DNA of 64,000 nucleotides from Geovibrio thiophilus. GTDB lineage: Bacteria > Chrysiogenota > Deferribacteres > Deferribacterales > Geovibrionaceae. Positions 1 through 64,000 of the stretch are shown here, piece after piece; positions within the stretch are counted from its first letter, which is position 1, and each line of letters starts with the position of its first letter. The notes beneath the pieces are model-generated. The model worked only from the letters and a program-made list of their open reading frames with translations. It searched no databases and had not been told where the DNA came from. The DNA lies in assembly GCF_004087915.1 (NCBI RefSeq), contig NZ_CP035108.1, forward strand, positions 1,674,001 to 1,738,000, in the 5' to 3' direction. Made by a program: the position numbers and the translations under genes.

Positions 1-1
1 C

Positions 2-1138
2 GGCAGCAACTCAACCAAAGTCCTCACAGACGATGATGATGCCACAAGCGATAGGTTTGATGTTTCAGTAGGAAGCGGTCAGACTGCTGAAGTAAGCTTC
101 AACTATCTGGTTGAGAACGTCAATAACCAGAATGATACTTTTGAGTGGACGCTTCAGAAATACGACGGTTCAGGTTCCTATGACTACAGCAGCAACTGGG
201 ACGATGTTGAAGACGGCACTGTCAAAGTTAACGGAAACGGAACTGTTACCATCGACAACCTCTCATCAGGAAAATACAGACTCGTATTCTACACTGATGA
301 CAGAGGCAGCGGAACAGACCTTAAAGTGACTGTAAGCAGTATAGTGCTTGCTGTTGTGACAGCAGGGTATACTTACCTTGAAGCTGTTGCGGCAGAAGGC
401 AATGTTCTTACGGATGCCAACAACTACCTCGACAGTGACGACCAGTGGGGCGCTGTGGATGATATGGGCTCCGAAGGCGCTGCATTCACCGTATTTAACG
501 GAACCGATTATGTCGCACCCGATGCGGCGGGAACCACAATTGCAGGAGATTACGGAACGCTGGTAATAAAGGCAGACGGTTCATACTCCTACACCCCTGC
601 TGACGCAGACGGCGCCGGTCAGAGCGAAACTTTTGAGTACAAACTCACTCAGCCTGACGGCGACAGCGACACTGCTCAACTCGTGATAAGCATAGGCAGC
701 GAAGCTCTTCATGAGATTTATGGTACTGACGGCGCGGATACTATCACATTCGACCCGACTGCTGACCTCATAGACGCAGGCGCAGGCTACGATACTCTCA
801 TAATCGGCGGCGGCGAGCTTGATTTCAGCAACATAGCTGATGTTGTAAGGAATATTGAAGAAATAGACCTTACAGACGGCGACAACACCCTGAATAACCT
901 TACTCTTCAGGATGTGCTGAGCATTACAGATGAAGACAATGCTCTGGTTATCAGAGGAAACGAAGGCGACTTTGTAACCATCGATAACTCAGACGGCGCG
1001 TTCGCAGTGGACGGCGATAATCTGGTAGTTAATGACGGCAGCGCCAACATCAGCTTTGAAGGCAACGTAAGCTTTGAAGTGACAGATACTCATATCAAAG
1101 TCACTTTCACTGATGACGGTACCGAAATAGGCGGATAA
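2..1138 (+). CDS. C-terminal part of a giant RTX-like (LapA/BapA-type) adhesin, 5' end outside window
   Basis: The frame is open from the left edge to TAA at 1136-1138, giving 378 visible residues. It is very acidic and rich in Asp, Gly, Ser and Thr. In order: an Ig-like domain (about 1-110), a VCBS/cadherin-like repeat (about 125-235) and an RTX-type stretch with IYGTDGADTI and DAGAGYDTL. Then comes the IEEIDLTDGDNTL/LTLQDVL block typical of C-termini of type I-secreted adhesins. This end would carry the secretion signal, so it should leave the cell first through the exporter encoded by the facing operon (3523-10272). The N-terminal retention module and LapG cleavage site lie outside the window. 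Assignment as the Lap substrate is inference from position and domain style. Confidence 0.85.
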   Translation, partial: GSNSTKVLTDDDDATSDRFDVSVGSGQTAEVSFNYLVENVNNQNDTFEWTLQKYDGSGSYDYSSNWDDVEDGTVKVNGNGTVTIDNLSSGKYRLVFYTDDRGSGTDLKVTVSSIVLAVVTAGYTYLEAVAAEGNVLTDANNYLDSDDQWGAVDDMGSEGAAFTVFNGTDYVAPDAAGTTIAGDYGTLVIKADGSYSYTPADADGAGQSETFEYKLTQPDGDSDTAQLVISIGSEALHEIYGTDGADTITFDPTADLIDAGAGYDTLIIGGGELDFSNIADVVRNIEEIDLTDGDNTLNNLTLQDVLSITDEDNALVIRGNEGDFVTIDNSDGAFAVDGDNLVVNDGSANISFEGNVSFEVTDTHIKVTFTDDGTEIGG

Positions 1139-1199
1139 CACGTAAACCACAATAAACACCGTGTCCGGCGAGTCCGGCGCGGTGTTGCGATAAGCACAA

Positions 1200-1243
1200 A
1201 AAAATCCCCCGCAGGCTGTGAAAGCTCTACGGGGGATTTTTTA
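1200..1243. terminator. Intrinsic terminator after the adhesin gene
   Basis: An A-rich run, AATCCCCCG, a loop of about 18 bases, then CGGGGGATT followed by a T run. Both flanks suit bidirectional use between the converging adhesin and lap operon. Confidence 0.75.
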
Positions 1244-1269
1244 TAAAGTATATTAAATAAATATCCAAG

Positions 1270-1362
1270 TAAATCCTCCCCGACCCTCCTTTGCTAAAGG
1301 AGGGTGTTTTGCTTTATCTGCAATAACTTCCCCCTTTATTAAAGAGGGACAGAGGGGGATTT
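1270..1362. repeat. Intergenic repeat: two C/G-rich inverted repeats
   Basis: Two consecutive hairpins: CCCTCCTTT-gct-AAAGGAGGG (1284-1304), and CCCCCTTTATTAAAGAGGG with a nearby GAGGGGGATTT tail (about 1330-1362). A related stretch occurs at 18844-18872, so this looks like a dispersed non-coding repeat rather than a gene. Confidence 0.55.
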
Positions 1363-1420
1363 TTTTATTTTAGCGGCTTAAGGCTTTGAGATTGCGTCAC
1401 ATTCGTTGATAATGACCGCG

Positions 1421-1506
1421 GTTTGCGTCACTGCGAGGAGCGCAGCGACGCCGCAGTCTCTGAATATACGAAAGATTGCTTCACTCTTGCGGGGTTCGCG
1501 ATGACT
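1421..1506. repeat. Degenerate GTCATTGCGAGGAGCG-type palindromic repeat
   Basis: One arm reads GTCACTGCGAGGAGCGCAGC and the opposite arm AGATTGCTTCACT...CGCGATGAC, in inverted orientation about a short centre. This is the pattern of a dispersed palindromic repeat common in many bacterial genomes. It creates the well-known spurious peptide beginning RHCEERSDAA. A second copy is at 50163-50250. Confidence 0.7.
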
Positions 1507-1568
1507 ATACTGCAAGCTGCAAACCAGTGCATCAAACAGGACTGGATATTCAGCCTGTTATCATCGGG

Positions 1569-2162
1569 TTACATACTCCCTTTCAGCTTGAGCGCTACCT
1601 CCAGCCTGTCTCGGCATCCGGTCTTTACGAATATGGATGAGAGATGAGCCTTCACCGTACGGACGGTTATGCTCATTGATTCGGCTATTTCCTTATTGCT
1701 CATGCCGCGTCCTATGAGCTCAGCCACCTGCTGCTCTCTCTCGCTTAAGTCCTCAAAGAACCCTGAATCAAGCTTGGATGTTCCGTTTTGCGGAACGGAT
1801 GCTATCAGCCTGCTGAGTATTGAGGGCGGAAGCCATATCTGCCCTGAAATAACAGTATGAATCATCTGATTCAGGTTTTCGGGGTTCATGAACCTGTTGC
1901 CGTAACCCTTTACTCCTTTGTGGAGAAAGCGCACCGCTTCGCTGTATCCGGGAACACCTGATAAAACGGTCACGGGGCATCCGCCCACCGGAATCTGTTT
2001 ATCGGACGAGAGAAGATCCACTACGACCAGATCCGCATTTTTTACGGAATCCTCCGCCTTATCACGGTTATATCTTACAAAACTGCAGCCGTTTATTCTC
2101 ACGGCTGACTCAACATATTCAAAAAAGCGGTTATCGTCAGTTACAACAGTTATTTTCATCAT
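1569..2162 (-). CDS. LuxR/NarL-type DNA-binding response regulator at the end of the lap operon
   Basis: 197 residues. The N-terminal half resembles a receiver domain: acidic pair D9-D10, candidate phospho-acceptor D49 in VVVD, and S at 68. The Lys normally preceding Pro near the end of the receiver is replaced (RFMNPENL), so phosphorylation may be altered or lost. The C-terminal half (about 135-197) is a clear LuxR helix-turn-helix with LSEREQQVAELIGRGMSNKE and VRTVKAHLSSIFVK. Its ATG overlaps the TGA of the upstream lapC-like gene, so it is translationally coupled and last in the operon. A role in controlling adhesin or exporter expression is inferred. No kinase is adjacent. Confidence 0.85.
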   Translation of the reverse strand: MMKITVVTDDNRFFEYVESAVRINGCSFVRYNRDKAEDSVKNADLVVVDLLSSDKQIPVGGCPVTVLSGVPGYSEAVRFLHKGVKGYGNRFMNPENLNQMIHTVISGQIWLPPSILSRLIASVPQNGTSKLDSGFFEDLSEREQQVAELIGRGMSNKEIAESMSITVRTVKAHLSSIFVKTGCRDRLEVALKLKGSM

Positions 2163-3526
2163 CTTTCCCTTAGTGCGTTATACTTTGCCCGCAAAATCGG
2201 CTTCATGATGTACTGAATAATTGTCTTCTTGCCTGTAATAATGTCCGCCTGAACCGTCATGCCGACCATTATGTCTTTTTTGTTGTCCTCCGTTCCGAGG
2301 TAATTCTTGTCTGTTTCGATACGGACGAGATAAAATTCCTCATCCTTTTCATCCGTGATGGTATCCGCACTGACATGGATAACCTTCCCTTCCAGACCGC
2401 CGTAAATAGCAAAATCATAGGCTGTAAGCTTGACCACCGCATTCTGTCCGGGATAGATGAAGGCAATGTCAGAGGGCTTGATTTTTGCTTCAATAAGCAG
2501 AGTATCATCATTGGGAACGATCTCGATAATGTCCATCCCGGGCTTGGCGATACCGCCCACAGTATTGATTAAAAGCTGCTTCACTGTTCCGTCCACGGGT
2601 GAACGTACCATTGTGCGCTTAACTCTGTCCTCAATAGCCACCTGAGTATTGGAAATCTGCTCAATCTCAGCTATAACCTTGTTAAGCTCTGTCTGCGCTT
2701 CGCTTTTCTGCCGCCCTTCGATTTCACTCACAGCGTTTTTCGCCTCAATAACCTGATGCCCGAGAGATTCGATGCTTTTACCTGTTTCATCAAGCTCCTT
2801 GCGGTTATCAAGCTCCTTCTGCCTGAGCTGTATAAATTCAAGCTCGGAAACCAGCCCTTTTTTAAAGAGAGGTTCCATCAGCTCAATTTCTCTTTGTGTC
2901 ATCCCTTTGCTGGTATGAAGGTTTTTCAGCCTCAGACGGGCATTCGCCAAATCAACCTGACGCTGCTTGAACCTCTGGATAAACACTTCCTTTTCGCTGT
3001 TTTTTCTTGCTGTGTTTGTCTCATAAAGTCTTTGCTCTTCCATAATAAGCTGAGGATAGTTATTTTTAGCCTCTTCATCAATTACAAACGGCGCTATGCC
3101 TGCCTCGGCTCTGAGTCTTACAGCCCTCGCCTTCAGTTCGCCCAGTTTTGACAGCCCTTCCTGATATGAACTGCCTGCGCCTGTATCATCTATAACAACA
3201 AGCACCTGACCGGCTTTTACAAACTGACCTTCCTTCACAAGGAGCTCTTTTACGATACCGCCCTCAAGGTTCTGCACGATCTGAACCTGTCGGGAGGGGA
3301 TAACCTTTCCTATCCCCCTTGTGAGTTCATCAAGCTCAGTGAAATATGCCCATGCAAAAAGCACTATCATGAGCGCCGCGATCACATAAAGTATCAGCGA
3401 CATCTTTATTGGGCTTTTTTGAAGAACAGCGGCATTAAGGCTGTTCATAAACTCAATGTCGCTCTCCTGAACACTCTTTTTACCGTTTCCGTTTTTATGT
3501 CCGGAGGAATTTTTGCCGTTTATCAT
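2159..3526 (-). CDS. lapC: Type I secretion membrane-fusion protein (HlyD/LapC family)
   Basis: 455 residues, the periplasmic adaptor linking the ABC exporter to the TolC-like channel. It has a polar cytoplasmic N-terminus (1-41), one transmembrane helix (about 42-62) and a first lipoyl half (about 83-112, NLEGGIVKELLVKEGQ). A long coiled-coil hairpin follows (about 120-300), then the second lipoyl half (VRSPVDGTVKQLL, about 305-335) and a beta-barrel region containing PGQNAVVKLTAYD, a hallmark of HlyD adaptors. Length matches the family. It overlaps both neighbours by 4 bases, so the operon is tightly coupled. Confidence 0.92.
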   Translation of the reverse strand: MINGKNSSGHKNGNGKKSVQESDIEFMNSLNAAVLQKSPIKMSLILYVIAALMIVLFAWAYFTELDELTRGIGKVIPSRQVQIVQNLEGGIVKELLVKEGQFVKAGQVLVVIDDTGAGSSYQEGLSKLGELKARAVRLRAEAGIAPFVIDEEAKNNYPQLIMEEQRLYETNTARKNSEKEVFIQRFKQRQVDLANARLRLKNLHTSKGMTQREIELMEPLFKKGLVSELEFIQLRQKELDNRKELDETGKSIESLGHQVIEAKNAVSEIEGRQKSEAQTELNKVIAEIEQISNTQVAIEDRVKRTMVRSPVDGTVKQLLINTVGGIAKPGMDIIEIVPNDDTLLIEAKIKPSDIAFIYPGQNAVVKLTAYDFAIYGGLEGKVIHVSADTITDEKDEEFYLVRIETDKNYLGTEDNKKDIMVGMTVQADIITGKKTIIQYIMKPILRAKYNALRER

Positions 3527-5670
3527 TTACGGTTACCTCCAAGCTTTGCAAGCACATCTTCCTTTTTGCCGTCCACGACTATGCTTCCGTTATCGAAAAC
3601 TATTATGCGGTCGACAATTTCCAGAATACTGGGTTTATGGGTTATCACAATTGTGGTTTTATCCTTGGTAGCCCCTTTCAGACTGGCTATAACCTTCATC
3701 TCCGTTGAATAATCCATGGAGTTTGTGGGCTCATCCATGAGGATAATCGGGCTCTCCACAAGAAAAGCGCGCGCCACGGCGACAGACTGTCTCTGCCCGC
3801 CTGAGAGGTTTCCGCCCCTTTCACCTACATTGACATCAAGCCCCATGGGGTGACGGTCGGTGAAATTGGTAACGCACCCTATCTGAGCGGCACGGAGAAT
3901 TTCCGGATCCTCCGCGTGCGGCGCCTTGAAGGTAATATTCTCTCTTACTGAGCCGGAAAGCAGTGAAACATCCTGCGGAATATAACTGAAATTATGCCTC
4001 AAATCAGCCGGATCAATCTGCTTTATATCTATCCCGTCCACAAAAACACTGCCTTCGTCAGGGTCATAAAATCCCATAAGTATTTTCGCCAGTGTAGATT
4101 TCCCTGAGCCCACCTGCCCTATTATACCCACCCTTTCCTTGGGGTTTATCTTAAAACTGACGCCAGTGAGAGCGTTTTTGGTTTCATCCGGATAACGGAA
4201 GGTAACACCTTTAAACTCTATTGCTCCCTTAAAAACAGGACGTCTGAGAAAAAGCTTCCTGTCCGGGCGTTCGATCTCTTTTTTCATCAAATCATTAAGA
4301 GCGCTTAAGCCTGTTTTCATCTGTTCATAGCCGGTGAGGAGGGACGCAACCTGAGACATAGGTGCGATACTGCGGGATGAGAGTATGACAGAGGCTATCA
4401 GCCCGCCCATGGTCAATTCCCCCTCTTTTATCAGGTAAACGCCCACTATGACCACCGCCACACTGCTTAACTGAGTGAGAAAAGCGGCAACGGAGCTCAG
4501 TGAGCTGGAAAGTATTCTGGACTTGAGCCCCTTTGCGGCTATATCGCCCGTGCTTTCTTCCCAGTGCCACTGTATGGAGCTGTTGGCATTGAATGCCTTT
4601 ATTGTCTCAAGGTTTGAAAGAGCCTCCACCAGAATGCCGCTTTTGCGCGCTGACGCCTCATGGGTGCTGTCAGCAAGGCGTTTGATAGGCTTGCGCATAA
4701 AGAAGCTGTAAAGCAGGATAAGCAGAATCGTAGCAAGGGGTACAAGAACAAGCAGGTTGCTTATATAGTAAATTACAAGCAGGAAAATAACCACAAACGG
4801 AAGCTCGATAAAAGCCACCACAGCACCGGAGGTAAAAAATCCCCTTATTCCGTCAAACTCTCTGAGGTTGTTGGCGAAAGAGCCCACAGTCCTCGGCTTA
4901 TTCTTCATTTTCAGGTTGAGTGACTGCTCAAAGAGTATGGATGAAAGAATAACATCACTTTTCTTTGCCGCAACCTCAAGAAACTGGGTTCTGAGGTACT
5001 TGAGGATGAGATCAAAGATATATATAGTCGATATTCCTATAGCCAGCACCCAGAGCGTATCCACTGCGTTGTGCGGGATGATCCTGTCGTACACGTTCAT
5101 TGTGAACATGGGACCGGCTATCACAAAGATATTTATGAGAAGCGTTGCCAGCAGCACATTCCCGTAAATACCCTTAAATTTAAACAGAGTTCCGTAAAAC
5201 CAGTTTTCACGGTCGCCCTCGGAAGCTGTGGAATCCTCAGGTCTGTAGCCTTCATAATTTCTTTTAATAAGAAAAGCAAAGCCGAGGTATTCCTCTTTGA
5301 GCTTGTCAAAGTCAGTTTCCATAGGCGTTTCATCAATGTCGGGAAGAATGATTTCCGCTTTTTTCTCTTTGTTGTCAATGGCGGTTATTACGCATGAGTT
5401 TCCGTTGGCGAGCAGTAATATTGCCGGAAGAACAACAGCGGGCAGATCCTCAATTTTTCTTTTCACAAGTGTTGATTTAAAGCCTGCGTTGGCAGCCGCG
5501 CGTGAGAAGTTAGCCTTTGACTTCTCAACGTCAAAGAGAGACTGCTTCTCCTTCTTAGGATCAAACGGCAGACCATAGGCAAGCGCTTCCATAGTCGCCG
5601 GTCTGTCGTTGAGTTTGGTCAGTAAAACCAAACAACTCATCAAAGAATCAGATGATATTTTCTCACTCAT
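3523..5670 (-). CDS. lapB: Type I secretion ABC exporter with C39-like domain (LapB type)
   Basis: 715 residues. The N-terminal about 130 residues are a C39 peptidase-like domain. The usual catalytic His position reads Asn in LANGNSCVITAI, so it is a non-peptidase C39-like domain as in LapB/HlyB exporters. The membrane domain spans about 165-440. The nucleotide-binding domain has Walker A GQVGSGKST (about 518), signature LSGGQRQ (about 622), Walker B IILMDEP (about 644) and H-loop ITHKP. It powers one-step export of the adhesin across both membranes. It overlaps lapC and the lapD-like gene by 4 bases each. Confidence 0.93.
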   Translation of the reverse strand: MSEKISSDSLMSCLVLLTKLNDRPATMEALAYGLPFDPKKEKQSLFDVEKSKANFSRAAANAGFKSTLVKRKIEDLPAVVLPAILLLANGNSCVITAIDNKEKKAEIILPDIDETPMETDFDKLKEEYLGFAFLIKRNYEGYRPEDSTASEGDRENWFYGTLFKFKGIYGNVLLATLLINIFVIAGPMFTMNVYDRIIPHNAVDTLWVLAIGISTIYIFDLILKYLRTQFLEVAAKKSDVILSSILFEQSLNLKMKNKPRTVGSFANNLREFDGIRGFFTSGAVVAFIELPFVVIFLLVIYYISNLLVLVPLATILLILLYSFFMRKPIKRLADSTHEASARKSGILVEALSNLETIKAFNANSSIQWHWEESTGDIAAKGLKSRILSSSLSSVAAFLTQLSSVAVVIVGVYLIKEGELTMGGLIASVILSSRSIAPMSQVASLLTGYEQMKTGLSALNDLMKKEIERPDRKLFLRRPVFKGAIEFKGVTFRYPDETKNALTGVSFKINPKERVGIIGQVGSGKSTLAKILMGFYDPDEGSVFVDGIDIKQIDPADLRHNFSYIPQDVSLLSGSVRENITFKAPHAEDPEILRAAQIGCVTNFTDRHPMGLDVNVGERGGNLSGGQRQSVAVARAFLVESPIILMDEPTNSMDYSTEMKVIASLKGATKDKTTIVITHKPSILEIVDRIIVFDNGSIVVDGKKEDVLAKLGGNRK

Positions 5671-7610
5671 TTCTTATCACCCAACGGGGACACATCTGCA
5701 ATTCCCCTGCCCTGAAAATATTTTATCTGTCTTGATTCAAGCACTGCTTTCTGTTCATCGTTTTCTATCTTGGTCGCGATGAGTTTTATGCCCAAGCTTT
5801 CCGTAATAGTCAGAAAAGCGTTGAGAGCCACACCCGCGTCGCCGTTGTTTTCTATATCAAGCAGATAGTCCTGCTCAATCTTGATGTAGTCGGGTTTAAG
5901 CAGGTGCAGGTATTTGACTGAGGTTTCGTTCATCACAAACCTGTCTATGCCGAACTTGAATCCCGTACCTTTCAGAAGACCAGAGAAGTCGAGGCATATG
6001 TCAAAGTTTTTGCCGATCGCTTCATCAGGTATTTCAAACACCAGTCTTTCGTTGAGGTGCCTGACTGCTGAGAGGAACTTACGGAACCATGTAAACGATT
6101 CCCTGTCCTTGAGAAAATCGTTGGACACATTGACAGCAAGGGTAATATTCTGATTTTTCTCAAGGAAATCAGTAGCATGCCGGAGCACATACTGATCAAC
6201 ATCATTGGCAAGCGAAAGCTTAATAACCATCGGCATGAAGTATCCTGCCCTCTGTATCTGCCCTTGGAGGTCTATCATATTAATGAAGATCTCCTGATGC
6301 AGCTCTCCGATTTCGGATACAACCGGCTGAGAGGTCAGCATGAATCTCTGATCACTCAGGGCGGATTCTATCATCTTCTTCCACTCCAGCTTGCCGAGAA
6401 TAAGCTTGGTTCCATCATCTTTAAAATGATCAAAATGCGGTTCGACTGAGTTTTTAGCCGCTGAGAGAGCATAATCCGCCTTAGTGAGGACGCTGCTTAT
6501 GCTGTCCGTTTCATTGTAGCTTACTATTCCCGCCGCAAACTCCGCGTGTCCGCTGAACTCTCTGTTGGCATCCACAAAGTCTTTTATCTTTGAGTAGATT
6601 ATCTTGGTGCAGAGTGTGCTCTCCTCGGCATCGGAAGCAGGCATTGTTATAACAAAATCGTTTGAATTCAGGCAGGAGACAAAGGAGTAAAGCTTGCCTG
6701 ACGTGCATTCCTTCATTGTGGCGGAGGTGAAATCATAAAGCTGCTGCACCACCTGAAAGCCGGAAATCTGGTGTACTTTTTCAAGTCCTTCAAAGGAGAA
6801 AAGTATAACCTCTCCTTTAGAACGCTCATCGTTGGATGCTATGAAGTTGCTGAACTGCTTTATGAAATATTTACGGTTGAAAAGTCCGGTCTGGGCGTCT
6901 CTGTACTGAAGTTCCTGATACTTCTGAAGCGTCTCGACTTCACGGTTGTATATTGTCTGCACTTTCTGAACCATTGCGTTTATGGCAAGCACGACCTGCC
7001 TGAGTTCAGGAGTTTTCGGCACACGCTCATTGATTATAAATTCGTTGTTCCCCACAGCCTCTGCCTGAGCTTTTATGGCATCAAGGGAGAAAAGAATAAG
7101 CTTGAGAATAAAATAACTGGCAAGAGAAGCAAGCCCTCCCAGAACAACAAACCATATGCAAAGCTGTTTGAATGTTTCCCACAGACGCAGGTACGAATGC
7201 CCCAGATGCACCTTAACCTTAAGCGTTCCGTATATATTCCATCCGCCGGATACAGCGGCCTCAGCCACCGGAGCCTCAAGCTTAACCATATCAATAAAAA
7301 GCTGCGGAACACCCTCCACAGCTATATTCTCGCTCTTAGAGTATGCAATAGTGCCGTCCTGCTTTATCAGGGTGATCTCCTCAAAATAACCGCCGTCAAA
7401 CATGGCGTTTATCATGGTCTGCATTATGGAAAGGTCATCCATAAACGGACTCATGGAGAGAGACAGGGAGTTGGCAGTATTCTTAGCGTTTGTGTATAAC
7501 TGATTGCGCACGTATTCCTTGGTATCGTTAAAATTGATTTGCAGAACAATACCCAGAACCGCCAGCAGCATTATTGTCACAAAAATCTGTAACTGTCGAA
7601 ATAGGGTCAT
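5667..7610 (-). CDS. lapD: LapD-like degenerate GGDEF/EAL c-di-GMP receptor
   Basis: 647 residues: transmembrane helix at about 7-25, periplasmic LapD/MoxY-type sensor domain (26-149), second helix (about 150-174), HAMP (about 175-228), GGDEF domain and EAL domain. Both enzyme motifs are lost. The GGDEF position reads LNSNDF (about 314-319), and the EAL position reads EIF (440-442). This predicts a c-di-GMP-binding receptor rather than a cyclase or phosphodiesterase. In the Lap paradigm, LapD bound to c-di-GMP sequesters the periplasmic protease LapG and keeps the adhesin on the surface. The lapG-like gene lies 5 bases upstream, which supports the assignment. Confidence 0.9.
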   Translation of the reverse strand: MTLFRQLQIFVTIMLLAVLGIVLQINFNDTKEYVRNQLYTNAKNTANSLSLSMSPFMDDLSIMQTMINAMFDGGYFEEITLIKQDGTIAYSKSENIAVEGVPQLFIDMVKLEAPVAEAAVSGGWNIYGTLKVKVHLGHSYLRLWETFKQLCIWFVVLGGLASLASYFILKLILFSLDAIKAQAEAVGNNEFIINERVPKTPELRQVVLAINAMVQKVQTIYNREVETLQKYQELQYRDAQTGLFNRKYFIKQFSNFIASNDERSKGEVILFSFEGLEKVHQISGFQVVQQLYDFTSATMKECTSGKLYSFVSCLNSNDFVITMPASDAEESTLCTKIIYSKIKDFVDANREFSGHAEFAAGIVSYNETDSISSVLTKADYALSAAKNSVEPHFDHFKDDGTKLILGKLEWKKMIESALSDQRFMLTSQPVVSEIGELHQEIFINMIDLQGQIQRAGYFMPMVIKLSLANDVDQYVLRHATDFLEKNQNITLAVNVSNDFLKDRESFTWFRKFLSAVRHLNERLVFEIPDEAIGKNFDICLDFSGLLKGTGFKFGIDRFVMNETSVKYLHLLKPDYIKIEQDYLLDIENNGDAGVALNAFLTITESLGIKLIATKIENDEQKAVLESRQIKYFQGRGIADVSPLGDKK

Positions 7611-7615
7611 TTTAT

Positions 7616-8278
7616 TTACCTCTTATATATTTCAAGATCGATTTCCTTCAGCTTCTGCAAATTCTTGGATGAAGAGGGGTTTACTCTCTTTCCGAGACCC
7701 TGCTGTTTCTGTATGTAGAGATCGTTAGCAGTGAAACTGTAAACAGGCACAAGATCATTTCTTTGTGTGGCGGGCAGAATCTGCTTGTTGTAGTTGTCAA
7801 GAACAAGCGGAACGGCGCCGTTTTTGGGGTAATAAGATACGACCATGTGCGCTACCTCTGCATAACCTATGGCTTTTACATAGGTAAGGAACAGTTTTTC
7901 CTGCGGAACGCCCAGCTGAATGAGCGTAAGAAATTTTGCCACAGCATAATCTTCGCAGTCTCCCATCCCCTTCCCTAAAAACTCCAGTCTGCTTGCCCAA
8001 TAATCGCTTTTGCCCCATGCCAGCGCATCCGAACGGTATTCGATCTGGTTAAAGAATTTATTGACCTCAATAATTTTAGTGTCCTCATCTGAGGACACAA
8101 GTTCATTCATAAGATTCAGAAGTCCGGTAAGCCTTTTATCAGCCTGCATGCCGTACCGGCTCTTGAAGGCGTTCAAGGCATCTTCCGGAATGTAAAACGT
8201 TTCAGACGAAACCGCAGCAGCGACATAAAGTATCGCTGCTGCGGATGATATAAGCATTATTTGTTTAAGGTTTATCAT
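7616..8278 (-). CDS. lapG: LapG-like periplasmic cysteine protease (transglutaminase-like)
   Basis: 220 residues with an N-terminal signal or anchor (about 5-23). The catalytic triad is visible: Cys108 in GMGDCEDYAV, His144 in EVAHMVV and Asp161 in LVLDNYN. This matches the bacterial transglutaminase-like cysteine protease family that trims LapA-type adhesins near the N-terminus to release biofilm. The fold normally needs Ca2+. Genes for receptor, protease and exporter are contiguous here. The substrate is presumably the adhesin at 2-1138, whose cleavage site is not in view. Confidence 0.92.
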   Translation of the reverse strand: MINLKQIMLISSAAAILYVAAAVSSETFYIPEDALNAFKSRYGMQADKRLTGLLNLMNELVSSDEDTKIIEVNKFFNQIEYRSDALAWGKSDYWASRLEFLGKGMGDCEDYAVAKFLTLIQLGVPQEKLFLTYVKAIGYAEVAHMVVSYYPKNGAVPLVLDNYNKQILPATQRNDLVPVYSFTANDLYIQKQQGLGKRVNPSSSKNLQKLKEIDLEIYKR

Positions 8279-8292
8279 TACTCAGTATAGCA

Positions 8293-10272
8293 TCAGTTTC
8301 TGATAAGCTTAAACTCTATTCGTCTGTTTTTCTGTCTTCCCTCAAGAGTCTGGTTGCTCACGAGAGGACTTGAGCTTCCTTTACCGTAGGAAGTCATTAT
8401 CTCTTTATCGACTCCGAGGTTTGCAAGCTCGTTCACAACAGTTTCTGCCCTTTTCTGGGAAAGTTGCTGGTTATATCTTCTTGTACCGGAAATATCGGTG
8501 TGACCGACTATTTCAAGTTTGTAGCTGCTGAGTGACTTGAGCTGTCCGGCTATGGTTTTAAGATACTCATGCGCTTCGGGTGTGAGTTCTGCTGAGTCGA
8601 AGTTGAAGTTGATTATATCCAGATGGAAGGACTGCTCTTTCTTCGATTCGTCAATGGCAAGAACCTTCTGTTCTTTTACAGATACCCTCTCTTCTTTCGG
8701 GAGAATATAGGGGTCTATTTTTTCGGGAACATTGTAGCCAACCTCAAGGGTTTTCTTATCAAAGCATCCCCATGGAAGAGTATCGGTGCCCATAAGCGAG
8801 TTGTCGCATTGGTCGCCCGTGTCTTTCACTGTGTCTTTATCCCTGTCTTCACCGAGTTTTCTGTAGAGAGCGTAGTCAAACTCGTCTTTGTAGCCATTAA
8901 GCTCAACTTTATCAAAGAGACCTGTTTCAAACTCGTTAAGCAGCATTCCTGTTGCCTGAGAGAGTCTGTAATAAGCTGCAAGGAAAGAATATTTTGACTG
9001 AACAAAAGAGTTCTGCGCAGTAAAGTACTCTGTTTCAATATCCAGCAGCTCAAGCAGTGTTCTCCTGCCGAGGTGGTATTCCTCTTTGAATTCGACAAGT
9101 GTTTTTTCACTCATGTCAACGTGTTCAGTGAGAAACACTTTCTTTGTCTGTTCAGCCATGAAAATGTTCCATGCGAGACCGACAGTTTCATTGACATTTC
9201 TGCGTTCAATGTAGCTTCTCTGGTATTCCTTCAGCATAGTTTCATAATTGCCTGCCTTGCGGGCTTTTCTTATGCCGCCGTCATAGAGAGTGTAGCTGAG
9301 TTTCAGGAAAGCTCCTGCGTTGTTTGTCCAGCCGTCATCACCGCCCACATCGTTGCTGTGCTCCGCCTGAAGCTCAAGATCGAGTGAAGGCCAATAGGAT
9401 GATTTATCTTTTGCAAGAGTGTGTTTCCTTACTTCTATGTTGTAGTTCGCAACACGGAGCGCAGGGTGAACATGCAGAGCCATGTCAACAGCTTCTTCTT
9501 TTGTAGCGGGAAGAGTCCCTTCGGGTTCGGGGATTACAAACGCTTCGGGTCTGAGAATGCGCCCGAACTGCCTGTGGAACTTCACGATTGCCTGATTAAG
9601 ATCCTGCTGCTGAGAGATGAAGTTGCTTCTGGCGAGGGCGAAGCGTGATTCAGAGTTGGAGTGGTCTGAAGCTCTGCCGAAGCCTGAGTCTGTTTTTTCT
9701 TTTATCTGCTTGAGGATCTGCGCCTGAGTAAGAACGTTCTGTCTGGCAAGTTCAACCAGCTCAGCCGTTTTCAGAACTTCCAGATAGGCTTCAGAAGCTT
9801 CAAGGAATACTCTGTTTGCAGTGTTCAGCACATCATAGGCTGCCGCTTTTGTGCGGGCTTCGGTTTCCTTAACATAGCTTGATGTGTGCATACCGTTAAA
9901 AAGATTCTGGCGCGCGTATATGCCTGCCCTTCTTGCTATAAGGTCTTCACTTTCATAGTTGGTGTCGTAGCCTTTGGTGACTTCCGGACCAATGCTTGCT
10001 TCGGCGCTGATATTAGGCTTATAACCGCTTTTTGCCATACCGAGCTCAGATTTTACTGTTTGGTACCTTTTCATCGCTTCAAGGATTTCGGGGTTTGTTT
10101 TAACAATATCCTTAAGCACCTCCTGCAGAGGCATGAACTGAGCAGTCTCGGACTGCATTGGTGACAGGCTATCATCTGCATATGCAGTGGGGATAACTCC
10201 TGCCGTGCATAACAGAGAAAACAGAGCCGCGACTAAGAGAAGTTTCCTCTTTAAGCTATTAAATAAGCACAT
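8293..10272 (-). CDS. lapE: TolC-family outer-membrane channel fused to a C-terminal OmpA domain (LapE type)
   Basis: 659 residues with a signal peptide (1 to about 32). A TolC-like outer-membrane factor occupies about 45-455, with long helices and the YDGGIRKARKAGNYE segment. A short Asp-rich linker resembling a thrombospondin type 3 repeat follows (DRDKDTVKDTGDQCDN). An OmpA peptidoglycan-binding domain ends the protein (about 540-659, FNFDSAELTPEA, GHTDISGTRRYNQQLSQKRA, NRRIEF). The fusion would tether the export channel to the cell wall. It is first gene of the lap operon. The start ATG at 10272 has AGGAG eight bases upstream. Confidence 0.92.
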   Translation of the reverse strand: MCLFNSLKRKLLLVAALFSLLCTAGVIPTAYADDSLSPMQSETAQFMPLQEVLKDIVKTNPEILEAMKRYQTVKSELGMAKSGYKPNISAEASIGPEVTKGYDTNYESEDLIARRAGIYARQNLFNGMHTSSYVKETEARTKAAAYDVLNTANRVFLEASEAYLEVLKTAELVELARQNVLTQAQILKQIKEKTDSGFGRASDHSNSESRFALARSNFISQQQDLNQAIVKFHRQFGRILRPEAFVIPEPEGTLPATKEEAVDMALHVHPALRVANYNIEVRKHTLAKDKSSYWPSLDLELQAEHSNDVGGDDGWTNNAGAFLKLSYTLYDGGIRKARKAGNYETMLKEYQRSYIERRNVNETVGLAWNIFMAEQTKKVFLTEHVDMSEKTLVEFKEEYHLGRRTLLELLDIETEYFTAQNSFVQSKYSFLAAYYRLSQATGMLLNEFETGLFDKVELNGYKDEFDYALYRKLGEDRDKDTVKDTGDQCDNSLMGTDTLPWGCFDKKTLEVGYNVPEKIDPYILPKEERVSVKEQKVLAIDESKKEQSFHLDIINFNFDSAELTPEAHEYLKTIAGQLKSLSSYKLEIVGHTDISGTRRYNQQLSQKRAETVVNELANLGVDKEIMTSYGKGSSSPLVSNQTLEGRQKNRRIEFKLIRN

Positions 10273-10419
10273 ACTAACACTCCTGATATTGGTGTACGCA
10301 ATAATGACATTTAAATATTACCACTCTTATTCAAGGATGCAAACAGAAACTATTCTCAACAAGAAGGTGAAATGCTTGAAACAGCAGTGTGAAGCAGTGT
10401 TATTTGCTTATTCATTAAT

Positions 10420-10449
10420 ATTTTATACTGTATTGTACTTTTGTACAAT
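10420..10449 (-). promoter_or_regulatory. Candidate lap operon promoter overlapping a palindromic operator
   Basis: On the minus strand TTGTAC, 17 bases, TAAAAT gives a plausible -35/-10 pair (10448-10443 and 10425-10420), about 140 bases before lapE. The -35 lies within the perfect inverted repeat ATTGTAC-tttt-GTACAAT (10432-10449), a possible operator. Seen directly in sequence; function is inferred. Confidence 0.45.
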
Positions 10450-10556
10450 TTTTTTTCTTTTTAACCATTCAGAGGGCTAAACAGTAAAAAATAAATCTTT
10501 TCGGATAATCAGAATTATGTAATTATATATGATATAGGAAAAGTGATAGTCTCAGC

Positions 10557-10583
10557 TAAGATTTTAAAAATCACTGTCGATAA
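10557..10583 (+). promoter_or_regulatory. Candidate sigma-28 (FliA) promoter for the chemoreceptor
   Basis: TAAG, 15 bases, GTCGATAA. The flagellar sigma consensus is TAAA-N15-GCCGATAA, so one mismatch in each box with exact spacing. It is about 180 bases upstream of the chemoreceptor ATG, a fitting target for the flagellar regulon. Confidence 0.5.
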
Positions 10584-10765
10584 TGTCATATATATCTGAA
10601 ACATATCAGCTGTGTGAGTTTAACTCTTTCGTGGAACTGATATATGCAAAGAATTAAATGAACATTTGTAAAGGTTGTAAAGTTATGTTGTTTAAAAAGA
10701 ATATCTTGACAGCCGTGCCTTGTATAACCTTTAATATCTGAAACTTTTATTGTCAGGTGGTTCTT

Positions 10766-12535
10766 ATGTTTATGAAGATCTATGAATATCTTGAAAAACA
10801 CTTTTTTGATTCAATTTCCAAAAAAATCATTGGTAATGTGGGGTTCCTTGTTCTCCTTAATATAATCACTGTGGCAGTACTGTACATAAGAGAAAAATCG
10901 TTCTCCGCCACCTCCGGCAGACCGGAGGTGGAGTCTTTTCTTAACGGTTCACTCATTATCATTGCTGTCACGCTCTGTCTGAGCGTCGCCTCCGGCGCGT
11001 TCATCATTTTCTTCATGCGACATCTGTTCATCAGACCGGTGAAAGCGATGATCCATGTCTTTGAAAGCACTGATACCAATTCCAGCGATATATCCTGTTC
11101 ACTGCCTAAAATGAGCTATGATGAATTCAGACAGATGGCGGAAAGCTATGATTCATTCATGGACCACCTTCGCAGGAATATCTGTGTATCCCGAAACATA
11201 GGCATAGAGGTCGCCATAGGCGGCGAAAAAGTCAGCAAAGCGGTAGATTTTGCGTCTGAAAGCATAAACAGGCAAAGTGAGATGGCGGAGCTGATATTCA
11301 CCGCCAGCGAGCAGTCAACCACAGCGATAAATGAGATAGCCGTTAACTCTCAGGAAATATCCTCATCCACCACAACAAACCTTGAGAGCGCCAAAAACAT
11401 CTCCATAAGGCTTGAAGAAGCAAGCGAGGAAATATCGCAGGTGGGCTCCATGCTGGGAACCTTCGGCAATACGGTTGATGCCCTTTCCAATAACTCGGCA
11501 AACATTAAGCAGATCATATCGCTCATTAAGGATATATCAGAGCAGACCAACCTGCTGGCGCTCAATGCCGCAATAGAAGCAGCCAGAGCGGGAGAGCACG
11601 GACGCGGATTCGCGGTGGTCGCTGACGAGGTGCGCAAGCTCGCCGAAAGAGTTAAAGACGCTACAGACGAAATTGAGCATAACGTCAGTGACATGATAAA
11701 TCTGGTCAAAAACACAGAGAAAGAAACAGAAGTCATTGTCAGCTATACAGACAATACCAAAAATGTAGTCACTGAATCCGCGACTAAATTCATAACCATG
11801 GTCAACGACTTTGAAAGAAACAACACTCAGCTTATGACCATAGCGTCCGCCATCGAGGAGCTTTCGGTAACAAACAGCGAAGTGCACGAAAATATAGTCA
11901 GCATACGCGAACTAAGTAATCAGGTTGCGCATATGATGACAGAAACCAGAAGCAGCACCAACACTCTGCGTGATGAGGCGGAAGAGCTTCAGGAGATCAT
12001 GGCAACATTCAAAACCGGCAGGGGAGAATTTGAAAAAATAACCGTTGAGCTTGCCGCTTTCAGAGACGAGATCCAGAGCAGCCTTGAGAAGCTCTCCGAG
12101 AAAGGCGTCAATATTTTTGATGAAAGTTATTCGGCAGTTAAAAATACCTATCCTCAAAAATACGACGTGTCATACAGAAATGCTCTCAAAAGCGAGATTC
12201 AGAGCAGGCTGGACAGCATCCTCCGCAGAATGCCCCAGCTTATTTACTCTGTTCCGGTAAACAAAAAGGGTTATCTGCCTGTTCATCATTCTGAGTTTTC
12301 CAAAGAACTGACAGGCAATAAGAATACAGATCTTAAATTCAGCCGCCACATGAAAATATACTTCGGAACTCAGGCTGAGAAAAAACGCGCCCAGAACCAG
12401 AAACCCATACTCCTTCAAACTGTTATAAGAGACACCGGAGAGGTGTTCAACGACATCTCAATGCCCATATATGTGAAAGGAAAACACTGGGGCGCGCTGA
12501 TAACGGGAATAATGCCTGAAGAAATCAAGAAATAG
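10766..12535 (+). CDS. Methyl-accepting chemotaxis protein with C-terminal sensory extension
   Basis: 589 residues from ATG 10766, chosen because AGGTGG lies five bases upstream; a GTG at 10757 is in frame but less well placed. It has two membrane helices (about 14-33 and 59-83) with only a short periplasmic loop, then HAMP. The kinase-control hairpin is [35 protein letters not shown] (about 262-300). After the hairpin come about 140 extra residues (from about 450) with [15 protein letters not shown] and [15 protein letters not shown]. This resembles the C-terminal PAS/Cache-like sensory module found on many cytoplasm-sensing receptors. Sensing is therefore probably cytoplasmic. No CheW-binding pentapeptide tail is seen. 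Confidence 0.92.
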
Positions 12536-12564
12536 CATCAAGGCTTTAAGAGAAAAGTGAGACG

Positions 12565-12816
12565 TCAGTCAATTTTTTTGATGTCTTCCTTTACTCCCCC
12601 ATAAACATCCGCGGTTCCGTCCTTAAACTTAACCGCGGCATCCTTAGCATCGGAAGGGAGCTCTTTCGCTCCCTCCTTTGTATCCTTCCACTGCTGCTTT
12701 GCTTCCGGTTTTGCGTTGTTGTATTCTTTCCTGAAGCTGTCTCCGAACTCACGTGTCATTGAGCAGCCGGAGAGGAAAACAGAAGTCAGAAAAACGGAAA
12801 TGAACAATCTGCGCAT
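12565..12816 (-). CDS. Small lipoprotein of unknown function
   Basis: 83 residues. The signal peptide ends in lipobox FLSGC (Cys18), and the mature part is a highly charged helical segment rich in Lys, Asp and Glu. AGGGGG precedes the ATG. The gene starts 5 bases after the malic enzyme stop and is probably cotranscribed with it. No family recognised beyond general resemblance to short stress-type entericidin/YtxH-like helical proteins, which is weak. Confidence 0.75.
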   Translation of the reverse strand: MRRLFISVFLTSVFLSGCSMTREFGDSFRKEYNNAKPEAKQQWKDTKEGAKELPSDAKDAAVKFKDGTADVYGGVKEDIKKID

Positions 12817-12821
12817 GCCCC

Positions 12822-14159
12822 CTACTCCGGATTAACCGCAGCACCTGACTTGAAAGCCTCCTGCTCAACGGCAAGAGCCACAGCGTCATGCACTTTTCTG
12901 TTCAGAATATTCGGAACAAGGTCGCCCTCCAGAGCAAAAGAAGCTATGGTTTTGGCTGCGGCTATCTTCATACGGTCGTTGATATATCTTGCCTTGGATG
13001 AAAGAGCCCCCTTGAAAAGCCCGGGAAATGCAAGAGCATTGTTCACGGATTTACCGTCCGCAGCGAATATGGCGCCGGATTTCACTGCCAGTTCAGGGTC
13101 TATCTCCGGGTTAGGGTTGGAAAGGGCGAGTATAACCTGTCCGGACTGGATCATTTCAGGCTTTATAAGCTCAGGGCAGCCTGTTGTGGCAATGACTATT
13201 TTGGAGTCTTTCATAACGCCGTTAAGGTCTGTGGGAGTACCCCCGAGTTCGGAAAAAAGCTTCTTCGCGTCCGCGTTGAGATCCGTTCCTATAAGCTTGG
13301 TGACGCCGTATGCCTTAAGCAGCTTGAATATCCCTGTTCCGGCTGCGCCGAGACCAATGAACCCCACGCTGGACTGATGAAGGTTTATGAAGGTGTATTT
13401 GGCAATATTGAGGAGCGCTGCCAGAACAACCACAGCCGTTCCGTGCTGGTCGTCGTGCATAACCGGAATATTAAGCATGCTCTGGAGTCTTGATTCTATC
13501 TCGAAGCATTCCGGCGCCTTTATATCCTCAAGCTTTATCGCTCCGAATGTGGGAGCAATGTTTTTCACTGTTTCGATGATCACCTCGGAATCGTGGGATT
13601 CAATGAGTATCGGTATGCCGTTTATATCGGCAAGGCAGCTGAAAAGAAGCGCCTTGCCCTCCATAACGGGCATACCTGCCACAGCGCCTATATCCCCGAG
13701 ACCGAGTATGGCTGTTCCGTTGGTGACTATAGCCACATTGTTGGGAATGGTGGTGAATTGATTGGCAAGAGACTTATCGGCGGCTATCTGCTTGCATATG
13801 GACGCCACGCCGGGAGTGTAGACAATTTTAAGATCATCTATCGTTTCAACAGGTACAGTAGGCACAATCTTGAACTTGCCGCCCTGATGGTACTCCTCCA
13901 CTATGTCTTTTACGGCGATTATCTCTATGCCTTCAAGCTTTTCCACTTCTTTGAGTATAGCCTTGAGCTGCTCCTCGCCGTCTGTATAAACATCGAGATC
14001 GCGGATTTTATAGCCTTTTCCTATGTGGACTGACTTAATTTCACCGAACATGCCGTCCATTTCGCCCACAAGTGATGTGAGCCTTCCGAGATAGCCGGGC
14101 TTATCCGTAATTTTTACCCTGATCGATTTGATAGTTTTATTTGAATACTCAAAAAGCAT
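12822..14159 (-). CDS. NAD-type malic enzyme with N-terminal ACT domain
   Basis: 445 residues. Oxidatively decarboxylates malate to pyruvate. An ACT regulatory domain fills about 1-75 (IRVKITDKPGYLGRLTSLVG). The malic domain has VVTNGTAILGLGDIGAVAGMP and the metal/substrate motif HDDQHGTAVVVLA. The Rossmann domain has GFIGLGAAGTGIFKLL. The size is that of the short bacterial malic enzymes, and the ACT domain suggests allosteric control by an amino acid or similar ligand. The ATG at 14159 has AGGAGG upstream. It lies in a minus-strand group with the small Cys protein upstream and the lipoprotein downstream. Pyruvate produced could feed the pyruvate:ferredoxin oxidoreductase at 50309. Confidence 0.93.
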   Translation of the reverse strand: MLFEYSNKTIKSIRVKITDKPGYLGRLTSLVGEMDGMFGEIKSVHIGKGYKIRDLDVYTDGEEQLKAILKEVEKLEGIEIIAVKDIVEEYHQGGKFKIVPTVPVETIDDLKIVYTPGVASICKQIAADKSLANQFTTIPNNVAIVTNGTAILGLGDIGAVAGMPVMEGKALLFSCLADINGIPILIESHDSEVIIETVKNIAPTFGAIKLEDIKAPECFEIESRLQSMLNIPVMHDDQHGTAVVVLAALLNIAKYTFINLHQSSVGFIGLGAAGTGIFKLLKAYGVTKLIGTDLNADAKKLFSELGGTPTDLNGVMKDSKIVIATTGCPELIKPEMIQSGQVILALSNPNPEIDPELAVKSGAIFAADGKSVNNALAFPGLFKGALSSKARYINDRMKIAAAKTIASFALEGDLVPNILNRKVHDAVALAVEQEAFKSGAAVNPE

Positions 14160-14168
14160 TGATTCCTC

Positions 14169-14354
14169 CTATTTTTCGTCTTCTTCGACAAAACGTTCCC
14201 ATGTTTCGGATTCATAATCCCTGCATCTGGTTTTAGCTTCCTTCATGAATCTTCCGGTAAGCGCACAGCGCATTTTCCATGAATCCTTCAGCTCCGCCAT
14301 CTTAATTTTTCTCAGATGCACACAGGTAAGGCATTTTATTTCTTTTTCGCTCAT
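14169..14354 (-). CDS. Small cysteine-containing protein, unknown
   Basis: 61 residues with four Cys: CLTCVHLRK near the N-terminus, then MRCALTG and TRCRDYES. The C-x2-C...C...C spacing suggests a small metal-binding (zinc or Fe-S) knuckle. It lies 9 bases upstream of the malic enzyme gene in the same direction, so it is probably in one transcript. No family recognised. Confidence 0.65.
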   Translation of the reverse strand: MSEKEIKCLTCVHLRKIKMAELKDSWKMRCALTGRFMKEAKTRCRDYESETWERFVEEDEK

Positions 14355-14490
14355 TATCTTCCGCTGTAATTTTTAATAAAGGATATTCCATGTCATATCC
14401 TCTGTAAAGAGAATTGATTGCGTCATTATACCTGTACAGCGGGTGCGCTGCATAGTATTATAGGGTTCCGGGTTTTCTAAAAGGTGAATA

Positions 14491-15066
14491 ATGAGTATAG
14501 CCGATTATCTTTTATCAGTCAAAAAGCTTAACAACATAGGTCGCTGGGCAAGCGATTTCATGCACAGACGGGCTTCCGTTGCAGAACACTCTTTCTCTGT
14601 GGCGCAGATAGCCCAGCTTCTGGGTATCATGGAGGAGAACGCCGGAAATAAGGTGGACTGGGGCAGGCTCTATAAAAAAGCGCTGAATCATGATGTTTCC
14701 GAAGCCTTCACGGGGGATATTCTCAGCCATGTGAAGCACAGGACTGAAAAGATGAAGCATATGGTTGAGGAGATTGAGGTTCTCATAGCGGAAGACATGC
14801 TCCTCAGCTCGTTCAATGAGCAGTATAAAGAGGTTTTCAGGGATATACTCTTCGACGGCAAGGACGCCACGCTTGAGGGACGGATACTGAAATACGCCGA
14901 TAATATAGACGCCGTCCTTGAATGTCTCTATGAAAAAAACCTCGGCAATAAATCGCCTTTTGAAGAAAAATACTACGAAATTCTCCGCAAGCTTGAGGGC
15001 TCAGACCTCGTAAGCGTTAAGATTTTTCTCCGTGATATTCTTCCGGATCTGGAGAAGCGGGCATAA
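14491..15066 (+). CDS. YfbR-like HD-domain 5'-deoxynucleotidase
   Basis: 191 residues. HD-superfamily phosphohydrolase with the YfbR pattern: RWASDFMHRRASVAEHSFSV, then LNHDVSEAFTGDILSHVKH, then an Asp in KYADNIDAVLECL. These supply the metal-binding His/His-Asp/Asp set. The family dephosphorylates deoxyribonucleoside 5'-monophosphates. Start ATG follows AAAGGTG. Stand-alone transcription unit. Confidence 0.88.
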   Translation: MSIADYLLSVKKLNNIGRWASDFMHRRASVAEHSFSVAQIAQLLGIMEENAGNKVDWGRLYKKALNHDVSEAFTGDILSHVKHRTEKMKHMVEEIEVLIAEDMLLSSFNEQYKEVFRDILFDGKDATLEGRILKYADNIDAVLECLYEKNLGNKSPFEEKYYEILRKLEGSDLVSVKIFLRDILPDLEKRA

Positions 15067-15221
15067 ATAAAACATCTGGCGACAAGTGTTTCTATCTCAT
15101 GTTTCACAGGATTAAAAGCATCTGGTAAATGAGCGGATTTTCATAATAAGACGCTTATTCGACTGGACATGGATTATGAAGAGTTGTATCATTAGTTCAT
15201 AAGACTTTTCCGGAGGTTGCT

Positions 15222-15923
15222 ATGACTCCCAAACTTACCGCAGAAATGCGGCATCTTTGTCCTGCAAAAGGTTTCATTTATGTATGGCAGATGCCCGTCA
15301 GGTTCAGTCACTGGCTCAATGTAATCTGTATCACCATTCTTATCAGCACAGGGCTTTACATCCACTTCCCTTTCTTCACCTATGACAATGCGCTTACAGA
15401 GCCCTACGTCATGGGACAGATGCGTTTTGTCCATTTTGTCACAGGCATGGTTTTCACATTCAGCGTTCTTTTGAGGATTGCTTATGTGCTCATAGGAAAC
15501 GAGTACGCCAACTGGCGCACCTTTTACAATCCTTTCAACAAAAAAGACAGGGGACTGATAATACAGTATTTCAAATATTATACGTTCCTTGAAAAGAACC
15601 CGAAACATATAATCACCCACAACCCTATGGCGCAGTACGCCTACCTTGCGGTGTTCCTCATATTCTTCTTCCAGATACTCAGCGGCTTCTATCTCTGGTC
15701 TCTGAATGATCCTAACGGGACGCTTTACGGTATGCTGAGCTGGTTCAGCTACATAGGCAATGTGCAGTATATCAGAATGATTCACTACTTCGTTGTGTTC
15801 CTCATAGCAACCTTCCTTGTAGTGCACCTTTACGCGGCTGCCCTTGTGGATTTCAGAACCCGTGCGGGAGATATAAGCTCCATCTTCTCCGGCTGGAAAA
15901 CTGACGTTTCCGAAGACGAATAA
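15222..15923 (+). CDS. Hydrogenase-type cytochrome b subunit (HyaC/CybH-like), orphan
   Basis: 233 residues, integral membrane, with four or more hydrophobic spans. His residues sit where b-heme ligands are expected: MPVRFSHWLNV in the first helix, FVHFVTGMV in the second, and MIHYFVVFLIATFLVVHLY near the end. This is the pattern of the diheme cytochrome b that passes electrons from periplasmic NiFe hydrogenases to quinone. No hydrogenase large or small subunit lies in the window, so its partner is encoded elsewhere or is another dehydrogenase. GGAGG precedes the ATG and a strong terminator follows. Confidence 0.85.
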   Translation: MTPKLTAEMRHLCPAKGFIYVWQMPVRFSHWLNVICITILISTGLYIHFPFFTYDNALTEPYVMGQMRFVHFVTGMVFTFSVLLRIAYVLIGNEYANWRTFYNPFNKKDRGLIIQYFKYYTFLEKNPKHIITHNPMAQYAYLAVFLIFFFQILSGFYLWSLNDPNGTLYGMLSWFSYIGNVQYIRMIHYFVVFLIATFLVVHLYAAALVDFRTRAGDISSIFSGWKTDVSEDE

Positions 15924-15940
15924 CAGCCCCCTCACTCATC

Positions 15941-15975
15941 AAAATAAAAGCCGCTTCGTTTGAAGCGGCTTTTCA
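15941..15975. terminator. Bidirectional intrinsic terminator
   Basis: GCCGCTTC-gttt-GAAGCGGC (15950-15969), flanked by an A-rich run on the left and TTTT on the right, between the cytochrome b gene and the convergent STAS gene. Confidence 0.85.
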
Positions 15976-16017
15976 GTATTAGAAAACTGTTAAAACGTTT
16001 TATTCAGAGCGGATTTA

Positions 16018-16350
16018 TTATTTTCCTCTGGAGGCTTCATCAACTGAGTCATACACCTCGAAGACCTGATCAAGCTTCATCAGCTTAAGCACCTTGTCTA
16101 TTCTCTCGGGCACATTAACAAGACGCAGAACACCGCCGTATTCCTTCATGCTTTTAAGCCCCTCAAGGAACGTGGCGAGACCGGATGAATCCATATACAC
16201 AACTTTATCAAGGTCAACCACGAGCACGCTTATCCTCGCCCGGGCAACATCGGCAAGCTTAGCTCTGATCTCGGAGGAAGTGAGTATGTCAACCTTACCG
16301 GCGACTTTCAGAACTTTAAACTGACCGTAATCCTCAGTGTGTATTTTCAT
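16018..16350 (-). CDS. STAS-domain anti-sigma factor antagonist-like protein
   Basis: 110 residues, a single STAS domain (SpoIIAA/RsbV type). The motif VVYMDSSGLATFLEGL carries the regulatory Ser that is phosphorylated in partner-switching systems (Ser55/56). Start ATG 16350 is preferred over the adjacent ATG at 16353 because the GGGGG ribosome site would be only one base from the latter. No kinase (RsbW-like) or phosphatase (PP2C) gene is adjacent, so the partner is unlinked. A perfect 16-base palindrome lies just upstream. Confidence 0.88.
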   Translation of the reverse strand: MKIHTEDYGQFKVLKVAGKVDILTSSEIRAKLADVARARISVLVVDLDKVVYMDSSGLATFLEGLKSMKEYGGVLRLVNVPERIDKVLKLMKLDQVFEVYDSVDEASRGK

Positions 16351-16368
16351 CATACCCCCTCACAAAAC

Positions 16369-16384
16369 TGAAAGTATACTTTCA
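16369..16384. promoter_or_regulatory. Perfect 16-base palindrome upstream of the STAS gene
   Basis: TGAAAGTATACTTTCA, 18 bases before the STAS start codon; candidate operator for a dimeric regulator. Symmetry is seen directly; the binding protein is unknown. Confidence 0.4.
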
Positions 16385-16414
16385 TTAATATAATATCATT
16401 AAACTTACAATAAC

Positions 16415-16436
16415 GGAACAGGTACAGACCTGTTCC
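16415..16436. repeat. Inverted repeat (hairpin or operator) in STAS upstream region
   Basis: GGAACAGGT-acag-ACCTGTTCC, followed on the plus strand by ATTTTTATTA. No plus-strand gene ends here, so it may be an operator, a leader hairpin or a relic terminator. Confidence 0.4.
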
Positions 16437-16534
16437 ATTTTTATTATCGTAATCACAGAGGAAAACATTAACTGTAAAATATAAAAAAGACAAATAACAG
16501 TGAATGCTTACATGATTATTTGCCTAAGGGCAAC

Positions 16535-17182
16535 TTATTTTCTGAGCACAAGCCAAACATAAAGCTCCTTTGTTTTCGGATCCAGCCATTCATCACGGAT
16601 TTCAAAATCACTTAAAACCTCTTCCGCCTGATGACGGGAGAGGGTGGAAACTTTACTCTGATAGTATTTAAGAGTCTGAGTATCCACATTCAGCTTTTCG
16701 ATATTAACTTCTGCGTTGACTATAACCCTTATGCTTCTCGCAAGGTCATTCTGGGCAAGCGCCTTGGCTGTTCTGCGCTGTGCCGCTATGCCGCCCCTCG
16801 CCTGCTGCTTGGCTATTCCCACCGCTCCGATATAGCCGTCCATATTCGGGGTCGCGAACCAGACAGGAAAACCGTTCTGAATAGGATATTTTGTCACTGG
16901 ACCAAGGTTATCCTTATCCACCGGTCTGTTCGCATATTCAGGCTTGGGAATAGCCGGAGCCTTTTCAGCAGAGGGAGCGGGAACCTGAACAGGTTTTTCC
17001 ATCCCCTCAAGTCCTGTGCCCTGACCGCTGACCTCTTTTTCAAGCTCATTGAAGGCGTTGTCCGCTCTTGTCTGCTGAATCTGTTTTGTATTATGCGCGG
17101 CAGGTTTGGGAGCCTCCGTCTTGGAAGCCATACACCCCGCCAGCGCAAGTGAAGCCGCCGCTGCTGCAATTGTCTTAATCAT
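16535..17182 (-). CDS. LPP20-family lipoprotein
   Basis: 215 residues. Signal peptide with lipobox ALAGC (Cys17), then a Pro/Ala-rich spacer (about 20-90) and an LPP20-like domain: PVWFATPNMDGYIGAVGIAKQQ, AKALAQNDLARSIRVIVNAEV, and ending DPKTKELYVWLVLRK. LPP20-type domains occur in outer-membrane lipoproteins of Campylobacterota and relatives, including flagellar FlgP. It is last in a three- or four-gene minus-strand cluster with two further LPP20-like proteins and a lytic transglycosylase, suggesting an envelope role. Confidence 0.75.
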   Translation of the reverse strand: MIKTIAAAAASLALAGCMASKTEAPKPAAHNTKQIQQTRADNAFNELEKEVSGQGTGLEGMEKPVQVPAPSAEKAPAIPKPEYANRPVDKDNLGPVTKYPIQNGFPVWFATPNMDGYIGAVGIAKQQARGGIAAQRRTAKALAQNDLARSIRVIVNAEVNIEKLNVDTQTLKYYQSKVSTLSRHQAEEVLSDFEIRDEWLDPKTKELYVWLVLRK

Positions 17183-17198
17183 AAAAGCCTCCTGAGGT

Positions 17199-18407
17199 TT
17201 AATCGAAATATCTGTACGAAGGCAGTGTGCCCGTAACTTTTACTATATATCTTCTCGCTTCATCATAATCCAGCCGGACACGGAGATAGTCATACACCTC
17301 TGAAGGCGTCATGCTGTTTATTATTCCCGCCGCCGTTGTTACATTATATCTGTTTTTACCTGCGCTGCGCCCGTTGAAAGCCGAAGCCACATTCCCTGAG
17401 CCGGTGTTGTAAGCCGCTATGGAGCAGTAGAATCTGCTTTCGGGGTGATTTACAGCCTTGAGGTATCTGTAATAGAGGATATGAAGGTAAGCTGTTCCTG
17501 CCCTTATGTTGTTATCAGTGTTAAACAGGTATGAAGGTGTCAGTATCAGCGGTTTGCCCATAAGAAGCTGCGCCACGTCCTTTCCTGCGGACGCGGGAAC
17601 AATCTGCATAAGTCCGTAAGCCGGTATGTGGGACTGCGCTACAGGGTTGAATGCGCTTTCGGTCTGTATAACGGAAAAAACCAGTGAAGGCTGTATCTTA
17701 AATTCCTTTGCGTATTTCTGAACAGAGGGGTTAAGCTCCTCAGCCCTTTTTCGGTATGTTTCAGGCGGCAGCTTGCCCTGCATAACAAAGACAGTCTCAC
17801 CCGTTTTTGAGGGTTCGGTTTTAACAGAAGCATTTTCCTTAAGCTTCTCTGCGGCGCTGTCGATGTCCTTTTTTGTGGGATTCTCCTTTCCGGTTACGGC
17901 GCTGCCTATGACGCTTTCATTTCCGACAGTGCCCGTGGCTATGTTTTTAAGCTTCTCACGAGCCTTTTCATCGGTCTTCCGCGAAGGGATGTCTCTCTGA
18001 AAGGCAGTCGCCTTATCTACACCGAGCATGTCTCTCATCAGGGCGTCAAGGTCTCTCTCAGCCTGTTCGTAATCTCTGCCGATAACCTCAAGACGGTAGG
18101 TACCGTTTTCAAAATCCACTACCTTTTTCTCTTTCAGACCGTTTGTGTACTCCACCCATTTGGTAGGGGTGCTCATTTCCGCCTCTTTCCATTGAGAGAG
18201 GATTTCATTTTTATAGGCTTCGTATTCCTCGTTAACTATGCGTTTATACTCAGTAAATTCTTTTTCCAGCTCCTCTTTGTATGTGTCGAAGCTTTTTTTC
18301 TCGTCACTGAAACCGCTGTCCATGCTCTCCTTAAAGTCGTCAAATCCTTCGGCGAAGGAGAAAGAGGCAAAGAGCATAACAAGAGCAAGGCAGAAAAATT
18401 TTTTCAT
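17199..18407 (-). CDS. MltC-like membrane-bound lytic murein transglycosylase
   Basis: 402 residues. Signal peptide (1 to about 19). A Glu/Lys-rich helical region (FKESMDSGFSDEKKSFDTYK) and a DUF3393-like domain follow, with WVEYTNGLKEKKVVDFENG. The SLT catalytic domain begins at about 235: PSLVFSVIQTESAFNPVAQS carries the catalytic Glu, followed by AYGLMQIVP and YCSIAAYNTGSGNV. It cleaves peptidoglycan glycan strands to 1,6-anhydro ends in the periplasm. Unlike E. coli MltC, no lipobox Cys is evident. It is 1 base overlapped with the upstream LPP20-like gene, so the genes are coupled. Confidence 0.88.
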   Translation of the reverse strand: MKKFFCLALVMLFASFSFAEGFDDFKESMDSGFSDEKKSFDTYKEELEKEFTEYKRIVNEEYEAYKNEILSQWKEAEMSTPTKWVEYTNGLKEKKVVDFENGTYRLEVIGRDYEQAERDLDALMRDMLGVDKATAFQRDIPSRKTDEKAREKLKNIATGTVGNESVIGSAVTGKENPTKKDIDSAAEKLKENASVKTEPSKTGETVFVMQGKLPPETYRKRAEELNPSVQKYAKEFKIQPSLVFSVIQTESAFNPVAQSHIPAYGLMQIVPASAGKDVAQLLMGKPLILTPSYLFNTDNNIRAGTAYLHILYYRYLKAVNHPESRFYCSIAAYNTGSGNVASAFNGRSAGKNRYNVTTAAGIINSMTPSEVYDYLRVRLDYDEARRYIVKVTGTLPSYRYFD

Positions 18408-18823
18408 TATTCAAGCACCATCCATACATAAAGTTCACCGGTCTGCACATCTGTCCAAAATTCCCTTACCGCAGCCTTAACAGTATTCCCCTGCACAGTG
18501 TGTATGCTGTAGGAGTCTATAGTTGTGGAAGAACTGCCTGAGGATGTTGCGTGCGACTCCAGCACTGTGACGTTCTGCACCTGCACACCGAGCTGCGCCG
18601 CTATGGAGTCAATCGCTCTGGAAACTGCCAGTTTACGCTGCGCGTCAAGACCGTGGATATGCTCCTTGGCTATGCCCACGCCGCCTATTTTGCCGCCGTC
18701 AGACGGTTTCCACAGCCATTCCGGTTTATGCACAGGCTCAGGAGCCGAAACAGTCTGCGCAGCGCAGGCACATACAAAGATCAGTAATATAATAAAGACA
18801 GTGGCTTTTGAGGTTTGTTTCAT
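18407..18823 (-). CDS. LPP20-like lipoprotein, second copy
   Basis: 138 residues from ATG 18823, chosen because it gives a proper signal peptide with lipobox FVCAC; the longer frame runs into an intergenic repeat. The mature domain parallels the 16535 protein: PEWLWKPSDGGKIGGVGIAKE, AVSRAIDSIAAQLGV and a closing TGELYVWMVLE. No Pro-rich spacer. Its last base overlaps the start of the lytic transglycosylase gene. Function is unknown; the shared C-terminal ELYVW motif points to a common ancestor within this cluster. Confidence 0.75.
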   Translation of the reverse strand: MKQTSKATVFIILLIFVCACAAQTVSAPEPVHKPEWLWKPSDGGKIGGVGIAKEHIHGLDAQRKLAVSRAIDSIAAQLGVQVQNVTVLESHATSSGSSSTTIDSYSIHTVQGNTVKAAVREFWTDVQTGELYVWMVLE

Positions 18824-18843
18824 AAAAGTGTCCCTATAGCAGA

Positions 18844-18872
18844 AATCCCCCTTTAAAGACTTTAAAGAGGGC
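18844..18872. repeat. Copy of C/G-rich intergenic repeat
   Basis: AATCCCCCTTTAAAGAC then TTTAAAGAGGG, resembling the second hairpin at 1330-1362. It lies between two lipoprotein genes. Confidence 0.45.
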
Positions 18873-18887
18873 GGCTGTGATGAATTA

Positions 18888-18917
18888 AACAAAGGGGGCG
18901 CCTAAAACGCCCCCGTA
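18888..18917 (-). terminator. Terminator-like hairpin after the third LPP20-like gene
   Basis: GGGGGCG-cctaaaa-CGCCCCC (18894-18914), with a T-rich tail (TTTGTTT) on the minus strand. It would separate the 18922 gene from the two-gene unit below it or act as an attenuator. Confidence 0.6.
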
Positions 18918-18921
18918 AATT

Positions 18922-19488
18922 TTACTGTCCGAATTCCTTTGCGATTTCTTTATCGAGCTCTTCGTAGGCTTTTTTAGCCTGAAACTGCTGCCAGAGAGCC
19001 TGATCATTTTTGTAGCTGGTCTGAACAGCCTGTTTAGCCTGCTCTTTAACAACAGCAGGGTCAAGAACTACAAGTATCCAGAGGTCTCCGCAGGGTGACT
19101 GCCAGATATTTTTCTGTCTGGAGCCGTTAAGAGTCTCATTGGCAACCTGTTTGGAAACCTGAGAGGAAACCTTGTCAACCGTCTGGGCATCGCCCACGCC
19201 TGTTACCTGAGTAAAGTTTTTTACCATATTCTGAACTTTAAGGCTTATGATTCTCGCAAGTTCATCTCTGCCGGCAGCCATGGCTTCCGTTTTGGCGAAC
19301 TGCATTCCGGCGGGACCTACCTTCGCAGAACCGGAAGCGGCAAGACCGCCTTCAAGCTCAGGGCTGAGAACCCATGCGGGAGCACCGTTAAAGCAGGGAT
19401 CGATAACTTTCGGCGCTTCGGCACTTTTTCCTCCGCAGCCGACGGCAACTAAAGCAACAAACATAACCGCCAAAATTATTCTTTTCAT
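18922..19488 (-). CDS. LPP20-like lipoprotein, third copy
   Basis: 188 residues. Signal peptide with lipobox AVGC (Cys18). The mature part has APAWVLSPELEGGLAASGSA, a helix AMAAGRDELARIISLKVQNM, and GDLWILVVLDP in the place of the ELYVW motif. A charged helical tail follows (about 150-188). It is first of the minus-strand envelope cluster and divergent from a FecR-domain gene 161 bases away. Related to secreted LPP20/FlgP-type proteins; its exact role is unknown. Confidence 0.75.
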   Translation of the reverse strand: MKRIILAVMFVALVAVGCGGKSAEAPKVIDPCFNGAPAWVLSPELEGGLAASGSAKVGPAGMQFAKTEAMAAGRDELARIISLKVQNMVKNFTQVTGVGDAQTVDKVSSQVSKQVANETLNGSRQKNIWQSPCGDLWILVVLDPAVVKEQAKQAVQTSYKNDQALWQQFQAKKAYEELDKEIAKEFGQ

Positions 19489-19649
19489 AAATCCTCCTAT
19501 AAGGTTATTAACCGGCTTATTGTATCATTGTACCACTTTTAAAAAATAATACATTCTTCGTCTGCATGAAAAAAGGGAAATTTCACTGGATAACCGTTTT
19601 ATAAGGTAATATAAATTATCAGCGATCTAAACACATGCGGAGATATGCC

Positions 19650-20471
19650 ATGAAAAAGATTTTACTCCTAATAACAGTTCTGGCGGCAATTACGGCAACC
19701 GCCTTTTCGATCGACAAAGTCTCCATCGGAGAAATAGCCTCCGCCGAAGGAAAAGTCAACATCTACAAAGAGAACGAAGTAAGAGGCGAATTGTTCAGAA
19801 AAAATAATCACAGACTTTTTAAAGGAGACAGAATCAAAACCTCCGGTAAAAGCAAGGCGTTTATTAACTTCAGAGACCAGTCAAAAGTAGTGGTGCTGGA
19901 AAAGTCGCTCCTTACCATAGATGATTTTAAAAAATACTCTCCGTCCGAGGGTAAGGTTGTTTTCAAAATAACCAAAACAAATGAGGCTCAGGGAGTTCAA
20001 ATCGGGCTCCAGACCACAGTAATAGGTGTCAAGGGAACCACTTTCCTTGTTGAGGTCGAACCAAATCCTGACGGTATAGGCGCGGCTCCCGCCAAGGTAT
20101 ACCTCAAAGAAGGCGAGCTTGAATTCACATCTGTGGAAGGCGAATTTAAAAGATATGTGGAACAGGTTCAGGAGGAGTATAACAGCTTCGTGAACGAAAC
20201 CATGAGCGACTATGAGAGATACCTGAAAGAACAGAACGAAGAGTTTGTGGAGTACGTAAAAGAGTTCAGCATCAAAGGCGGAGCGGCAATATCAATAGAC
20301 GGAAACGAAGTGAGAAATATTGAGTTTGATGATAATGTTACAAACGCTTTCAAAGAGCTTGACCTTTTCTCATCACGCATAAATGTACAGGGGCAGACAC
20401 AGAAAAAGAAGACAGTCAGACCGCCTATCCCGCCCAGACCCCAGCCAAAACCGGATAATCAGGGTAAGTAA
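19650..20471 (+). CDS. FecR-domain exported protein
   Basis: 273 residues from ATG 19650 (GGAGA five bases upstream; an ATG at 19635 gives an atypical N-terminus). Signal peptide (1 to about 20). FecR domain at about 25-150: EGKVNIYKENEVRGELFRKN, GDRIKTSGKSKAFINFRDQS, TTVIGVKGTTFLVEV. A Glu/Tyr-rich coiled coil follows (about 165-225), then a basic Pro-rich tail. No kinase-like or anti-sigma transmembrane arrangement is seen, so it is a periplasmic FecR-fold protein rather than an anti-sigma regulator. Divergent from the LPP20/MltC cluster, with which it probably shares an envelope function. Confidence 0.82.
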   Translation: MKKILLLITVLAAITATAFSIDKVSIGEIASAEGKVNIYKENEVRGELFRKNNHRLFKGDRIKTSGKSKAFINFRDQSKVVVLEKSLLTIDDFKKYSPSEGKVVFKITKTNEAQGVQIGLQTTVIGVKGTTFLVEVEPNPDGIGAAPAKVYLKEGELEFTSVEGEFKRYVEQVQEEYNSFVNETMSDYERYLKEQNEEFVEYVKEFSIKGGAAISIDGNEVRNIEFDDNVTNAFKELDLFSSRINVQGQTQKKKTVRPPIPPRPQPKPDNQGK

Positions 20472-20485
20472 TCAGGAGAAGGATT

Positions 20486-21301
20486 CTAGATCTCCATAAA
20501 CTTGAGTATATATGAAACCAGAAGCGCAGGCTGGTCTTCCTGAACCAGATGACCGGTCTGCGGCAATGTAACAAATTCGGAAGATTTTATCCTGCGGTGA
20601 AGTTCAATGCCCCTTTCTACGGGGATCCACTGATCGTCCTCTCCCCAAATCAAAAACACCGGAACTTTAATTTCATGATAGAGCGCTTCAGCCTCGTCGG
20701 TATATTTCCTGTCTGACTGTGCTATCTGACGGTAAAAAGCAGCCTGTCCATCTTTTCCTGACCACGGTTTCTTGATTTCCAGCAGCGTTTCCCTGTCCAT
20801 TGGAGTATAGGTCGCTCCTTCAATGTATCTCGTCAAAAGCGCGTCGTGGATATTACCCGGAAGATCCGCGAAAGCGGATTCATGGTGTGCGACATGGCTG
20901 AAAAACGGAGACCCCCACGGTGAAACGGCAACCGGATCAATAAGCAAAATCTTCTGAAACGGCTGCTTGTTCAGTAAATGCGTCCTCAGCACCGTCGCAC
21001 CGCCGAAATCATGCCCGACTATTTTAGGATTATCCAGCTTCCAGAAGTCAATCAACTCCTTCAAAGCATCATTCTGAATACCTAAAGATACGTTTTCGAT
21101 ATTTTTTTCTGACTGACCGTACCCGGGCAAATCATAATAATAAACAGTAAACCACTGACTCAGGGCAGGAATCACTTTGCGCCAATTGTATGATGACCAC
21201 GGTGTTCCATGTACAAGGATGAGCGGCTGCCCTTCCCCTTTTATGTCATATTTTATTGCACCGTATGAGGAATTGTACTTATACCCCAATTCAGACTGCA
21301 T
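20486..21301 (-). CDS. Alpha/beta hydrolase with Asp nucleophile (haloalkane dehalogenase/epoxide hydrolase-like)
   Basis: 271 residues. Oxyanion motif HGTPWSSYNWR (31-41), YDLPGYGQS, nucleophile elbow GHDFGG with Asp98 instead of Ser, acid region WGEDDQWIP (about 219-228), and catalytic His in TGHLVQEDQP (about 251). An Asp nucleophile marks the haloalkane dehalogenase, fluoroacetate dehalogenase and epoxide hydrolase branches. HGTPWSS and HLVQED are closest in style to haloalkane dehalogenases, where the Trp helps bind halide. The substrate cannot be fixed from sequence alone. No signal peptide, so cytoplasmic. It converges on the FecR gene with a 14-base gap. Confidence 0.8.
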   Translation of the reverse strand: MQSELGYKYNSSYGAIKYDIKGEGQPLILVHGTPWSSYNWRKVIPALSQWFTVYYYDLPGYGQSEKNIENVSLGIQNDALKELIDFWKLDNPKIVGHDFGGATVLRTHLLNKQPFQKILLIDPVAVSPWGSPFFSHVAHHESAFADLPGNIHDALLTRYIEGATYTPMDRETLLEIKKPWSGKDGQAAFYRQIAQSDRKYTDEAEALYHEIKVPVFLIWGEDDQWIPVERGIELHRRIKSSEFVTLPQTGHLVQEDQPALLVSYILKFMEI

Positions 21302-21385
21302 ATCAACTCCTTGAAAAAAAAGTAATTGCGCCGCAGTAATTGTTCTGAGAACTCCGGAGAATGTTTTAAAAAAACATGATGAATA

Positions 21386-21412
21386 CGGCAGCCTAATCGG
21401 GTAAGGCTGCCG
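21386..21412 (-). terminator. Intrinsic terminator of the IHF-MerR unit
   Basis: CGGCAGCCT-aatcgggta-AGGCTGCCG, immediately after the MerR stop codon. Downstream on the minus strand is an AT-rich stretch with a T run about 10 bases away. Confidence 0.65.
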
Positions 21413-21751
21413 TCACTTATCTTTAAGGATATTAAGAATATCCAAAAGCTCTTTTTTAATCTCTTCAGGTGAAGCAGACGCAGTTGAAACAAGCATCTGC
21501 GGCTTAGCGGGTTCATTCAGAACCTTGTTCAGCTTTCTGCGCACACCTTCAATGGTCAGCTTTTCTTCATAAAGCATACGTTTCAGGGAAAAGATAAGAT
21601 CAAGGTGTTTTTTGGTATAAAAACGCTGTCCGCCTCCTGACTTAACAGGGCGCAGCTGTTTAAATTCCTTCTCCCAGAAACGCAGCACGGAGGATTTAAG
21701 TTCCGTTATCTCGCAGACTTCGCCTATCTTGTAGTAAAGCTTATCAGTCAT
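21413..21751 (-). CDS. MerR-family transcriptional regulator
   Basis: 112 residues. N-terminal winged helix YYKIGEVCEITELKSSVLRFWEKEF, then a wing RPVKSGGGQRFYTKKHLDLI, and a short linker helix. This is the small MerR type commonly encoded directly after the IHF alpha gene (ihfA), in which no effector-binding domain is obvious. It overlaps the ihfA-like gene by 8 bases, so the two are cotranscribed. Target genes are unknown. Confidence 0.88.
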   Translation of the reverse strand: MTDKLYYKIGEVCEITELKSSVLRFWEKEFKQLRPVKSGGGQRFYTKKHLDLIFSLKRMLYEEKLTIEGVRRKLNKVLNEPAKPQMLVSTASASPEEIKKELLDILNILKDK

Positions 21752-22019
21752 TTACCTCGTCTTTGAAAATCTGGCTGGGTCTGAAAACCACTACAGTGCG
21801 GGGTTCGATAACTGTTTCCACGCCTGTTTTAGGATTTCTGCCGATTCTTCTGCCTCTCTTTTTCACTTCAAAGTTGCCGAAGCCGGAAATTTTGACGTTG
21901 GTTTTCTCAAGGATATTTTCCCTGATTGCGTCAAAAACCTCATCCACTACTTTGGAGATGTCCTTCTTGGTAAGTCCAAGCTTTTCGTGTACGGTCTCGA
22001 CGATGTCAGCTTTTGTCAT
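21744..22019 (-). CDS. ihfA: IHF alpha/HU-family DNA-bending protein
   Basis: 91 residues from ATG 22019, which has GGGAGG five bases upstream. HU/IHF fold with MTKADIVETVHEKLGLTKKD and the DNA-intercalating arm around GRRIGRNPKTGVE (the Arg-Asn-Pro motif). It is closer to IHF alpha by the downstream MerR partner and sequence style, but HU is not excluded. Such proteins serve as architectural factors, for example at sigma-54 promoters like the one upstream of glnB in this window. Confidence 0.88.
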   Translation of the reverse strand: MTKADIVETVHEKLGLTKKDISKVVDEVFDAIRENILEKTNVKISGFGNFEVKKRGRRIGRNPKTGVETVIEPRTVVVFRPSQIFKDEVND

Positions 22020-22065
22020 AACAGCCTCCCTTATAGACAAAATTATAATAGCCTTTTATTTACAG

Positions 22066-23199
22066 TCAATTACTTTTATCTGAAGCAGGTATCAGTCTTG
22101 TACTTTCCGCATTCGCCTTATTGTAGGAAACGAAATTGCGCGCTTTTTCGGCAGTCGTACAGCAAACTGTTATATTATATACACTATTTTCAATTTTTAC
22201 CTGTTTAATTGCAGCAGGTATATTATTTTTTTTCACAAATTCTATTGCCTGTTCTTTATCCGGCAGATCGGCAACGAACTCCACACCGCGTCCGGCTATC
22301 TGCGTTTTTGAGCCGGGTACAAGTCTGTAAACCCTCCAAGCGGTAATTTCGGAGGATGAAACAGTTTTTTCAGTGCCCTTCAGTCCTGCCCTCTCCGCAT
22401 TGGCGAGGATCGTATATCTTTTTGCCGAGTTTACATTTTCAAACTCAATGCCGTAAATTTTCTCAGGGATTGACGCCGGAACAGCGGCAATTTTCGCAGG
22501 TGCTGGTTTAGGTGTTTCAACGGGTTTAGCGGCTTCTTTTTTTACTTCCGCAGGCTTGGCAGGCACAGGCGTTTTTTTGACCTCTGCGGGTTTCGGAAGC
22601 GCCGCAGGTTTTGCTTCCGTTTTCTTTGCTTCATTCACAGAAGGTATATCACCGAGAGAGCGCCCCTCAGCTTTTCCGACTGCGACATAAGTACCTCTGG
22701 CAATTTCTGTTTTTCTCGGAGGCGGTTCAGTGGTTACATCCAGAGATTTTACAGCAACAGCAGGCTGACCAACCGTAGCGTTTTCTTCCGGTTCCGGTTC
22801 AGGAACATAGTCTGACTCTATAACAACCGTTGTTTCCTCGGCATTTTCATCAAGAAATATAATTTCACCTATTTTAGTGAAGCCCTCTCTTTCAAGTCTG
22901 GTTTTGGGTTGAGCTGCCGCACCGGATTCCGTGTTCTTTTCGGAGGCGGGTTTTATGAGATCGGCAGGCGACGCGCCTGTATTGTAATAAAAGTAGGATA
23001 CCGCTCCCACACTGAGAGTGAGAAGGAGAGCTGCCGCATAGACAGGGCTCAGAACCCTGCGCGGCTTATGACTCGTTTTATTCTGCGCGGGGACAAGGAC
23101 AAGCTGCGTGAACAGCTCGTCCTCTATCTCTCCGTGCATCAGACGGTGTATGTCTGAAAAGCTTTTATCATGATATTTAAGTAAATTTATTCCGTTCAT
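22066..23199 (-). CDS. SPOR-like bitopic membrane protein
   Basis: 377 residues. Cytoplasmic N-terminus (1 to about 47, with basic HKPRR before the membrane), one transmembrane helix (about 50-70), and a long Pro/Ala/Lys/Glu-rich periplasmic linker (about 75-240). The C-terminal region (about 245-370) holds two repeats resembling the SPOR beta-alpha-beta fold (AWRVYRLVPGSKTQIAGR, NITVCCTTAEKARNFV). This is the layout of SPOR-domain cell-division or envelope proteins, but the match is weak. It lies 17 bases after the EF-G-like gene in the same direction and may be cotranscribed. Confidence 0.65.
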   Translation of the reverse strand: MNGINLLKYHDKSFSDIHRLMHGEIEDELFTQLVLVPAQNKTSHKPRRVLSPVYAAALLLTLSVGAVSYFYYNTGASPADLIKPASEKNTESGAAAQPKTRLEREGFTKIGEIIFLDENAEETTVVIESDYVPEPEPEENATVGQPAVAVKSLDVTTEPPPRKTEIARGTYVAVGKAEGRSLGDIPSVNEAKKTEAKPAALPKPAEVKKTPVPAKPAEVKKEAAKPVETPKPAPAKIAAVPASIPEKIYGIEFENVNSAKRYTILANAERAGLKGTEKTVSSSEITAWRVYRLVPGSKTQIAGRGVEFVADLPDKEQAIEFVKKNNIPAAIKQVKIENSVYNITVCCTTAEKARNFVSYNKANAESTRLIPASDKSN

Positions 23200-23216
23200 T
23201 CTTTATCTTACGGAGC

Positions 23217-25280
23217 TTAAGCCCCTGTCTGCTCCTCGATAATTTTCTCCATAAGGTGGGTGGGCACTTCATCATAACGGGAAAATTCCATGGTGAAAAT
23301 GCCGTGTCCGCCTGTCATGCTTCTGAGATCCGGCGCATATGCCAAAACCTCTGCCATAGGCACTTCAGCACGTATGTGCTGACCGTTTGCCTGAGGTTCG
23401 ACATTCGCGATGCGTCCTCTTCTGGAGTTAAGGTCGCCTATTACTGCTCCAGTTGTATCATCAGGAACGAAAACGTCAAGGTTCATAATCGGTTCCAGAA
23501 GAACAGGCTTGCATTCGGCGGCGACTTTTTTAAATGCCATTGAGCCTGCTATCTTAAACGCCATCTCAGATGAATCCACAGAGTGATAGGAGCCGTCATA
23601 CAGACTCACTCTGAAATCCACCAGCGGAAAACCCGCAAGAATGCCCTCTCTGGATGCTTCATATATACCTTTTTCAACTGCGGGTATATAGTTTTTCGGA
23701 ACAGCACCGCCGACTATGTTGTTTGCAAACTCAAAACCGCTGCCTCTGGGCATAGGCTCTATCTCTATCCAGACATCGCCGTACTGACCTCTGCCGCCGC
23801 TTTGCTTCTTATATTTTCCTTGCCCTTTGGCTTTGCTGCGTATGGTTTCCATATAAGGAACCTTAGGCGTTTTCAGCTCAACCTGAACACCGAACTTATT
23901 CTGGAGCCTTTCGGCTACAACTTCTATGTGCATCTGCCCCATGCCTTTGAGAAGCTGCTGTCCGGTCTGTTCATTACGCTCAACACGGATCCCCATATCC
24001 TCTTCCATGAGACGGTGAAGTCCGGAGGAAACCTTATCCTCGTCATCCTTGGATTTCGGCACAATTGAGTAAGCCAGTACAGGTTCGTTCAGCTCCGGCT
24101 TAGGAAAAACAACCTTCTTCCTGCCGCTGCACAGAGTGTCGAAGGTATCGGTATATTTCAGTTTATTTACCATAACTATCTGACCTGCAACGGCTTTGTC
24201 AATCTTAATATGATTCTTGCCCTGAAGAAGGTAAAGCTGAGCTATGCGTTCCTTTTCTTCCTTTTCGGTGTTGTAGACCTCGGAATCGCTTTTCATTTCG
24301 CCGGAGAAAATCCTTATAAGAGAAAGCTTTCCGGCAAAAGGATCAATGAACGTTTTAAATACAAAGGCGGAAAACTCAGCCTCGTCAGGAACGGCAACAA
24401 AGTCTTCTCCCGTGTCAATATTTTTAGCGATTTTATATTCTCTCTCAAGGGGTGAAGGCAGATATTTTATTATGGCTTCCAGAAGGAGCTTGCTGCCTAT
24501 GTTTTTAACGGCTGAGCCGCAGAGCACCGGAATGAACTGCTTGCGTATGGTTCCCTCGCGGAGCCCTTTTTCTATTTCTTCATCCGTGAGTTCCTCGCCT
24601 TCAAGGAATTTTTCGATGAGAGCGTCGTCAGTTTCGCTCACAGCCTCAAGGAGCTTACCCCTGTATCTCTCCGCTTCCGCCGCATATTCAGCGGGAATTT
24701 CCTCTATCCTGAACTGAGCGGTGGGTTCCGCCGGATAGATGTACGCCTTCATTTTAACAAGGTCAATAATCCCTTTGAAGTCATCCTCTTTACCTATGGG
24801 TATGAAAATGGGCAGAGGAATAACATTGAAGGATTTTTCTATATCGCCCAGAGCGCGGAAAAAATCCGCCCTGTCCTTATCCATTTTGTTTACGAAGACA
24901 ATTTTCGCCAGATCGTTTTCATCGGCATACTGCCACACTCTCTGAGTTTCAGCCTTTACACCTGTAATGGCGCTGGCTATGACCACAGCACCGCCCACTG
25001 CCGTCACCGCTGCCTTGGTTTCATGCAGAAAGTTAGAATAGCCGGGAGTGTCAACGATGTTTATGAGGTGTTTGCTCCATTCTATGGAGGATACTTTGGA
25101 GTGGATTGACAACTTTCTCTTGATCTCAACAGGATCAAAATCCATGAAGCTCGTACCGTTTTCGACACTGCCGATACGGCTCACGGCGCCTGCGTTGAAG
25201 AGAATAGCTTCCGCCAGACTGGTTTTACCCGCACCTCCGTGGGAGATGAATGCCACGTTTCTTATTCTGCCAATCTCCAT
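23217..25280 (-). CDS. EF-G-like translation GTPase (FusA2 type)
   Basis: 687 residues. P-loop SHGGAGKTS near the N-terminus (about 14), DTPGYSNF (G3), NKMDKDRAD (G4), then EF-G domains II-V ending RYDEVPTHLMEKIIEEQTGA. The P-loop Gly-Ala-Gly-Lys-Thr and shorter insert set mark it as the second EF-G-like paralogue rather than the housekeeping EF-G. Such paralogues are of uncertain function; some act in ribosome recycling or stress. The start has GGAGG upstream. Confidence 0.9.
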   Translation of the reverse strand: MEIGRIRNVAFISHGGAGKTSLAEAILFNAGAVSRIGSVENGTSFMDFDPVEIKRKLSIHSKVSSIEWSKHLINIVDTPGYSNFLHETKAAVTAVGGAVVIASAITGVKAETQRVWQYADENDLAKIVFVNKMDKDRADFFRALGDIEKSFNVIPLPIFIPIGKEDDFKGIIDLVKMKAYIYPAEPTAQFRIEEIPAEYAAEAERYRGKLLEAVSETDDALIEKFLEGEELTDEEIEKGLREGTIRKQFIPVLCGSAVKNIGSKLLLEAIIKYLPSPLEREYKIAKNIDTGEDFVAVPDEAEFSAFVFKTFIDPFAGKLSLIRIFSGEMKSDSEVYNTEKEEKERIAQLYLLQGKNHIKIDKAVAGQIVMVNKLKYTDTFDTLCSGRKKVVFPKPELNEPVLAYSIVPKSKDDEDKVSSGLHRLMEEDMGIRVERNEQTGQQLLKGMGQMHIEVVAERLQNKFGVQVELKTPKVPYMETIRSKAKGQGKYKKQSGGRGQYGDVWIEIEPMPRGSGFEFANNIVGGAVPKNYIPAVEKGIYEASREGILAGFPLVDFRVSLYDGSYHSVDSSEMAFKIAGSMAFKKVAAECKPVLLEPIMNLDVFVPDDTTGAVIGDLNSRRGRIANVEPQANGQHIRAEVPMAEVLAYAPDLRSMTGGHGIFTMEFSRYDEVPTHLMEKIIEEQTGA

Positions 25281-25615
25281 TTCTACCTCCGAACTGCTTG
25301 TTTATAAGATTAAGACCGCAGCGGCTTGAAAAAATGCTGCCGACGGTATAAAATTAACTCATGAACAAAAAAGAGGCTGCCAAAAAAACTCAATAAAACA
25401 GCAGGAACAGGGCATTAAGCTCTATCCTGATTAAGTTTATCAGAGTTTGGGCGAAATTCAATGCTTTGAGGGAATTTTTTTTATTTATCTGTTTGTTATA
25501 TTATGCAATCATAGATTGAGCGCATTTGCGGTCATCAGAAGATTATTTTAGAGAACATTTCACTGATGAAACTTTCAACATCATTTAGCAGTGTATTAAA
25601 TTAAAGGAGATATGA
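25281..25615. other. AT-rich intergenic region upstream of hflK
   Basis: 335 bases between divergent genes. A possible sigma-70 promoter, TTGAAA-N17-TAAAAT (25326-25354), points toward hflK but is 260 bases away. No clear gene or strong hairpin is seen. Confidence 0.5.
25326..25354 (+). promoter_or_regulatory. Weak candidate sigma-70 promoter toward hflK
   Basis: TTGAAA, 17 bases, TAAAAT. Distance to hflK (about 260 bases) makes this tentative. Confidence 0.3.
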
Positions 25616-26614
25616 ATGAACTCACAAGGCAAAGGAACGGGCGGGAGTCCGTGGGGTGATGAGAAGTTTGACTTCAAAATCAAAAAACCCAACATCAAGC
25701 TGCCCGGAGCATCGTTTATCGGTCTCATTATTGTGGCGGTCTATTTCGCGAGCGGCTTTTTCATTGTCGCTGCGGACGAGCAGGCGGTTGTCAAGCGTTT
25801 CGGTGTTGTTAACCGCATAGTTACCGCAGGTCCTCACTATCACCTGCCCTATCCTTTTGAAGCAATAGACAAGGCAGTGGTAACTCAGGTTCACAGGATT
25901 GAGATAGGCTTCAAAACCGGAACCCGCGGCGGCTATCAGGAAATTCCGAAGGAATCCCTCATGCTCACAGGTGATGAAAACATTGTGAGCATAGCGCTCA
26001 GCCTCCAGTACAGGATAACCGACATTGAAAGTTATCTGTACAATGTGAACAATGTTGAGATCACAATCAAGGACGCGGCGGAATCAGCCATCAGAGAGGT
26101 TGCGGGCAGAGAAATGATCGACGACATCCTCACCATTGGCAAAGGCAGAATCCAGAACGAAACCCAGAAAATCCTTCAGGATATGCTGGATTACTATAAA
26201 ACCGGAGTAACTATTGTCGCTGTTCAGCTTCAGGATGTTGAACCCCCCGTTGAGGTTGTGGAATCATTCAAAGATGTTGCCAGCGCGAGGGAAGATAAAA
26301 ACAGATTCATTAATGAAGCCGAGGCTTACAGAAATGAGCTTATTCCAAGAGCCAGAGGTCAGGCGGAGTCCATGATTCAGGCAGCGGAAGCCTACAGAAA
26401 GGAAAAAGTGGATCAGGCTCTGGGCGATACATCCAGATTCAATCAGATCCTTGCCAGCTATTCAAAATCACCGTCCGTTACAAAGAAGAGAATGTATTTT
26501 GAAACAATGGCGGAGGTTTTCAAAGGTAACCAGAAATACATTTTTGACGACAGCATAGAAAATATCACGCCTCTCCTCGGGCTTGACACAATAAAGGGAG
26601 GTCTGGCGAAATGA
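25616..26614 (+). CDS. hflK: FtsH protease modulator HflK (SPFH/band 7 family)
   Basis: 332 residues. A Gly-rich N-terminus (GKGTGGSPWG) is typical of HflK. A transmembrane helix lies at about 33-53. The SPFH domain (about 55-230) includes ADEQAVVKRFGVVNRIVTAGPHYHLPYPFE, followed by a coiled coil rich in Ala/Glu. With HflC it forms a periplasm-facing cage around FtsH that regulates membrane protein turnover. AGGAG precedes the ATG. The stop overlaps the hflC start by 4 bases. Confidence 0.93.
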   Translation: MNSQGKGTGGSPWGDEKFDFKIKKPNIKLPGASFIGLIIVAVYFASGFFIVAADEQAVVKRFGVVNRIVTAGPHYHLPYPFEAIDKAVVTQVHRIEIGFKTGTRGGYQEIPKESLMLTGDENIVSIALSLQYRITDIESYLYNVNNVEITIKDAAESAIREVAGREMIDDILTIGKGRIQNETQKILQDMLDYYKTGVTIVAVQLQDVEPPVEVVESFKDVASAREDKNRFINEAEAYRNELIPRARGQAESMIQAAEAYRKEKVDQALGDTSRFNQILASYSKSPSVTKKRMYFETMAEVFKGNQKYIFDDSIENITPLLGLDTIKGGLAK

Positions 26615-27468
26615 AAAAAGAATTACTGATTCCTGCAATCATCATTGCGGTTATTGTTGCGTTCAAGTCACTGTTCATAATTGTGGACGTTACGGAGCAT
26701 GCGGTGATCACTCAGCTCGGAAAACCTGTGAAAAGCCACTCCACACCGGGACTGTATTTCAAAATGCCCTTCGTGCAGAAGGCTATTTTCATGTCCAAGA
26801 AGCTTATAGAGTATGACGCAAGCTCATCGGAAATCCTCACGAAGGACAAAAAAGCTCTCGTGATAGACAACTACTGCCGCTGGAGGATAACCGACCCGCT
26901 TAAGTTTTATCTCACAGTGAGAGACTACAGAAGCGCTTTCCACAGGCTGGATGATATAATCTACTCCGAAATGAGAAACGAACTCGGCAAGCATGATCTC
27001 ATAGACGTTATCAAAACCAACAGAGGCATGATAATGGCTAATGTGACCACGCTTTCAAGAGAGAAAGCCCTTGAATACGGCATCGACATACATGACGTGC
27101 GCATCAAGCGCGCCGACCTGCCCACCCAGAACGAAAAGGCGGTGTATGAGCGTATGAAGGCGGAGCGTAACAGAATAGCCAAGCAGTACCGCTCCGAAGG
27201 TATGGAAGAGTCTCAGATTATCAAGGCAACAACCGAGAAGGAAAGAGCCATAATAATCGCCGAGGCTTACCGCAAAGTTGAGGAAATAAAGGGTAAGACT
27301 GATGCGGAGGTAATCAATATTTACGCCAGCGCTTACAATAAGGATCCGCAGTTCTATGAGTTTTATAAGTCTCTGGAAGTATACAGAAATGTACTGAATG
27401 ACAACAGCACCGGATTTTTCCTCACCACAAACAACAGAATGCTGAGGCTGCTTCAGAAGGGTGAATAA
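26611..27468 (+). CDS. hflC: FtsH protease modulator HflC
   Basis: 285 residues. Signal-anchor helix (about 7-25), SPFH domain with VTEHAVITQLGKPVKSHSTPGLYFKMPFVQ, then a helical region AYRKVEEIKGKTDAEVINIYASAYNKDPQFYEFYKSLE, a strong HflC hallmark. It is translationally coupled to hflK through an ATGA overlap and is the last gene before a bidirectional terminator. Confidence 0.94.
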   Translation: MKKELLIPAIIIAVIVAFKSLFIIVDVTEHAVITQLGKPVKSHSTPGLYFKMPFVQKAIFMSKKLIEYDASSSEILTKDKKALVIDNYCRWRITDPLKFYLTVRDYRSAFHRLDDIIYSEMRNELGKHDLIDVIKTNRGMIMANVTTLSREKALEYGIDIHDVRIKRADLPTQNEKAVYERMKAERNRIAKQYRSEGMEESQIIKATTEKERAIIIAEAYRKVEEIKGKTDAEVINIYASAYNKDPQFYEFYKSLEVYRNVLNDNSTGFFLTTNNRMLRLLQKGE

Positions 27469-27498
27469 CCGCTGAGAAGCAACTTGCGTAAAATACCC

Positions 27499-27536
27499 AA
27501 GCCCTTCGTTCCTTAGCAAGAACGGAGGGCTTTTTA
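27499..27536. terminator. Bidirectional terminator between hflC and the GH114 gene
   Basis: GCCCTTCGTTC-cttagcaa-GAACGGAGGGC (27501-27530), with TTTTTATT after it. One G-U/mismatch in the stem. Confidence 0.8.
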
Positions 27537-28337
27537 TTATCTGCAAGGAATACGGAAAGTGCCGTCCAGTTCTTTATCGGAAAGGATGAAGTCGTAGTTC
27601 ACATTGTTTGCGGCGCCGCAGAAGACTTCCGCGGGAAAAGCGTACTCCACGCCGAACACAGGCTTACTCCTCTGAATGAACGGATACAGCAGGTCACACT
27701 CGTTTGTCTCGAAGCACTGCTCGGAAACCGCAAAATCAAAAATATCCGCCAGATCCGCAACCTGAGCGAAATCGTTTCTCAGTCCGACCGCAAGCCCTCT
27801 TTTATGAGCGGCTTCCGCCAGAAACAGGTTATACCGGAGCTGATCGTCATATGATATTTCAAATCCAGTATCCGCCCTGTATCCGTCCACTCTGTCAGCG
27901 TCCACAGCGTCACAGCCTTTTTTTGCGGCAAGGTCAAGCCGCGCTTCCATCAGAGGCGCAAGTTCTTCTACATGCCGCACGTCAAGCCATCTCTGCCCTT
28001 CCCACCCTGACAAGGTGTTTCCGGTAAGCTCCGCGGGAAAAGCCGCAGCGTCAACCCGCCAGTCCTCAACCGTTCCGGCACTGAAATAACAGATAACCCT
28101 TTTACCTTCCGAATGCAGAAGCTTAATCATCGAATCATCAGTGTTGAACAGATCAATATCGTAAACTGAGGCATCATCGTATTTGACAAGCTCGCCCTGA
28201 AGCTGGATGTGCCAGACCAGCCCGGGGTAAGGCTGCCAGCGCTCAGGCGTATTTTCCTCCGGCTCCCTGCTCCAAAAGCAGGAGGATACAAAAAGGGCAA
28301 GAAGGATAAGAAAGCTATTCCTTAACGCAGATCGCAT
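27537..28337 (-). CDS. GH114-like (TM1410) glycosidase lipoprotein
   Basis: 266 residues from ATG 28337 (a TTG at 28340 is also in frame). Signal peptide with lipobox FVSSC (Cys19). The TIM-barrel domain shows WHIQLQGELVKYDDASVYDIDLFN, KRVICYFSAGTVEDWR, WLDVRHVEELAPLM and GCDAVDADRVDGY, matching the glycoside hydrolase 114 family (endo-alpha-1,4-polygalactosaminidase). This suggests hydrolysis of galactosamine-rich exopolysaccharide at the envelope. The start overlaps the end of the ridA-like gene by 23 bases, so it is coupled to it. Confidence 0.85.
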   Translation of the reverse strand: MRSALRNSFLILLALFVSSCFWSREPEENTPERWQPYPGLVWHIQLQGELVKYDDASVYDIDLFNTDDSMIKLLHSEGKRVICYFSAGTVEDWRVDAAAFPAELTGNTLSGWEGQRWLDVRHVEELAPLMEARLDLAAKKGCDAVDADRVDGYRADTGFEISYDDQLRYNLFLAEAAHKRGLAVGLRNDFAQVADLADIFDFAVSEQCFETNECDLLYPFIQRSKPVFGVEYAFPAEVFCGAANNVNYDFILSDKELDGTFRIPCR

Positions 28338-28692
28338 CAAGCTCCACCAAAACCCCCTTGGGCAATGCAGAGACTTCCACTACAGCTCTGGCCGGTCTGT
28401 GTCCGGAGAGCTCACGGGCGTAAACCTCGTTAAATTCGGTAAATTTACCCATATCCCTTATGTATACCGTGACTTTTGCAATATCAGTAACAAGAAAGCC
28501 CGCATCACGCACTATAGCTATAAGGTTATGGATCGCCTTCTCAGCCTGAGTCTCAACAGTATCCCCCACAACGGCTCCGGTTTTCGGATCCAGAGATATC
28601 TGACCTGAAATAAAAAGCATATTACCTGCGGAAGTCGCCTGAGAATAAGGTCCTATGGCTGCCGGAGCATTATCTGTCGTCACTGTTTTCAT
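28315..28692 (-). CDS. ridA: RidA-family reactive enamine/imine deaminase
   Basis: 125 residues. Canonical RidA features: AIGPYSQATSAGNMLFISGQI, Arg in GHRPARAVVEVSALPKG and Glu in LVELDAICVK. Hydrolyses reactive 2-aminoacrylate and related enamines formed by PLP enzymes, protecting enzymes such as those of branched-chain amino-acid synthesis. Part of a three-gene minus-strand unit with the GH114 gene and the gene at 28695 (2-base gap). Confidence 0.95.
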   Translation of the reverse strand: MKTVTTDNAPAAIGPYSQATSAGNMLFISGQISLDPKTGAVVGDTVETQAEKAIHNLIAIVRDAGFLVTDIAKVTVYIRDMGKFTEFNEVYARELSGHRPARAVVEVSALPKGVLVELDAICVKE

Positions 28693-28694
28693 AA

Positions 28695-29378
28695 TTACAC
28701 CTTTAATCCTTTAATTATTTTCCATGAGAGTGTGTATCCGTTACCATCGCCAACAATGGAGAAAAACTTGTCATATTCGGAATTATCCCTGAAAAGATAC
28801 CTGTAGAAGCTGTCTGTCGAGAAAATGGACATAACCTCTGAACCTGTGGTATCGGAGAGAACCTCCTCAGTGCGGATATTTACAAAAAGATTGCACATAG
28901 TGTTGTAGAGTGTGGAGTGCCATCTGCCCAGTTTGTCACGCACGGGGATCCCCGTTGCCGCGCTGAAGGCGGCGAGCATGTCTCTCCCCTGCCTGTCGTA
29001 CACTGTGGGGTAAACAGCCAGAATCACCGTTCCGCCGACATTCAGGCAGCCGTGCAAAGCATAAGCGGTGTCATGCACCGGCTGAAAACGGAATGTGCCG
29101 CCAAGGGAAATTACCAGATCCGCTTTAAGTTTTCTTAAAGTAAAAGAAAGGTTCCTGTCTATACGGACAGGATTTATGCCTTCGTAGTTAATCATCTTGA
29201 GATCAGTAAGGGCGGAAACATTGATAAAGCCCTTGTTATCCACGAGATAGCGTGCCGTTACAAAGTCATTGAACGAGAGATCAACAACACCGGATACACC
29301 AAGATTGACGGAAGTGTCAATTCCGTCCAGAAGTTTATAATAAGTAAGGTGAATATCTTCCATGCCCGTGTAACTCAA
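28695..29378 (-). CDS. Conserved protein, probably class I methyltransferase-like
   Basis: 227 residues. Alternating beta-alpha pattern: NLGVSGVVDLSFNDF (degenerate glycine-rich loop?), LKADLVISLGGTFRFQ, then HGCLNVGGTVILAVYP. The last strand with a GG turn resembles motif IV-VI of class I SAM-dependent methyltransferases. The first glycine-rich loop is atypical, so SAM binding is uncertain. It is first in the unit with ridA. I do not recognise a precise family. Confidence 0.6.
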   Translation of the reverse strand: MSYTGMEDIHLTYYKLLDGIDTSVNLGVSGVVDLSFNDFVTARYLVDNKGFINVSALTDLKMINYEGINPVRIDRNLSFTLRKLKADLVISLGGTFRFQPVHDTAYALHGCLNVGGTVILAVYPTVYDRQGRDMLAAFSAATGIPVRDKLGRWHSTLYNTMCNLFVNIRTEEVLSDTTGSEVMSIFSTDSFYRYLFRDNSEYDKFFSIVGDGNGYTLSWKIIKGLKV

Positions 29379-29536
29379 ATGACTATCTCCAAAAACCTTT
29401 TTTCTTTACACCGCCGTATGTTTCGTATATCCTTAACCGGTTGAAACCCTTGCTCCCGCTTATTGTGCGGCAGGTTTTACAGAATTAAAATATCTTTTAT
29501 TAACAAAAATATCAAGAGAGAGGATATATTCGGCTG

Positions 29537-30511
29537 ATGTATGTTAACGATATATTATCAATGATTGAAAAACAAAGGGACGAAGTAGAAAAAGAACTGC
29601 TCCTAAACCTTGACTCAGATGTTCAGATGGTGAACGAGGTTGCGTCATATGTATTTGAGAGCGGCGGAAAGAGGCTTCGTCCGGTTTTCCTTATCCTCTC
29701 CTCACTCCTCTGCGGGTATGACGGTTACAGAACAGCGGCTCTCAGCGGCGTTGTGGAGTATATTCATACCGCGACCCTTCTCCATGACGATGTAATAGAC
29801 GGAGCCATGTACAGGAGAGGACGCAAAAGCGCGAACACTGTCTTCGGTAATGACATAACAGTCCTCTGCGGAGATTTCCTCTATTCCAGAGCCTTCATGA
29901 ACCTTGTGAAGGACGGTAATCCCGAAATCCAGATGACGCTCGCCGTTGCGGCAAGAACAATGAGCGAGGGCGAAGTCTTCCAGCTTATCAAAACAGCGGA
30001 CATAAAAATCACCATGGACGACTATCTTAAGATAATAAACAGCAAAACGGCGATTCTCTTCTCCTCCTGCTGCGAGATAGGCGCCCTTCTCGGCGGGCAG
30101 AGCGTGGATAAGCGTGCAGCTCTCCGTGATTTCGGCAGGAACTTAGGCATAGCCTTCCAGATGAGCGATGATATACTCGATTATCTCGGAGACGAAGCCA
30201 AAACAGGCAAAAAACCCGGAACTGATCTCAAGGAAGGCAAAATAACTCTTCCTGTCATAGTTCTGCTGGAAAATGCCGCTGAGGAAGAAAAAGTTAAGGT
30301 GCGGGAAATAATCGTCAACGAAAACTCGGATGAGGAAAACCTCAACTACATTATAGATTTAATGAAGAAATACGATGTTAAAAGAAAATCAGAGGAAATC
30401 CTCGACAGATACTCCGCCAAAGCGAAGGAGAATCTGAAGCTTTTCCCTGAAAACAAATACAGAGAAGCTCTTGAGAGCCTCGCGGACTACATGATCAAAC
30501 GGGAAAAATAG
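29537..30511 (+). CDS. Trans-polyprenyl diphosphate synthase (IspB/HepT-like)
   Basis: 324 residues. Two Asp-rich motifs bind Mg-diphosphate: LLHDDVIDGAMYRRG (first DDxxD) and FQMSDDILDYLGD (second). GGKRLRP precedes them. The small/large residues before the first motif fit a long-chain synthase that makes the quinone side chain. It starts a head-to-tail plus-strand run with amrS, apbE, a NusG_II gene and a Gx transporter, a context linked to quinone/flavin electron transfer. The stop abuts the amrS start. Confidence 0.92.
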   Translation: MYVNDILSMIEKQRDEVEKELLLNLDSDVQMVNEVASYVFESGGKRLRPVFLILSSLLCGYDGYRTAALSGVVEYIHTATLLHDDVIDGAMYRRGRKSANTVFGNDITVLCGDFLYSRAFMNLVKDGNPEIQMTLAVAARTMSEGEVFQLIKTADIKITMDDYLKIINSKTAILFSSCCEIGALLGGQSVDKRAALRDFGRNLGIAFQMSDDILDYLGDEAKTGKKPGTDLKEGKITLPVIVLLENAAEEEKVKVREIIVNENSDEENLNYIIDLMKKYDVKRKSEEILDRYSAKAKENLKLFPENKYREALESLADYMIKREK

Positions 30512-31492
30512 ATGCTGAAAGAGGCGCGTTTTTACGAGCCGCGGGAGAACAATTCGGTCAGGTGTGTTCTTTGCCCGCATGAGTGTTTGATAAACAACGG
30601 GAAACACGGAATATGCCTCATACGCAAAAACATAAACGGCAAACTTTTTCAAACTGCATATGGCGAAATATCCGCATTAGCTCTTGATCCTATTGAGAAA
30701 AAACCCCTGTATCACTTCCACCCCGGAAGCTCGGTATTGAGCATTGGTACAAACGGGTGCAATTTCAGGTGCGATTTCTGCCAGAACTGGCACATAAGCA
30801 CTGCTGAAACACCGAGACAGAAAACAACTGCCGCCGAGCTGCTCAAAATGGCGGAACAGTCAGAAAGCATAGGCATAGCCTTTACTTACAATGAACCGAC
30901 CATATGGTATGAGTTCGTGTCTGACTGTGCGGCGGACTTTAAAAAACAAGGACTGAAAAACGTGATTGTCTCCAACGGTTATATAAACAAAGAGCCCCTT
31001 CGTGAGCTTATCCCTCTCATAGACGCAGCCAATATAGATCTGAAAGGTTTCACGGAAGGATTCTATAAGGAAACCCTCGGCAGTCTTGAGCCTGTGAAAA
31101 ATACGATCAGAACTCTTTACGAATCAGGCGTTTCTGTTGAGGTGACAAACCTCATTATCCCCACAAAAAATGATGATGAAGAGACTTTCCTGTCGATGTG
31201 CGGCTGGCTTGCCTCTGTCAGCCCTGATATTCCGCTGCATCTTTCGGCATACTTTCCCGCATATAAATCCGCCATACTTCCCACTGAGCCTGAAACCGTT
31301 ATTAAAATGAAAGAAATCGCTGAAAAACATCTCAATTACGTATATGCCGGAAACCTCAGGCATGAGAAAAACGACAGTTTGTGCCCGCACTGCAAAGCTG
31401 TCCTTGTAAAACGAAACGGTTACGAAGTAAAATCTTATCTTAAAACTAACAGGTGTCCCGAATGCGGAAAACAGCTTTATTTTTGTGTGTGA
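30512..31492 (+). CDS. amrS: AmrS-type radical SAM enzyme (AmmeMemoRadiSam system)
   Basis: 326 residues. Radical SAM motif CNFRCDFC (C-x3-C-x2-C, Cys at about 83-90) preceded by SIGTNG. The N-terminus has CVLCPHECLINNGKHGICLIRKN, a Cys cluster specific to AmrS-type proteins. The C-terminal tail carries extra Cys pairs (CPHC, CPEC) that could bind zinc or a second cluster. In many genomes AmrS is accompanied by MEMO1 and AMMECR1 homologues; neither is in this window. Function of the family is still unclear. ATG is adjacent to the stop of the prenyl synthase gene. Confidence 0.9.
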   Translation: MLKEARFYEPRENNSVRCVLCPHECLINNGKHGICLIRKNINGKLFQTAYGEISALALDPIEKKPLYHFHPGSSVLSIGTNGCNFRCDFCQNWHISTAETPRQKTTAAELLKMAEQSESIGIAFTYNEPTIWYEFVSDCAADFKKQGLKNVIVSNGYINKEPLRELIPLIDAANIDLKGFTEGFYKETLGSLEPVKNTIRTLYESGVSVEVTNLIIPTKNDDEETFLSMCGWLASVSPDIPLHLSAYFPAYKSAILPTEPETVIKMKEIAEKHLNYVYAGNLRHEKNDSLCPHCKAVLVKRNGYEVKSYLKTNRCPECGKQLYFCV

Positions 31493-32397
31493 TACTTCTT
31501 GCGGCTGCGTGCACCGACAGGTTTGAGAAGCGCCAGTTTTACGCAATGGGAACCCTTGTGGAAATCACCCACAAAAAGGACATGAGCCTCAAGCAGGTCA
31601 TCCGCACCATAAACGATTACGAAGAGCAGGTAAAATCATTTGAACAGAAATATAATGACGCTCCCGCAGGCTCCGGCTTTGAAATAAGCCCGCTATGGGA
31701 GGTGCTTTTCAAGAAGTCTTACGACTATAAAGCGATCTCCAAAGATCGTTTTGACATACGCGCCCTGAGCCTCACAAGCCTTTACGGTTTTCCCGAAGGA
31801 CCCTACGATCTCCCCTCACCCGAGAAATACGCAGCAGCGGCGGAAGCTATTAAAAATAAGCCTCTCCTGTTTCTGGACGGCAAACTGGTCAAGGAGGACG
31901 AAAGGCTGAAAATCTCAGCAGGAGCCTTCGCAAAGGGAATGATCGTTGATAAGGCTGTGGAAACGATGAAAAAGAACGGTGCCGAGTCGGGCATCGTCAA
32001 CGCAGGCGGAGATCTGTACGCCTTCGGCAAAAAGAATAAATCACGCTGGCGGGTTGGAATACGCCACCCTGATGACCCGAACAAAGTGATCTCCACCATA
32101 TCTGTTTCGGACAAGGCAGTTGCCACCAGCGGCGACTATGAACGCTTCTTCATGAAGAACGGCATACGCTACAGCCACATCTTCGACATGGTCACCATGG
32201 AGCCCGCAAGTCTCTACAGAAGCGTAAGCGTAATCGCCGATAACTGTGAAACCGCGGACGGACTATCCACAGTGTTCTTCCTTCTGCCCGAAGAGGAAGC
32301 CGCCGAAGCCTGCAAGCGCACCGGAACCCCCGTGCTTATCTACACTCACGATGACAGAGTGCTGAAGCTCTGCGGGTGGGAAAGCTTTGAGAATTAA
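31462..32397 (+). CDS. apbE: FAD:protein FMN transferase (ApbE), lipoprotein
   Basis: 311 residues from ATG 31462, which has AGGTG upstream and gives lipobox AAAC; it overlaps the amrS end by 31 bases. ApbE domain: FYAMGTLVEI, ISAGAFAKGMIVDKAVETMK, SGIVNAGGDLYAFGK, VGIRHPDDP, ATSGDYERFF, and HIFDMVTMEPAS. It attaches FMN covalently to Ser/Thr of extracytoplasmic flavoproteins such as NqrB/C, RnfG/D or FMN-binding-domain proteins. No such target is encoded in this window, so its substrate is elsewhere. Confidence 0.93.
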   Translation: MRKTALFLCVILLAAACTDRFEKRQFYAMGTLVEITHKKDMSLKQVIRTINDYEEQVKSFEQKYNDAPAGSGFEISPLWEVLFKKSYDYKAISKDRFDIRALSLTSLYGFPEGPYDLPSPEKYAAAAEAIKNKPLLFLDGKLVKEDERLKISAGAFAKGMIVDKAVETMKKNGAESGIVNAGGDLYAFGKKNKSRWRVGIRHPDDPNKVISTISVSDKAVATSGDYERFFMKNGIRYSHIFDMVTMEPASLYRSVSVIADNCETADGLSTVFFLLPEEEAAEACKRTGTPVLIYTHDDRVLKLCGWESFEN

Positions 32398-32749
32398 AGC
32401 GGCAGATATAATAGTAATCATTTTACTGTTCTGTTCGGTATTTTTTATAAAGAATCTGTTTATTGCCTCCGGAGCGCCTGTCCTTGTTCTTATCACAGAA
32501 AAAGGTGAAAAGGAGCTCTCTTTCAAAGATCAGCTTTACGACCTCAAAGAGGAAACCGGACACGAAATGATCGTGGAAGTAAAGGACGGAAAAGCGAGAA
32601 TTAAGGAATCTGACTGCCCTAATCAAATCTGCGTTCTCACCGGCTGGGTATCTTCCTGCGGGGACGCCGCAGTCTGTATTCCGAACAAGGTTGCGGTTTA
32701 TGTCAAATGCGAAAACGAAGATGACGGACTTGACGCCGTCTCAAGATAG
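32387..32749 (+). CDS. NusG domain II-type membrane-anchored protein
   Basis: 120 residues, starting at TTG 32387 inside the apbE end (11-base overlap). One N-terminal transmembrane helix (about 7-26), then a beta-rich NusG_II domain with VEVKDGKARIKESDCPNQICVLTGWVS. The Cys pair C-P-N-Q-x-C is the conserved core. This family accompanies Gx transporters and ApbE in flavin and quinone-related loci. Its mechanism is not established. Confidence 0.85.
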   Translation: MRIKAADIIVIILLFCSVFFIKNLFIASGAPVLVLITEKGEKELSFKDQLYDLKEETGHEMIVEVKDGKARIKESDCPNQICVLTGWVSSCGDAAVCIPNKVAVYVKCENEDDGLDAVSR

Positions 32750-33272
32750 AACAGCGCTTATCGGAGTTTTCACCGCCTTGTCCATAGTTTTCGGCATAGC
32801 GGAAAACTTCATCGGACTTCCTCTTCCCGGGCTTCGGCTCGGTCTTGCCAATATCGGGATCATGCTCGCCATAACGATGCTTGACTTCAAGGCGGCTTTT
32901 GCCGTCGCGTTCCTTAAAGCGATCATTGTCCCTCTCGTAACCGGCAACTTTATTGTCAAAGTTTCCATAGGACTACCAGCCACTTTAGCCTCAACGTTTT
33001 TAATGCTGACATATTTTAAATTATGCGGTAGATTCATAACTTCGGTCAGTATGGGAGCACTGGGCGGGCTGGTGCATATCACCGTTCAGTTTTTTACGGC
33101 CGGCACATTCTACATTCAGAGTCCCGCTGTTTACGGGCTTCTCCCCTATTTTGCCGCTGTCTCCGCCGCATGCGGAGTTTTTACAGGCTATGCGGCGCTC
33201 ATGATAGAAGGGTATCTGAAAAGATCACAGGAACGGAGCAGAAAAAATGATTCAGAAAATTATACTGGCTAG
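32721..33272 (+). CDS. Gx transporter family membrane protein (HepI-like)
   Basis: 183 residues from ATG 32721, chosen because it begins at the conserved region; an upstream ATG at 32700 is possible. Five to six hydrophobic spans. The segment LPLPGLRLGLANIGIMLAI is diagnostic of the family annotated as heptaprenyl diphosphate synthase component I or Gx transporter (S-component-like). Overlaps the NusG_II gene by 29 bases and the maf gene by 26 bases, so the operon is tightly packed. Probably a small-molecule uptake component, but the substrate is unknown. Confidence 0.85.
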   Translation: MTDLTPSQDRTALIGVFTALSIVFGIAENFIGLPLPGLRLGLANIGIMLAITMLDFKAAFAVAFLKAIIVPLVTGNFIVKVSIGLPATLASTFLMLTYFKLCGRFITSVSMGALGGLVHITVQFFTAGTFYIQSPAVYGLLPYFAAVSAACGVFTGYAALMIEGYLKRSQERSRKNDSENYTG

Positions 33273-33840
33273 CGGTTCGCCCAGACGCAGAGAGCTTATG
33301 ACCCGCATCGGTCTGAATTTTCAGTATGTAACATCAGACATTAAGGAAGATTTAACAGACGATCCGGACTTTGGGCATCAGGCTATGCGCCTTGCCGCAA
33401 TGAAAGCCTACAACGTGGCGAATATCTATGACGAAGCGTACATAATCGGCGCTGATACAATTGTTGTGCTGGACGGGGTAATATACGGCAAACCCACGGA
33501 CGCGGCGGACGCTAAAAACACGCTGCGCGCGCTCAGCGGAAAGCAGCATAAGGTAATCACAGGCGTTGCCCTCGTCAATAAGCGTGAAGGCTTATGCGAG
33601 AGATTTTACGAATCAACTGACGTTTATTTCCGCAAATACGGGGATGACTTCATAGACTGGTACATAGAAACAGAAGAGCCCTTCGACAAGGCTGGCTCAT
33701 ACGCTATACAGGGGAAAGGCTGTCTTCTCGTGGAGAAAATTGAAGGCGACTACGACAATGTTGTCGGATTGCCGGTGAGCAGGCTTTTTCAGCATTTAAT
33801 TAAATCAGGAATAAGACCGGGGGGACTGCATGAATTTTAA
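33247..33840 (+). CDS. maf: Maf-type nucleoside triphosphate pyrophosphatase
   Basis: 197 residues. Maf family: ILASGSPRRRELMTRIGLNF at the N-terminus, GADTIVVLDGVIYGKP, YIETEEPFDKAGSYAIQGKG. Maf proteins hydrolyse dTTP, UTP or modified nucleotides to monophosphates and influence septation. Start overlaps the Gx transporter end by 26 bases, and its end overlaps the acyl-CoA ligase start by 11 bases. Confidence 0.95.
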   Translation: MIQKIILASGSPRRRELMTRIGLNFQYVTSDIKEDLTDDPDFGHQAMRLAAMKAYNVANIYDEAYIIGADTIVVLDGVIYGKPTDAADAKNTLRALSGKQHKVITGVALVNKREGLCERFYESTDVYFRKYGDDFIDWYIETEEPFDKAGSYAIQGKGCLLVEKIEGDYDNVVGLPVSRLFQHLIKSGIRPGGLHEF

Positions 33841-35395
33841 CAATCTTGCCCAAATGCTTATCGACAGGGCAAAAATTCAGCCTAAAAAGGTTTATATTCA
33901 TTTTCAGGAAGCAAAAATCACTTACGGCGAAGCAAACGCGCTTACCAACAAAATCGCTTCGGCAATGCAGCTTAAGGGTGTAGAGAAAGGGGACAGGGTA
34001 GCCATAATGCTTGAGAACTCCCCCGAGTTCGTTTTTACCCTGTTTGCGGCCTTCAAATGCGGAGCGATGGTCGTTCCTGTAAATACATTCCTCAAAAGAG
34101 ACGAAGTAGCCTACATTCTCAAAGACAGCGGAGCCAAAATCTTTGTGACCTCGCCCGAGTTCCACGAAGTGACCAATAAGATAGAAAAGGAAGTCAAAAG
34201 CCTTAAAGCCGTGATGGCATACCAGCAGACGGCATTCCGCTCCGAAAACCTGTACGTTATTTCAGAAAACCTTTCAGACAAGGATGTTAAACCTGATGTA
34301 ACAGAGATGGACTCAGCTCTTCTCATATACTCGTCAGGAACCACAGGTCACCCCAAGGGAGCGGAACTCACCCACAGGAACCTCATAGCAAACGCTGCTG
34401 CCTGCGCTTCAAGATTTGATGTGCGCTCAAGAGAGAAATTCCTGCTTTTCCTCCCCTCTTTCCATTCATACGCAATGATGACGTGTCTTATACTGCCCAC
34501 ATTCAGCGGCTCGTCCGTGATAATTTTGGAAGGCGTCAACGACCTTAAGAAAAAAAGCTTCAAAAATATACTTGTTTTCAAACGCCCGACTTTCTTTCTC
34601 GGTGTTCCTCAGGTTTACACAGCGCTTCTCAAGTCTAAAATGCCTGCGTGGTTCATCAAGTTCATTTATCCTATCAGGCTCCATGTCAGCGGCGGAGCTC
34701 CTCTGCCGGAGGAAACCCTTAAACAGTTCAAAAGCAAATTCGGCAAAACCATAGTCGAAGGCTACGGGCTTTCAGAGGCTTCCCCTGTTGTTTCAGTGAA
34801 CCTTCTTAATAAGCAGAAGCCGCTTTCTGTCGGTCCGGCCCTTGACGGAGTGCAGGTTAAGGTGGTGGACGAGAGCGAGATGGAAGTTACTGTAGGCACA
34901 GTGGGCGAGCTCATAGTAAAGGGTCCCAACGTCATGAAGGGCTACTGGAACATGCCGGGGCTCACAGAAACCACAATCCGCAACGGCTGGCTCTTCACAG
35001 GCGACCTTGCCAAAGTTGACAAAGAAGGCTTCATCTACATAGTTGACCGCAAGAAAGACCTTATCCTCGTGAAAGGAATGAATGTTTACCCCAGAGAGAT
35101 AGAGGAAGTGCTTCACAAATATGAAGGCGTGGAAGCGGCTGCCGTTATCGGTCTGCCGGATGAGGCAAGCGGCGAAGTGCCTGATGCTTATATAAAACCG
35201 AAAGAAGGCGCTAATCTTGACATCAAAGATATTAAAAAGTATCTCAAAGAGAAGCTTGCAAACTACAAAACACCCCGCCACATTTATATAAGACAGGATC
35301 TCCCGCTGACCGCCACAGGTAAAATCCTTAAGCGAGAGCTCAAGCGTGAGGTTCTTTCCGGTCATTTCCATACGGGGCATCATCCGGAGGACTAA
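33830..35395 (+). CDS. AMP-forming long-chain acyl-CoA ligase
   Basis: 521 residues. Adenylate-forming enzyme motifs: P-loop YSSGTTGHPKGAELTHRN (about 166), GYGLSEASPV, TGDLAKVDKEGFIYIVDRKKD, and the C-terminal Lys in PLTATGKILKREL. It activates fatty or other carboxylic acids to acyl-CoA. Precise chain length is not clear. Cytoplasmic or peripheral membrane. Confidence 0.92.
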   Translation: MNFNNLAQMLIDRAKIQPKKVYIHFQEAKITYGEANALTNKIASAMQLKGVEKGDRVAIMLENSPEFVFTLFAAFKCGAMVVPVNTFLKRDEVAYILKDSGAKIFVTSPEFHEVTNKIEKEVKSLKAVMAYQQTAFRSENLYVISENLSDKDVKPDVTEMDSALLIYSSGTTGHPKGAELTHRNLIANAAACASRFDVRSREKFLLFLPSFHSYAMMTCLILPTFSGSSVIILEGVNDLKKKSFKNILVFKRPTFFLGVPQVYTALLKSKMPAWFIKFIYPIRLHVSGGAPLPEETLKQFKSKFGKTIVEGYGLSEASPVVSVNLLNKQKPLSVGPALDGVQVKVVDESEMEVTVGTVGELIVKGPNVMKGYWNMPGLTETTIRNGWLFTGDLAKVDKEGFIYIVDRKKDLILVKGMNVYPREIEEVLHKYEGVEAAAVIGLPDEASGEVPDAYIKPKEGANLDIKDIKKYLKEKLANYKTPRHIYIRQDLPLTATGKILKRELKREVLSGHFHTGHHPED

Positions 35396-35400
35396 ACATT

Positions 35401-37347
35401 TTGGCTTATTACGATATTCTTCTGCCCGTTCCCGCAGGCGGCGTTTACACTTACATTTCCCATACGCCGCTCTCACGGGGGCAAAGGGTCAGGGTTCCCC
35501 TCGCCTCCAGAATCCTCACAGGAGTTGTTCTCAATGAGGCTAAGGAGCTGAAGGATGGGGTTAAATATCGTGAGATAGCCGAAACCTTTGAAGATTCCAC
35601 CCTGTTTACCGATCAATTTCTGAAACTTATAGACGCCATGGCGGATTACTACGTGAATCCGCCCGGTCTGACTCTTTCCGGTACAATCTCTAAATCTGTC
35701 GTGGAGTCAGAGCCCTGCCCTGTACCTGTTAAAAAGCTGGCAGCAGCTGAAAATCTCAGACTCAATCCCGATCAGCAGGCAGTCTATGAGAGTATAGCTG
35801 CGGATCACGGTAAATTCTCCGTACACCTCATTCACGGCGTAACAGGCAGCGGAAAAACCGAAATATACATCGAACTCGCTAAGGACGCCATAGCCGCAGG
35901 GCAGAAGGTAATTTATCTTGTGCCAGAAATATCCCTTACACCGCAGATGGTTGAGCGTATATCAAACAGACTTGGCTTTGAAGTTCCGTCCTACCACAGC
36001 AGACACACGCCTAAGAAGCGTAAAGAGGTCTTCTGGAGCTTCGCCAAGGGTGAGGCTCCGGTCTTGATCGGCGCAAGGAGCGCTCTGTTTGTTCCTGCTG
36101 AAAATATCGGACTGATCATCGTTGATGAAGAACATGAGCAGAGTTACAAGCAGGAGGAAGCGCCATCCTATCAGCTAAGGGATATGGCGGTGCTTTACGG
36201 AAGCATCTTGGGAACCACAGTTGTTCTGGGCAGCGCAACACCCTCGCTGGAGACAATGCACAACGCCAGAGCGGGAAAATACCGCCTTCACAGGCTTCTT
36301 ACCCGTCATGCCGCATGTATGCCCGCCATGCAGACAGTGGATATGAAATCCTGCGACCCTATAGACCATATAATCTCAGAAAGGCTGTATGATGAACTTT
36401 CCGCCACTGTTCAACGTGGAGAACAGGCTATTCTGCTCATAAACCGCAAGGGGTATTCACACACGCTTTACTGCGAAAAATGCGGCAAAACCATACACTG
36501 CCCCAACTGCTCCGTGGCGCTGACGTGGTATAAATCAAGAAACGTAACCAAATGCCATTATTGCGCATCGGAATACAGAACACCCCACTGCACTCACTGC
36601 GGAAGCACCCTTACCAGAGACTACGGCGCAGGAACGGAGCGTGTGGCTGAAGTACTGGAGCAGCTTCTCGGGATCCCTGTACTTAAGCTCGATACCGACA
36701 ATGTTACATCCCAGAGCAAGCTCAGCAAAATGCTGGATGATTTCCGTGACGGCAAATTTAAGGTTCTTGTGGGTACGCAGCTTGTGGCAAAGGGTCTACA
36801 CTTCCCCAATGTAACCCTTTCCGCCGTGCTTAATCTGGATAATATGTTCTCACTGCCGGATTTCAGAGCGCACGAGCGGGCGTTTCAGCTTCTTGTGCAG
36901 CTTTCCGGACGCTCCGGCAGATGCGAGAAGGAGGGGAAGGTAATAATCCAGACCTATTCACCGGAGATGGAGATCTTCGATATGGCGATGAACCGTCCGG
37001 ATGATTTCTATGAGTTTGAGATGCAGCGCAGGGAAGCCTTCGGCTACCCGCCTGTGGGAAAGCTGTGCAGGCTCGTTTTCAGCCATTCCAGAGAGGAAAC
37101 CGTCCATGAGACCGCACAGGAAGTGAAGCGTGCCCTAGCCTCCATGCCTTCTGCTCTGAAGGTTATGGGACCGACTCAGGCGCCGGTTTATAAAATACGC
37201 AATAAATACAGATACTCCATCCTTCTGAAAAGCCCGGACGCCGCTCTGCTCAAACGGGCTATACATCTCGCCGTTACCTCGTTCAATAAACTAGGCAAAA
37301 CAGCGGTAATCATGAAGGTTGACCGAGATCCCTACTTCTTCATGTAG
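35401..37347 (+). CDS. priA: Primosomal helicase PriA
   Basis: 648 residues, starting at TTG 35401 with GGAGG about ten bases upstream. The N-terminal 3' DNA-binding domain is short. Superfamily 2 helicase: Walker A GVTGSGKTE (about 146), DEEH (about 241), GSATPSLE. Zinc-binding Cys array follows: CEKCGKTIHCPNC and CHYC...CTHCG. It reloads the replisome at stalled forks. Its last codons (IMKVDRDPYFFM) are partly duplicated about 1.1 kb downstream. Confidence 0.95.
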   Translation: MAYYDILLPVPAGGVYTYISHTPLSRGQRVRVPLASRILTGVVLNEAKELKDGVKYREIAETFEDSTLFTDQFLKLIDAMADYYVNPPGLTLSGTISKSVVESEPCPVPVKKLAAAENLRLNPDQQAVYESIAADHGKFSVHLIHGVTGSGKTEIYIELAKDAIAAGQKVIYLVPEISLTPQMVERISNRLGFEVPSYHSRHTPKKRKEVFWSFAKGEAPVLIGARSALFVPAENIGLIIVDEEHEQSYKQEEAPSYQLRDMAVLYGSILGTTVVLGSATPSLETMHNARAGKYRLHRLLTRHAACMPAMQTVDMKSCDPIDHIISERLYDELSATVQRGEQAILLINRKGYSHTLYCEKCGKTIHCPNCSVALTWYKSRNVTKCHYCASEYRTPHCTHCGSTLTRDYGAGTERVAEVLEQLLGIPVLKLDTDNVTSQSKLSKMLDDFRDGKFKVLVGTQLVAKGLHFPNVTLSAVLNLDNMFSLPDFRAHERAFQLLVQLSGRSGRCEKEGKVIIQTYSPEMEIFDMAMNRPDDFYEFEMQRREAFGYPPVGKLCRLVFSHSREETVHETAQEVKRALASMPSALKVMGPTQAPVYKIRNKYRYSILLKSPDAALLKRAIHLAVTSFNKLGKTAVIMKVDRDPYFFM

Positions 37348-37365
37348 GGGTTGACCGAATATTCA
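37305..37365 (+). repeat. priA 3'-end direct repeat, copy A (in the gene)
   Basis: From ATCATGAAGG (37309) to ATATTC. About 45 of 56 bases match copy B at 38424-38479 by my hand alignment, including stop-codon region and TTGACC. Similar to attL/attR flanks around 37366-38423. Confidence 0.6.
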
Positions 37366-37581
37366 GAAGTATTATCCGCTAATTCTGCTCTGCTCGCTGG
37401 TTCCATCCGGCAGTTTTTCCACGAAGCTCTTTTGATACCGGCTTATAATCATCGCTGATAATCCTTTAACGCTATACATCCGATAATTCAAAATCCGCTT
37501 TATGATTTTTCCTCTCAAATACATTAACTATACTGATTAAGCATATAGAGGTTTTTCTCTGTTTTCTTTACGCAAACTAAC

Positions 37582-37608
37582 TTGACACTCTACTTATATG
37601 GCTCTAAT
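37582..37608 (+). promoter_or_regulatory. Candidate promoter for the Tat-exported protein
   Basis: A consensus -35 TTGACA (37582-37587) and TCTAAT (37603-37608) with a short 15-base spacer, 20 bases before the ATG. Confidence 0.35.
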
Positions 37609-37627
37609 TTCATTTCAGGGGTGCAAC

Positions 37628-38047
37628 ATGATAAAAGAAATCAATCTCTCAAAACCGACAAGACGGAACCTGCTTAAAGCCGCTTTTGCAGCCGGAGTAG
37701 TATTGTTCAGCGGTATGGGATATGCCGAGGAAAACAGTAAAAAATATGATACTGCTGCAACAGATACCATATGTACGCCTGATAAAACTTGCATTTCCAT
37801 GACTCTGGATCTGGTTGTAATCAGTAACAGGGAGCACAAGTTCATTACTGTTGCAAAAAACGGCAGAATATTCTTTGAGAAGCTTGAAAGTAAGATTTCA
37901 ACACGAATTGAGCCTGCTGCTGAAAGCGGAAGAAAGGCTATAATTTTTGATGGAGCAAAGGTTATATATGATGATGCTGGAACTAGGACAGATGTATTTC
38001 TGTCTGTCAACGGCATATGGTCAAATCCGGTGACAGTGGAGTACTAA
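37628..38047 (+). CDS. Tat-exported protein of unknown function
   Basis: 139 residues from ATG 37628, with AGGGG nearby; a longer frame from 37598 would hide the signal. N-terminal twin-arginine signal: PTRRNLLKAAFAAGVVLF (RR at 12-13), cleavage likely after YAE region. The mature part (about 105 residues) is beta-rich with one Cys pair (ICTPDKTC). Such folding before export suggests a cofactor or complex with a partner; the ferredoxin-like gene lies 25 bases downstream. I do not recognise the family; SoxY/Z-like or immunoglobulin-like folds are conceivable. Base composition looks more AT-rich than flanking housekeeping genes. Confidence 0.7.
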   Translation: MIKEINLSKPTRRNLLKAAFAAGVVLFSGMGYAEENSKKYDTAATDTICTPDKTCISMTLDLVVISNREHKFITVAKNGRIFFEKLESKISTRIEPAAESGRKAIIFDGAKVIYDDAGTRTDVFLSVNGIWSNPVTVEY

Positions 38048-38072
38048 CATCATTCTTAAAAGAGGTCGTGCA

Positions 38073-38396
38073 ATGTTAAGCAGTAAAAGTTTCAGCAATG
38101 AAAACAGTATGTGCGGTGATGAAGTTTATATTTGTGAGGGTTTATCAGGAAATGATACCAGAACTATTCTTGCAATGTTTGGTCCTATGACCAAACTTGT
38201 TTATCTTGCTAACAAGTTTGGTCATTGTGAAGAATGTCAAAAATTTTGCGAAGCAGGTGTATTTGAGGGCGTAAATGATACTTTTACACGTTTATACGGC
38301 AGCAGATGCACCATGTGCTGTGAATGTCTGTTTGAATGTCCGGTTGGAGCTGTGGTGGAAGCAGAGCTTGTCTGCGGAATAATTGAATACACCTGA
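38073..38396 (+). CDS. Small ferredoxin-like Fe-S protein
   Basis: 107 residues with 11 Cys. C79-x2-C82-x2-C85-x3-C89-P followed by VGAVV is a classic [4Fe-4S] ferredoxin motif. A second group C52-x2-C55-x3-C59 precedes it, and C14, C21, C83 and C101 are extra. So one standard cluster is predicted and a second, unusual metal site is possible. AGAGG precedes the ATG. No signal peptide, so cytoplasmic or carried by a partner. It likely forms an operon with the Tat-exported gene. No specific family recognised. Confidence 0.7.
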   Translation: MLSSKSFSNENSMCGDEVYICEGLSGNDTRTILAMFGPMTKLVYLANKFGHCEECQKFCEAGVFEGVNDTFTRLYGSRCTMCCECLFECPVGAVVEAELVCGIIEYT

Positions 38397-38423
38397 CCTG
38401 CACGAACATGATAGAGCGCAGTG

Positions 38424-38479
38424 ATCATGAAGATTTACCGCGATCCTTACTTTTCCATCTAGCTGTTGACCAACTATTC
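38424..38479 (+). repeat. priA 3'-end direct repeat, copy B (relic)
   Basis: ATCATGAAGATTTACCGCG, then GATCCTTAC..., TAG, TTGACC. It would encode MKIYRDPYFSI-stop, matching the end of PriA (MKVDRDPYFFM-stop) in reading frame. About 80% identical to copy A. Confidence 0.6.
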
Positions 38480-38495
38480 CCCTTCTGTTTATAAT
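38466..38495 (+). promoter_or_regulatory. Sigma-70 promoter created at the edge of the priA relic
   Basis: TTGACC, 18 bases, TATAAT (38466-38495). The -35 lies in the repeat; the -10 is in unique sequence. About 30 bases before the gene at 38524. Confidence 0.55.
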
Positions 38496-38523
38496 ATGAC
38501 ATATCATTTCATGAGGCGTGACC

Positions 38524-38892
38524 GTGTTGAGTAGTATAGAAAAAAAAGTCAGAAAGATTCTTGTCGATGTCGCCTGTAAGAGCAGATCGGATAACCGTAT
38601 GTTTAGTGATCGAATTACGTACAAAGAACTATGGAGTAAAATACACAAAACAAAAAAATGGGGGCGATACCACACAAGTGAAGTAGTGGAGTGGATTGTT
38701 AACATTTCAGAATATGACTACAAAACTAAAAAGCTACCTCCGTTAAATTGCCTTGTAGTACGAAGAGACACACGGAAGCCGGGCAAAAACTGGAATGAAT
38801 GGAATATTGAGTTTGGAGAAAAATTTGGTAGTTTAGACGACTCTCAGGCTGCTTGCCGGAAAAAAACGCTCAAAGAATGGGGAAAAGTTTAA
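38524..38892 (+). CDS. Hypothetical protein with ITYKEL...PPLNCLVV signature
   Basis: About 122 residues from GTG 38524 (GAGG seven bases upstream; GTG 38518 is also in frame). Basic protein. The arrangement ITYKELWSKI, VVEWIVNISEYDYKTKKLPPLNCLVVRRDTRKPGKNW resembles a small winged-helix-like family in which a similar segment (Y-x-E-L ... R-P-P-L-x-x-L-V-V) occurs in some defence or DNA-transaction proteins. This is recollection of a pattern, not a search. No catalytic motif is visible. It converges with tadA, 2 bases apart, and has its own strong promoter. It lies just downstream of the priA relic repeat. Confidence 0.6.
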   Translation: MLSSIEKKVRKILVDVACKSRSDNRMFSDRITYKELWSKIHKTKKWGRYHTSEVVEWIVNISEYDYKTKKLPPLNCLVVRRDTRKPGKNWNEWNIEFGEKFGSLDDSQAACRKKTLKEWGKV

Positions 38893-38894
38893 GC

Positions 38895-39371
38895 TCATTT
38901 TTTCCCTCTCAATTCCCTGAAAAAGCTTTTCAGCATTTCCCGAATTTCATCCTCGAAAATGCCGTGTTTATAATTGACCCTATGATTGAGTCTCTGAATA
39001 TCGAAGGTATGGGCAAGGCTGATCACACCGCCGAATTTAGGCTCCGGCACGCCGAAAACAACATTTCGTATGCGCGAGTGAATGATTGTCCCCGCGCACA
39101 TGAGGCAGGGCTCCACAGTGACATACAGGCTGCATTCATCAAGCCGCCAGTCGCCCGTGTTTCTTGACGCGTCCTCGATGGCGATTATCTCCGCATGGCT
39201 TGTGGCGGTTTTGGCAATGGCTTTGGCGTTTCTGCCCCTGCCTATAACCTCTCCGTCCCTGACCACTACGGCGCCTATGGGAACTTCGCCTTCCGCCCGT
39301 GCTTCCTGAGCCTGCTCTATGGCAAGGCGCATGAATCTTATATCATCTTCCGTGAACTGAAATTCCGTCAT
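38895..39371 (-). CDS. tadA: tRNA-specific adenosine deaminase TadA
   Basis: 158 residues. Zinc-dependent cytidine/adenosine deaminase fold: His59-Ala-Glu61 (TSHAEIIAIEDA) and Cys89/Cys92 (VEPCLMCAGTI). Converts the wobble A34 of tRNA-Arg to inosine. Start overlaps the end of the upstream rsmE gene by 4 bases. Confidence 0.95.
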   Translation of the reverse strand: MTEFQFTEDDIRFMRLAIEQAQEARAEGEVPIGAVVVRDGEVIGRGRNAKAIAKTATSHAEIIAIEDASRNTGDWRLDECSLYVTVEPCLMCAGTIIHSRIRNVVFGVPEPKFGGVISLAHTFDIQRLNHRVNYKHGIFEDEIREMLKSFFRELRGKK

Positions 39372-40051
39372 TCCAGCTCCATTCGCACCAGTCCGGTGAA
39401 TACCACAGCGGCAGTTTCAGCCTTTAGCACGGGTTTAAACGGAGAAACCACACGAAAGCCTTTTGATTTGAGGATTTCCGCCTCTTCCTCTTCAAATCCG
39501 CCTTCGCAGCCTATGATAATTGCGGCATTTTTTCCCTTAAGCTTAACAGGCTCCTTTCCTTCCTTGCGCTCGTAGAAAAACAGCTTTTCCTCGTGGTCAG
39601 CCGTGATGTCCGCCAGCTCAACCGGAGGGTTTATGATCGGCACATGCTGATTCTCACTTTGGAGAACCGCTTTCACGGCAATATCGTGATACCTGTTAAA
39701 GGATTTATCCTTAACATCCTTCATGCTGCGGGCGCTGATTACGGGAGTAATCTCCGTAACGCCGAGTTCGGCGTATTTTTCCACTGCAAAGTCCATATAT
39801 TCACGCTTGAGCACACACTGATAAACCGAAAGCCTGTAATCCGGCTTTTTCACCGGACACTCTTCTACTATTTCAAGTACGGTAAATTTATTGGTTATTT
39901 GTGTGATCTTTGCTGTGCAGAATTTTTCAGGGGTCAATATACCGAAAATATCCCCTTCCCTGCTTCTCAGAACCGTTTTTACATAGTGATGAGCATCGTC
40001 CCGCAGTTCGCAGGATGAGCCGGAAACTTCATCAAGCCAGATTCTTTTCAT
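39368..40051 (-). CDS. rsmE: 16S rRNA m3U1498 methyltransferase RsmE
   Basis: 227 residues. SPOUT fold with the RsmE N-terminal PUA-like part (SCELRDDAHHYVKTVLRSREGD) and C-terminal knot motifs IIIGCEGGFEEEEAEILKSKGF and PFKPVLKAETAAVVFTGL. Methylates U1498 of 16S rRNA. Overlaps neighbours on both sides by 1 to 4 bases. Confidence 0.93.
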   Translation of the reverse strand: MKRIWLDEVSGSSCELRDDAHHYVKTVLRSREGDIFGILTPEKFCTAKITQITNKFTVLEIVEECPVKKPDYRLSVYQCVLKREYMDFAVEKYAELGVTEITPVISARSMKDVKDKSFNRYHDIAVKAVLQSENQHVPIINPPVELADITADHEEKLFFYERKEGKEPVKLKGKNAAIIIGCEGGFEEEEAEILKSKGFRVVSPFKPVLKAETAAVVFTGLVRMELE

Positions 40052-40812
40052 CAGCCTTTATCCTTATATTTCACTGATTCAAACTCAAAATCCCCATTGT
40101 CGTCAACTATCATCGAACTGAGGAAATAACCGTAAACACATCCTGTATCAAGGTTTATGGAACATATCTCCCCTTTTTTGCCCCGATTGATGTAAGGCTT
40201 ATTCGGGTTGATCTGCGGATCAATTTTCACCACCGGGGTATGTCCGTGCACCATTGTATAGCCGAAATAGTCGGTCTTTCTTTTATCAGTGTTCCTCGAC
40301 CAGACAAACCTGAACTGCGGGCTGAAGGATTCATCATCCCCGTTGCCTGAACCGTCCCCTATACCTGCGTGGGAAAAATGGAGCTTCAAAAAATCATAGT
40401 TCACGGAATCGCATATAACAGCCGAATTGAAGAAGTCCATATAAGGCTCAAAGTATCTGTAGGCAGAGAGAGAGACATCCTTCCCTTGTGCCAGCTCTCT
40501 GTCAAACCTGCCTCCGGTGAACGAGCTTATGGTTTTATCTCCGCCGAGTTTCATAAACTGTTTGGGTCCGTACCGCAGGGAGGAATGGAAGTAGTCCAGC
40601 ATTACATCCTCATGGTTGCCCAACAGGAGCGTAACTTCATAAGATTTCCTGAGATCAATGATGAGATCACAGACCTCTTTGGAATATCTTCCCCTGTCCA
40701 CTATGTCGCCGAGGAAAACCAGCCTGTGTATGTCGTATTCGCCGAAAAGTCTTTCCAGAAGCGCGTCAAGGGTTCTGACGCAGCCGTGTATATCTCCAAT
40801 TACTCCCAGCAT
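40051..40812 (-). CDS. Metallophosphoesterase (bis-5'-nucleosyl tetraphosphatase / PPP-like)
   Basis: 253 residues. Calcineurin-like motifs: GDIHGCVRTLD, FLGDIVDRGRYS, LLGNHEDVM, MVHGHTPV, NLDTGCVYG. Closest in style to PrpA/ApaH-type phosphatases (phosphoprotein phosphatase or dinucleoside tetraphosphatase), but the substrate is not distinguishable. Overlaps prmA and rsmE. Confidence 0.9.
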   Translation of the reverse strand: MLGVIGDIHGCVRTLDALLERLFGEYDIHRLVFLGDIVDRGRYSKEVCDLIIDLRKSYEVTLLLGNHEDVMLDYFHSSLRYGPKQFMKLGGDKTISSFTGGRFDRELAQGKDVSLSAYRYFEPYMDFFNSAVICDSVNYDFLKLHFSHAGIGDGSGNGDDESFSPQFRFVWSRNTDKRKTDYFGYTMVHGHTPVVKIDPQINPNKPYINRGKKGEICSINLDTGCVYGYFLSSMIVDDNGDFEFESVKYKDKG

Positions 40813-41585
40813 CTTTTAAGACGCACTCCTTTCCACTCTTTAACTTCCGCTGATGCGTCTGTGACATAGCCGGATGTATCTATGCTGCTCATAAATTCTT
40901 CGTATTCTTCCAGAAGTATGCCGGAATAAACTATGTATTCAGGCTTGCGTGAAATTACATCATCATGGATGCTTTTAAGCACGCCTGTGATTATGTTAGC
41001 GACGACCACGTCCGCCTGTTCATTAAGGCTTTCTATGCCGCCTGTCCATGCCTGAATATTAGTGCAGCCGTTAAGCTCTATGTTATCACGGGCGTTGCCC
41101 ATTGCCATGTCATCAATATCAAAGGCGTAAACCTTCTCAGCGCCGCAGACTGACGCGGTTATGGCGAGTATAGCACTTCCGCAGCCCACATCGGCAACTG
41201 TTCTGCCCGCTGCCACGCTTTCAAGAAGCCTTGCAGCAGCCTGAGTAGTGGCGTGTGTTCCGGTTCCGAACGCCAGAGCGGGAATGATGCGCACCGCCTT
41301 GCCGGAGGGAGCGGCGGTTTCAGAATCAAAGCAGCAGTAGACATTATCGGTCAGCCAGCCGGGCTGAAGAAATTCCTTCCACTTCTCCTCCCAGCCTGTT
41401 TCGCTGACATCCCTTACTGTGAACTCAACACTGAAACGGCTGAAAACACTGCTCAGATCAGTATCCGCATACACGATGTACACCACTTCTTCATTTTTAA
41501 AATCATCTTCTATGACAGTGAGTTCCATATCGAACAGAATATCTTCCAGTTCTTCATTTTTTGTAAAATATCTATATTCTTTCAT
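40800..41585 (-). CDS. prmA: Ribosomal protein L11 methyltransferase PrmA
   Basis: 261 residues from ATG 41585, which has GGAG upstream (a longer frame adds an atypical hydrophobic N-terminus). N-terminal substrate domain, then SAM motif VADVGCGSAILAITASVCGA and catalytic loop VVANIITGVL. LAFGTGTHATT is the characteristic PrmA loop. Trimethylates lysines of ribosomal protein L11. Start is 29 bases from the divergent pseudouridine synthase start. Confidence 0.93.
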   Translation of the reverse strand: MKEYRYFTKNEELEDILFDMELTVIEDDFKNEEVVYIVYADTDLSSVFSRFSVEFTVRDVSETGWEEKWKEFLQPGWLTDNVYCCFDSETAAPSGKAVRIIPALAFGTGTHATTQAAARLLESVAAGRTVADVGCGSAILAITASVCGAEKVYAFDIDDMAMGNARDNIELNGCTNIQAWTGGIESLNEQADVVVANIITGVLKSIHDDVISRKPEYIVYSGILLEEYEEFMSSIDTSGYVTDASAEVKEWKGVRLKRCWE

Positions 41586-41614
41586 TTTTGCTCCGTTATG
41601 ATAAAATACAGCCG

Positions 41615-42361
41615 ATGAGACTGTCAGCAAGATTAAGTGAGATATACGGTATTTCACGCAGAAACGCAAAGAAATATATAACAGGCGGCAGAGTGAGCCT
41701 GAACGGGAAAATCATACGCAAGGATATTGAAGATGCGGAGGATGAAAATCCGCTTCTTAAGCTCCGCCCCGCCGAACAGGTTACAGATGCCGATTCTTTT
41801 GTAATATCAATAAAAGACAATGTTATTTTTTATTACAAACCGCCTTTCATCCACAGTGAACGTCACACTCCGGAAGACTGTACAACGATAAGCGACCTTG
41901 TCCCTGAAACACACAGGCTCATATCAAGGCTTGATTATGAGACAGACGGAATACTTGCCGCTGTTGAGTCTGAGGCAGAAATACATGAACTTGGAAAAGT
42001 GTACATTGCTGTTGTTGAAGGCATGTTCCCTGATGCGCTCAACATGGACAATGCCATAGACGCCGCAAAGAGAAAAAAGGTTAAAGTCCTTGATCATAAA
42101 GGCGAAACACCTGTCGAGTTTTCAAGAAGGAGCATTTTGCACGGCTGCTCTGTTGTGCAGGCTGAACTTAAGCAGGCTAACAGACACCAGCTCAGGGCTT
42201 ATCTGGCGCATTTGGGCTTTCCGATAATCGGCGATAAGCTTTACGGCGGAAGAGATTTTCCGCGCCTTATGCTTCACTGCGAATACACTTCTGTTAACAA
42301 AATTGAAGAAACTTCCAAAAGGTCAGACAATTTTCTTGATTATTTTTCAAACCATATTTAA
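41615..42361 (+). CDS. RluA-family RNA pseudouridine synthase
   Basis: 248 residues from ATG 41615 (a TTG at 41588 is also in frame). N-terminal S4 domain (MRLSARLSEIYGISRRNAKKYITGG) and catalytic domain with the Asp in HRLISRLDYETDGILAAV, the RluA motif II. HQLRAYLAHLGFPIIGDKLYGG is motif III. The target RNA site is not predictable. Divergent from prmA. Confidence 0.88.
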   Translation: MRLSARLSEIYGISRRNAKKYITGGRVSLNGKIIRKDIEDAEDENPLLKLRPAEQVTDADSFVISIKDNVIFYYKPPFIHSERHTPEDCTTISDLVPETHRLISRLDYETDGILAAVESEAEIHELGKVYIAVVEGMFPDALNMDNAIDAAKRKKVKVLDHKGETPVEFSRRSILHGCSVVQAELKQANRHQLRAYLAHLGFPIIGDKLYGGRDFPRLMLHCEYTSVNKIEETSKRSDNFLDYFSNHI

Positions 42362-42431
42362 AATCTGAACATCTTAAAACATCAAAACAGAATTGTATTC
42401 TAATTCCAACACAGCAGACAGGAGCCTTTTT

Positions 42432-42875
42432 ATGTTTAAACCGAAGAGAATACTGGTGCCGACTGATTTTTCATCATCCGCCAGAGTTGCAATCCAGCAG
42501 GCTAAGGAAATTGCGGAGCAGTACAATTCAGAGCTGGTTATAATCCATGTCAAAGCGAAGGAAGCCGAAAATCTTCCCCTGTTTTTCCTTGATGATTCCA
42601 AAATTGAAGAAATTAACAAACATCTTGATGAACATATTGATCATGAAATAGAAAAAATCAGAAAAGAGATTTTCTCCGGAAGCATAGTTAAACCGACCGT
42701 CAGGGTATGCCACGGCAACCCCTATGATGAAATCATCAAAACGGCAGATTCCATGGCTTGTGACTTAATCGTAATTTCGTCCAAAGGCAAGAGTTCGTTG
42801 GACGGATTCTTCTTCGGCAGTATCACGGAAAAAGTTGCAAGAAGAGCGCACTGCTCAGTGCTTATTTCCCGCTGA
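42432..42875 (+). CDS. Universal stress protein UspA-family
   Basis: 147 residues from ATG 42432 with AGGAG eight bases upstream. UspA fold: ILVPTDFSSSARVAIQQAKEI, ELVIIHVKAKEA, and ATP-binding DLIVISSKGKSSLDGFFFGSITEKV (G-2x-G-9x-G-S/T-like). Some of these proteins bind ATP and act in stress survival. Single gene upstream of the TRAP transporter. Confidence 0.9.
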   Translation: MFKPKRILVPTDFSSSARVAIQQAKEIAEQYNSELVIIHVKAKEAENLPLFFLDDSKIEEINKHLDEHIDHEIEKIRKEIFSGSIVKPTVRVCHGNPYDEIIKTADSMACDLIVISSKGKSSLDGFFFGSITEKVARRAHCSVLISR

Positions 42876-43065
42876 CACTGTTTTCTGAGTTAACATTTGT
42901 TTAACAATATCCGAAGCCGGCTGACAGTATACTTATATAAAAACATCAAAAAACGACTGCTGCTAAGATACTTACAAAAAGAAACTCTTTTATAAAAAGA
43001 ACAAAACCATTGTAATCAGTACCTTTTAATGGTATTTTTTTATATTAAATGATGGAGGAAATTTT

Positions 43066-44028
43066 ATGAAGTCAGGACTTTTCAAAACAGCTTTTGCTAT
43101 TTTAGCGCTCTGCACAGCGCTTATAGCTCTCCCCTCCGCTGCGTCCGCCGCTATGTACAAATTCTCAGGCGGTCCCTCAGGCGGAACATTCATGTATTAC
43201 GCAAACGGCATAGCTCAGCTTGTCAAAACCCCGGACATCAGAATCCTTGCCAGTGCTTCCAACGGTTCTGTTGAAAACGTAAGGCTTGTTGATTCAGGCA
43301 GAGCAAGCATGGGTGTTGCTTATGCGGGTGATGTTTTCCTCGCAAGAAAAGGCGAGCTTACCGGTGACACCAGAAAGTATGAAAACGTAATGGCAATAGG
43401 CTATTTCTACGGCGCACCCGCCCACATGATAGTCAGAGCCGATGCTAAAATCAATTCCACCGCTGACCTCGCAGGCAAAAGAGTTGGCGTGGGTGACGCA
43501 GGCTCGGGCGCTGCTTCCAACGCTGAGCGTTATTTCACTCAGCTTAAAGTATGGGATAAAATGAAGCCTCAGTTCATAGGCTACAGAAACGCTGCGGCAG
43601 CCTTCGGCAACAACCAGCTTGACGGCTTCTGGGTATTCGCAGGTTTCCCCAACTCATCGGTTATCGAAGCCGCGCTCCAGAATGATGTTAAAATAATGAG
43701 CCTCTGGAGCGACGCACAGAAAGGCGGACTCGTCGCAGAGTATCCTTTCTATTCCAAAGTCGTTATCCCCGCAAACACTTACAAAGGACAGACTCAGCCT
43801 GTGGAAACAATTCAGGACGGTGCTATATGGGTAGTTAACAAAGATGTACCCGCTGACGTTGTTTATGAAATGACTAAGGAAGTTTACAGCCCCGAAGGCT
43901 TCAAACACCTTATAGAAATCCATAAATCCGCTCAGGAAATGAGCATAGAAGGCGGTCTCACAGGTATAGCCACGCCCGTTCACCCCGGTGCCGCTAAATA
44001 CTGGAAAGAAAAAGGCGTTCTTAAGTAA
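43066..44028 (+). CDS. TAXI-family TRAP transporter periplasmic solute receptor
   Basis: 320 residues. Signal peptide (1 to about 29, ASAAMYKFSGG). TAXI signature: YKFSGGPSGGTFMYYANGIAQ, GSVENVRLVDSGRASMGVAYAGD, AIGYFYGAPAHMIVRADAKI, GSGAASNAERYF and the C-terminal IATPVHPGAAKYWKEKGVLK. Binds an organic anion (often glutamate or a carboxylate) and delivers it to the permease. GGAGG precedes the ATG. A hairpin lies between this gene and its permease. Confidence 0.93.
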   Translation: MKSGLFKTAFAILALCTALIALPSAASAAMYKFSGGPSGGTFMYYANGIAQLVKTPDIRILASASNGSVENVRLVDSGRASMGVAYAGDVFLARKGELTGDTRKYENVMAIGYFYGAPAHMIVRADAKINSTADLAGKRVGVGDAGSGAASNAERYFTQLKVWDKMKPQFIGYRNAAAAFGNNQLDGFWVFAGFPNSSVIEAALQNDVKIMSLWSDAQKGGLVAEYPFYSKVVIPANTYKGQTQPVETIQDGAIWVVNKDVPADVVYEMTKEVYSPEGFKHLIEIHKSAQEMSIEGGLTGIATPVHPGAAKYWKEKGVLK

Positions 44029-44094
44029 GAAGAAAAACCGCTGTCCGTGGACAAACTCCTCTGACGGCACCCTTATCACAACAAAACACAATAT

Positions 44095-44121
44095 GCGGCA
44101 GGGATACTCCTGCCGCTTTTA
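44095..44121 (+). terminator. Hairpin/terminator between TAXI receptor and permease genes
   Basis: GCGGCAGG-gatact-CCTGCCGC followed by TTTTATT. Partial termination here would give more receptor than permease. Confidence 0.7.
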
Positions 44122-44154
44122 TTAGGGTTAATCTGGTTTTTTCGGAGGACTTAA

Positions 44155-45888
44155 GTGTACGATAACCTTACAAAAATTGAAAAATACCTTTACGATGGGA
44201 TGGCGCTTTTTCTCGTTCTCTTCTATTCATACTCGGCGCTTGTAGTGCCCGCCGCCACCCAGTACCACAAAGGAGTGTATGTCTTTGTTACATATATTCT
44301 TGTCTTTCTGGTTTACAAATCAAAAAGCATATTCTTCCGCATAGTGGATTATATACTATTGATTCTGTCAGCGGTAACCGTCATCTACTTCATGATGAAC
44401 TTTGAAGCCCTGAACTACAGAACAGGTGCGGAAACGCAGACAGACGGAATCATAGCCATAATAGGCGTGCTGATAGGCATTGAAGTCGCCCGCAGAGCAG
44501 TGGGAACTGTGTTTGTGGTACTCGGGGCGGTTCTTCTCCTGTACGGCGTCTACGGACCTTACGCACCGGAGCTTCTTATGCACCCGGGCGGCTCCTTCAT
44601 GGAAATATGTGTAACCTGTTTCTATAAAAACGACGGAGTGTTCGGCATAATGGCGGATGTTCTTGCCACGTACGTGCTTCTGTTCGTTATATTCGGAGCC
44701 TTCCTTGAAAAGTCCGGTGCTCAGAAATTCTTCATTGATCTGCCCGTTGTTCTTGTGGGACACAAAACGGGCGGTCCTGCCAAGGTCGCGGTTATCGCCA
44801 GCGCGCTTTTCGGTTCAATATCGGGCAGCGCCATAGCGAATACAGTGTCAACCGGAGCCTTCACTATTCCTCTCATGAAAAAAGTCGGCTTCAAGCCCCA
44901 CGTGGCAGGCGCCATTGAACCTGCGGCGTCCATAGGCGGAATGTTTATGCCTCCAATCATGGGCGCAGGCGGCTTCATCATGGCGGAGCTTACGGGCATC
45001 CCCTATTCCAAGATCATGCTTATAGCAATCTTCCCCGCGATGATGTACTTCTTCAGTGTTTTCGTAATGGTTCACTTTGAAGCGAAGATTCATAACATCA
45101 GAGGCGAAAAGTCCGAAGAATCCGCAATGAAAATCTTCAAAGAAGGCTGGTATTACATCCTTCCTCTGGGAGTTATCACCGTGCTCATGATCATCGGCTA
45201 CGATGCTGGTCTCTCAGCAGTGGTGGGTATACTCACATGCCTTGTGATAAGCTGGTTTAAGAAGGAAACGAGAATAGACCTCGGCGGAATGGTGGACGCC
45301 GCGAGAAAAGGCGCGGAAAGCAGTCTTAAAATCGGCGCTACTGTTGGTGTAATCGGTATTATCATCGCCATGCTCACGTTCAGCGGTCTTATACTCACCT
45401 TCGCTGATATAGTGATCGGACTGGCGGAAGGAAAGCTCTGGCTTACAATTCTGCTCATTGCTCTTGCATCCCTCATCCTCGGCATGGGTGTTCCGGTTAC
45501 GGCGGCTTACCTCATCACGGCTGTTGTCGCAGTGCCTGCGCTGACTCACCTAGGCGTAAGCCCAATAGCGGCGCATATGATTGTTTACTGGCTCAGTCAG
45601 GATTCAAATATAACACCTCCGGTGTGCATAGCGGCATTCGCGGGAGCAGCCATAGCAGAGGCGCATATGTGGAAAACAGCGTTCAACGCTTTTAAGTTCG
45701 CGAAATTTCTATACCTTGCGCCGTTCCTGTTCGGTTATGTGCCGGCTTTCTCTCTGGACGGCTCATCCATGGATATAGTCAAGGCATTCATACTGATAAT
45801 AATCGGTACATGGCTGTATTCGTATCTGCTCAGCTTCGCATGGTACTACACAATAAAAAACAGGTTCATACCCGCTAAAGCGGCATAA
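44155..45888 (+). CDS. TRAP transporter fused permease (DctQM type)
   Basis: 577 residues, starting at GTG 44155 with GGAGG upstream. About 16 hydrophobic segments: an N-terminal 4-helix DctQ-like part then a 12-helix DctM-like part with SGSAIANTVSTGAFTIPLMKK and PAASIGGMFMPPIMGAGGFIMAE. This is the single fused membrane subunit that partners TAXI receptors. Uses an ion gradient. Substrate is set by the receptor. Confidence 0.93.
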   Translation: MYDNLTKIEKYLYDGMALFLVLFYSYSALVVPAATQYHKGVYVFVTYILVFLVYKSKSIFFRIVDYILLILSAVTVIYFMMNFEALNYRTGAETQTDGIIAIIGVLIGIEVARRAVGTVFVVLGAVLLLYGVYGPYAPELLMHPGGSFMEICVTCFYKNDGVFGIMADVLATYVLLFVIFGAFLEKSGAQKFFIDLPVVLVGHKTGGPAKVAVIASALFGSISGSAIANTVSTGAFTIPLMKKVGFKPHVAGAIEPAASIGGMFMPPIMGAGGFIMAELTGIPYSKIMLIAIFPAMMYFFSVFVMVHFEAKIHNIRGEKSEESAMKIFKEGWYYILPLGVITVLMIIGYDAGLSAVVGILTCLVISWFKKETRIDLGGMVDAARKGAESSLKIGATVGVIGIIIAMLTFSGLILTFADIVIGLAEGKLWLTILLIALASLILGMGVPVTAAYLITAVVAVPALTHLGVSPIAAHMIVYWLSQDSNITPPVCIAAFAGAAIAEAHMWKTAFNAFKFAKFLYLAPFLFGYVPAFSLDGSSMDIVKAFILIIIGTWLYSYLLSFAWYYTIKNRFIPAKAA

Positions 45889-45896
45889 GATTTTTC

Positions 45897-45927
45897 AGAC
45901 CGGAGATAAAACTCCGGTCTTTTTTTG
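45897..45927 (+). terminator. Intrinsic terminator after TRAP permease
   Basis: AGACCGGAG-ataaaa-CTCCGGTCT followed by seven T. Confidence 0.9.
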
Positions 45928-46027
45928 TTTTATTTGACACCAGTCAATTCATTTTTCCGACCATGCTTTATATTTAGACTCACAAAGACGAATAAACGGG
46001 TTATAAATATAAATTGCAGAGGTAAAC

Positions 46028-47215
46028 ATGAGCTTTTCGCAGATGACAATCAAAGAAATAATCGATAACCACCCCGAGACAAGAGACATATTCGTATCCA
46101 ACGGGTTTGAACACTTTAAAGACGATGCCAAGCTTAACACTCTGGGCAAATTCCTTAAGCTGGAAACAGCCCTGAAAAATAAAAAGTTTGATGTGGATAC
46201 CTTCGTGGCGCTCCTTGAGGACAAAGTGAACTCCAACGAAGCTGCGGCGGATGTTACTCTTAAAAAAACTAAAACAGAAGGCGCAGTGAGCATGAAGGGG
46301 CTTCTCCCCTGCCCTGTGCGCCTGCCCATACTTGAAAAGATAGACGCTTACGCCGAAAGCGAAGGCGTGTCGGTTGCGTATAAGCTCGAAGCAGCCTCTA
46401 TCGGTGCCGACTGGATGAACGCTGAGATAAGAAACGCCGAATCGGTTGACTCTCTGGCGGACATTTACCTCTCCGCAGGGTTTGAGCTTTTCTTCAGCAA
46501 AAGCTTCCGTGATAAGCTTCATGCGGACGGCAGCTTCAAAAACCTCGTTGAAACAGGCATAAACGCCAGATTCACAGACCTGAAGCTTGAAGACCCGAGA
46601 AACATTCTCTCCATAGTTTCCCTTGTGCCCGCGGTGTTCATGCTGAACCTTGAGGAGCAGGGAGACCTGCCCGAACCGAAAACATGGGCTGATCTCCTCC
46701 GCCCTGAATATGAAAACAAAGTTGCTCTCCCCGTGGGCGACTTCGATCTCTTTAACGCCATCCTCCTGAATATATACAAAGATCACGGTATAGAGGGCGT
46801 GAGGAAGCTGGGCAAATGCCTTATCAGATCAATGCACCCTGCGGAAATGGTTAAGAATGCGGGAAAAAAGGTTGCAGGCAAGCCTTATATCACTATCATG
46901 CCCTATTTCTTCACCAAGATGCTCGCAGGACTCAAGACTGTTAAGGTTTACTTCCCTGAGGACGGAGCGATTGTGAGCCCTGTTTTCATGCTGGCAAGGG
47001 ATAAAGAGGGCGTGCGCCCCCTTGCTCAGGCTGTCGCGGGAAAAGAAATTGGTGAAATTCTCACACAGAAAGGGCTTTTCCCTTCCACTCACCCCGAGGT
47101 GCAGAACGTTCTGCCAGATTACGCCCCGTTTAAGTGGATCGGCTGGGATTTTATAGAGAATAATGATATTGATCAGATAATAGAAGAAACAATGAACATA
47201 TTCAAAAACTCCTGA
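46028..47215 (+). CDS. Cytoplasmic binding-protein-fold protein with DUF1858-like N-terminus
   Basis: 395 residues without a signal peptide. N-terminal domain (about 1-65, MTIKEIIDNHPETRDIFVSNGFEHF) is similar to DUF1858/ScdA-N helical domains. The rest (about 90-395) has the fold of iron-type ABC solute-binding proteins (EPKTWADLLRPEYENKVALPVGDFDLFNAILLN, AIVSPVFMLARD, HPEVQNVLPDYAPFKWIGWDF). A periplasmic-type receptor kept in the cytoplasm is unusual. It begins a three-gene unit with a HypB-like GTPase (5-base gap) and an ABC ATPase; no permease is present. Function unknown; metal or cofactor handling is a reasonable guess. Confidence 0.75.
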   Translation: MSFSQMTIKEIIDNHPETRDIFVSNGFEHFKDDAKLNTLGKFLKLETALKNKKFDVDTFVALLEDKVNSNEAAADVTLKKTKTEGAVSMKGLLPCPVRLPILEKIDAYAESEGVSVAYKLEAASIGADWMNAEIRNAESVDSLADIYLSAGFELFFSKSFRDKLHADGSFKNLVETGINARFTDLKLEDPRNILSIVSLVPAVFMLNLEEQGDLPEPKTWADLLRPEYENKVALPVGDFDLFNAILLNIYKDHGIEGVRKLGKCLIRSMHPAEMVKNAGKKVAGKPYITIMPYFFTKMLAGLKTVKVYFPEDGAIVSPVFMLARDKEGVRPLAQAVAGKEIGEILTQKGLFPSTHPEVQNVLPDYAPFKWIGWDFIENNDIDQIIEETMNIFKNS

Positions 47216-47220
47216 GGTTT

Positions 47221-47913
47221 ATGATGAAATTTATAACAGTTTCCGGACCCCCTTCATCGGGCAAAACATCGGTAATTCTGAAAACCATAGATGCTCTCGC
47301 CTCCAGAGAGCTTAAGACAGGCGTAGTCAAATTTGACTGCCTCACGACGGACGACGACAAGCTGTACGAGAAAAAAGGTATTCCTGTCAAAAAAGGTCTT
47401 TCCGGCGCGTTATGCCCCGATCACTTCTTCGTAAGCAATGTTGAAGAGTGTGTACGCTGGGGAAAAGACAAAGGACTTGATATACTCATAAGTGAGAGCG
47501 CCGGACTCTGCAACAGATGCTCTCCGCACATAAAAGACATCACGGCAGTATGCGTGATTGACAACCTCAGCGGAGTGAACACGCCCAAGAAGATTGGTCC
47601 CATGCTGAAGTCCGCTGATATAGTGATCATCACCAAGGGCGACATAGTATCTCAGGCGGAAAGGGAGGTCTTCGCGTCCAGAGTGAAGATAGCAAACCCC
47701 GCAGCTACCATAATGAACGTGAACGGTATCACCGGACAGGGCGCTTATGAGCTTTCACGTCTGTTCATCAGCGGTGATGAAATAGAAACTCTCAAGGGAC
47801 GCATGCTGAGATTTTCCATGCCTTCCGCTCTCTGCTCCTACTGCCTCGGCGAAAGGAGAATCGGCGACAGCTACCAGATGGGCAACGTCCGTAAAATGGA
47901 TATGGAGGAATAA
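47221..47913 (+). CDS. HypB/CobW-like GTPase with Cys pairs
   Basis: 230 residues. Walker A GPPSSGKTS (9-17), Walker B-like region LDILISESAG, and nucleotide-specificity motif TKGD (138-141). Two Cys pairs, Cys97-x2-Cys100 (GLCNRCSPH) and Cys205-x2-Cys208 (LCSYCLGERR), can bind a metal. The order resembles the HypB nickel GTPase (ESAG replacing the ENVGNLVCP segment) and other SIMIBI metallochaperones. It probably inserts a metal or cofactor into a target protein. Middle of a tight unit with the binding-protein-fold and ABC ATPase genes. Confidence 0.75.
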   Translation: MMKFITVSGPPSSGKTSVILKTIDALASRELKTGVVKFDCLTTDDDKLYEKKGIPVKKGLSGALCPDHFFVSNVEECVRWGKDKGLDILISESAGLCNRCSPHIKDITAVCVIDNLSGVNTPKKIGPMLKSADIVIITKGDIVSQAEREVFASRVKIANPAATIMNVNGITGQGAYELSRLFISGDEIETLKGRMLRFSMPSALCSYCLGERRIGDSYQMGNVRKMDMEE

Positions 47914-47915
47914 TA

Positions 47916-48914
47916 ATGAAAAAAGCCGCCGACAGGAAATTTTCCGAACAGACATACATGACCGATTTTTTTGAGAGCTTCGGTCTTAAAATAGAGAATA
48001 TGGCTATAACCCCTGCTGAGTACATAAGCAGCGTGCCCGAAGAGAAGCTTGAGGATCTGGGCATTGAGCCTGAAACCTTTTTCATTTCCCTTGAAGCTTT
48101 CGTAGCGGATTTTGAGTCCATGATGAGCGACAAGGGAATGAACGTTGAAAGCCTCACCATCGTGGGCGGACAGGACAAAAGCGGAAATCCGGAAAATGTT
48201 AAGCTAACTATAAACAAAGGTGATATAATCTGCATAGTAGGACCTACCGGCTCGGGTAAAAGCCGCCTGCTGGCGGATATAGAATGGCTGGCGGACGGAG
48301 ACACCCCCACCGGAAGGCGGATTCTGATAAACGGTGAAAAACCGGATCTATCAATACGCTATTCTCCTGAGCATAAGCTTGTGGCGCAGCTTTCGCAGAA
48401 CATGAACTTTGTCATGGACTTAACAGCGGAAGAGTTCGTTATGATGCACGCTGAAAGCAGGCTTGTGGAAAACCCCGCGGAGAAAACAGCGCTGATAATC
48501 GAGCAGGCAAATATGCTTGCGGGGGAACAATTTAAACCGGATACTCCCGTAACCTCCCTCAGCGGCGGTCAGTCCCGTGCGCTGATGATAGCGGACACAG
48601 CCTTTCTGAGCAAGTCGCCGGTTGTTCTTGTTGATGAGATCGAAAACGCCGGAATCGACAGAAAAAAAGCTCTGGAACTGCTTGTGAAGGAAGAGAAGCT
48701 TGTTCTCATGGCGACTCATGACCCTATCCTTGCTCTCATGGGCTCAAAAAGGATTGTGATAAAAAACGGCGGAATACACGAGATCATAGAAACTTCTTCA
48801 GAGGAAAGGGGAAGCCTTGAAGCTCTGCGTAAGCTGGATGAAAAACTTCTCACTATGAGGAACATTCTGAGAACCGGCGGAAGGTTGAATAATATCGATG
48901 ATACAATAATTTAG
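47916..48914 (+). CDS. ABC-type ATPase with extra N-terminal domain, no cognate permease
   Basis: 332 residues. About 85 residues of unknown domain come first. The ATPase core has Walker A GPTGSGKSR (109-117), signature LSGGQSRAL (about 214), Walker B VVLVDEIENAG (about 237) and H-loop ATHDP (about 267). No membrane segment and no permease gene in the neighbourhood. Cytoplasmic ABC ATPases work in metal-cluster assembly, DNA repair or translation; here the GTPase neighbour suggests a cofactor-insertion machine. AGGAG precedes the ATG, 2 bases after the GTPase stop. Confidence 0.8.
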   Translation: MKKAADRKFSEQTYMTDFFESFGLKIENMAITPAEYISSVPEEKLEDLGIEPETFFISLEAFVADFESMMSDKGMNVESLTIVGGQDKSGNPENVKLTINKGDIICIVGPTGSGKSRLLADIEWLADGDTPTGRRILINGEKPDLSIRYSPEHKLVAQLSQNMNFVMDLTAEEFVMMHAESRLVENPAEKTALIIEQANMLAGEQFKPDTPVTSLSGGQSRALMIADTAFLSKSPVVLVDEIENAGIDRKKALELLVKEEKLVLMATHDPILALMGSKRIVIKNGGIHEIIETSSEERGSLEALRKLDEKLLTMRNILRTGGRLNNIDDTII

Positions 48915-48950
48915 GTTGCAGATGATACGGCTTTTCAGTATTGTCGTTTG

Positions 48951-50114
48951 ATGAGGAACTATTTGGAAGAAAATGAAAATCTGCATACGTTTTTTGCATC
49001 TGCGCAGAGAACTCCCCATGAGGAAATAGTCCGGAAAGCCCGGGAGGTCAGAAGCGCCCCGTACATTGCGCAGATACTGGATTCTCTGCCGGATACCGTT
49101 GCGGTTCTGGACGAAAACAGACAGATTATCTTCGCGAATAAGCTCCTTTTGACCCTCCTCGGTCTGCCCGATCAGGAAAAACTCATAGGCATGCGCCCCG
49201 GAGAAGCTCTGGCGTGCATGCACGCCTTTGCGGACGGCTGTCCATCCTGCGGAACAACGGAATACTGCTCCCAGTGCGGCGCTGTGGGAGCTATTCTCGG
49301 CGCGAACCTGCTTGCTGATGAAATAAAGGAATGCAGAATAGTCACCGAGCATGGAGATGCGTTCGATCTTCTCGTCACAACAAGAATAATCCCGGTAAAC
49401 AACTCAGAATACATACTTTTCATAGCCAAAAACATTGCTGACGAAAAACGGAGAATCATTCTGGAGAGAATTTTCTACCACGATATATCAAACCTCGCCG
49501 GGGTAATCCACACCATGAGCGATATACTCAAGGACTCCCCTCCCCCTGCGGACTGCTCTGAATACCACAGCATTCTCTACGGAACCTCAAAAGCACTGGT
49601 GGAGGAGGTTCAGTCCCACAGGCTGCTGAGCCTTGCCGAATCCAAGGAGCTGGTAATAAATATTGAGCGTGCGGACAGTCTGTCCATTGCCGGCGAAGCA
49701 GTGATGATCTATTCCAACCACAGTGCCGCTTTCCAGAGAGAAGTTGCCGTCGCGGAAAACTCAGAACAGATCTTTTTTGAAACTGATAAAACGATCCTGA
49801 GAAGAGTTCTCGGCAATATGATAAAAAACGCCCTTGAAGCCAGCCTCGAAGGTGAAAAAGTAATCACAGGCTGCTACAGAAAAAATGAAAATGCTGTTTT
49901 CTTCGTCCACAACAACGGGTTCATGCCCAAGGATGTCCAGCTGCAGGTTTTCCAGCGCTCCTTCTCCACCAAAGGCAAAGGGCGGGGCTTAGGCACATAC
50001 AGCATTAAGCTTCTCGCCGAAAATTATCTCAAAGGCAAAGTTCGCTTTGAAACAAGCAAAGAGAACGGAACAACCTTCTTCGCGGAGCTGCCTCTCTCGT
50101 ATTCTCCTTTCTGA
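48951..50114 (+). CDS. PAS sensor histidine kinase with Cys-rich PAS insert
   Basis: 387 residues from ATG 48951. PAS-type domain (about 35-165) contains five Cys in 21 residues, ALACMHAFADGCPSCGTTEY and CSQCGAV, a likely redox or metal sensor. The H-box is FYHDISNLAG (His-Asp at about 178), the N-box GNMIKNALEAS and the G-box GRGLGTYSIKLLAEN. A cytosolic kinase; no membrane helix. A response regulator is not adjacent. It follows the ABC ATPase gene in the same direction by about 36 bases, so it may regulate or be regulated with that cassette. Confidence 0.85.
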   Translation: MRNYLEENENLHTFFASAQRTPHEEIVRKAREVRSAPYIAQILDSLPDTVAVLDENRQIIFANKLLLTLLGLPDQEKLIGMRPGEALACMHAFADGCPSCGTTEYCSQCGAVGAILGANLLADEIKECRIVTEHGDAFDLLVTTRIIPVNNSEYILFIAKNIADEKRRIILERIFYHDISNLAGVIHTMSDILKDSPPPADCSEYHSILYGTSKALVEEVQSHRLLSLAESKELVINIERADSLSIAGEAVMIYSNHSAAFQREVAVAENSEQIFFETDKTILRRVLGNMIKNALEASLEGEKVITGCYRKNENAVFFVHNNGFMPKDVQLQVFQRSFSTKGKGRGLGTYSIKLLAENYLKGKVRFETSKENGTTFFAELPLSYSPF

Positions 50115-50162
50115 CTGCCTGCTTTTAGTAATCTTTTCAACTGACAAACTCGGAATTTGATA

Positions 50163-50250
50163 TTGCGGATATATGAGATTGCTTCACTAAAGCTGCAATG
50201 ACAGTAAGTTATGTCACTGCGATGAACGAGGCGATGTGGCAGTCTCAGAT
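50163..50250. repeat. Second degenerate GCGAGGAGCG-type palindromic repeat
   Basis: GAGATTGCTTCACTAAAGC, TGCAATGAC, then GTCACTGCGATGAACGAGGC, GTGGCAGTCTCAGA in inverted arrangement. Same family as the element at 1421-1506. Confidence 0.6.
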
Positions 50251-50263
50251 TATTGTCCCTGAT

Positions 50264-50292
50264 AAAAAAAGAGCCCTCCGTTTCCGGAGGGC
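50264..50292 (-). terminator. Terminator of the pyruvate:ferredoxin oxidoreductase gene
   Basis: GCCCTCCG-tttc-CGGAGGGC, followed on the minus strand by seven T. Confidence 0.9.
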
Positions 50293-50308
50293 ACTGAAGC
50301 TTTTTGAA

Positions 50309-53300
50309 TTATTTGCTGCAATCCATCTTTTCAGCAAGCTGTTTGTAGATGGAGAATCTGCGTTTAACTTTCTCGTCCGCTATTTCTGCGAGTTCTTTCG
50401 CTTTTTCGGGGAACATTTTCTGAACAACCTTGAACCTGTTCTCAGTGGCCATGAAGTCTTTCAGAGCCATGGAGGGATCCTTGCTGTCAAAAGTCAGGGG
50501 GTTTTCTCCCGCCGCGAACTTGTCGGGATGGAAGCGGAACAGAGGCCAGTAGCCGGAGTTGACGGCTCTTTTCTGAGCGTCCACTCCGCTTGTCATGTCT
50601 ATACCGTGGGCAATGCAGTGTGAGTAAGCAAGGATGATTGAGGGACCGTTGTACTGCTCCGCTTCAACAAACGCTTTGATGCACTGCGCGGGGTTCGCGA
50701 GAGACACCTTCGCCACATATATATGACCGTAAGTCATTGCTATCATGCCAAGGTCTTTTTTCTCAGCCACTTTACCGGAGAAAGCAAACTTCGCGGCAGC
50801 GCCTATTGGCGTTGATTTGGAAGCCTGACCGCCCGTATTTGAGTAAACCTCGGTATCAAGAACCAGAACATTAATGTTCTCTGATGCAGCAAGAACATGA
50901 TCAAGACCGCCGTAGCCTATGTCATATGCCCATCCGTCACCGCCGAGAATCCATACGGACTTCTTAACGAGATAGTCGGCAAGCGAAACAAGGTTTTTGC
51001 CGTCTTCCGTTCCGAGCTTTTCAGCCTGAGCTTTGAGCTTGGCGATTCTTTCTCTCTGCTGTTCTATCTGGAGCTGGTCTTTCTGTTCAGCATTAAGGAT
51101 TTCAGCCACAAGAGCCTTGTCCAGCTTGTCGCTGAGTTTTTCTATGAGCTCTTTCGCCTGAAGCTCAAACTGGTCAACAGTGAGTCTCATGCCGTAGCCG
51201 AACTCCGCGTTGTCCTCGAACAGTGAGTTCGACCATGCGGGTCCTCTGCCGTCGCACCTTGTGGTATATGGTGTTGTGGGCAGGTTCCCGCCGTAAATCG
51301 ATGAGCAGCCTGTGGCGTTGGCGATTATCGCTCTGTCGCCGAAAAGCTGCGCAAGCAGTTTAACATAAGGAGTCTCGCCGCAGCCTGCGCATGCGCCTGA
51401 GAACTCAAACATATGGGGAGAAAGCTGGCTGCCCTTGAGCGAGTTCTTATTATATTTCTCAACGGGAAGCTCAGGAATAGTGAGGAAGAAAGCGAAGTTT
51501 TCCGCTTCCTGATCTCTGATTTCATGCTGAGGCTTCATATTGATGGCTTTAACTGAAGGATCCGTTTTGCTCTTCGCAGGGCAGTTATGAACGCAGGCAC
51601 CGCAGCCAGTGCAGTCTTCGGGAGCAAGCTGAACAGTGAATTTCATGCCTGCGAACTCTTTTCCTCTGGCATCGCTTGATTTAAAGCTTTTGGGAGCCTT
51701 GTCAAGGACAGCGGGATCGTAAACCATTGTCCTGATCGAAGCGTGAGGGCATACGAATGAGCAGATCGCGCACTGGATGCAGAGTTCCTCTTCCCAAACA
51801 GGAGCGTTGATAGCGATGTTGCGTTTTTCAAACTTAGCCGTTCCTGTGGGGAAAGTGCCGTCGATCGGAAGCTGTGAAACAGTGACTTCATCCCCTCTGT
51901 TGGCGACAAGCACGCTTGTAACCTCTTTAACAAAAGGAGTGGCGTCTTTGTCCGTCACGCAGTTGTTTACTATGGGGAAAGGAATAACTTCGTTTTCCTT
52001 AACGCCGAGCTTGTCCTCTTTTGAGTAGTCAACCTCAAAAAGCTCTGTTGAACCGGCCTCAACTGACTTGAGGTTCATGTTCACGACTTTTTCGCCGTAT
52101 CTGCCGTAGGATTTTTTAATGGCGTCGCTGATCGCTTCCACTGCTTTGTCAAAGGGGAGAATGCCTGATTCCTTGAAAAACGCAGTCTGGAGTATAACGT
52201 TGTATCTTGAGCCGAGACCGATCTTCTCGGCAGCGTCAACAGCGTTGATTACAAAGAACTTCGCTTTTTTAGCGATGATCTGTTTTTTAACTATTTCGGG
52301 CAGGTGGCTCCATACAGTGTCCTTATCGAACTGGCTGTTAAGGAGGAATGTTCCGCCGGGTCTGAGGTATTTAAGCATTTCATATTTGTCGAGGAACGAG
52401 AAGTTGTGGCATGCCACGAAATCCGCTTCCTGAACAAGATATGAGCTTTTTATTGTTTTTTTGCCGAAACGCAGGTGAGAGGTGGTCATTGAGCCTGCTT
52501 TCTTTGAATCGTAAACGAAGTACGCCTGAACATTGTTGTCGGTGTACTCACCGATGATTTTGGCTGAGTTTTTGTTCGCGCCCACGGTACCGTCTGAACC
52601 GAGACCGAAGAACATAGCGTTGTAAACGCCGTCTCTGGGAGTAAGCCAGTTAGGATCGTAAGACAGGCTTGTTTTATTGAGGTCGTCTTCTATACCGACA
52701 GAGAAGCCGTTCATGGGCTCGTCTTTATCAAGGTTGTCAAAAACAGCCTTAACCATAGAGGGCGTAAACTCTTTTGAACCGAGTCCGTATCTTCCGCCGA
52801 CTATCACAGGGTAGCCCTCAAACTTGAACATCTTTTTCTGCATGGCTTCGCCGATTGCGGTGCGGACATCAAGGTACATAGGCTCGCCTATTGAACCGGG
52901 CTCTTTTGTTCTGTCAAGAACAGCCATTTTCTTAACCGTTTTAGGGAGAGCGTTTATGAAATCAGCAAGGGGGAAAGGTCTGTACAGCCTGATTTTTATG
53001 ATACCGACTTTTTCACCGAGTGAGGTCATGTACTCCACGGCTTCCTCGGCAACATCAGCGCCGGAACCCATGATGATGACAACTTTCTCGGCGTCCGGAG
53101 CTCCGAAGTAGTCAACAAGATTATATTGTCTGCCCGTAAGGTCGGCAAATTTGTTCATCTGATTCTGCATAATGGCAGGGAAGTCTGAGTAGAATTTATT
53201 GGCAGTTTCACGGCTCTGGAAGAATACATCGGGGTTCTGCGCAGTACCCTTTATGGTGGGACAGTCAGGTGTGAGCGCTCTGGCTCTGTGGCTGCGCACG

Positions 53301-53899
53301 AGCTCGTCGCTGATCATCGATCTCATATCTTCGAGAGTAAGCTCTTCTGTGGTGCGGATTTCATGTGAAGTCCTGAAACCGTCGAAGAAGTGGAGAACAG
53401 GGATTCTGCCCTCAAGGGTTGCCGCCTGAGATATGAGAGCGAAGTCCATAACCTCCTGCGGGTTGTTTGAACAGAGCATAGACCAGCCTGTCTGGCGGCA
53501 GCTCATAACATCGGAATGATCTCCGAAAATGGAAAGAGCATGTGACGCTATGGCTCTTGCGCTTACATGGAAAACAGTGGGAGTAAGCTCGCCGGCTATT
53601 TTCAGCATGTTGGGAATCATAAGCAGAAGACCCTGCGAAGCAGTGAAGGTGGTGGTGAGTGCTCCGGTCGAAAGTGCTCCGTGAACAGTGCCTGAGGCTC
53701 CGCCTTCAGACTGAAGCTCAACAACTCTGGGAACCGTACCCCAGATGTTAACTTCGCCGACAGCGCTTTTTTCGTCTGCAATTTCGCCCATTACAGAAGA
53801 GGGAGTGATGGGATAAATCGCTATGACTTCATTGGTTGCATGGGCAACATGGGCGGCAGCGGTATTGCCGTCGATGTTGACTTTTCTTCTGGTAGCCAT
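50309..53899 (-). CDS. nifJ: Pyruvate:ferredoxin (flavodoxin) oxidoreductase, single-chain
   Basis: 1196 residues from ATG 53899 (AAGGAGG upstream; the longer frame adds ten residues without support). Pyruvate to acetyl-CoA plus CO2 and reduced ferredoxin; reversible. Domain order: pyrimidine-binding domain I (VAHATNEVIAIYPITPSSVMGE), CoA domain, then two [4Fe-4S] ferredoxin motifs (CIQCAICSFVCPHAS, CTGCGACVHNCPAKS), TPP-binding domain with CAGCGETPY and GCSSIYGGNLPTTPYT. Length and order match the homodimeric PFOR/NifJ. Predicts fermentative or anaerobic respiratory carbon metabolism. A strong sigma-70 promoter is visible upstream. Confidence 0.95.
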   Translation of the reverse strand: MATRRKVNIDGNTAAAHVAHATNEVIAIYPITPSSVMGEIADEKSAVGEVNIWGTVPRVVELQSEGGASGTVHGALSTGALTTTFTASQGLLLMIPNMLKIAGELTPTVFHVSARAIASHALSIFGDHSDVMSCRQTGWSMLCSNNPQEVMDFALISQAATLEGRIPVLHFFDGFRTSHEIRTTEELTLEDMRSMISDELVRSHRARALTPDCPTIKGTAQNPDVFFQSRETANKFYSDFPAIMQNQMNKFADLTGRQYNLVDYFGAPDAEKVVIIMGSGADVAEEAVEYMTSLGEKVGIIKIRLYRPFPLADFINALPKTVKKMAVLDRTKEPGSIGEPMYLDVRTAIGEAMQKKMFKFEGYPVIVGGRYGLGSKEFTPSMVKAVFDNLDKDEPMNGFSVGIEDDLNKTSLSYDPNWLTPRDGVYNAMFFGLGSDGTVGANKNSAKIIGEYTDNNVQAYFVYDSKKAGSMTTSHLRFGKKTIKSSYLVQEADFVACHNFSFLDKYEMLKYLRPGGTFLLNSQFDKDTVWSHLPEIVKKQIIAKKAKFFVINAVDAAEKIGLGSRYNVILQTAFFKESGILPFDKAVEAISDAIKKSYGRYGEKVVNMNLKSVEAGSTELFEVDYSKEDKLGVKENEVIPFPIVNNCVTDKDATPFVKEVTSVLVANRGDEVTVSQLPIDGTFPTGTAKFEKRNIAINAPVWEEELCIQCAICSFVCPHASIRTMVYDPAVLDKAPKSFKSSDARGKEFAGMKFTVQLAPEDCTGCGACVHNCPAKSKTDPSVKAINMKPQHEIRDQEAENFAFFLTIPELPVEKYNKNSLKGSQLSPHMFEFSGACAGCGETPYVKLLAQLFGDRAIIANATGCSSIYGGNLPTTPYTTRCDGRGPAWSNSLFEDNAEFGYGMRLTVDQFELQAKELIEKLSDKLDKALVAEILNAEQKDQLQIEQQRERIAKLKAQAEKLGTEDGKNLVSLADYLVKKSVWILGGDGWAYDIGYGGLDHVLAASENINVLVLDTEVYSNTGGQASKSTPIGAAAKFAFSGKVAEKKDLGMIAMTYGHIYVAKVSLANPAQCIKAFVEAEQYNGPSIILAYSHCIAHGIDMTSGVDAQKRAVNSGYWPLFRFHPDKFAAGENPLTFDSKDPSMALKDFMATENRFKVVQKMFPEKAKELAEIADEKVKRRFSIYKQLAEKMDCSK

Positions 53900-53989
53900 T
53901 ATTCCTCCTTGGTTTTGAGTATTTGACAAGATCCTTACGGTTGCAGAATATAGAACCTGAATAATAGACCTGATTTAAATCTTCTAAAG

Positions 53990-54018
53990 TTTATAACAAT
54001 AATTCAAAAATGCGTCAA
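53990..54018 (-). promoter_or_regulatory. Sigma-70 promoter of the pyruvate:ferredoxin oxidoreductase gene
   Basis: On the minus strand TTGACG, exactly 17 bases, TATAAA. About 85 bases before the ATG. Confidence 0.65.
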
Positions 54019-54071
54019 CCGTTTTATAATCACGCTTTCAGTTACTTTTTTATAAAAAAAATTAATGATAA

Positions 54072-54087
54072 ATTAAAACGTTTTAAT
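54072..54087. promoter_or_regulatory. Perfect 16-base palindrome between nifJ and mlaE
   Basis: ATTAAAACGTTTTAAT, just upstream of the mlaE -35 box. The 12-base core TAAAACGTTTTA also occurs at 15991-16002. Candidate operator. Confidence 0.35.
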
Positions 54088-54095
54088 GATATTGG

Positions 54096-54123
54096 TTGAT
54101 TTTCGCCGCAGATTTAATATAAT
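54096..54123 (+). promoter_or_regulatory. Promoter of mlaE, likely giving a leaderless mRNA
   Basis: TTGATT, 16 bases, TATAAT; the -10 ends five bases before the ATG at 54129, so transcription should start at or next to the start codon. No Shine-Dalgarno sequence is present. Confidence 0.5.
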
Positions 54124-54128
54124 TTATT

Positions 54129-54917
54129 ATGGAAAATTATATCAGAAAATTTGGGCGCAATTTTATTGATCTTGCCGTTTTTTTTCACGGGTTTACCATC
54201 TTCTCAAACAAGGTTATAAAAACCTTTTTCAAGCTTAAGTTATTTAACCCTGCGGTGGGGTTGGTCTTTGTCAGACAGATATATTTCACGGGCGTTCAGA
54301 TCCTCCCTGTTTATATCGTTATATCGCTCATAATAGGCGTTGCCATGGTTGGTTCGCTGATGCAGGCGGCGGATCTCGTCGGCGGAATTGATCAGTTGGG
54401 AAGAATCATGGTTGTCATATCATTCAACCAGATCGCCCCTCTCGTCACATCCATACTCCTTGCGCTCCGTTCCGCCACGGCGGTAACCGCCGAAATCGCG
54501 CTGATGAAAATGAACAGAGAGATAGACACGCTTCAGTCACTCTCCATAGATCCGTTTGAATATCTTTATCTTCCCCGAATCGCAGCGGGCGTTATATGTA
54601 TGATGGCGCTCTCCACTATATTCGTGTGCGTATCGCTTCTCGGCGGCTATTTTATCCTCAGCTTCCTTCAGGATATGTCGCTGGACTACATGCTGACCAC
54701 TATATTTGACAACCTCGAAGTTTTGGATATTATCACCTTCCTTGTAAAGGTTTTCTTCCTCGGTTTCGCCCTGATGAGCATACCGATCTACACTGCTCTT
54801 GAAACCAAGGAAGCAGTCACTGAAATACCCATTGCCCTGCTGAGAGGAATGATGAGACTTTTTTACGCGTTCATACTCATACAGATATTCACCGTTATGC
54901 TGGGGATGTACCTATGA
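54129..54917 (+). CDS. mlaE: Mla phospholipid transport permease MlaE
   Basis: 262 residues. MlaE/permease domain with five or more hydrophobic spans and the conserved FVRQIYFTGVQILPVYIVISL, IAPLVTSILLALRSATAVTAEIALMKMNREIDTLQSLSIDP. Forms the inner-membrane core of the Mla-type (MCE) lipid transporter that moves phospholipid between membranes. Next to a P-loop-less MlaF relative and MlaD, with ATGA overlap. Start at ATG without ribosome site suggests leaderless translation. Confidence 0.9.
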   Translation: MENYIRKFGRNFIDLAVFFHGFTIFSNKVIKTFFKLKLFNPAVGLVFVRQIYFTGVQILPVYIVISLIIGVAMVGSLMQAADLVGGIDQLGRIMVVISFNQIAPLVTSILLALRSATAVTAEIALMKMNREIDTLQSLSIDPFEYLYLPRIAAGVICMMALSTIFVCVSLLGGYFILSFLQDMSLDYMLTTIFDNLEVLDIITFLVKVFFLGFALMSIPIYTALETKEAVTEIPIALLRGMMRLFYAFILIQIFTVMLGMYL

Positions 54918-55441
54918 CAAGCACATTTATCTACTACACCAGCGAAACACAGAAAGACGAATGGCTCTCAAGAATACTTGAATTTACGGACAGAGAGCAC
55001 ATAGGTATTGTTACAAGCAGACTTCCCGTCATAGGCAATCTTTCCGTTTTTGAAAACATCATGCTGCCCGCAAGTTATCACTTCAACCTCAGTCTGAAGG
55101 AAGGACGGAAGATGATAGAGAACGATCTCAAGCGGCTGGGAATCTCTCATGTAATTGATGCAAGACCGGATTTCCTCACTGATTATGAAAGACTTCTTGT
55201 CAAGTATCTTCAGGTGACCTACCTTCAGCCTAAGTGGATAATCATTGTCAGCCCCAGAAGGATGTACGCCGCCGAATACGAAGAGAAATTCAAGGATTTT
55301 TTACGTTGTGAAACAAGAGATAATTCGGTTATTATCGATCATATAAACCACAGGTACCTGTTTCAGGATCTCGAAAACTACACGGAGCTGGATTTTGAAT
55401 TATGGCTGGAAATAAATTTGCGAACCTCGAACTCAAAGTAG
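54914..55441 (+). CDS. Degenerate MlaF-like ABC ATPase lacking the P-loop
   Basis: 175 residues, occupying the MlaF position. No Walker A: the protein starts downstream of where it should lie. The Q-loop region is recognisable, SRLPVIGNLSVFENIMLPASYHF, compared with MlaF-type LTVxENVxLP. The signature region reads DYERLLVKYLQVTYLQPKWIIIVSPRR, with no LSGGQ and no DEP. So it should not hydrolyse ATP. Its start overlaps mlaE and its end overlaps mlaD by 40 bases, so it is retained as part of the complex. An ATPase in trans or a non-ATP role is implied. Confidence 0.8.
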   Translation: MTSTFIYYTSETQKDEWLSRILEFTDREHIGIVTSRLPVIGNLSVFENIMLPASYHFNLSLKEGRKMIENDLKRLGISHVIDARPDFLTDYERLLVKYLQVTYLQPKWIIIVSPRRMYAAEYEEKFKDFLRCETRDNSVIIDHINHRYLFQDLENYTELDFELWLEINLRTSNSK

Positions 55442-56385
55442 GGCTTTTTGTTATAATATCCGCCGCCCTTATGGCGGCTATTCTTGTGACTTTCGCCATT
55501 AAGAAAAAGCTCTTCATGCCTAAAATAAATGTCTCCATATATACTGATTCCGGCGACGGCATAACGAAAAGCATGCCTGTAAAATACGCAGGGTTCACTA
55601 TATCAAGGGTCTATGAAGTTGAACTCATGGATGACGGAAATGTTGTCCTCCATACCAAAATACCGAAGCAGTATACCAAGTGGATCAAGCAGGACTCTGT
55701 TGTGAAGCTCGCATCACAGAACATAATAGGCTCAAGTTTTATAGTTTTCAGCGGCGGCTCCGCGGATTCCATAGAAATAGCCGACGGAACCAAGTTTAAC
55801 CTCACACGTGAGGGCGGTCTCGCTGCGCTCATAGAGCAGGCTCAGCCCGTTATTGACGATGTTAAAGAGATTGTGAACAATGTCGCCAACATTACCCAGA
55901 CGATAGAAGATCAAAGCAGAAATATTGACAGATTTTTCAGCGGTCTCGGGGACGTGGGTGACGACCTGCATAATAAAACAGGCTCGGTTGGCTACCTTGT
56001 CCGCAGCGACTATATTAAGGACGAAGTCAGAAATATAGTCAGCAGAATAGAAGTTCTCCAGACACAGCTTAACGACATAGCCGGAAATGTTAATACCAAG
56101 GTTGACCGCACGGATGAATCAATAGACAAACTTAACAACGCCCTGCAAGCATTCAAGGAGGGTGTGCAGTCTGTCCAGAAAGCCGTTGAAAGCGCTCAGC
56201 CCACCATAGAAAACGCTAACAAAATCTCCGGCGATGTGGCGGAGGCCACAGACAACATCACAGAGATTAAAAATCAGGCGGATTCCATACTCAAAACATC
56301 CGACAGAATCCTCTACAACCTTGAACAGAGGTGGCCTTTTAATGACGGCTCCGTTATCACGGGCGAGAAGGTGAAGCTGCCATGA
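55402..56385 (+). CDS. mlaD: MCE-domain protein MlaD
   Basis: 327 residues. One N-terminal transmembrane helix (about 11-31), then an MCE domain (IYTDSGDGITKSMPVKYAGFTISRV, ASQNIIGSSFIVFSGGSAD), and a long helical coiled-coil tail (about 140-310) of the MlaD/PqiB type. Forms a ring that channels lipid. Start inside the preceding gene (40-base overlap); its stop overlaps the lipoprotein start by 4 bases. Confidence 0.9.
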   Translation: MAGNKFANLELKVGLFVIISAALMAAILVTFAIKKKLFMPKINVSIYTDSGDGITKSMPVKYAGFTISRVYEVELMDDGNVVLHTKIPKQYTKWIKQDSVVKLASQNIIGSSFIVFSGGSADSIEIADGTKFNLTREGGLAALIEQAQPVIDDVKEIVNNVANITQTIEDQSRNIDRFFSGLGDVGDDLHNKTGSVGYLVRSDYIKDEVRNIVSRIEVLQTQLNDIAGNVNTKVDRTDESIDKLNNALQAFKEGVQSVQKAVESAQPTIENANKISGDVAEATDNITEIKNQADSILKTSDRILYNLEQRWPFNDGSVITGEKVKLP

Positions 56386-57071
56386 GAAAGTTAATACTCA
56401 TAACCGCCCTTTTAATAGCCGCTGCCGCCTGCGGACAGAAACAGAAGAGTTCCTCGGAATATATTTATGCAGCCTCACTGCATAAAAACTATTCCTCCTA
56501 TTACTACAAAGGGCAGAGAAAAATGGCGGAGATAACCTTTTATAAGGCTGTTGACGCCTTCCAGAGAATGGATTCTGTTTGCAATATATCCCGTCTTTAC
56601 ATAACAAGGTACGTTCTCGCTGAACAGGATGCCGCCGGTGAAGATCTCGCCAAGGCAGCAGCCTATGCGGAAACAGGCGGATGCGGCGGAGAAAAAGCCC
56701 TCACAGGATTCCTCACAGGAGATAATGTTACGGATTCAGACAGTCTTGAGGAACCCTTCTCTCTCATTGCGGAATTTGAGCAGACAGGAAAATACTCAGA
56801 TGTGCTGTCCTACGCCGAGAACAAAAGCACTCTCAGCGACTCAGCAGTGAGGCTTTACAGGCTCGTTGCTGCAAAAATAACTGAAACAGAACCTGAAAAA
56901 GCTTATGAACTTGCGGAAAAAGCAAGAATCATAGACAGTACATACGGATGGACTCTCGGTCTCTCCAGAGATCTGGATATAATGATTAAAGCTTACGGAA
57001 AACTTGGCAGGGATGCTTCCGCTCTCATTGAGAGAAAACGGCTCATAGACGCAAAGCTGACTAACAATTAA
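56382..57071 (+). CDS. Lipoprotein at the end of the mla operon
   Basis: 229 residues. Signal peptide with lipobox AAAAC (Cys17). The mature part is all-helical (SLHKNYSSYYYKGQRKMAEI, then TPR-like helices to the end), suggesting a scaffold. It is not obviously MlaA, MlaB or MlaC. Start overlaps mlaD by 4 bases. Probably anchors or partners the MCE complex in the periplasm. No family recognised. Confidence 0.7.
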   Translation: MRKLILITALLIAAAACGQKQKSSSEYIYAASLHKNYSSYYYKGQRKMAEITFYKAVDAFQRMDSVCNISRLYITRYVLAEQDAAGEDLAKAAAYAETGGCGGEKALTGFLTGDNVTDSDSLEEPFSLIAEFEQTGKYSDVLSYAENKSTLSDSAVRLYRLVAAKITETEPEKAYELAEKARIIDSTYGWTLGLSRDLDIMIKAYGKLGRDASALIERKRLIDAKLTNN

Positions 57072-57248
57072 TCACTCCTTGGTCAGTTTTTAACCGCTTA
57101 TAACCCGTTCAGCAGCTTAAAAGTGCTTTTTTATGAGTAAGTGAGGAGGATTTTCAAAATCTCTCTTCATACGGAAGCCGAGAATGACAAGGCTCATTTT
57201 GTCTGAAACCTTACAAAAAAGAAATAAATGCAGGTGCTCTGCTCCTTT

Positions 57249-57264
57249 TGGCACTGCAATTGCT
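57249..57264 (+). promoter_or_regulatory. Sigma-54 promoter for glnB-glnA
   Basis: TGGCAC-tgcaa-TTGCT, a near-perfect -24/-12 element (consensus TGGCACG-N4-TTGCW), 26 bases before the glnB start. Implies NtrC-type activation under nitrogen limitation. Confidence 0.75.
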
Positions 57265-57268
57265 TTAA

Positions 57269-57628
<360 letters not shown>

Positions 57629-57673
57629 GAAATAAGAAAAGGGATCTTCTTCCATAGAATTTTAGGAGGCGAC

Positions 57674-59083
57674 ATGACAGCTAAGGAATTGCTTAAAGTT
57701 ATTAAAGAACAGGAGATCAGACTGATTGACATCAGATTCTGCGATTTCCTCGGAACGTGGCAGCACACCACTATCCCCAGCCACCAGTTCACTGAAGACT
57801 TCTTCGAAGAAGGTCTCGGATTTGACGGTTCAAGTATCAGAGGATGGCAGGCCATCAACAACAGTGATATGATCCTGCTTCCCGATGCTTCTACGGCTTT
57901 CATAGATCCCTTCATGGATATTCCCACTATGGTTGTATCCTGCAACGTTTTTGATCCCATCAGCAAGGAACGTTACTCCAGAGACCCCAGAAACATCGCT
58001 CTTAAGGCAATCAACTACCTTAAAGGCACCGGCATAGCTGACACCTCCTACTTCGGACCCGAAGCTGAATTTTTCGTATTTGACAACATTCAGTATTCTT
58101 CAGGCAAAAACGAAGGCTTCTACTTCATCGATTCTGACGAAGGCGACTGGAACTCAGGCAGAGACGAAGGCAACAACCTTGGCTACAAAGTAAGACCGAA
58201 AGAAGGCTACTTCCCCTGCCAGCCCACTGATACGCTTGCAAACCTCAGGGGTGAGATGGTTCTTAAAATGGAAGAGCTCGGACTTATTATCGAAAACAGC
58301 CACCATGAAGTTGCCACCGGCGGTCAGTGTGAAATAGACATGAAGTTCTCTCCCATGGTTGAAATGGCTGACATGCTCATGAAATACAAATATGTAGTTA
58401 AAAACGTTGCCCGTCAGTACGGCAAAACAGCTACATTCATGCCCAAACCCCTCTACGGAGACAACGGTTCAGGCATGCACTGCCACCAGTCTCTCTGGAA
58501 AGACGGCAAACCTCTCTTTGCCGGCGATTCATACGCAGGACTCAGCGAAATGGGTCTCTACTACATAGGCGGTATCATCAAACACGCTAAAGCTATAGCT
58601 GCTTTCACCAACCCCGGAACAAACTCCTACAAACGTCTTGTCCCCGGTTTTGAAGCTCCCGTAAGCCTTGCTTACTCTTCAAGAAACAGATCAGCTTCCA
58701 TCAGAATACCCATGTACTCCGCTTCACCCAAAGCAAAAAGGATCGAAGTACGCTTCCCCGACCCCACATGCAACCCATACCTTGCGTTCACAGTAATGCT
58801 TCTTGCAGGTCTGGACGGTATACAGAACAAAATTGATCCGGGCGAGCCCATGGATAAAAACCTTTATGACCTTGACCCCATCGAGCTTTCAGCTATTCCC
58901 CAGATGCCCGCATCTCTCGGCGAAGCGCTTGACGCTCTTGAAAAAGACCACGAATTCCTTCTTAAGGGAGACGTTTTCACTGAAGACGTTATCTCTTCAT
59001 GGATCGAATGGAAAAGGGAAGAAATCACTGCCGTTAACAGCAGACCCCATCCCCATGAATTCTTCCTCTACTACGACGCGTAA
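57674..59083 (+). CDS. glnA: Glutamine synthetase, type I
   Basis: 469 residues, standard GSI length. Motifs: [38 protein letters not shown], and adenylylation loop NLYDLDPIE with Tyr398 (equivalent to Tyr397 in E. coli), so it could be controlled by adenylylation. ATP-dependent condensation of glutamate and ammonia. Cotranscribed with glnB. Followed by a strong terminator. Confidence 0.95.
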
Positions 59084-59111
59084 AAAGTCAACTTCCGCAA
59101 GACTTTTCACG

Positions 59112-59143
59112 GAGCGCCCTGTTTTCAGGGCGCTCTTTTTTTT
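59112..59143 (+). terminator. Intrinsic terminator of glnB-glnA
   Basis: GAGCGCCCTG-tttt-CAGGGCGCTC followed by eight T. Confidence 0.95.
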
Positions 59144-59146
59144 AAT

Positions 59147-59173
59147 AAAAATCCGTACATACTGTCGGATTTT
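59147..59173. terminator. Second hairpin downstream of glnA
   Basis: AAAAATCCG-tacatactgt-CGGATTTTT; a backup terminator, possibly bidirectional. Confidence 0.45.
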
Positions 59174-59180
59174 TAAACAC

Positions 59181-59232
59181 GCTCGCGGCGGGGTAAACCC
59201 GCCTTCGCTCCGCACGGCGCAGCCGAAGAATC
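59181..59232. repeat. GC-rich intergenic hairpin element
   Basis: GGCGGG-gtaaa-CCCGCC at 59187-59203 within a GC-rich stretch ending in GCCGAAGAATCCC. More GC-rich than neighbours; looks like a mobile palindromic repeat. Only one copy is seen here. Confidence 0.35.
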
Positions 59233-59274
59233 CCTTTCTCTTCTATCTTCATTAAAAATGAGCTATAGTTAAAT

Positions 59275-60099
59275 ATGATAAAACTTACTGTAACAGCCGA
59301 CAACTACACCGACTCCCTCAATCTCTGCGCTGAACACGGCTTTTCCTGTGTGCTGGAAACAGATAATCTCAGCATACTTCTGGACACAGGTCAGGGAATG
59401 GCGCTTAAGAACAATCTGGCTGTCCTCGGCTTCAAAAATAAGTTCGACATAGCCGTAATCACACATGGGCATTACGACCACACAGGCGGGCTCACAGAAG
59501 CCTTGAGAAACGGTTCTGCCCTTGCTGACAGGCTCTATGTCCATGAAAACATATTTGCCGGGCATATGAAGAAAAATCCCAACGGCACGTTCAGCTTCAT
59601 AGGTGTGGATGCGGACGAAAATAACCTCGGAAACCTCTACTCCCTTACAAAAGTTAAGGGTAAAACGGAGATAGCTGAAAACATATTCCTTTGCGGCGAA
59701 ATTCCCCGGTACACCGATTTTTCAGCCGATGAGAACCTGTATATCCAGACTCCCGCTGGCTGTGTGAAAGATCCTTTTGATGATGAGATTTTCCTTGTAA
59801 TAATAGATGATGAAAGCCTTGTTGTGGTCACAGGCTGCTCCCACTGCGGAATAATGAATATAATCGAACATACGGAAAGACTCTTTCCGTCCAGCCCCAT
59901 ACGCTCACTCATAGGCGGGTTTCATCTATTCAGGGCTGATGAGGCGCAGGCGGCTCAGGTGGCGGATTATCTGAAACAGAAAAAAATATCTAATCTGCTA
60001 ACCGGGCACTGCACAGGGATTGACTCGTTTTACACGATTAAAAACATAATCGGCGACAGCGTACGGATGACCAAGGCAGGGCTGCAATGCCTTGTTTAA
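59275..60099 (+). CDS. MBL-fold metallo-hydrolase (dihydropterin ribofuranosyl-aminobenzene phosphate synthase-like)
   Basis: 274 residues. Metal-binding HxHxDH: THGHYDHTGG (His64, His66, Asp68, His69) plus GCSHCGIMNI and the later His in LTGHCTG. The overall pattern, with two late His/Cys motifs, matches the archaeal/bacterial family annotated as 7,8-dihydropterin-6-methyl-4-(beta-D-ribofuranosyl)aminobenzene-5'-phosphate synthase. Actual substrate unknown. Confidence 0.85.
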   Translation: MIKLTVTADNYTDSLNLCAEHGFSCVLETDNLSILLDTGQGMALKNNLAVLGFKNKFDIAVITHGHYDHTGGLTEALRNGSALADRLYVHENIFAGHMKKNPNGTFSFIGVDADENNLGNLYSLTKVKGKTEIAENIFLCGEIPRYTDFSADENLYIQTPAGCVKDPFDDEIFLVIIDDESLVVVTGCSHCGIMNIIEHTERLFPSSPIRSLIGGFHLFRADEAQAAQVADYLKQKKISNLLTGHCTGIDSFYTIKNIIGDSVRMTKAGLQCLV

Positions 60100-60368
60100 C
60101 TCCTCTTCACGCTTGATTTAATATAGCAGACAACGTATTCAATATCACTGACGGACGCGCCAAGCTTCTCGCAGCACGCCTCGGCGTAGGTATGGTAATC
60201 CAGAACCATATCCGCAAGATCACCCACTATTTTGGATTTTGAAGAAAAATACGTGGGTCTGGAGGCTATTTCCATCACGGAATCGGCAACATGATCCGGC
60301 AGGTCGAGCTCGTTCTGCGCTTTTATCACAGCAGATCTCAGCTTTTCAAAAACGTTGTTCTGTTCCAT
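60096..60368 (-). CDS. Small protein of unknown function
   Basis: 90 residues from ATG 60368 (GGTGATAAG upstream; longer frame lacks support). Helical with SRPTYFSSKSKIVGDLADMVLDYHTYAEACCEKLG; a Cys pair. It converges with the MBL gene with a 4-base overlap. No family recognised. Confidence 0.6.
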   Translation of the reverse strand: MEQNNVFEKLRSAVIKAQNELDLPDHVADSVMEIASRPTYFSSKSKIVGDLADMVLDYHTYAEACCEKLGASVSDIEYVVCYIKSSVKRS

Positions 60369-60505
60369 CTTATCACCGCTGGGCTGAGTAAAGCCGCATA
60401 ATAAAAGAGCGCCGCGTGACGGCACTCGTATGTATCATTATAACACATCGTTCTTTTATTGCAAGGAAGCTGTTCACTGGGAATTGTAAAGAAAGGCAAA
60501 GATAA

Positions 60506-62065
60506 TCAGATTGTAAAAATCACCTTGAGCAGTCCTGCACCGAAAACCATGCTGCCTATGAGTGGACTGTGCTCAAACCCGAGAAATACGATAAAAAAGC
60601 CTGTAATCATCGTCAGAATACCATAAGCAAGGGGGCGGTAATATATCCGTGAGCGTTCCCTTATGTAGTCTATGCTCTCACGGGAGAGCTTGATTTCAAG
60701 GGAATCGTCGCTCATGCTGTTTATGATCTTTTTGATCTTTTTGTATGTCATGGGTATTTCCATGACCTCGCCCTTAAGCTGATCCAGCATCCGTCCGTCC
60801 AAGCCGAGAGCCTTGGGTAAGTTTTCCTTGAGAATGGGCAAAATGTCCTTAATACCGTTGAAATTGCTGATGTAAGTCGTTCCAAGTCCTTCTATAATTG
60901 AGCTTACCCGCATTATATAAATTGCCTCCTGCGGGAGCTTGAAGGGCATGGCTTTAACAGTGTTAAGCACCTCAAAAGCAAGAACCTGCATGCTTTTGGC
61001 GTCCAGTGTTTCGTCGGAAAATATATCGAACATCCGCTCCGCTGCTTCCTGAAGCAGGGCATCAGGGGCATCCGCAGCAACTATGCCCAGCTTTTTGCAG
61101 GCACGGACATAGGTTTCAAAATCTCTCTCGTTGGCTGATTTGATAAGCTCAATGATAGAGCGTCTCGTGTATTCGCTGATCCTTTTCACCATGCCGAAAT
61201 CAAGGAGGATCAGCTCACCCTCTGCGGTCACAAGCAGGTTGCCCGGATGCGGATCCGCATGGAAAAAGCCCTTCACAAGCATCTGCTGGGTATAAAAATA
61301 TATCAGCTTGCCCATAATATCCTTAATGCTGATATTCAGACGGGTGAGCACCTTTTTATCATCAAACCTGTAGCCGTGCTCAAAGCTCATCACAAGAGCA
61401 TCGGATGAGCAGTATTTCTCATAGGGTGTCGGAAACCTGATACCGCTGTCCGGATATGTGACAATAAATTTTTTCAGGTTGAGAAGCTCAGCGTACAGAT
61501 CAACCTCTTTGCGGATCATGTCAGTGAACTCGGCTATGACCGCTTCGACGGAATTTTTGGTATACTCGGAGAAAAGAGGCTTAAAAAGCCCGTTGAACAG
61601 GCTCAGAATGCGGATGTCCGCATTTACTACCTTCTCAATATTCAGCCTTCTCAGCTTCACAGCCACTTCAGTTCCGTTCATCAGCACAGCGTGGTGCACC
61701 TGCCCTATGGAAGCGCTGGCTATGGGAGTTTCAAGAAAGGTGACGAAGTGCCTGTTTTCTCCGAAAGCTTTTTTGTAAACGGCGTCAAAGTCCTTCTTAC
61801 TCATTTTCGGGATGTCGTCATGCAGATCCCGAAGCTCCTCAAGGTAGTCCTCTGTAAAAAAATCCGCTCTTGTGGCAAGCACCTGCGCAAGTTTGATGAA
61901 GCTCGCCCCGAGGGCATAAATATACTGCTTCAGCCTCTTTGGGTTAAGGGGCTTCATCAGCAGAAAGCTTTTTTTGTCCTTTATAATCAGAAACACGGTG
62001 AGAAGAACCATGAAAACACGGTATATCCTCACCGGAGAGTATAGATTAAAAAAGGCTGACTTCAC
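60506..62065 (-). CDS. UbiB/AarF (ABC1/ADCK) atypical kinase
   Basis: 519 residues starting at GTG 62065, directly after the phasin-like stop. ABC1 kinase motifs: LGASFIKLAQVLATRADFFTEDYLEELRDLHDDIP (KxGQ-like), EVAVKLRR (catalytic Lys), FFHADPHPGNLLVTAEGELILLDFGM. Two C-terminal hydrophobic helices. Supports quinone biosynthesis in many bacteria. Occurs in anaerobes too, where its role is unclear. Confidence 0.9.
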   Translation of the reverse strand: MKSAFFNLYSPVRIYRVFMVLLTVFLIIKDKKSFLLMKPLNPKRLKQYIYALGASFIKLAQVLATRADFFTEDYLEELRDLHDDIPKMSKKDFDAVYKKAFGENRHFVTFLETPIASASIGQVHHAVLMNGTEVAVKLRRLNIEKVVNADIRILSLFNGLFKPLFSEYTKNSVEAVIAEFTDMIRKEVDLYAELLNLKKFIVTYPDSGIRFPTPYEKYCSSDALVMSFEHGYRFDDKKVLTRLNISIKDIMGKLIYFYTQQMLVKGFFHADPHPGNLLVTAEGELILLDFGMVKRISEYTRRSIIELIKSANERDFETYVRACKKLGIVAADAPDALLQEAAERMFDIFSDETLDAKSMQVLAFEVLNTVKAMPFKLPQEAIYIMRVSSIIEGLGTTYISNFNGIKDILPILKENLPKALGLDGRMLDQLKGEVMEIPMTYKKIKKIINSMSDDSLEIKLSRESIDYIRERSRIYYRPLAYGILTMITGFFIVFLGFEHSPLIGSMVFGAGLLKVIFTI

Positions 62066-62344
62066 TTATTTTTTCTCTTCAATAAGCTTTTTCAGCTCTT
62101 CCAGATCCTCTTTTGTGGCTACGCCTATTTCGGAAAGAACTTTCTTAACTTTTTCTTTCAGTTTTTTATCAAACTCATCCTCAAAGGCTTTCGCCTTGGT
62201 TTTGGCTTCTTCGTACTTCTGCTTAAACTCTTCCTTGCCGCCCTTGCCCTTTTCCTTCAGTTCCTCAAGTTCCTTTTCCATCCTTTCCTTGGCAGTAAGC
62301 GCAGCACCGAGACCTGCGTAAAATAAGTCTTTAAGTTCGTCCAT
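62066..62344 (-). CDS. Phasin-like helical protein
   Basis: 92 residues from ATG 62344, with AGGAGG six bases upstream. N-terminus MDELKDLFYAGLGAALTAKE followed by a long Lys/Glu-rich amphipathic coil, typical of phasin-superfamily proteins encoded next to UbiB-type kinases. No PHA synthase is in the window. Contiguous with the UbiB-like gene (no gap). Confidence 0.7.
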   Translation of the reverse strand: MDELKDLFYAGLGAALTAKERMEKELEELKEKGKGGKEEFKQKYEEAKTKAKAFEDEFDKKLKEKVKKVLSEIGVATKEDLEELKKLIEEKK

Positions 62345-62440
62345 GGAAAGCCTCCTTAAGTTAAAGCGCACTGAATTGTCATATGATAACAAAATACACC
62401 CTGAAAGGGTAAATTGCCACGTATTGATTGATAAAGGATA

Positions 62441-62502
62441 AAAAAAATCCCGGCTATATGCTTTAAGGGGGGAGGAGGGATAAAGCATAGAGATAGCCGG
62501 GC
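62441..62502 (-). terminator. Strong terminator of the citramalate synthase gene
   Basis: CCCGGCTATATGCTTTA pairs with TAAAGCATAGAGATAGCCGGG (one bulge), loop AGGGGGGAGGAGGGA. On the minus strand it is followed by eight T. The loop is unusually purine-rich on the plus strand (pyrimidine-rich in the transcript). Confidence 0.85.
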
Positions 62503-62569
62503 AAGATTCTATTTAACTTTTACTTGTTACTAACTTAACAATCCTATTATACAGCAAAAAATTCAAGTT

Positions 62570-64000
62570 TCAAGTGTTTTGCGCATTTTCCCTGTCTTTC
62601 AGAAGTTTATACTCAATGGAGTCGATCAGCGCCTGATAGCTTGCCTCGATGATGTTGTGAGCCACGCCTACAGTACCCCATGTGTCGTTGTCATCCTTGG
62701 ATTCGATAAGCACTCTGGTAAGCGCCTGAGTACCCGTTCCGGTGGTAAGGATGCGCACCTTGTAATCGGCAAGAGTCATGCCGTTTAAGTTAGGGTAAAA
62801 TCTGGAAAGAGCCTTCCTGATAGCGTTATCCAGAGCATTAACCGGACCGTTGCCGGTTGCTGCTGTGTGCTCGGTTTCGCCCTGAACCTCGATCATCACG
62901 GTAGCTTCCGCTACTGTGCTGTCGCTTTTGTCTCTCATTTCATCAATAACCCTGAAGTTTAATGAATCAAAAAATGGCTCAAACCTGCCCATAGCCTTGC
63001 GCATGAGAAGTTCAAAGGAAGCTTCGGCTCCTTCGTACTGGAAGCCTTTGTTTTCAAGCTCCTTGAGCTTCTCTACCACTCCGGTTATAGCGGGATCATT
63101 ACTGTCAATATCCAGACCGAAATCCTTAGCCTTGTAGATAAGGTTGCTTTTGCCTGAAAGGTCGGAGACCAGAACACGCTGAGTGTTGCCCACCAGCTCC
63201 GGCTCTATGTGCTCGTAAGTGCGTGAGTTTTTCATAATAGCGCTTACGTGCACCCCGCCCTTGTGGGCAAACGCCGAGCGCCCCACATAAGGCTGATGAA
63301 TATTATGCTTGAGGTTGCCGAGTTCATTTACCAGACGGGAAAGCACCCTGAGTTTTTTCAGGTTTGCCGCAGGCACGCACTCAAAACCGTATTTAAGCTG
63401 CAAATTGGGGATTACGGATGCGAGGTTGGCGTTTCCGCATCTCTCCCCGTATCCGTTCATTGTTCCCTGAACCTGCGTTATGCCGTGCTTCACAGCAAGT
63501 GTGGAGTTGGCAACGGCACAGTCGCTGTCGTTATGGCAGTGTATTCCCAGCGGATAAGTGCCGACATGCTTCTTCACGTCCTCAATTATCTCAACCAGAC
63601 TGTCCGGCAGCGTGCCGCCGTTGGTATCACAGAGAACAAGGCAGTCCGCGCCCGCTTCTTTGGCGGCGAAAAGGGTTTTGATGGCGTATTCCCTGTTGGC
63701 TTTATAACCATCGAAGAAATGCTCCGCATCATAGAAAACCCTGTCCACTTTGCTCTTGAGATAGCTCACGGAACTGTGGATAAGCTCAAGATTCTCTTCC
63801 GGAGAGAGCTTAAGCGCTTCTCTTACGTGGAGGTCCCACGTCTTGCCGAAAATAGTGAGATTCGGAACCTCCGCTTCAAGGAGAGCCTGAAGATTTTCAT
63901 CGGTCTCACAGCTTCTCTTCGCCCTTCTTGTGCTGCCGAATGCGGCAATACTGTCAATGGGCGCCGAGGACTTTTTGATTGCCTTGAAAAACTCAATATC
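62570..64000 (-). CDS. cimA: (R)-citramalate synthase CimA-like, 5' end outside window
   Basis: 476 visible residues; the frame continues past the right edge, so about 50 N-terminal residues are missing. Aldol-type acyltransferase of the LeuA/CimA family: [22 protein letters not shown], then [37 protein letters not shown], and [15 protein letters not shown]. The C-terminal about 130 residues are a LeuA-type regulatory domain. Makes citramalate from pyruvate and acetyl-CoA for isoleucine. Often feedback-inhibited by Ile. Homocitrate/isopropylmalate synthase cannot be fully excluded, but GSTRRAK and [20 protein letters not shown] strongly favour CimA. Confidence 0.9.

Follow-up and report, generated by a model that had tools for sequence, protein, structure and literature searches.

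The direction and the energy source of Mla/MCE lipid transport have long been disputed. The described systems closest to the locus reported here are MlaFEDB and the minimal MlaEFD of the Veillonella type with its long MlaD, in which MlaE is likewise combined with a single-MCE MlaD carrying a long helical extension; overlapping mlaF and mlaD genes, as here, are found in MlaEFD systems, according to a survey across bacteria that relied on synteny and an MlaF profile alone to identify MlaF (PMC10665443). In Brucella, the Mpc system (MpcE-F-D-A) has the same four-gene set of permease, F protein, MCE needle and lipoprotein, and its single-MCE needle has been proposed to bridge to the outer membrane lipoprotein (PMC12436622). 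MCE systems that have no ATPase are on record as Pqi and Let (PMC10897342, PMC12436622); PqiABC and LetAB are MCE bridges with an inner-membrane component lacking an ATPase and, in the case of Pqi, with an outer membrane lipoprotein. In mycobacteria, several MCE permeases share a single ATPase, MceG, which acts in trans and is required for their stability (PMC9947336).

The operon mlaE2-pF-mlaD2-LP lies in a window of 64,000 nucleotides from the complete genome of Geovibrio thiophilus (2,997,552 bases) and has, in the position of mlaF, a gene for a P-loop-less protein named pF.

The mlaE2-pF-mlaD2-LP operon

The genome has another mla operon besides this one; the search for another MlaF, suggested by the sequence-only reading of the window, located one in an intact E-F-D operon at 1.633-1.635 Mb. 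The four consecutive genes all overlap, by 4, 40 and 4 nt respectively (Table 1), and pF alone is placed between mlaE2 and mlaD2, no catalytic ATPase gene being present within the operon. MlaE2 matches PF02405 with 154.7 bits versus 275.8 bits for the canonical MlaE of the same genome, and has the permease domain and the coupling helix of an MlaE protein, while MlaD2 provides the MCE domain of an Mla/MCE transporter. In particular, MlaD2 consists of one MCE domain and, behind it, about 190 residues of predicted coiled coil, as indicated by matches to coiled-coil families. No Pfam family was matched by LP, and its comparison with PDB structures gave weak TPR matches (best E 6.7e-3), so that the TPR-like label, which rests on a helical-hairpin model, is tentative.

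Table 1. Features of the locus, in positions of the window.
Feature	Position	Strand	Basis or remark
mlaE2, divergent MlaE-family permease, 262 aa	54129..54917	+	PF02405 4.1e-45
Coupling-helix region of MlaE2	54519..54578	+	EIDTLQSLSIDPFEYLYLPR; counterpart of EQIDAL...PR in canonical MlaE (alignment of 48 MlaE proteins)
ATGA overlap, mlaE2 stop/pF start	54914..54917	+	sequence
pF, P-loop-less pseudo-MlaF, 175 aa	54914..55441	+	alignments, profiles, AlphaFold model
pF residues 36-57, post-Q-loop permease-docking stretch	55019..55084	+	RLPVIGNLSVFENIMLPASYHF; conservation mean 0.657
Degenerate signature and helix of pF	55175..55222	+	LTDYERLLVKYLQVTY; canonical MlaF there LSGGMRKRVGLARAIA
pF/mlaD2 overlap, 40 nt	55402..55441	+	mlaD ATG 55402-55404 inside TGG codon 55403-55405 of invariant Trp164
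mlaD2, MCE protein, 327 aa	55402..56385	+	PF02470 3.5e-9 at 42-117
LP, lipoprotein, 229 aa	56382..57071	+	lipobox AAAC; all-helical TPR-like model; overlaps mlaD2 by 4 nt

The start codon of mlaD is embedded in the Trp164 codon of pF (xxA TGG, window 55402-55405). The invariance of Trp164 in the pF family may thus be due to the overlapping mlaD start rather than to protein function, and the functional meaning of this residue is weakened because its TGG codon holds that start. A third MCE system is encoded elsewhere in the genome by a LetB/PqiB-like open frame of 1051 aa, in which the MCE domain is matched seven times (G000:C1:2949340-2952021, loci L071-L077).

Fold, motifs and conserved surface of pF

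No Pfam family matches pF. Searched alone against the PDB by phmmer, it retrieves ABC ATPases at 2.8e-5, and the profile of the 36-member pF family does so at 5.9e-10; compared profile to profile (hhalign), the family matches the canonical MlaF proteins of its phylum at 1.6e-9, with 112 columns aligned. The AlphaFold (AF2) model of pF (pLDDT 90.3, pTM 0.87) has ABC nucleotide-binding domains (NBDs) as its best Foldseek matches in the PDB (1.2e-8), with E. coli MlaF (7ch7_C; 5.8e-7, TMq 0.74) among the matches, and this model and these matches rule out an unrelated fold. The sequence-only reading had aligned pF by eye with the Q-loop to D-loop part of MlaF-type ATPases, and the profile and structure comparisons with MlaF agree, the alignment extending from the Q-loop to beyond the Walker B/D-loop. 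The likeness needs to be refined in two respects: the Gln of the Q-loop is itself gone, Ser35 of pF being aligned with Gln88 of the MlaF of the same genome, and about 60 residues comprising Walker A and the beta-subdomain have been lost, a short strand-helix (residues 3-28) standing in their place. pF has therefore the fold and homology of an ABC NBD, but its beta-subdomain is missing.

The absence of Walker A, LSGGQ and the Asp-Glu pair, also claimed from the letters alone, is confirmed in pF and in all its P-loop-less relatives. Walker A is lacking in every one of these truncated proteins. Its pattern was searched for at 77 homologous loci, a few of them repeats of the same genome, in three frames and with flanks of 300 nt upstream and 100 nt downstream; none was found, nor, consequently, any frameshift hiding an upstream P-loop. 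In the place of the signature, pF has LTDYE where its own MlaF has LSGGM, and in the pF family the Leu is retained and the Glu often, nothing else; the Walker B Asp and the catalytic Glu are absent, IIIVSP of pF corresponding to IILYDEP of MlaF. His143 of pF is near the position of the H-loop His, where the alignment shifts by one, and is not conserved across the family. With such a set of residues, ATP hydrolysis by pF is not expected. As Walker A and the signature are both missing from pF, the ABC mechanism implies that a pF:MlaF heterodimer would be without a complete composite ATP site.

In ABC transporters, the stretch following the Q-loop faces the coupling helix of the permease. In the pF family, conservation is highest in this stretch, residues 36-57 (0.657), and in the helix after the former signature (0.647). 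Within the stretch, P38, N48 and Y55 are invariant; 5 of the 154 segments of the same length in pF are as conserved, and the top one begins at residue 31. The lowest conservation is that of the first 30 residues (0.367 vs 0.657). The coupling helix of E. coli MlaE links TM2 and TM3 and touches MlaF (PMC7790496). The alignment of 48 MlaE proteins reveals that its residues are altered in MlaE2, which has E-I/L-x-T-L versus the canonical EQIDAL. Because the docking stretch is the most conserved and the coupling-helix region is retained, pF is probably a structural remnant that docks on MlaE2.

Conservation in Deferribacterota and spread beyond the phylum

The operon with pF is present in 38 of 51 Deferribacterota genomes; the search, at a threshold of 1e-4, matched 39, and G033 was left out as its protein, which adjoins a canonical MlaE, is most likely a canonical MlaF. 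The genomes with a divergent, low-scoring MlaE2 are the same 38, and pF is located directly behind mlaE2 at every locus whose sequence was fetched. In nearly all the Deferribacterota homologues mlaE2 and pF overlap by 4 nt, and the pF/mlaD overlap is 28-43 nt. The dN/dS ratios, approximate since a number of dS values approach or exceed 1, are 0.03-0.15 for pF and 0.02-0.05 for canonical MlaF. Judged from its sequences, pF is an old functional gene under purifying selection. The NBD fold, the conservation, the purifying selection and the conserved operon bear out the proposal of a pseudo-ATPase in the mlaF slot; that it is not a decayed pseudogene, originally argued from its overlaps with mlaE2 and mlaD2, is upheld by its occurrence in 38 of 51 genomes and by its dN/dS.

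Loci with pF were also found outside Deferribacterota by a profile scan of genome contigs, which was performed with a 10-row alignment and is biased to proteins with the [IV][GS]NLSV.EN motif. Whole-genome searches, in which up to 8 candidates per genome were scored, found P-loop-less homologues in at least about 21 of the 397 genomes of the G053 phylum (labelled Helicobacter, Campylobacterota) and in at least 12 of 395 genomes in the phylum of G051 (labelled Pseudomonadota, with a near relative labelled Deltaproteobacteria); they are separated from the ordinary ABC ATPase background by E-values better than 1e-19 and are mostly short, many being even shorter than pF at the N-terminus. Open pF reading frames are available from the 38 Deferribacterota genomes and from about 30 others. 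The E-pF-D-LP order is common to the three phylum-level groups: at the outside loci that were read, MlaE is upstream, and MlaD and a lipoprotein are downstream unless the copy is interrupted or cut off (L132 and L160). The presence of the same operon in two further phylum-level groups rules out a lineage-specific oddity. In the MlaE tree, all the P-loop-less operons fall on one side of one branch (26 rows, support 100/100), as they also do with 38 rows. On the evidence of these trees and gene orders, pseudo-MlaF is an old trait common to one clade that spans at least three phylum-level groups.

Full-length, motif-dead MlaF proteins are encoded in three other genomes (L136, Kiritimatiellia; L138, a Chlorobiota MAG; L188), which indicates that catalysis has also been lost with the whole domain retained. 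A Nitrospirota MlaF (L133:933-1712 and L135:3800-4579) has an intact Walker A, the signature LSLGE and a Walker B Asp-Asp (DDP, the catalytic Glu being replaced by Asp), and is possibly a weak or inactive ATPase. In the MlaE tree, the motif-dead full-length operons and those of Nitrospirota fall between the P-loop-less clade and canonical Mla, so that stages of motor loss appear to be still alive; owing to long branches (1.5 for L136), the order of the intermediates, and a single versus repeated loss among the full-length ones, are unsure.

In a MAG labelled Helicobacter cetorum (L132:4383-6366), genes for an AAA_15-type ATPase and an HNH nuclease, which we take to resemble a two-gene defence pair of the Septu-like kind, are located between pF and mlaD; this contig may be misbinned or laterally acquired, as its MlaE2 groups with the phylum of G051. 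One MAG contig (L131:3424-4122) carries an in-frame pF-mlaD fusion without the MCE domain and, upstream, a split mlaE, which suggests deletion, assembly error or decay.

Proposed mechanism, alternatives and known systems

The explanation to which we give somewhat better than even chances is a four-part MCE module in which pF is a non-catalytic structural NBD remnant docked on MlaE2 and lipids cross an ATP-free bridge. The MlaF subunit of the operon would have been reduced to this remnant, which would dock on the MlaE2 coupling helix, neither binding nor hydrolysing ATP, and would keep the MlaE2 dimer in the shape required by MlaD2; MlaD2, with its MCE ring and long helical stalk, and LP would together make up a lipid bridge, passive or driven by a gradient, that leads to the outer membrane in a mode likened to that of the ATPase-less Pqi and Let systems. 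The physical docking, the ATP-free transport, the lipid substrate and the bridging by MlaD2 and LP are what we infer in this scheme. A bridge to the outer membrane fits the single MCE domain and long predicted coiled coil of MlaD2 and the lipoprotein nature and TPR-like model of LP. For the broader proposal that an old multi-phylum MlaE-MlaD class runs without ATP, its ABC motor turned into the structural clamp of a passive or gradient-driven bridge and the intermediates still alive in other phyla, the chances seem evenly balanced.

The ATP-free bridge is confronted with the fact that a canonical MlaE is encoded in every pF genome except the fragmented MAG G393 and that, where it was read, its neighbour is normally an intact MlaF, so that an ATPase could be borrowed nearby, as MceG is borrowed in trans by several mycobacterial MCE permeases (PMC9947336). 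Canonical MlaF might accordingly power MlaE2-MlaD2, with pF as an assembly factor, place-holder or alternating regulator, a reading that is tenable although rather unlikely. The intact E-F-D operon of the same genome, the persistence of canonical mlaE alongside pF in all those genomes, the coupling helix retained by MlaE2 and the MceG precedent are in its favour; the co-occurrence, however, says little, because nearly all these genomes have canonical mla, whether or not they carry pF, and the coupling helix of MlaE2 does not carry the EQIDAL residues. Moreover, a heterodimer of MlaF with pF has no complete ATP site, which leaves either ATP-free transport or the displacement of pF by canonical MlaF. 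Being tied to mlaE2 in an overlapped operon, pF is more simply read as a subunit of the MlaE2 complex.

It is improbable that pF acts mainly as a regulator or decoy on canonical Mla, for example by binding MlaF or canonical MlaE, rather than as an MlaE2 subunit: the NBD surface facing a permease, which it retains, would suit this role, but its gene lies between mlaE2 and mlaD2 with overlaps of 4 nt and 28-43 nt in nearly all the Deferribacterota loci, is not found away from mlaE2 and is missing wherever mlaE2 is missing. An active ATPase with a non-standard nucleotide site is very improbable. Nothing was found in its support; the strand-helix of residues 3-28 sits roughly where an ABC ATPase has the strand and helix of Walker A, but it belongs to the least conserved part of the protein and is shortened further in many relatives of other phyla. 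Finally, a frameshifted, misassembled or recently decayed mlaF has practically no probability left and is ruled out by the open frames in 38 plus about 30 genomes, by the dN/dS of 0.03-0.15 and by the lack of any P-loop remnant.

A strongly conserved natural MlaE-MlaD system whose F protein is unable to use ATP offers a direct test of the role of ATP, and an MlaE with an ABC-like neighbour gene need not mean an ATP-driven pump. The graded motor loss, from an intact P-loop through motif-dead full-length proteins to P-loop-less ones, allows one to trace an ABC transporter becoming something else; the finding is of value because the variant is widespread and old and because intermediates survive. 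No description of pseudo-ATPases of MCE or ABC systems like pF was found in the searchable literature, where absence is not proof, and the accessible part of the Mla survey makes no mention of a degenerate MlaF (PMC10665443).

In comparison with MlaFEDB and MlaEFD, the F protein is here truncated and without any catalytic motif, MlaE2 forms a separate divergent clade and a lipoprotein gene follows mlaD2. Brucella MpcF is a regular MlaF-like ATPase, whereas pF is dead, and the place of the PqiC-like MpcA is taken by LP, which is TPR-like and matches no Pfam family. PqiA and LetA are unrelated to MlaE and work with MCE proteins that contain several MCE domains; the present operon combines an MlaE permease, one MCE domain and an NBD remnant. 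Neither the mycobacterial Mce operons nor this one has its own gene for a catalytic ATPase; Mce operons are not known to contain an NBD-like protein, unlike the present one, in which the slot is occupied by a dead NBD-like protein. ABC transporters with one degenerate site retain nucleotide binding and one working site; they have lost NBD catalytic residues, as has pF, but in pF the P-loop and the whole beta-subdomain are deleted.
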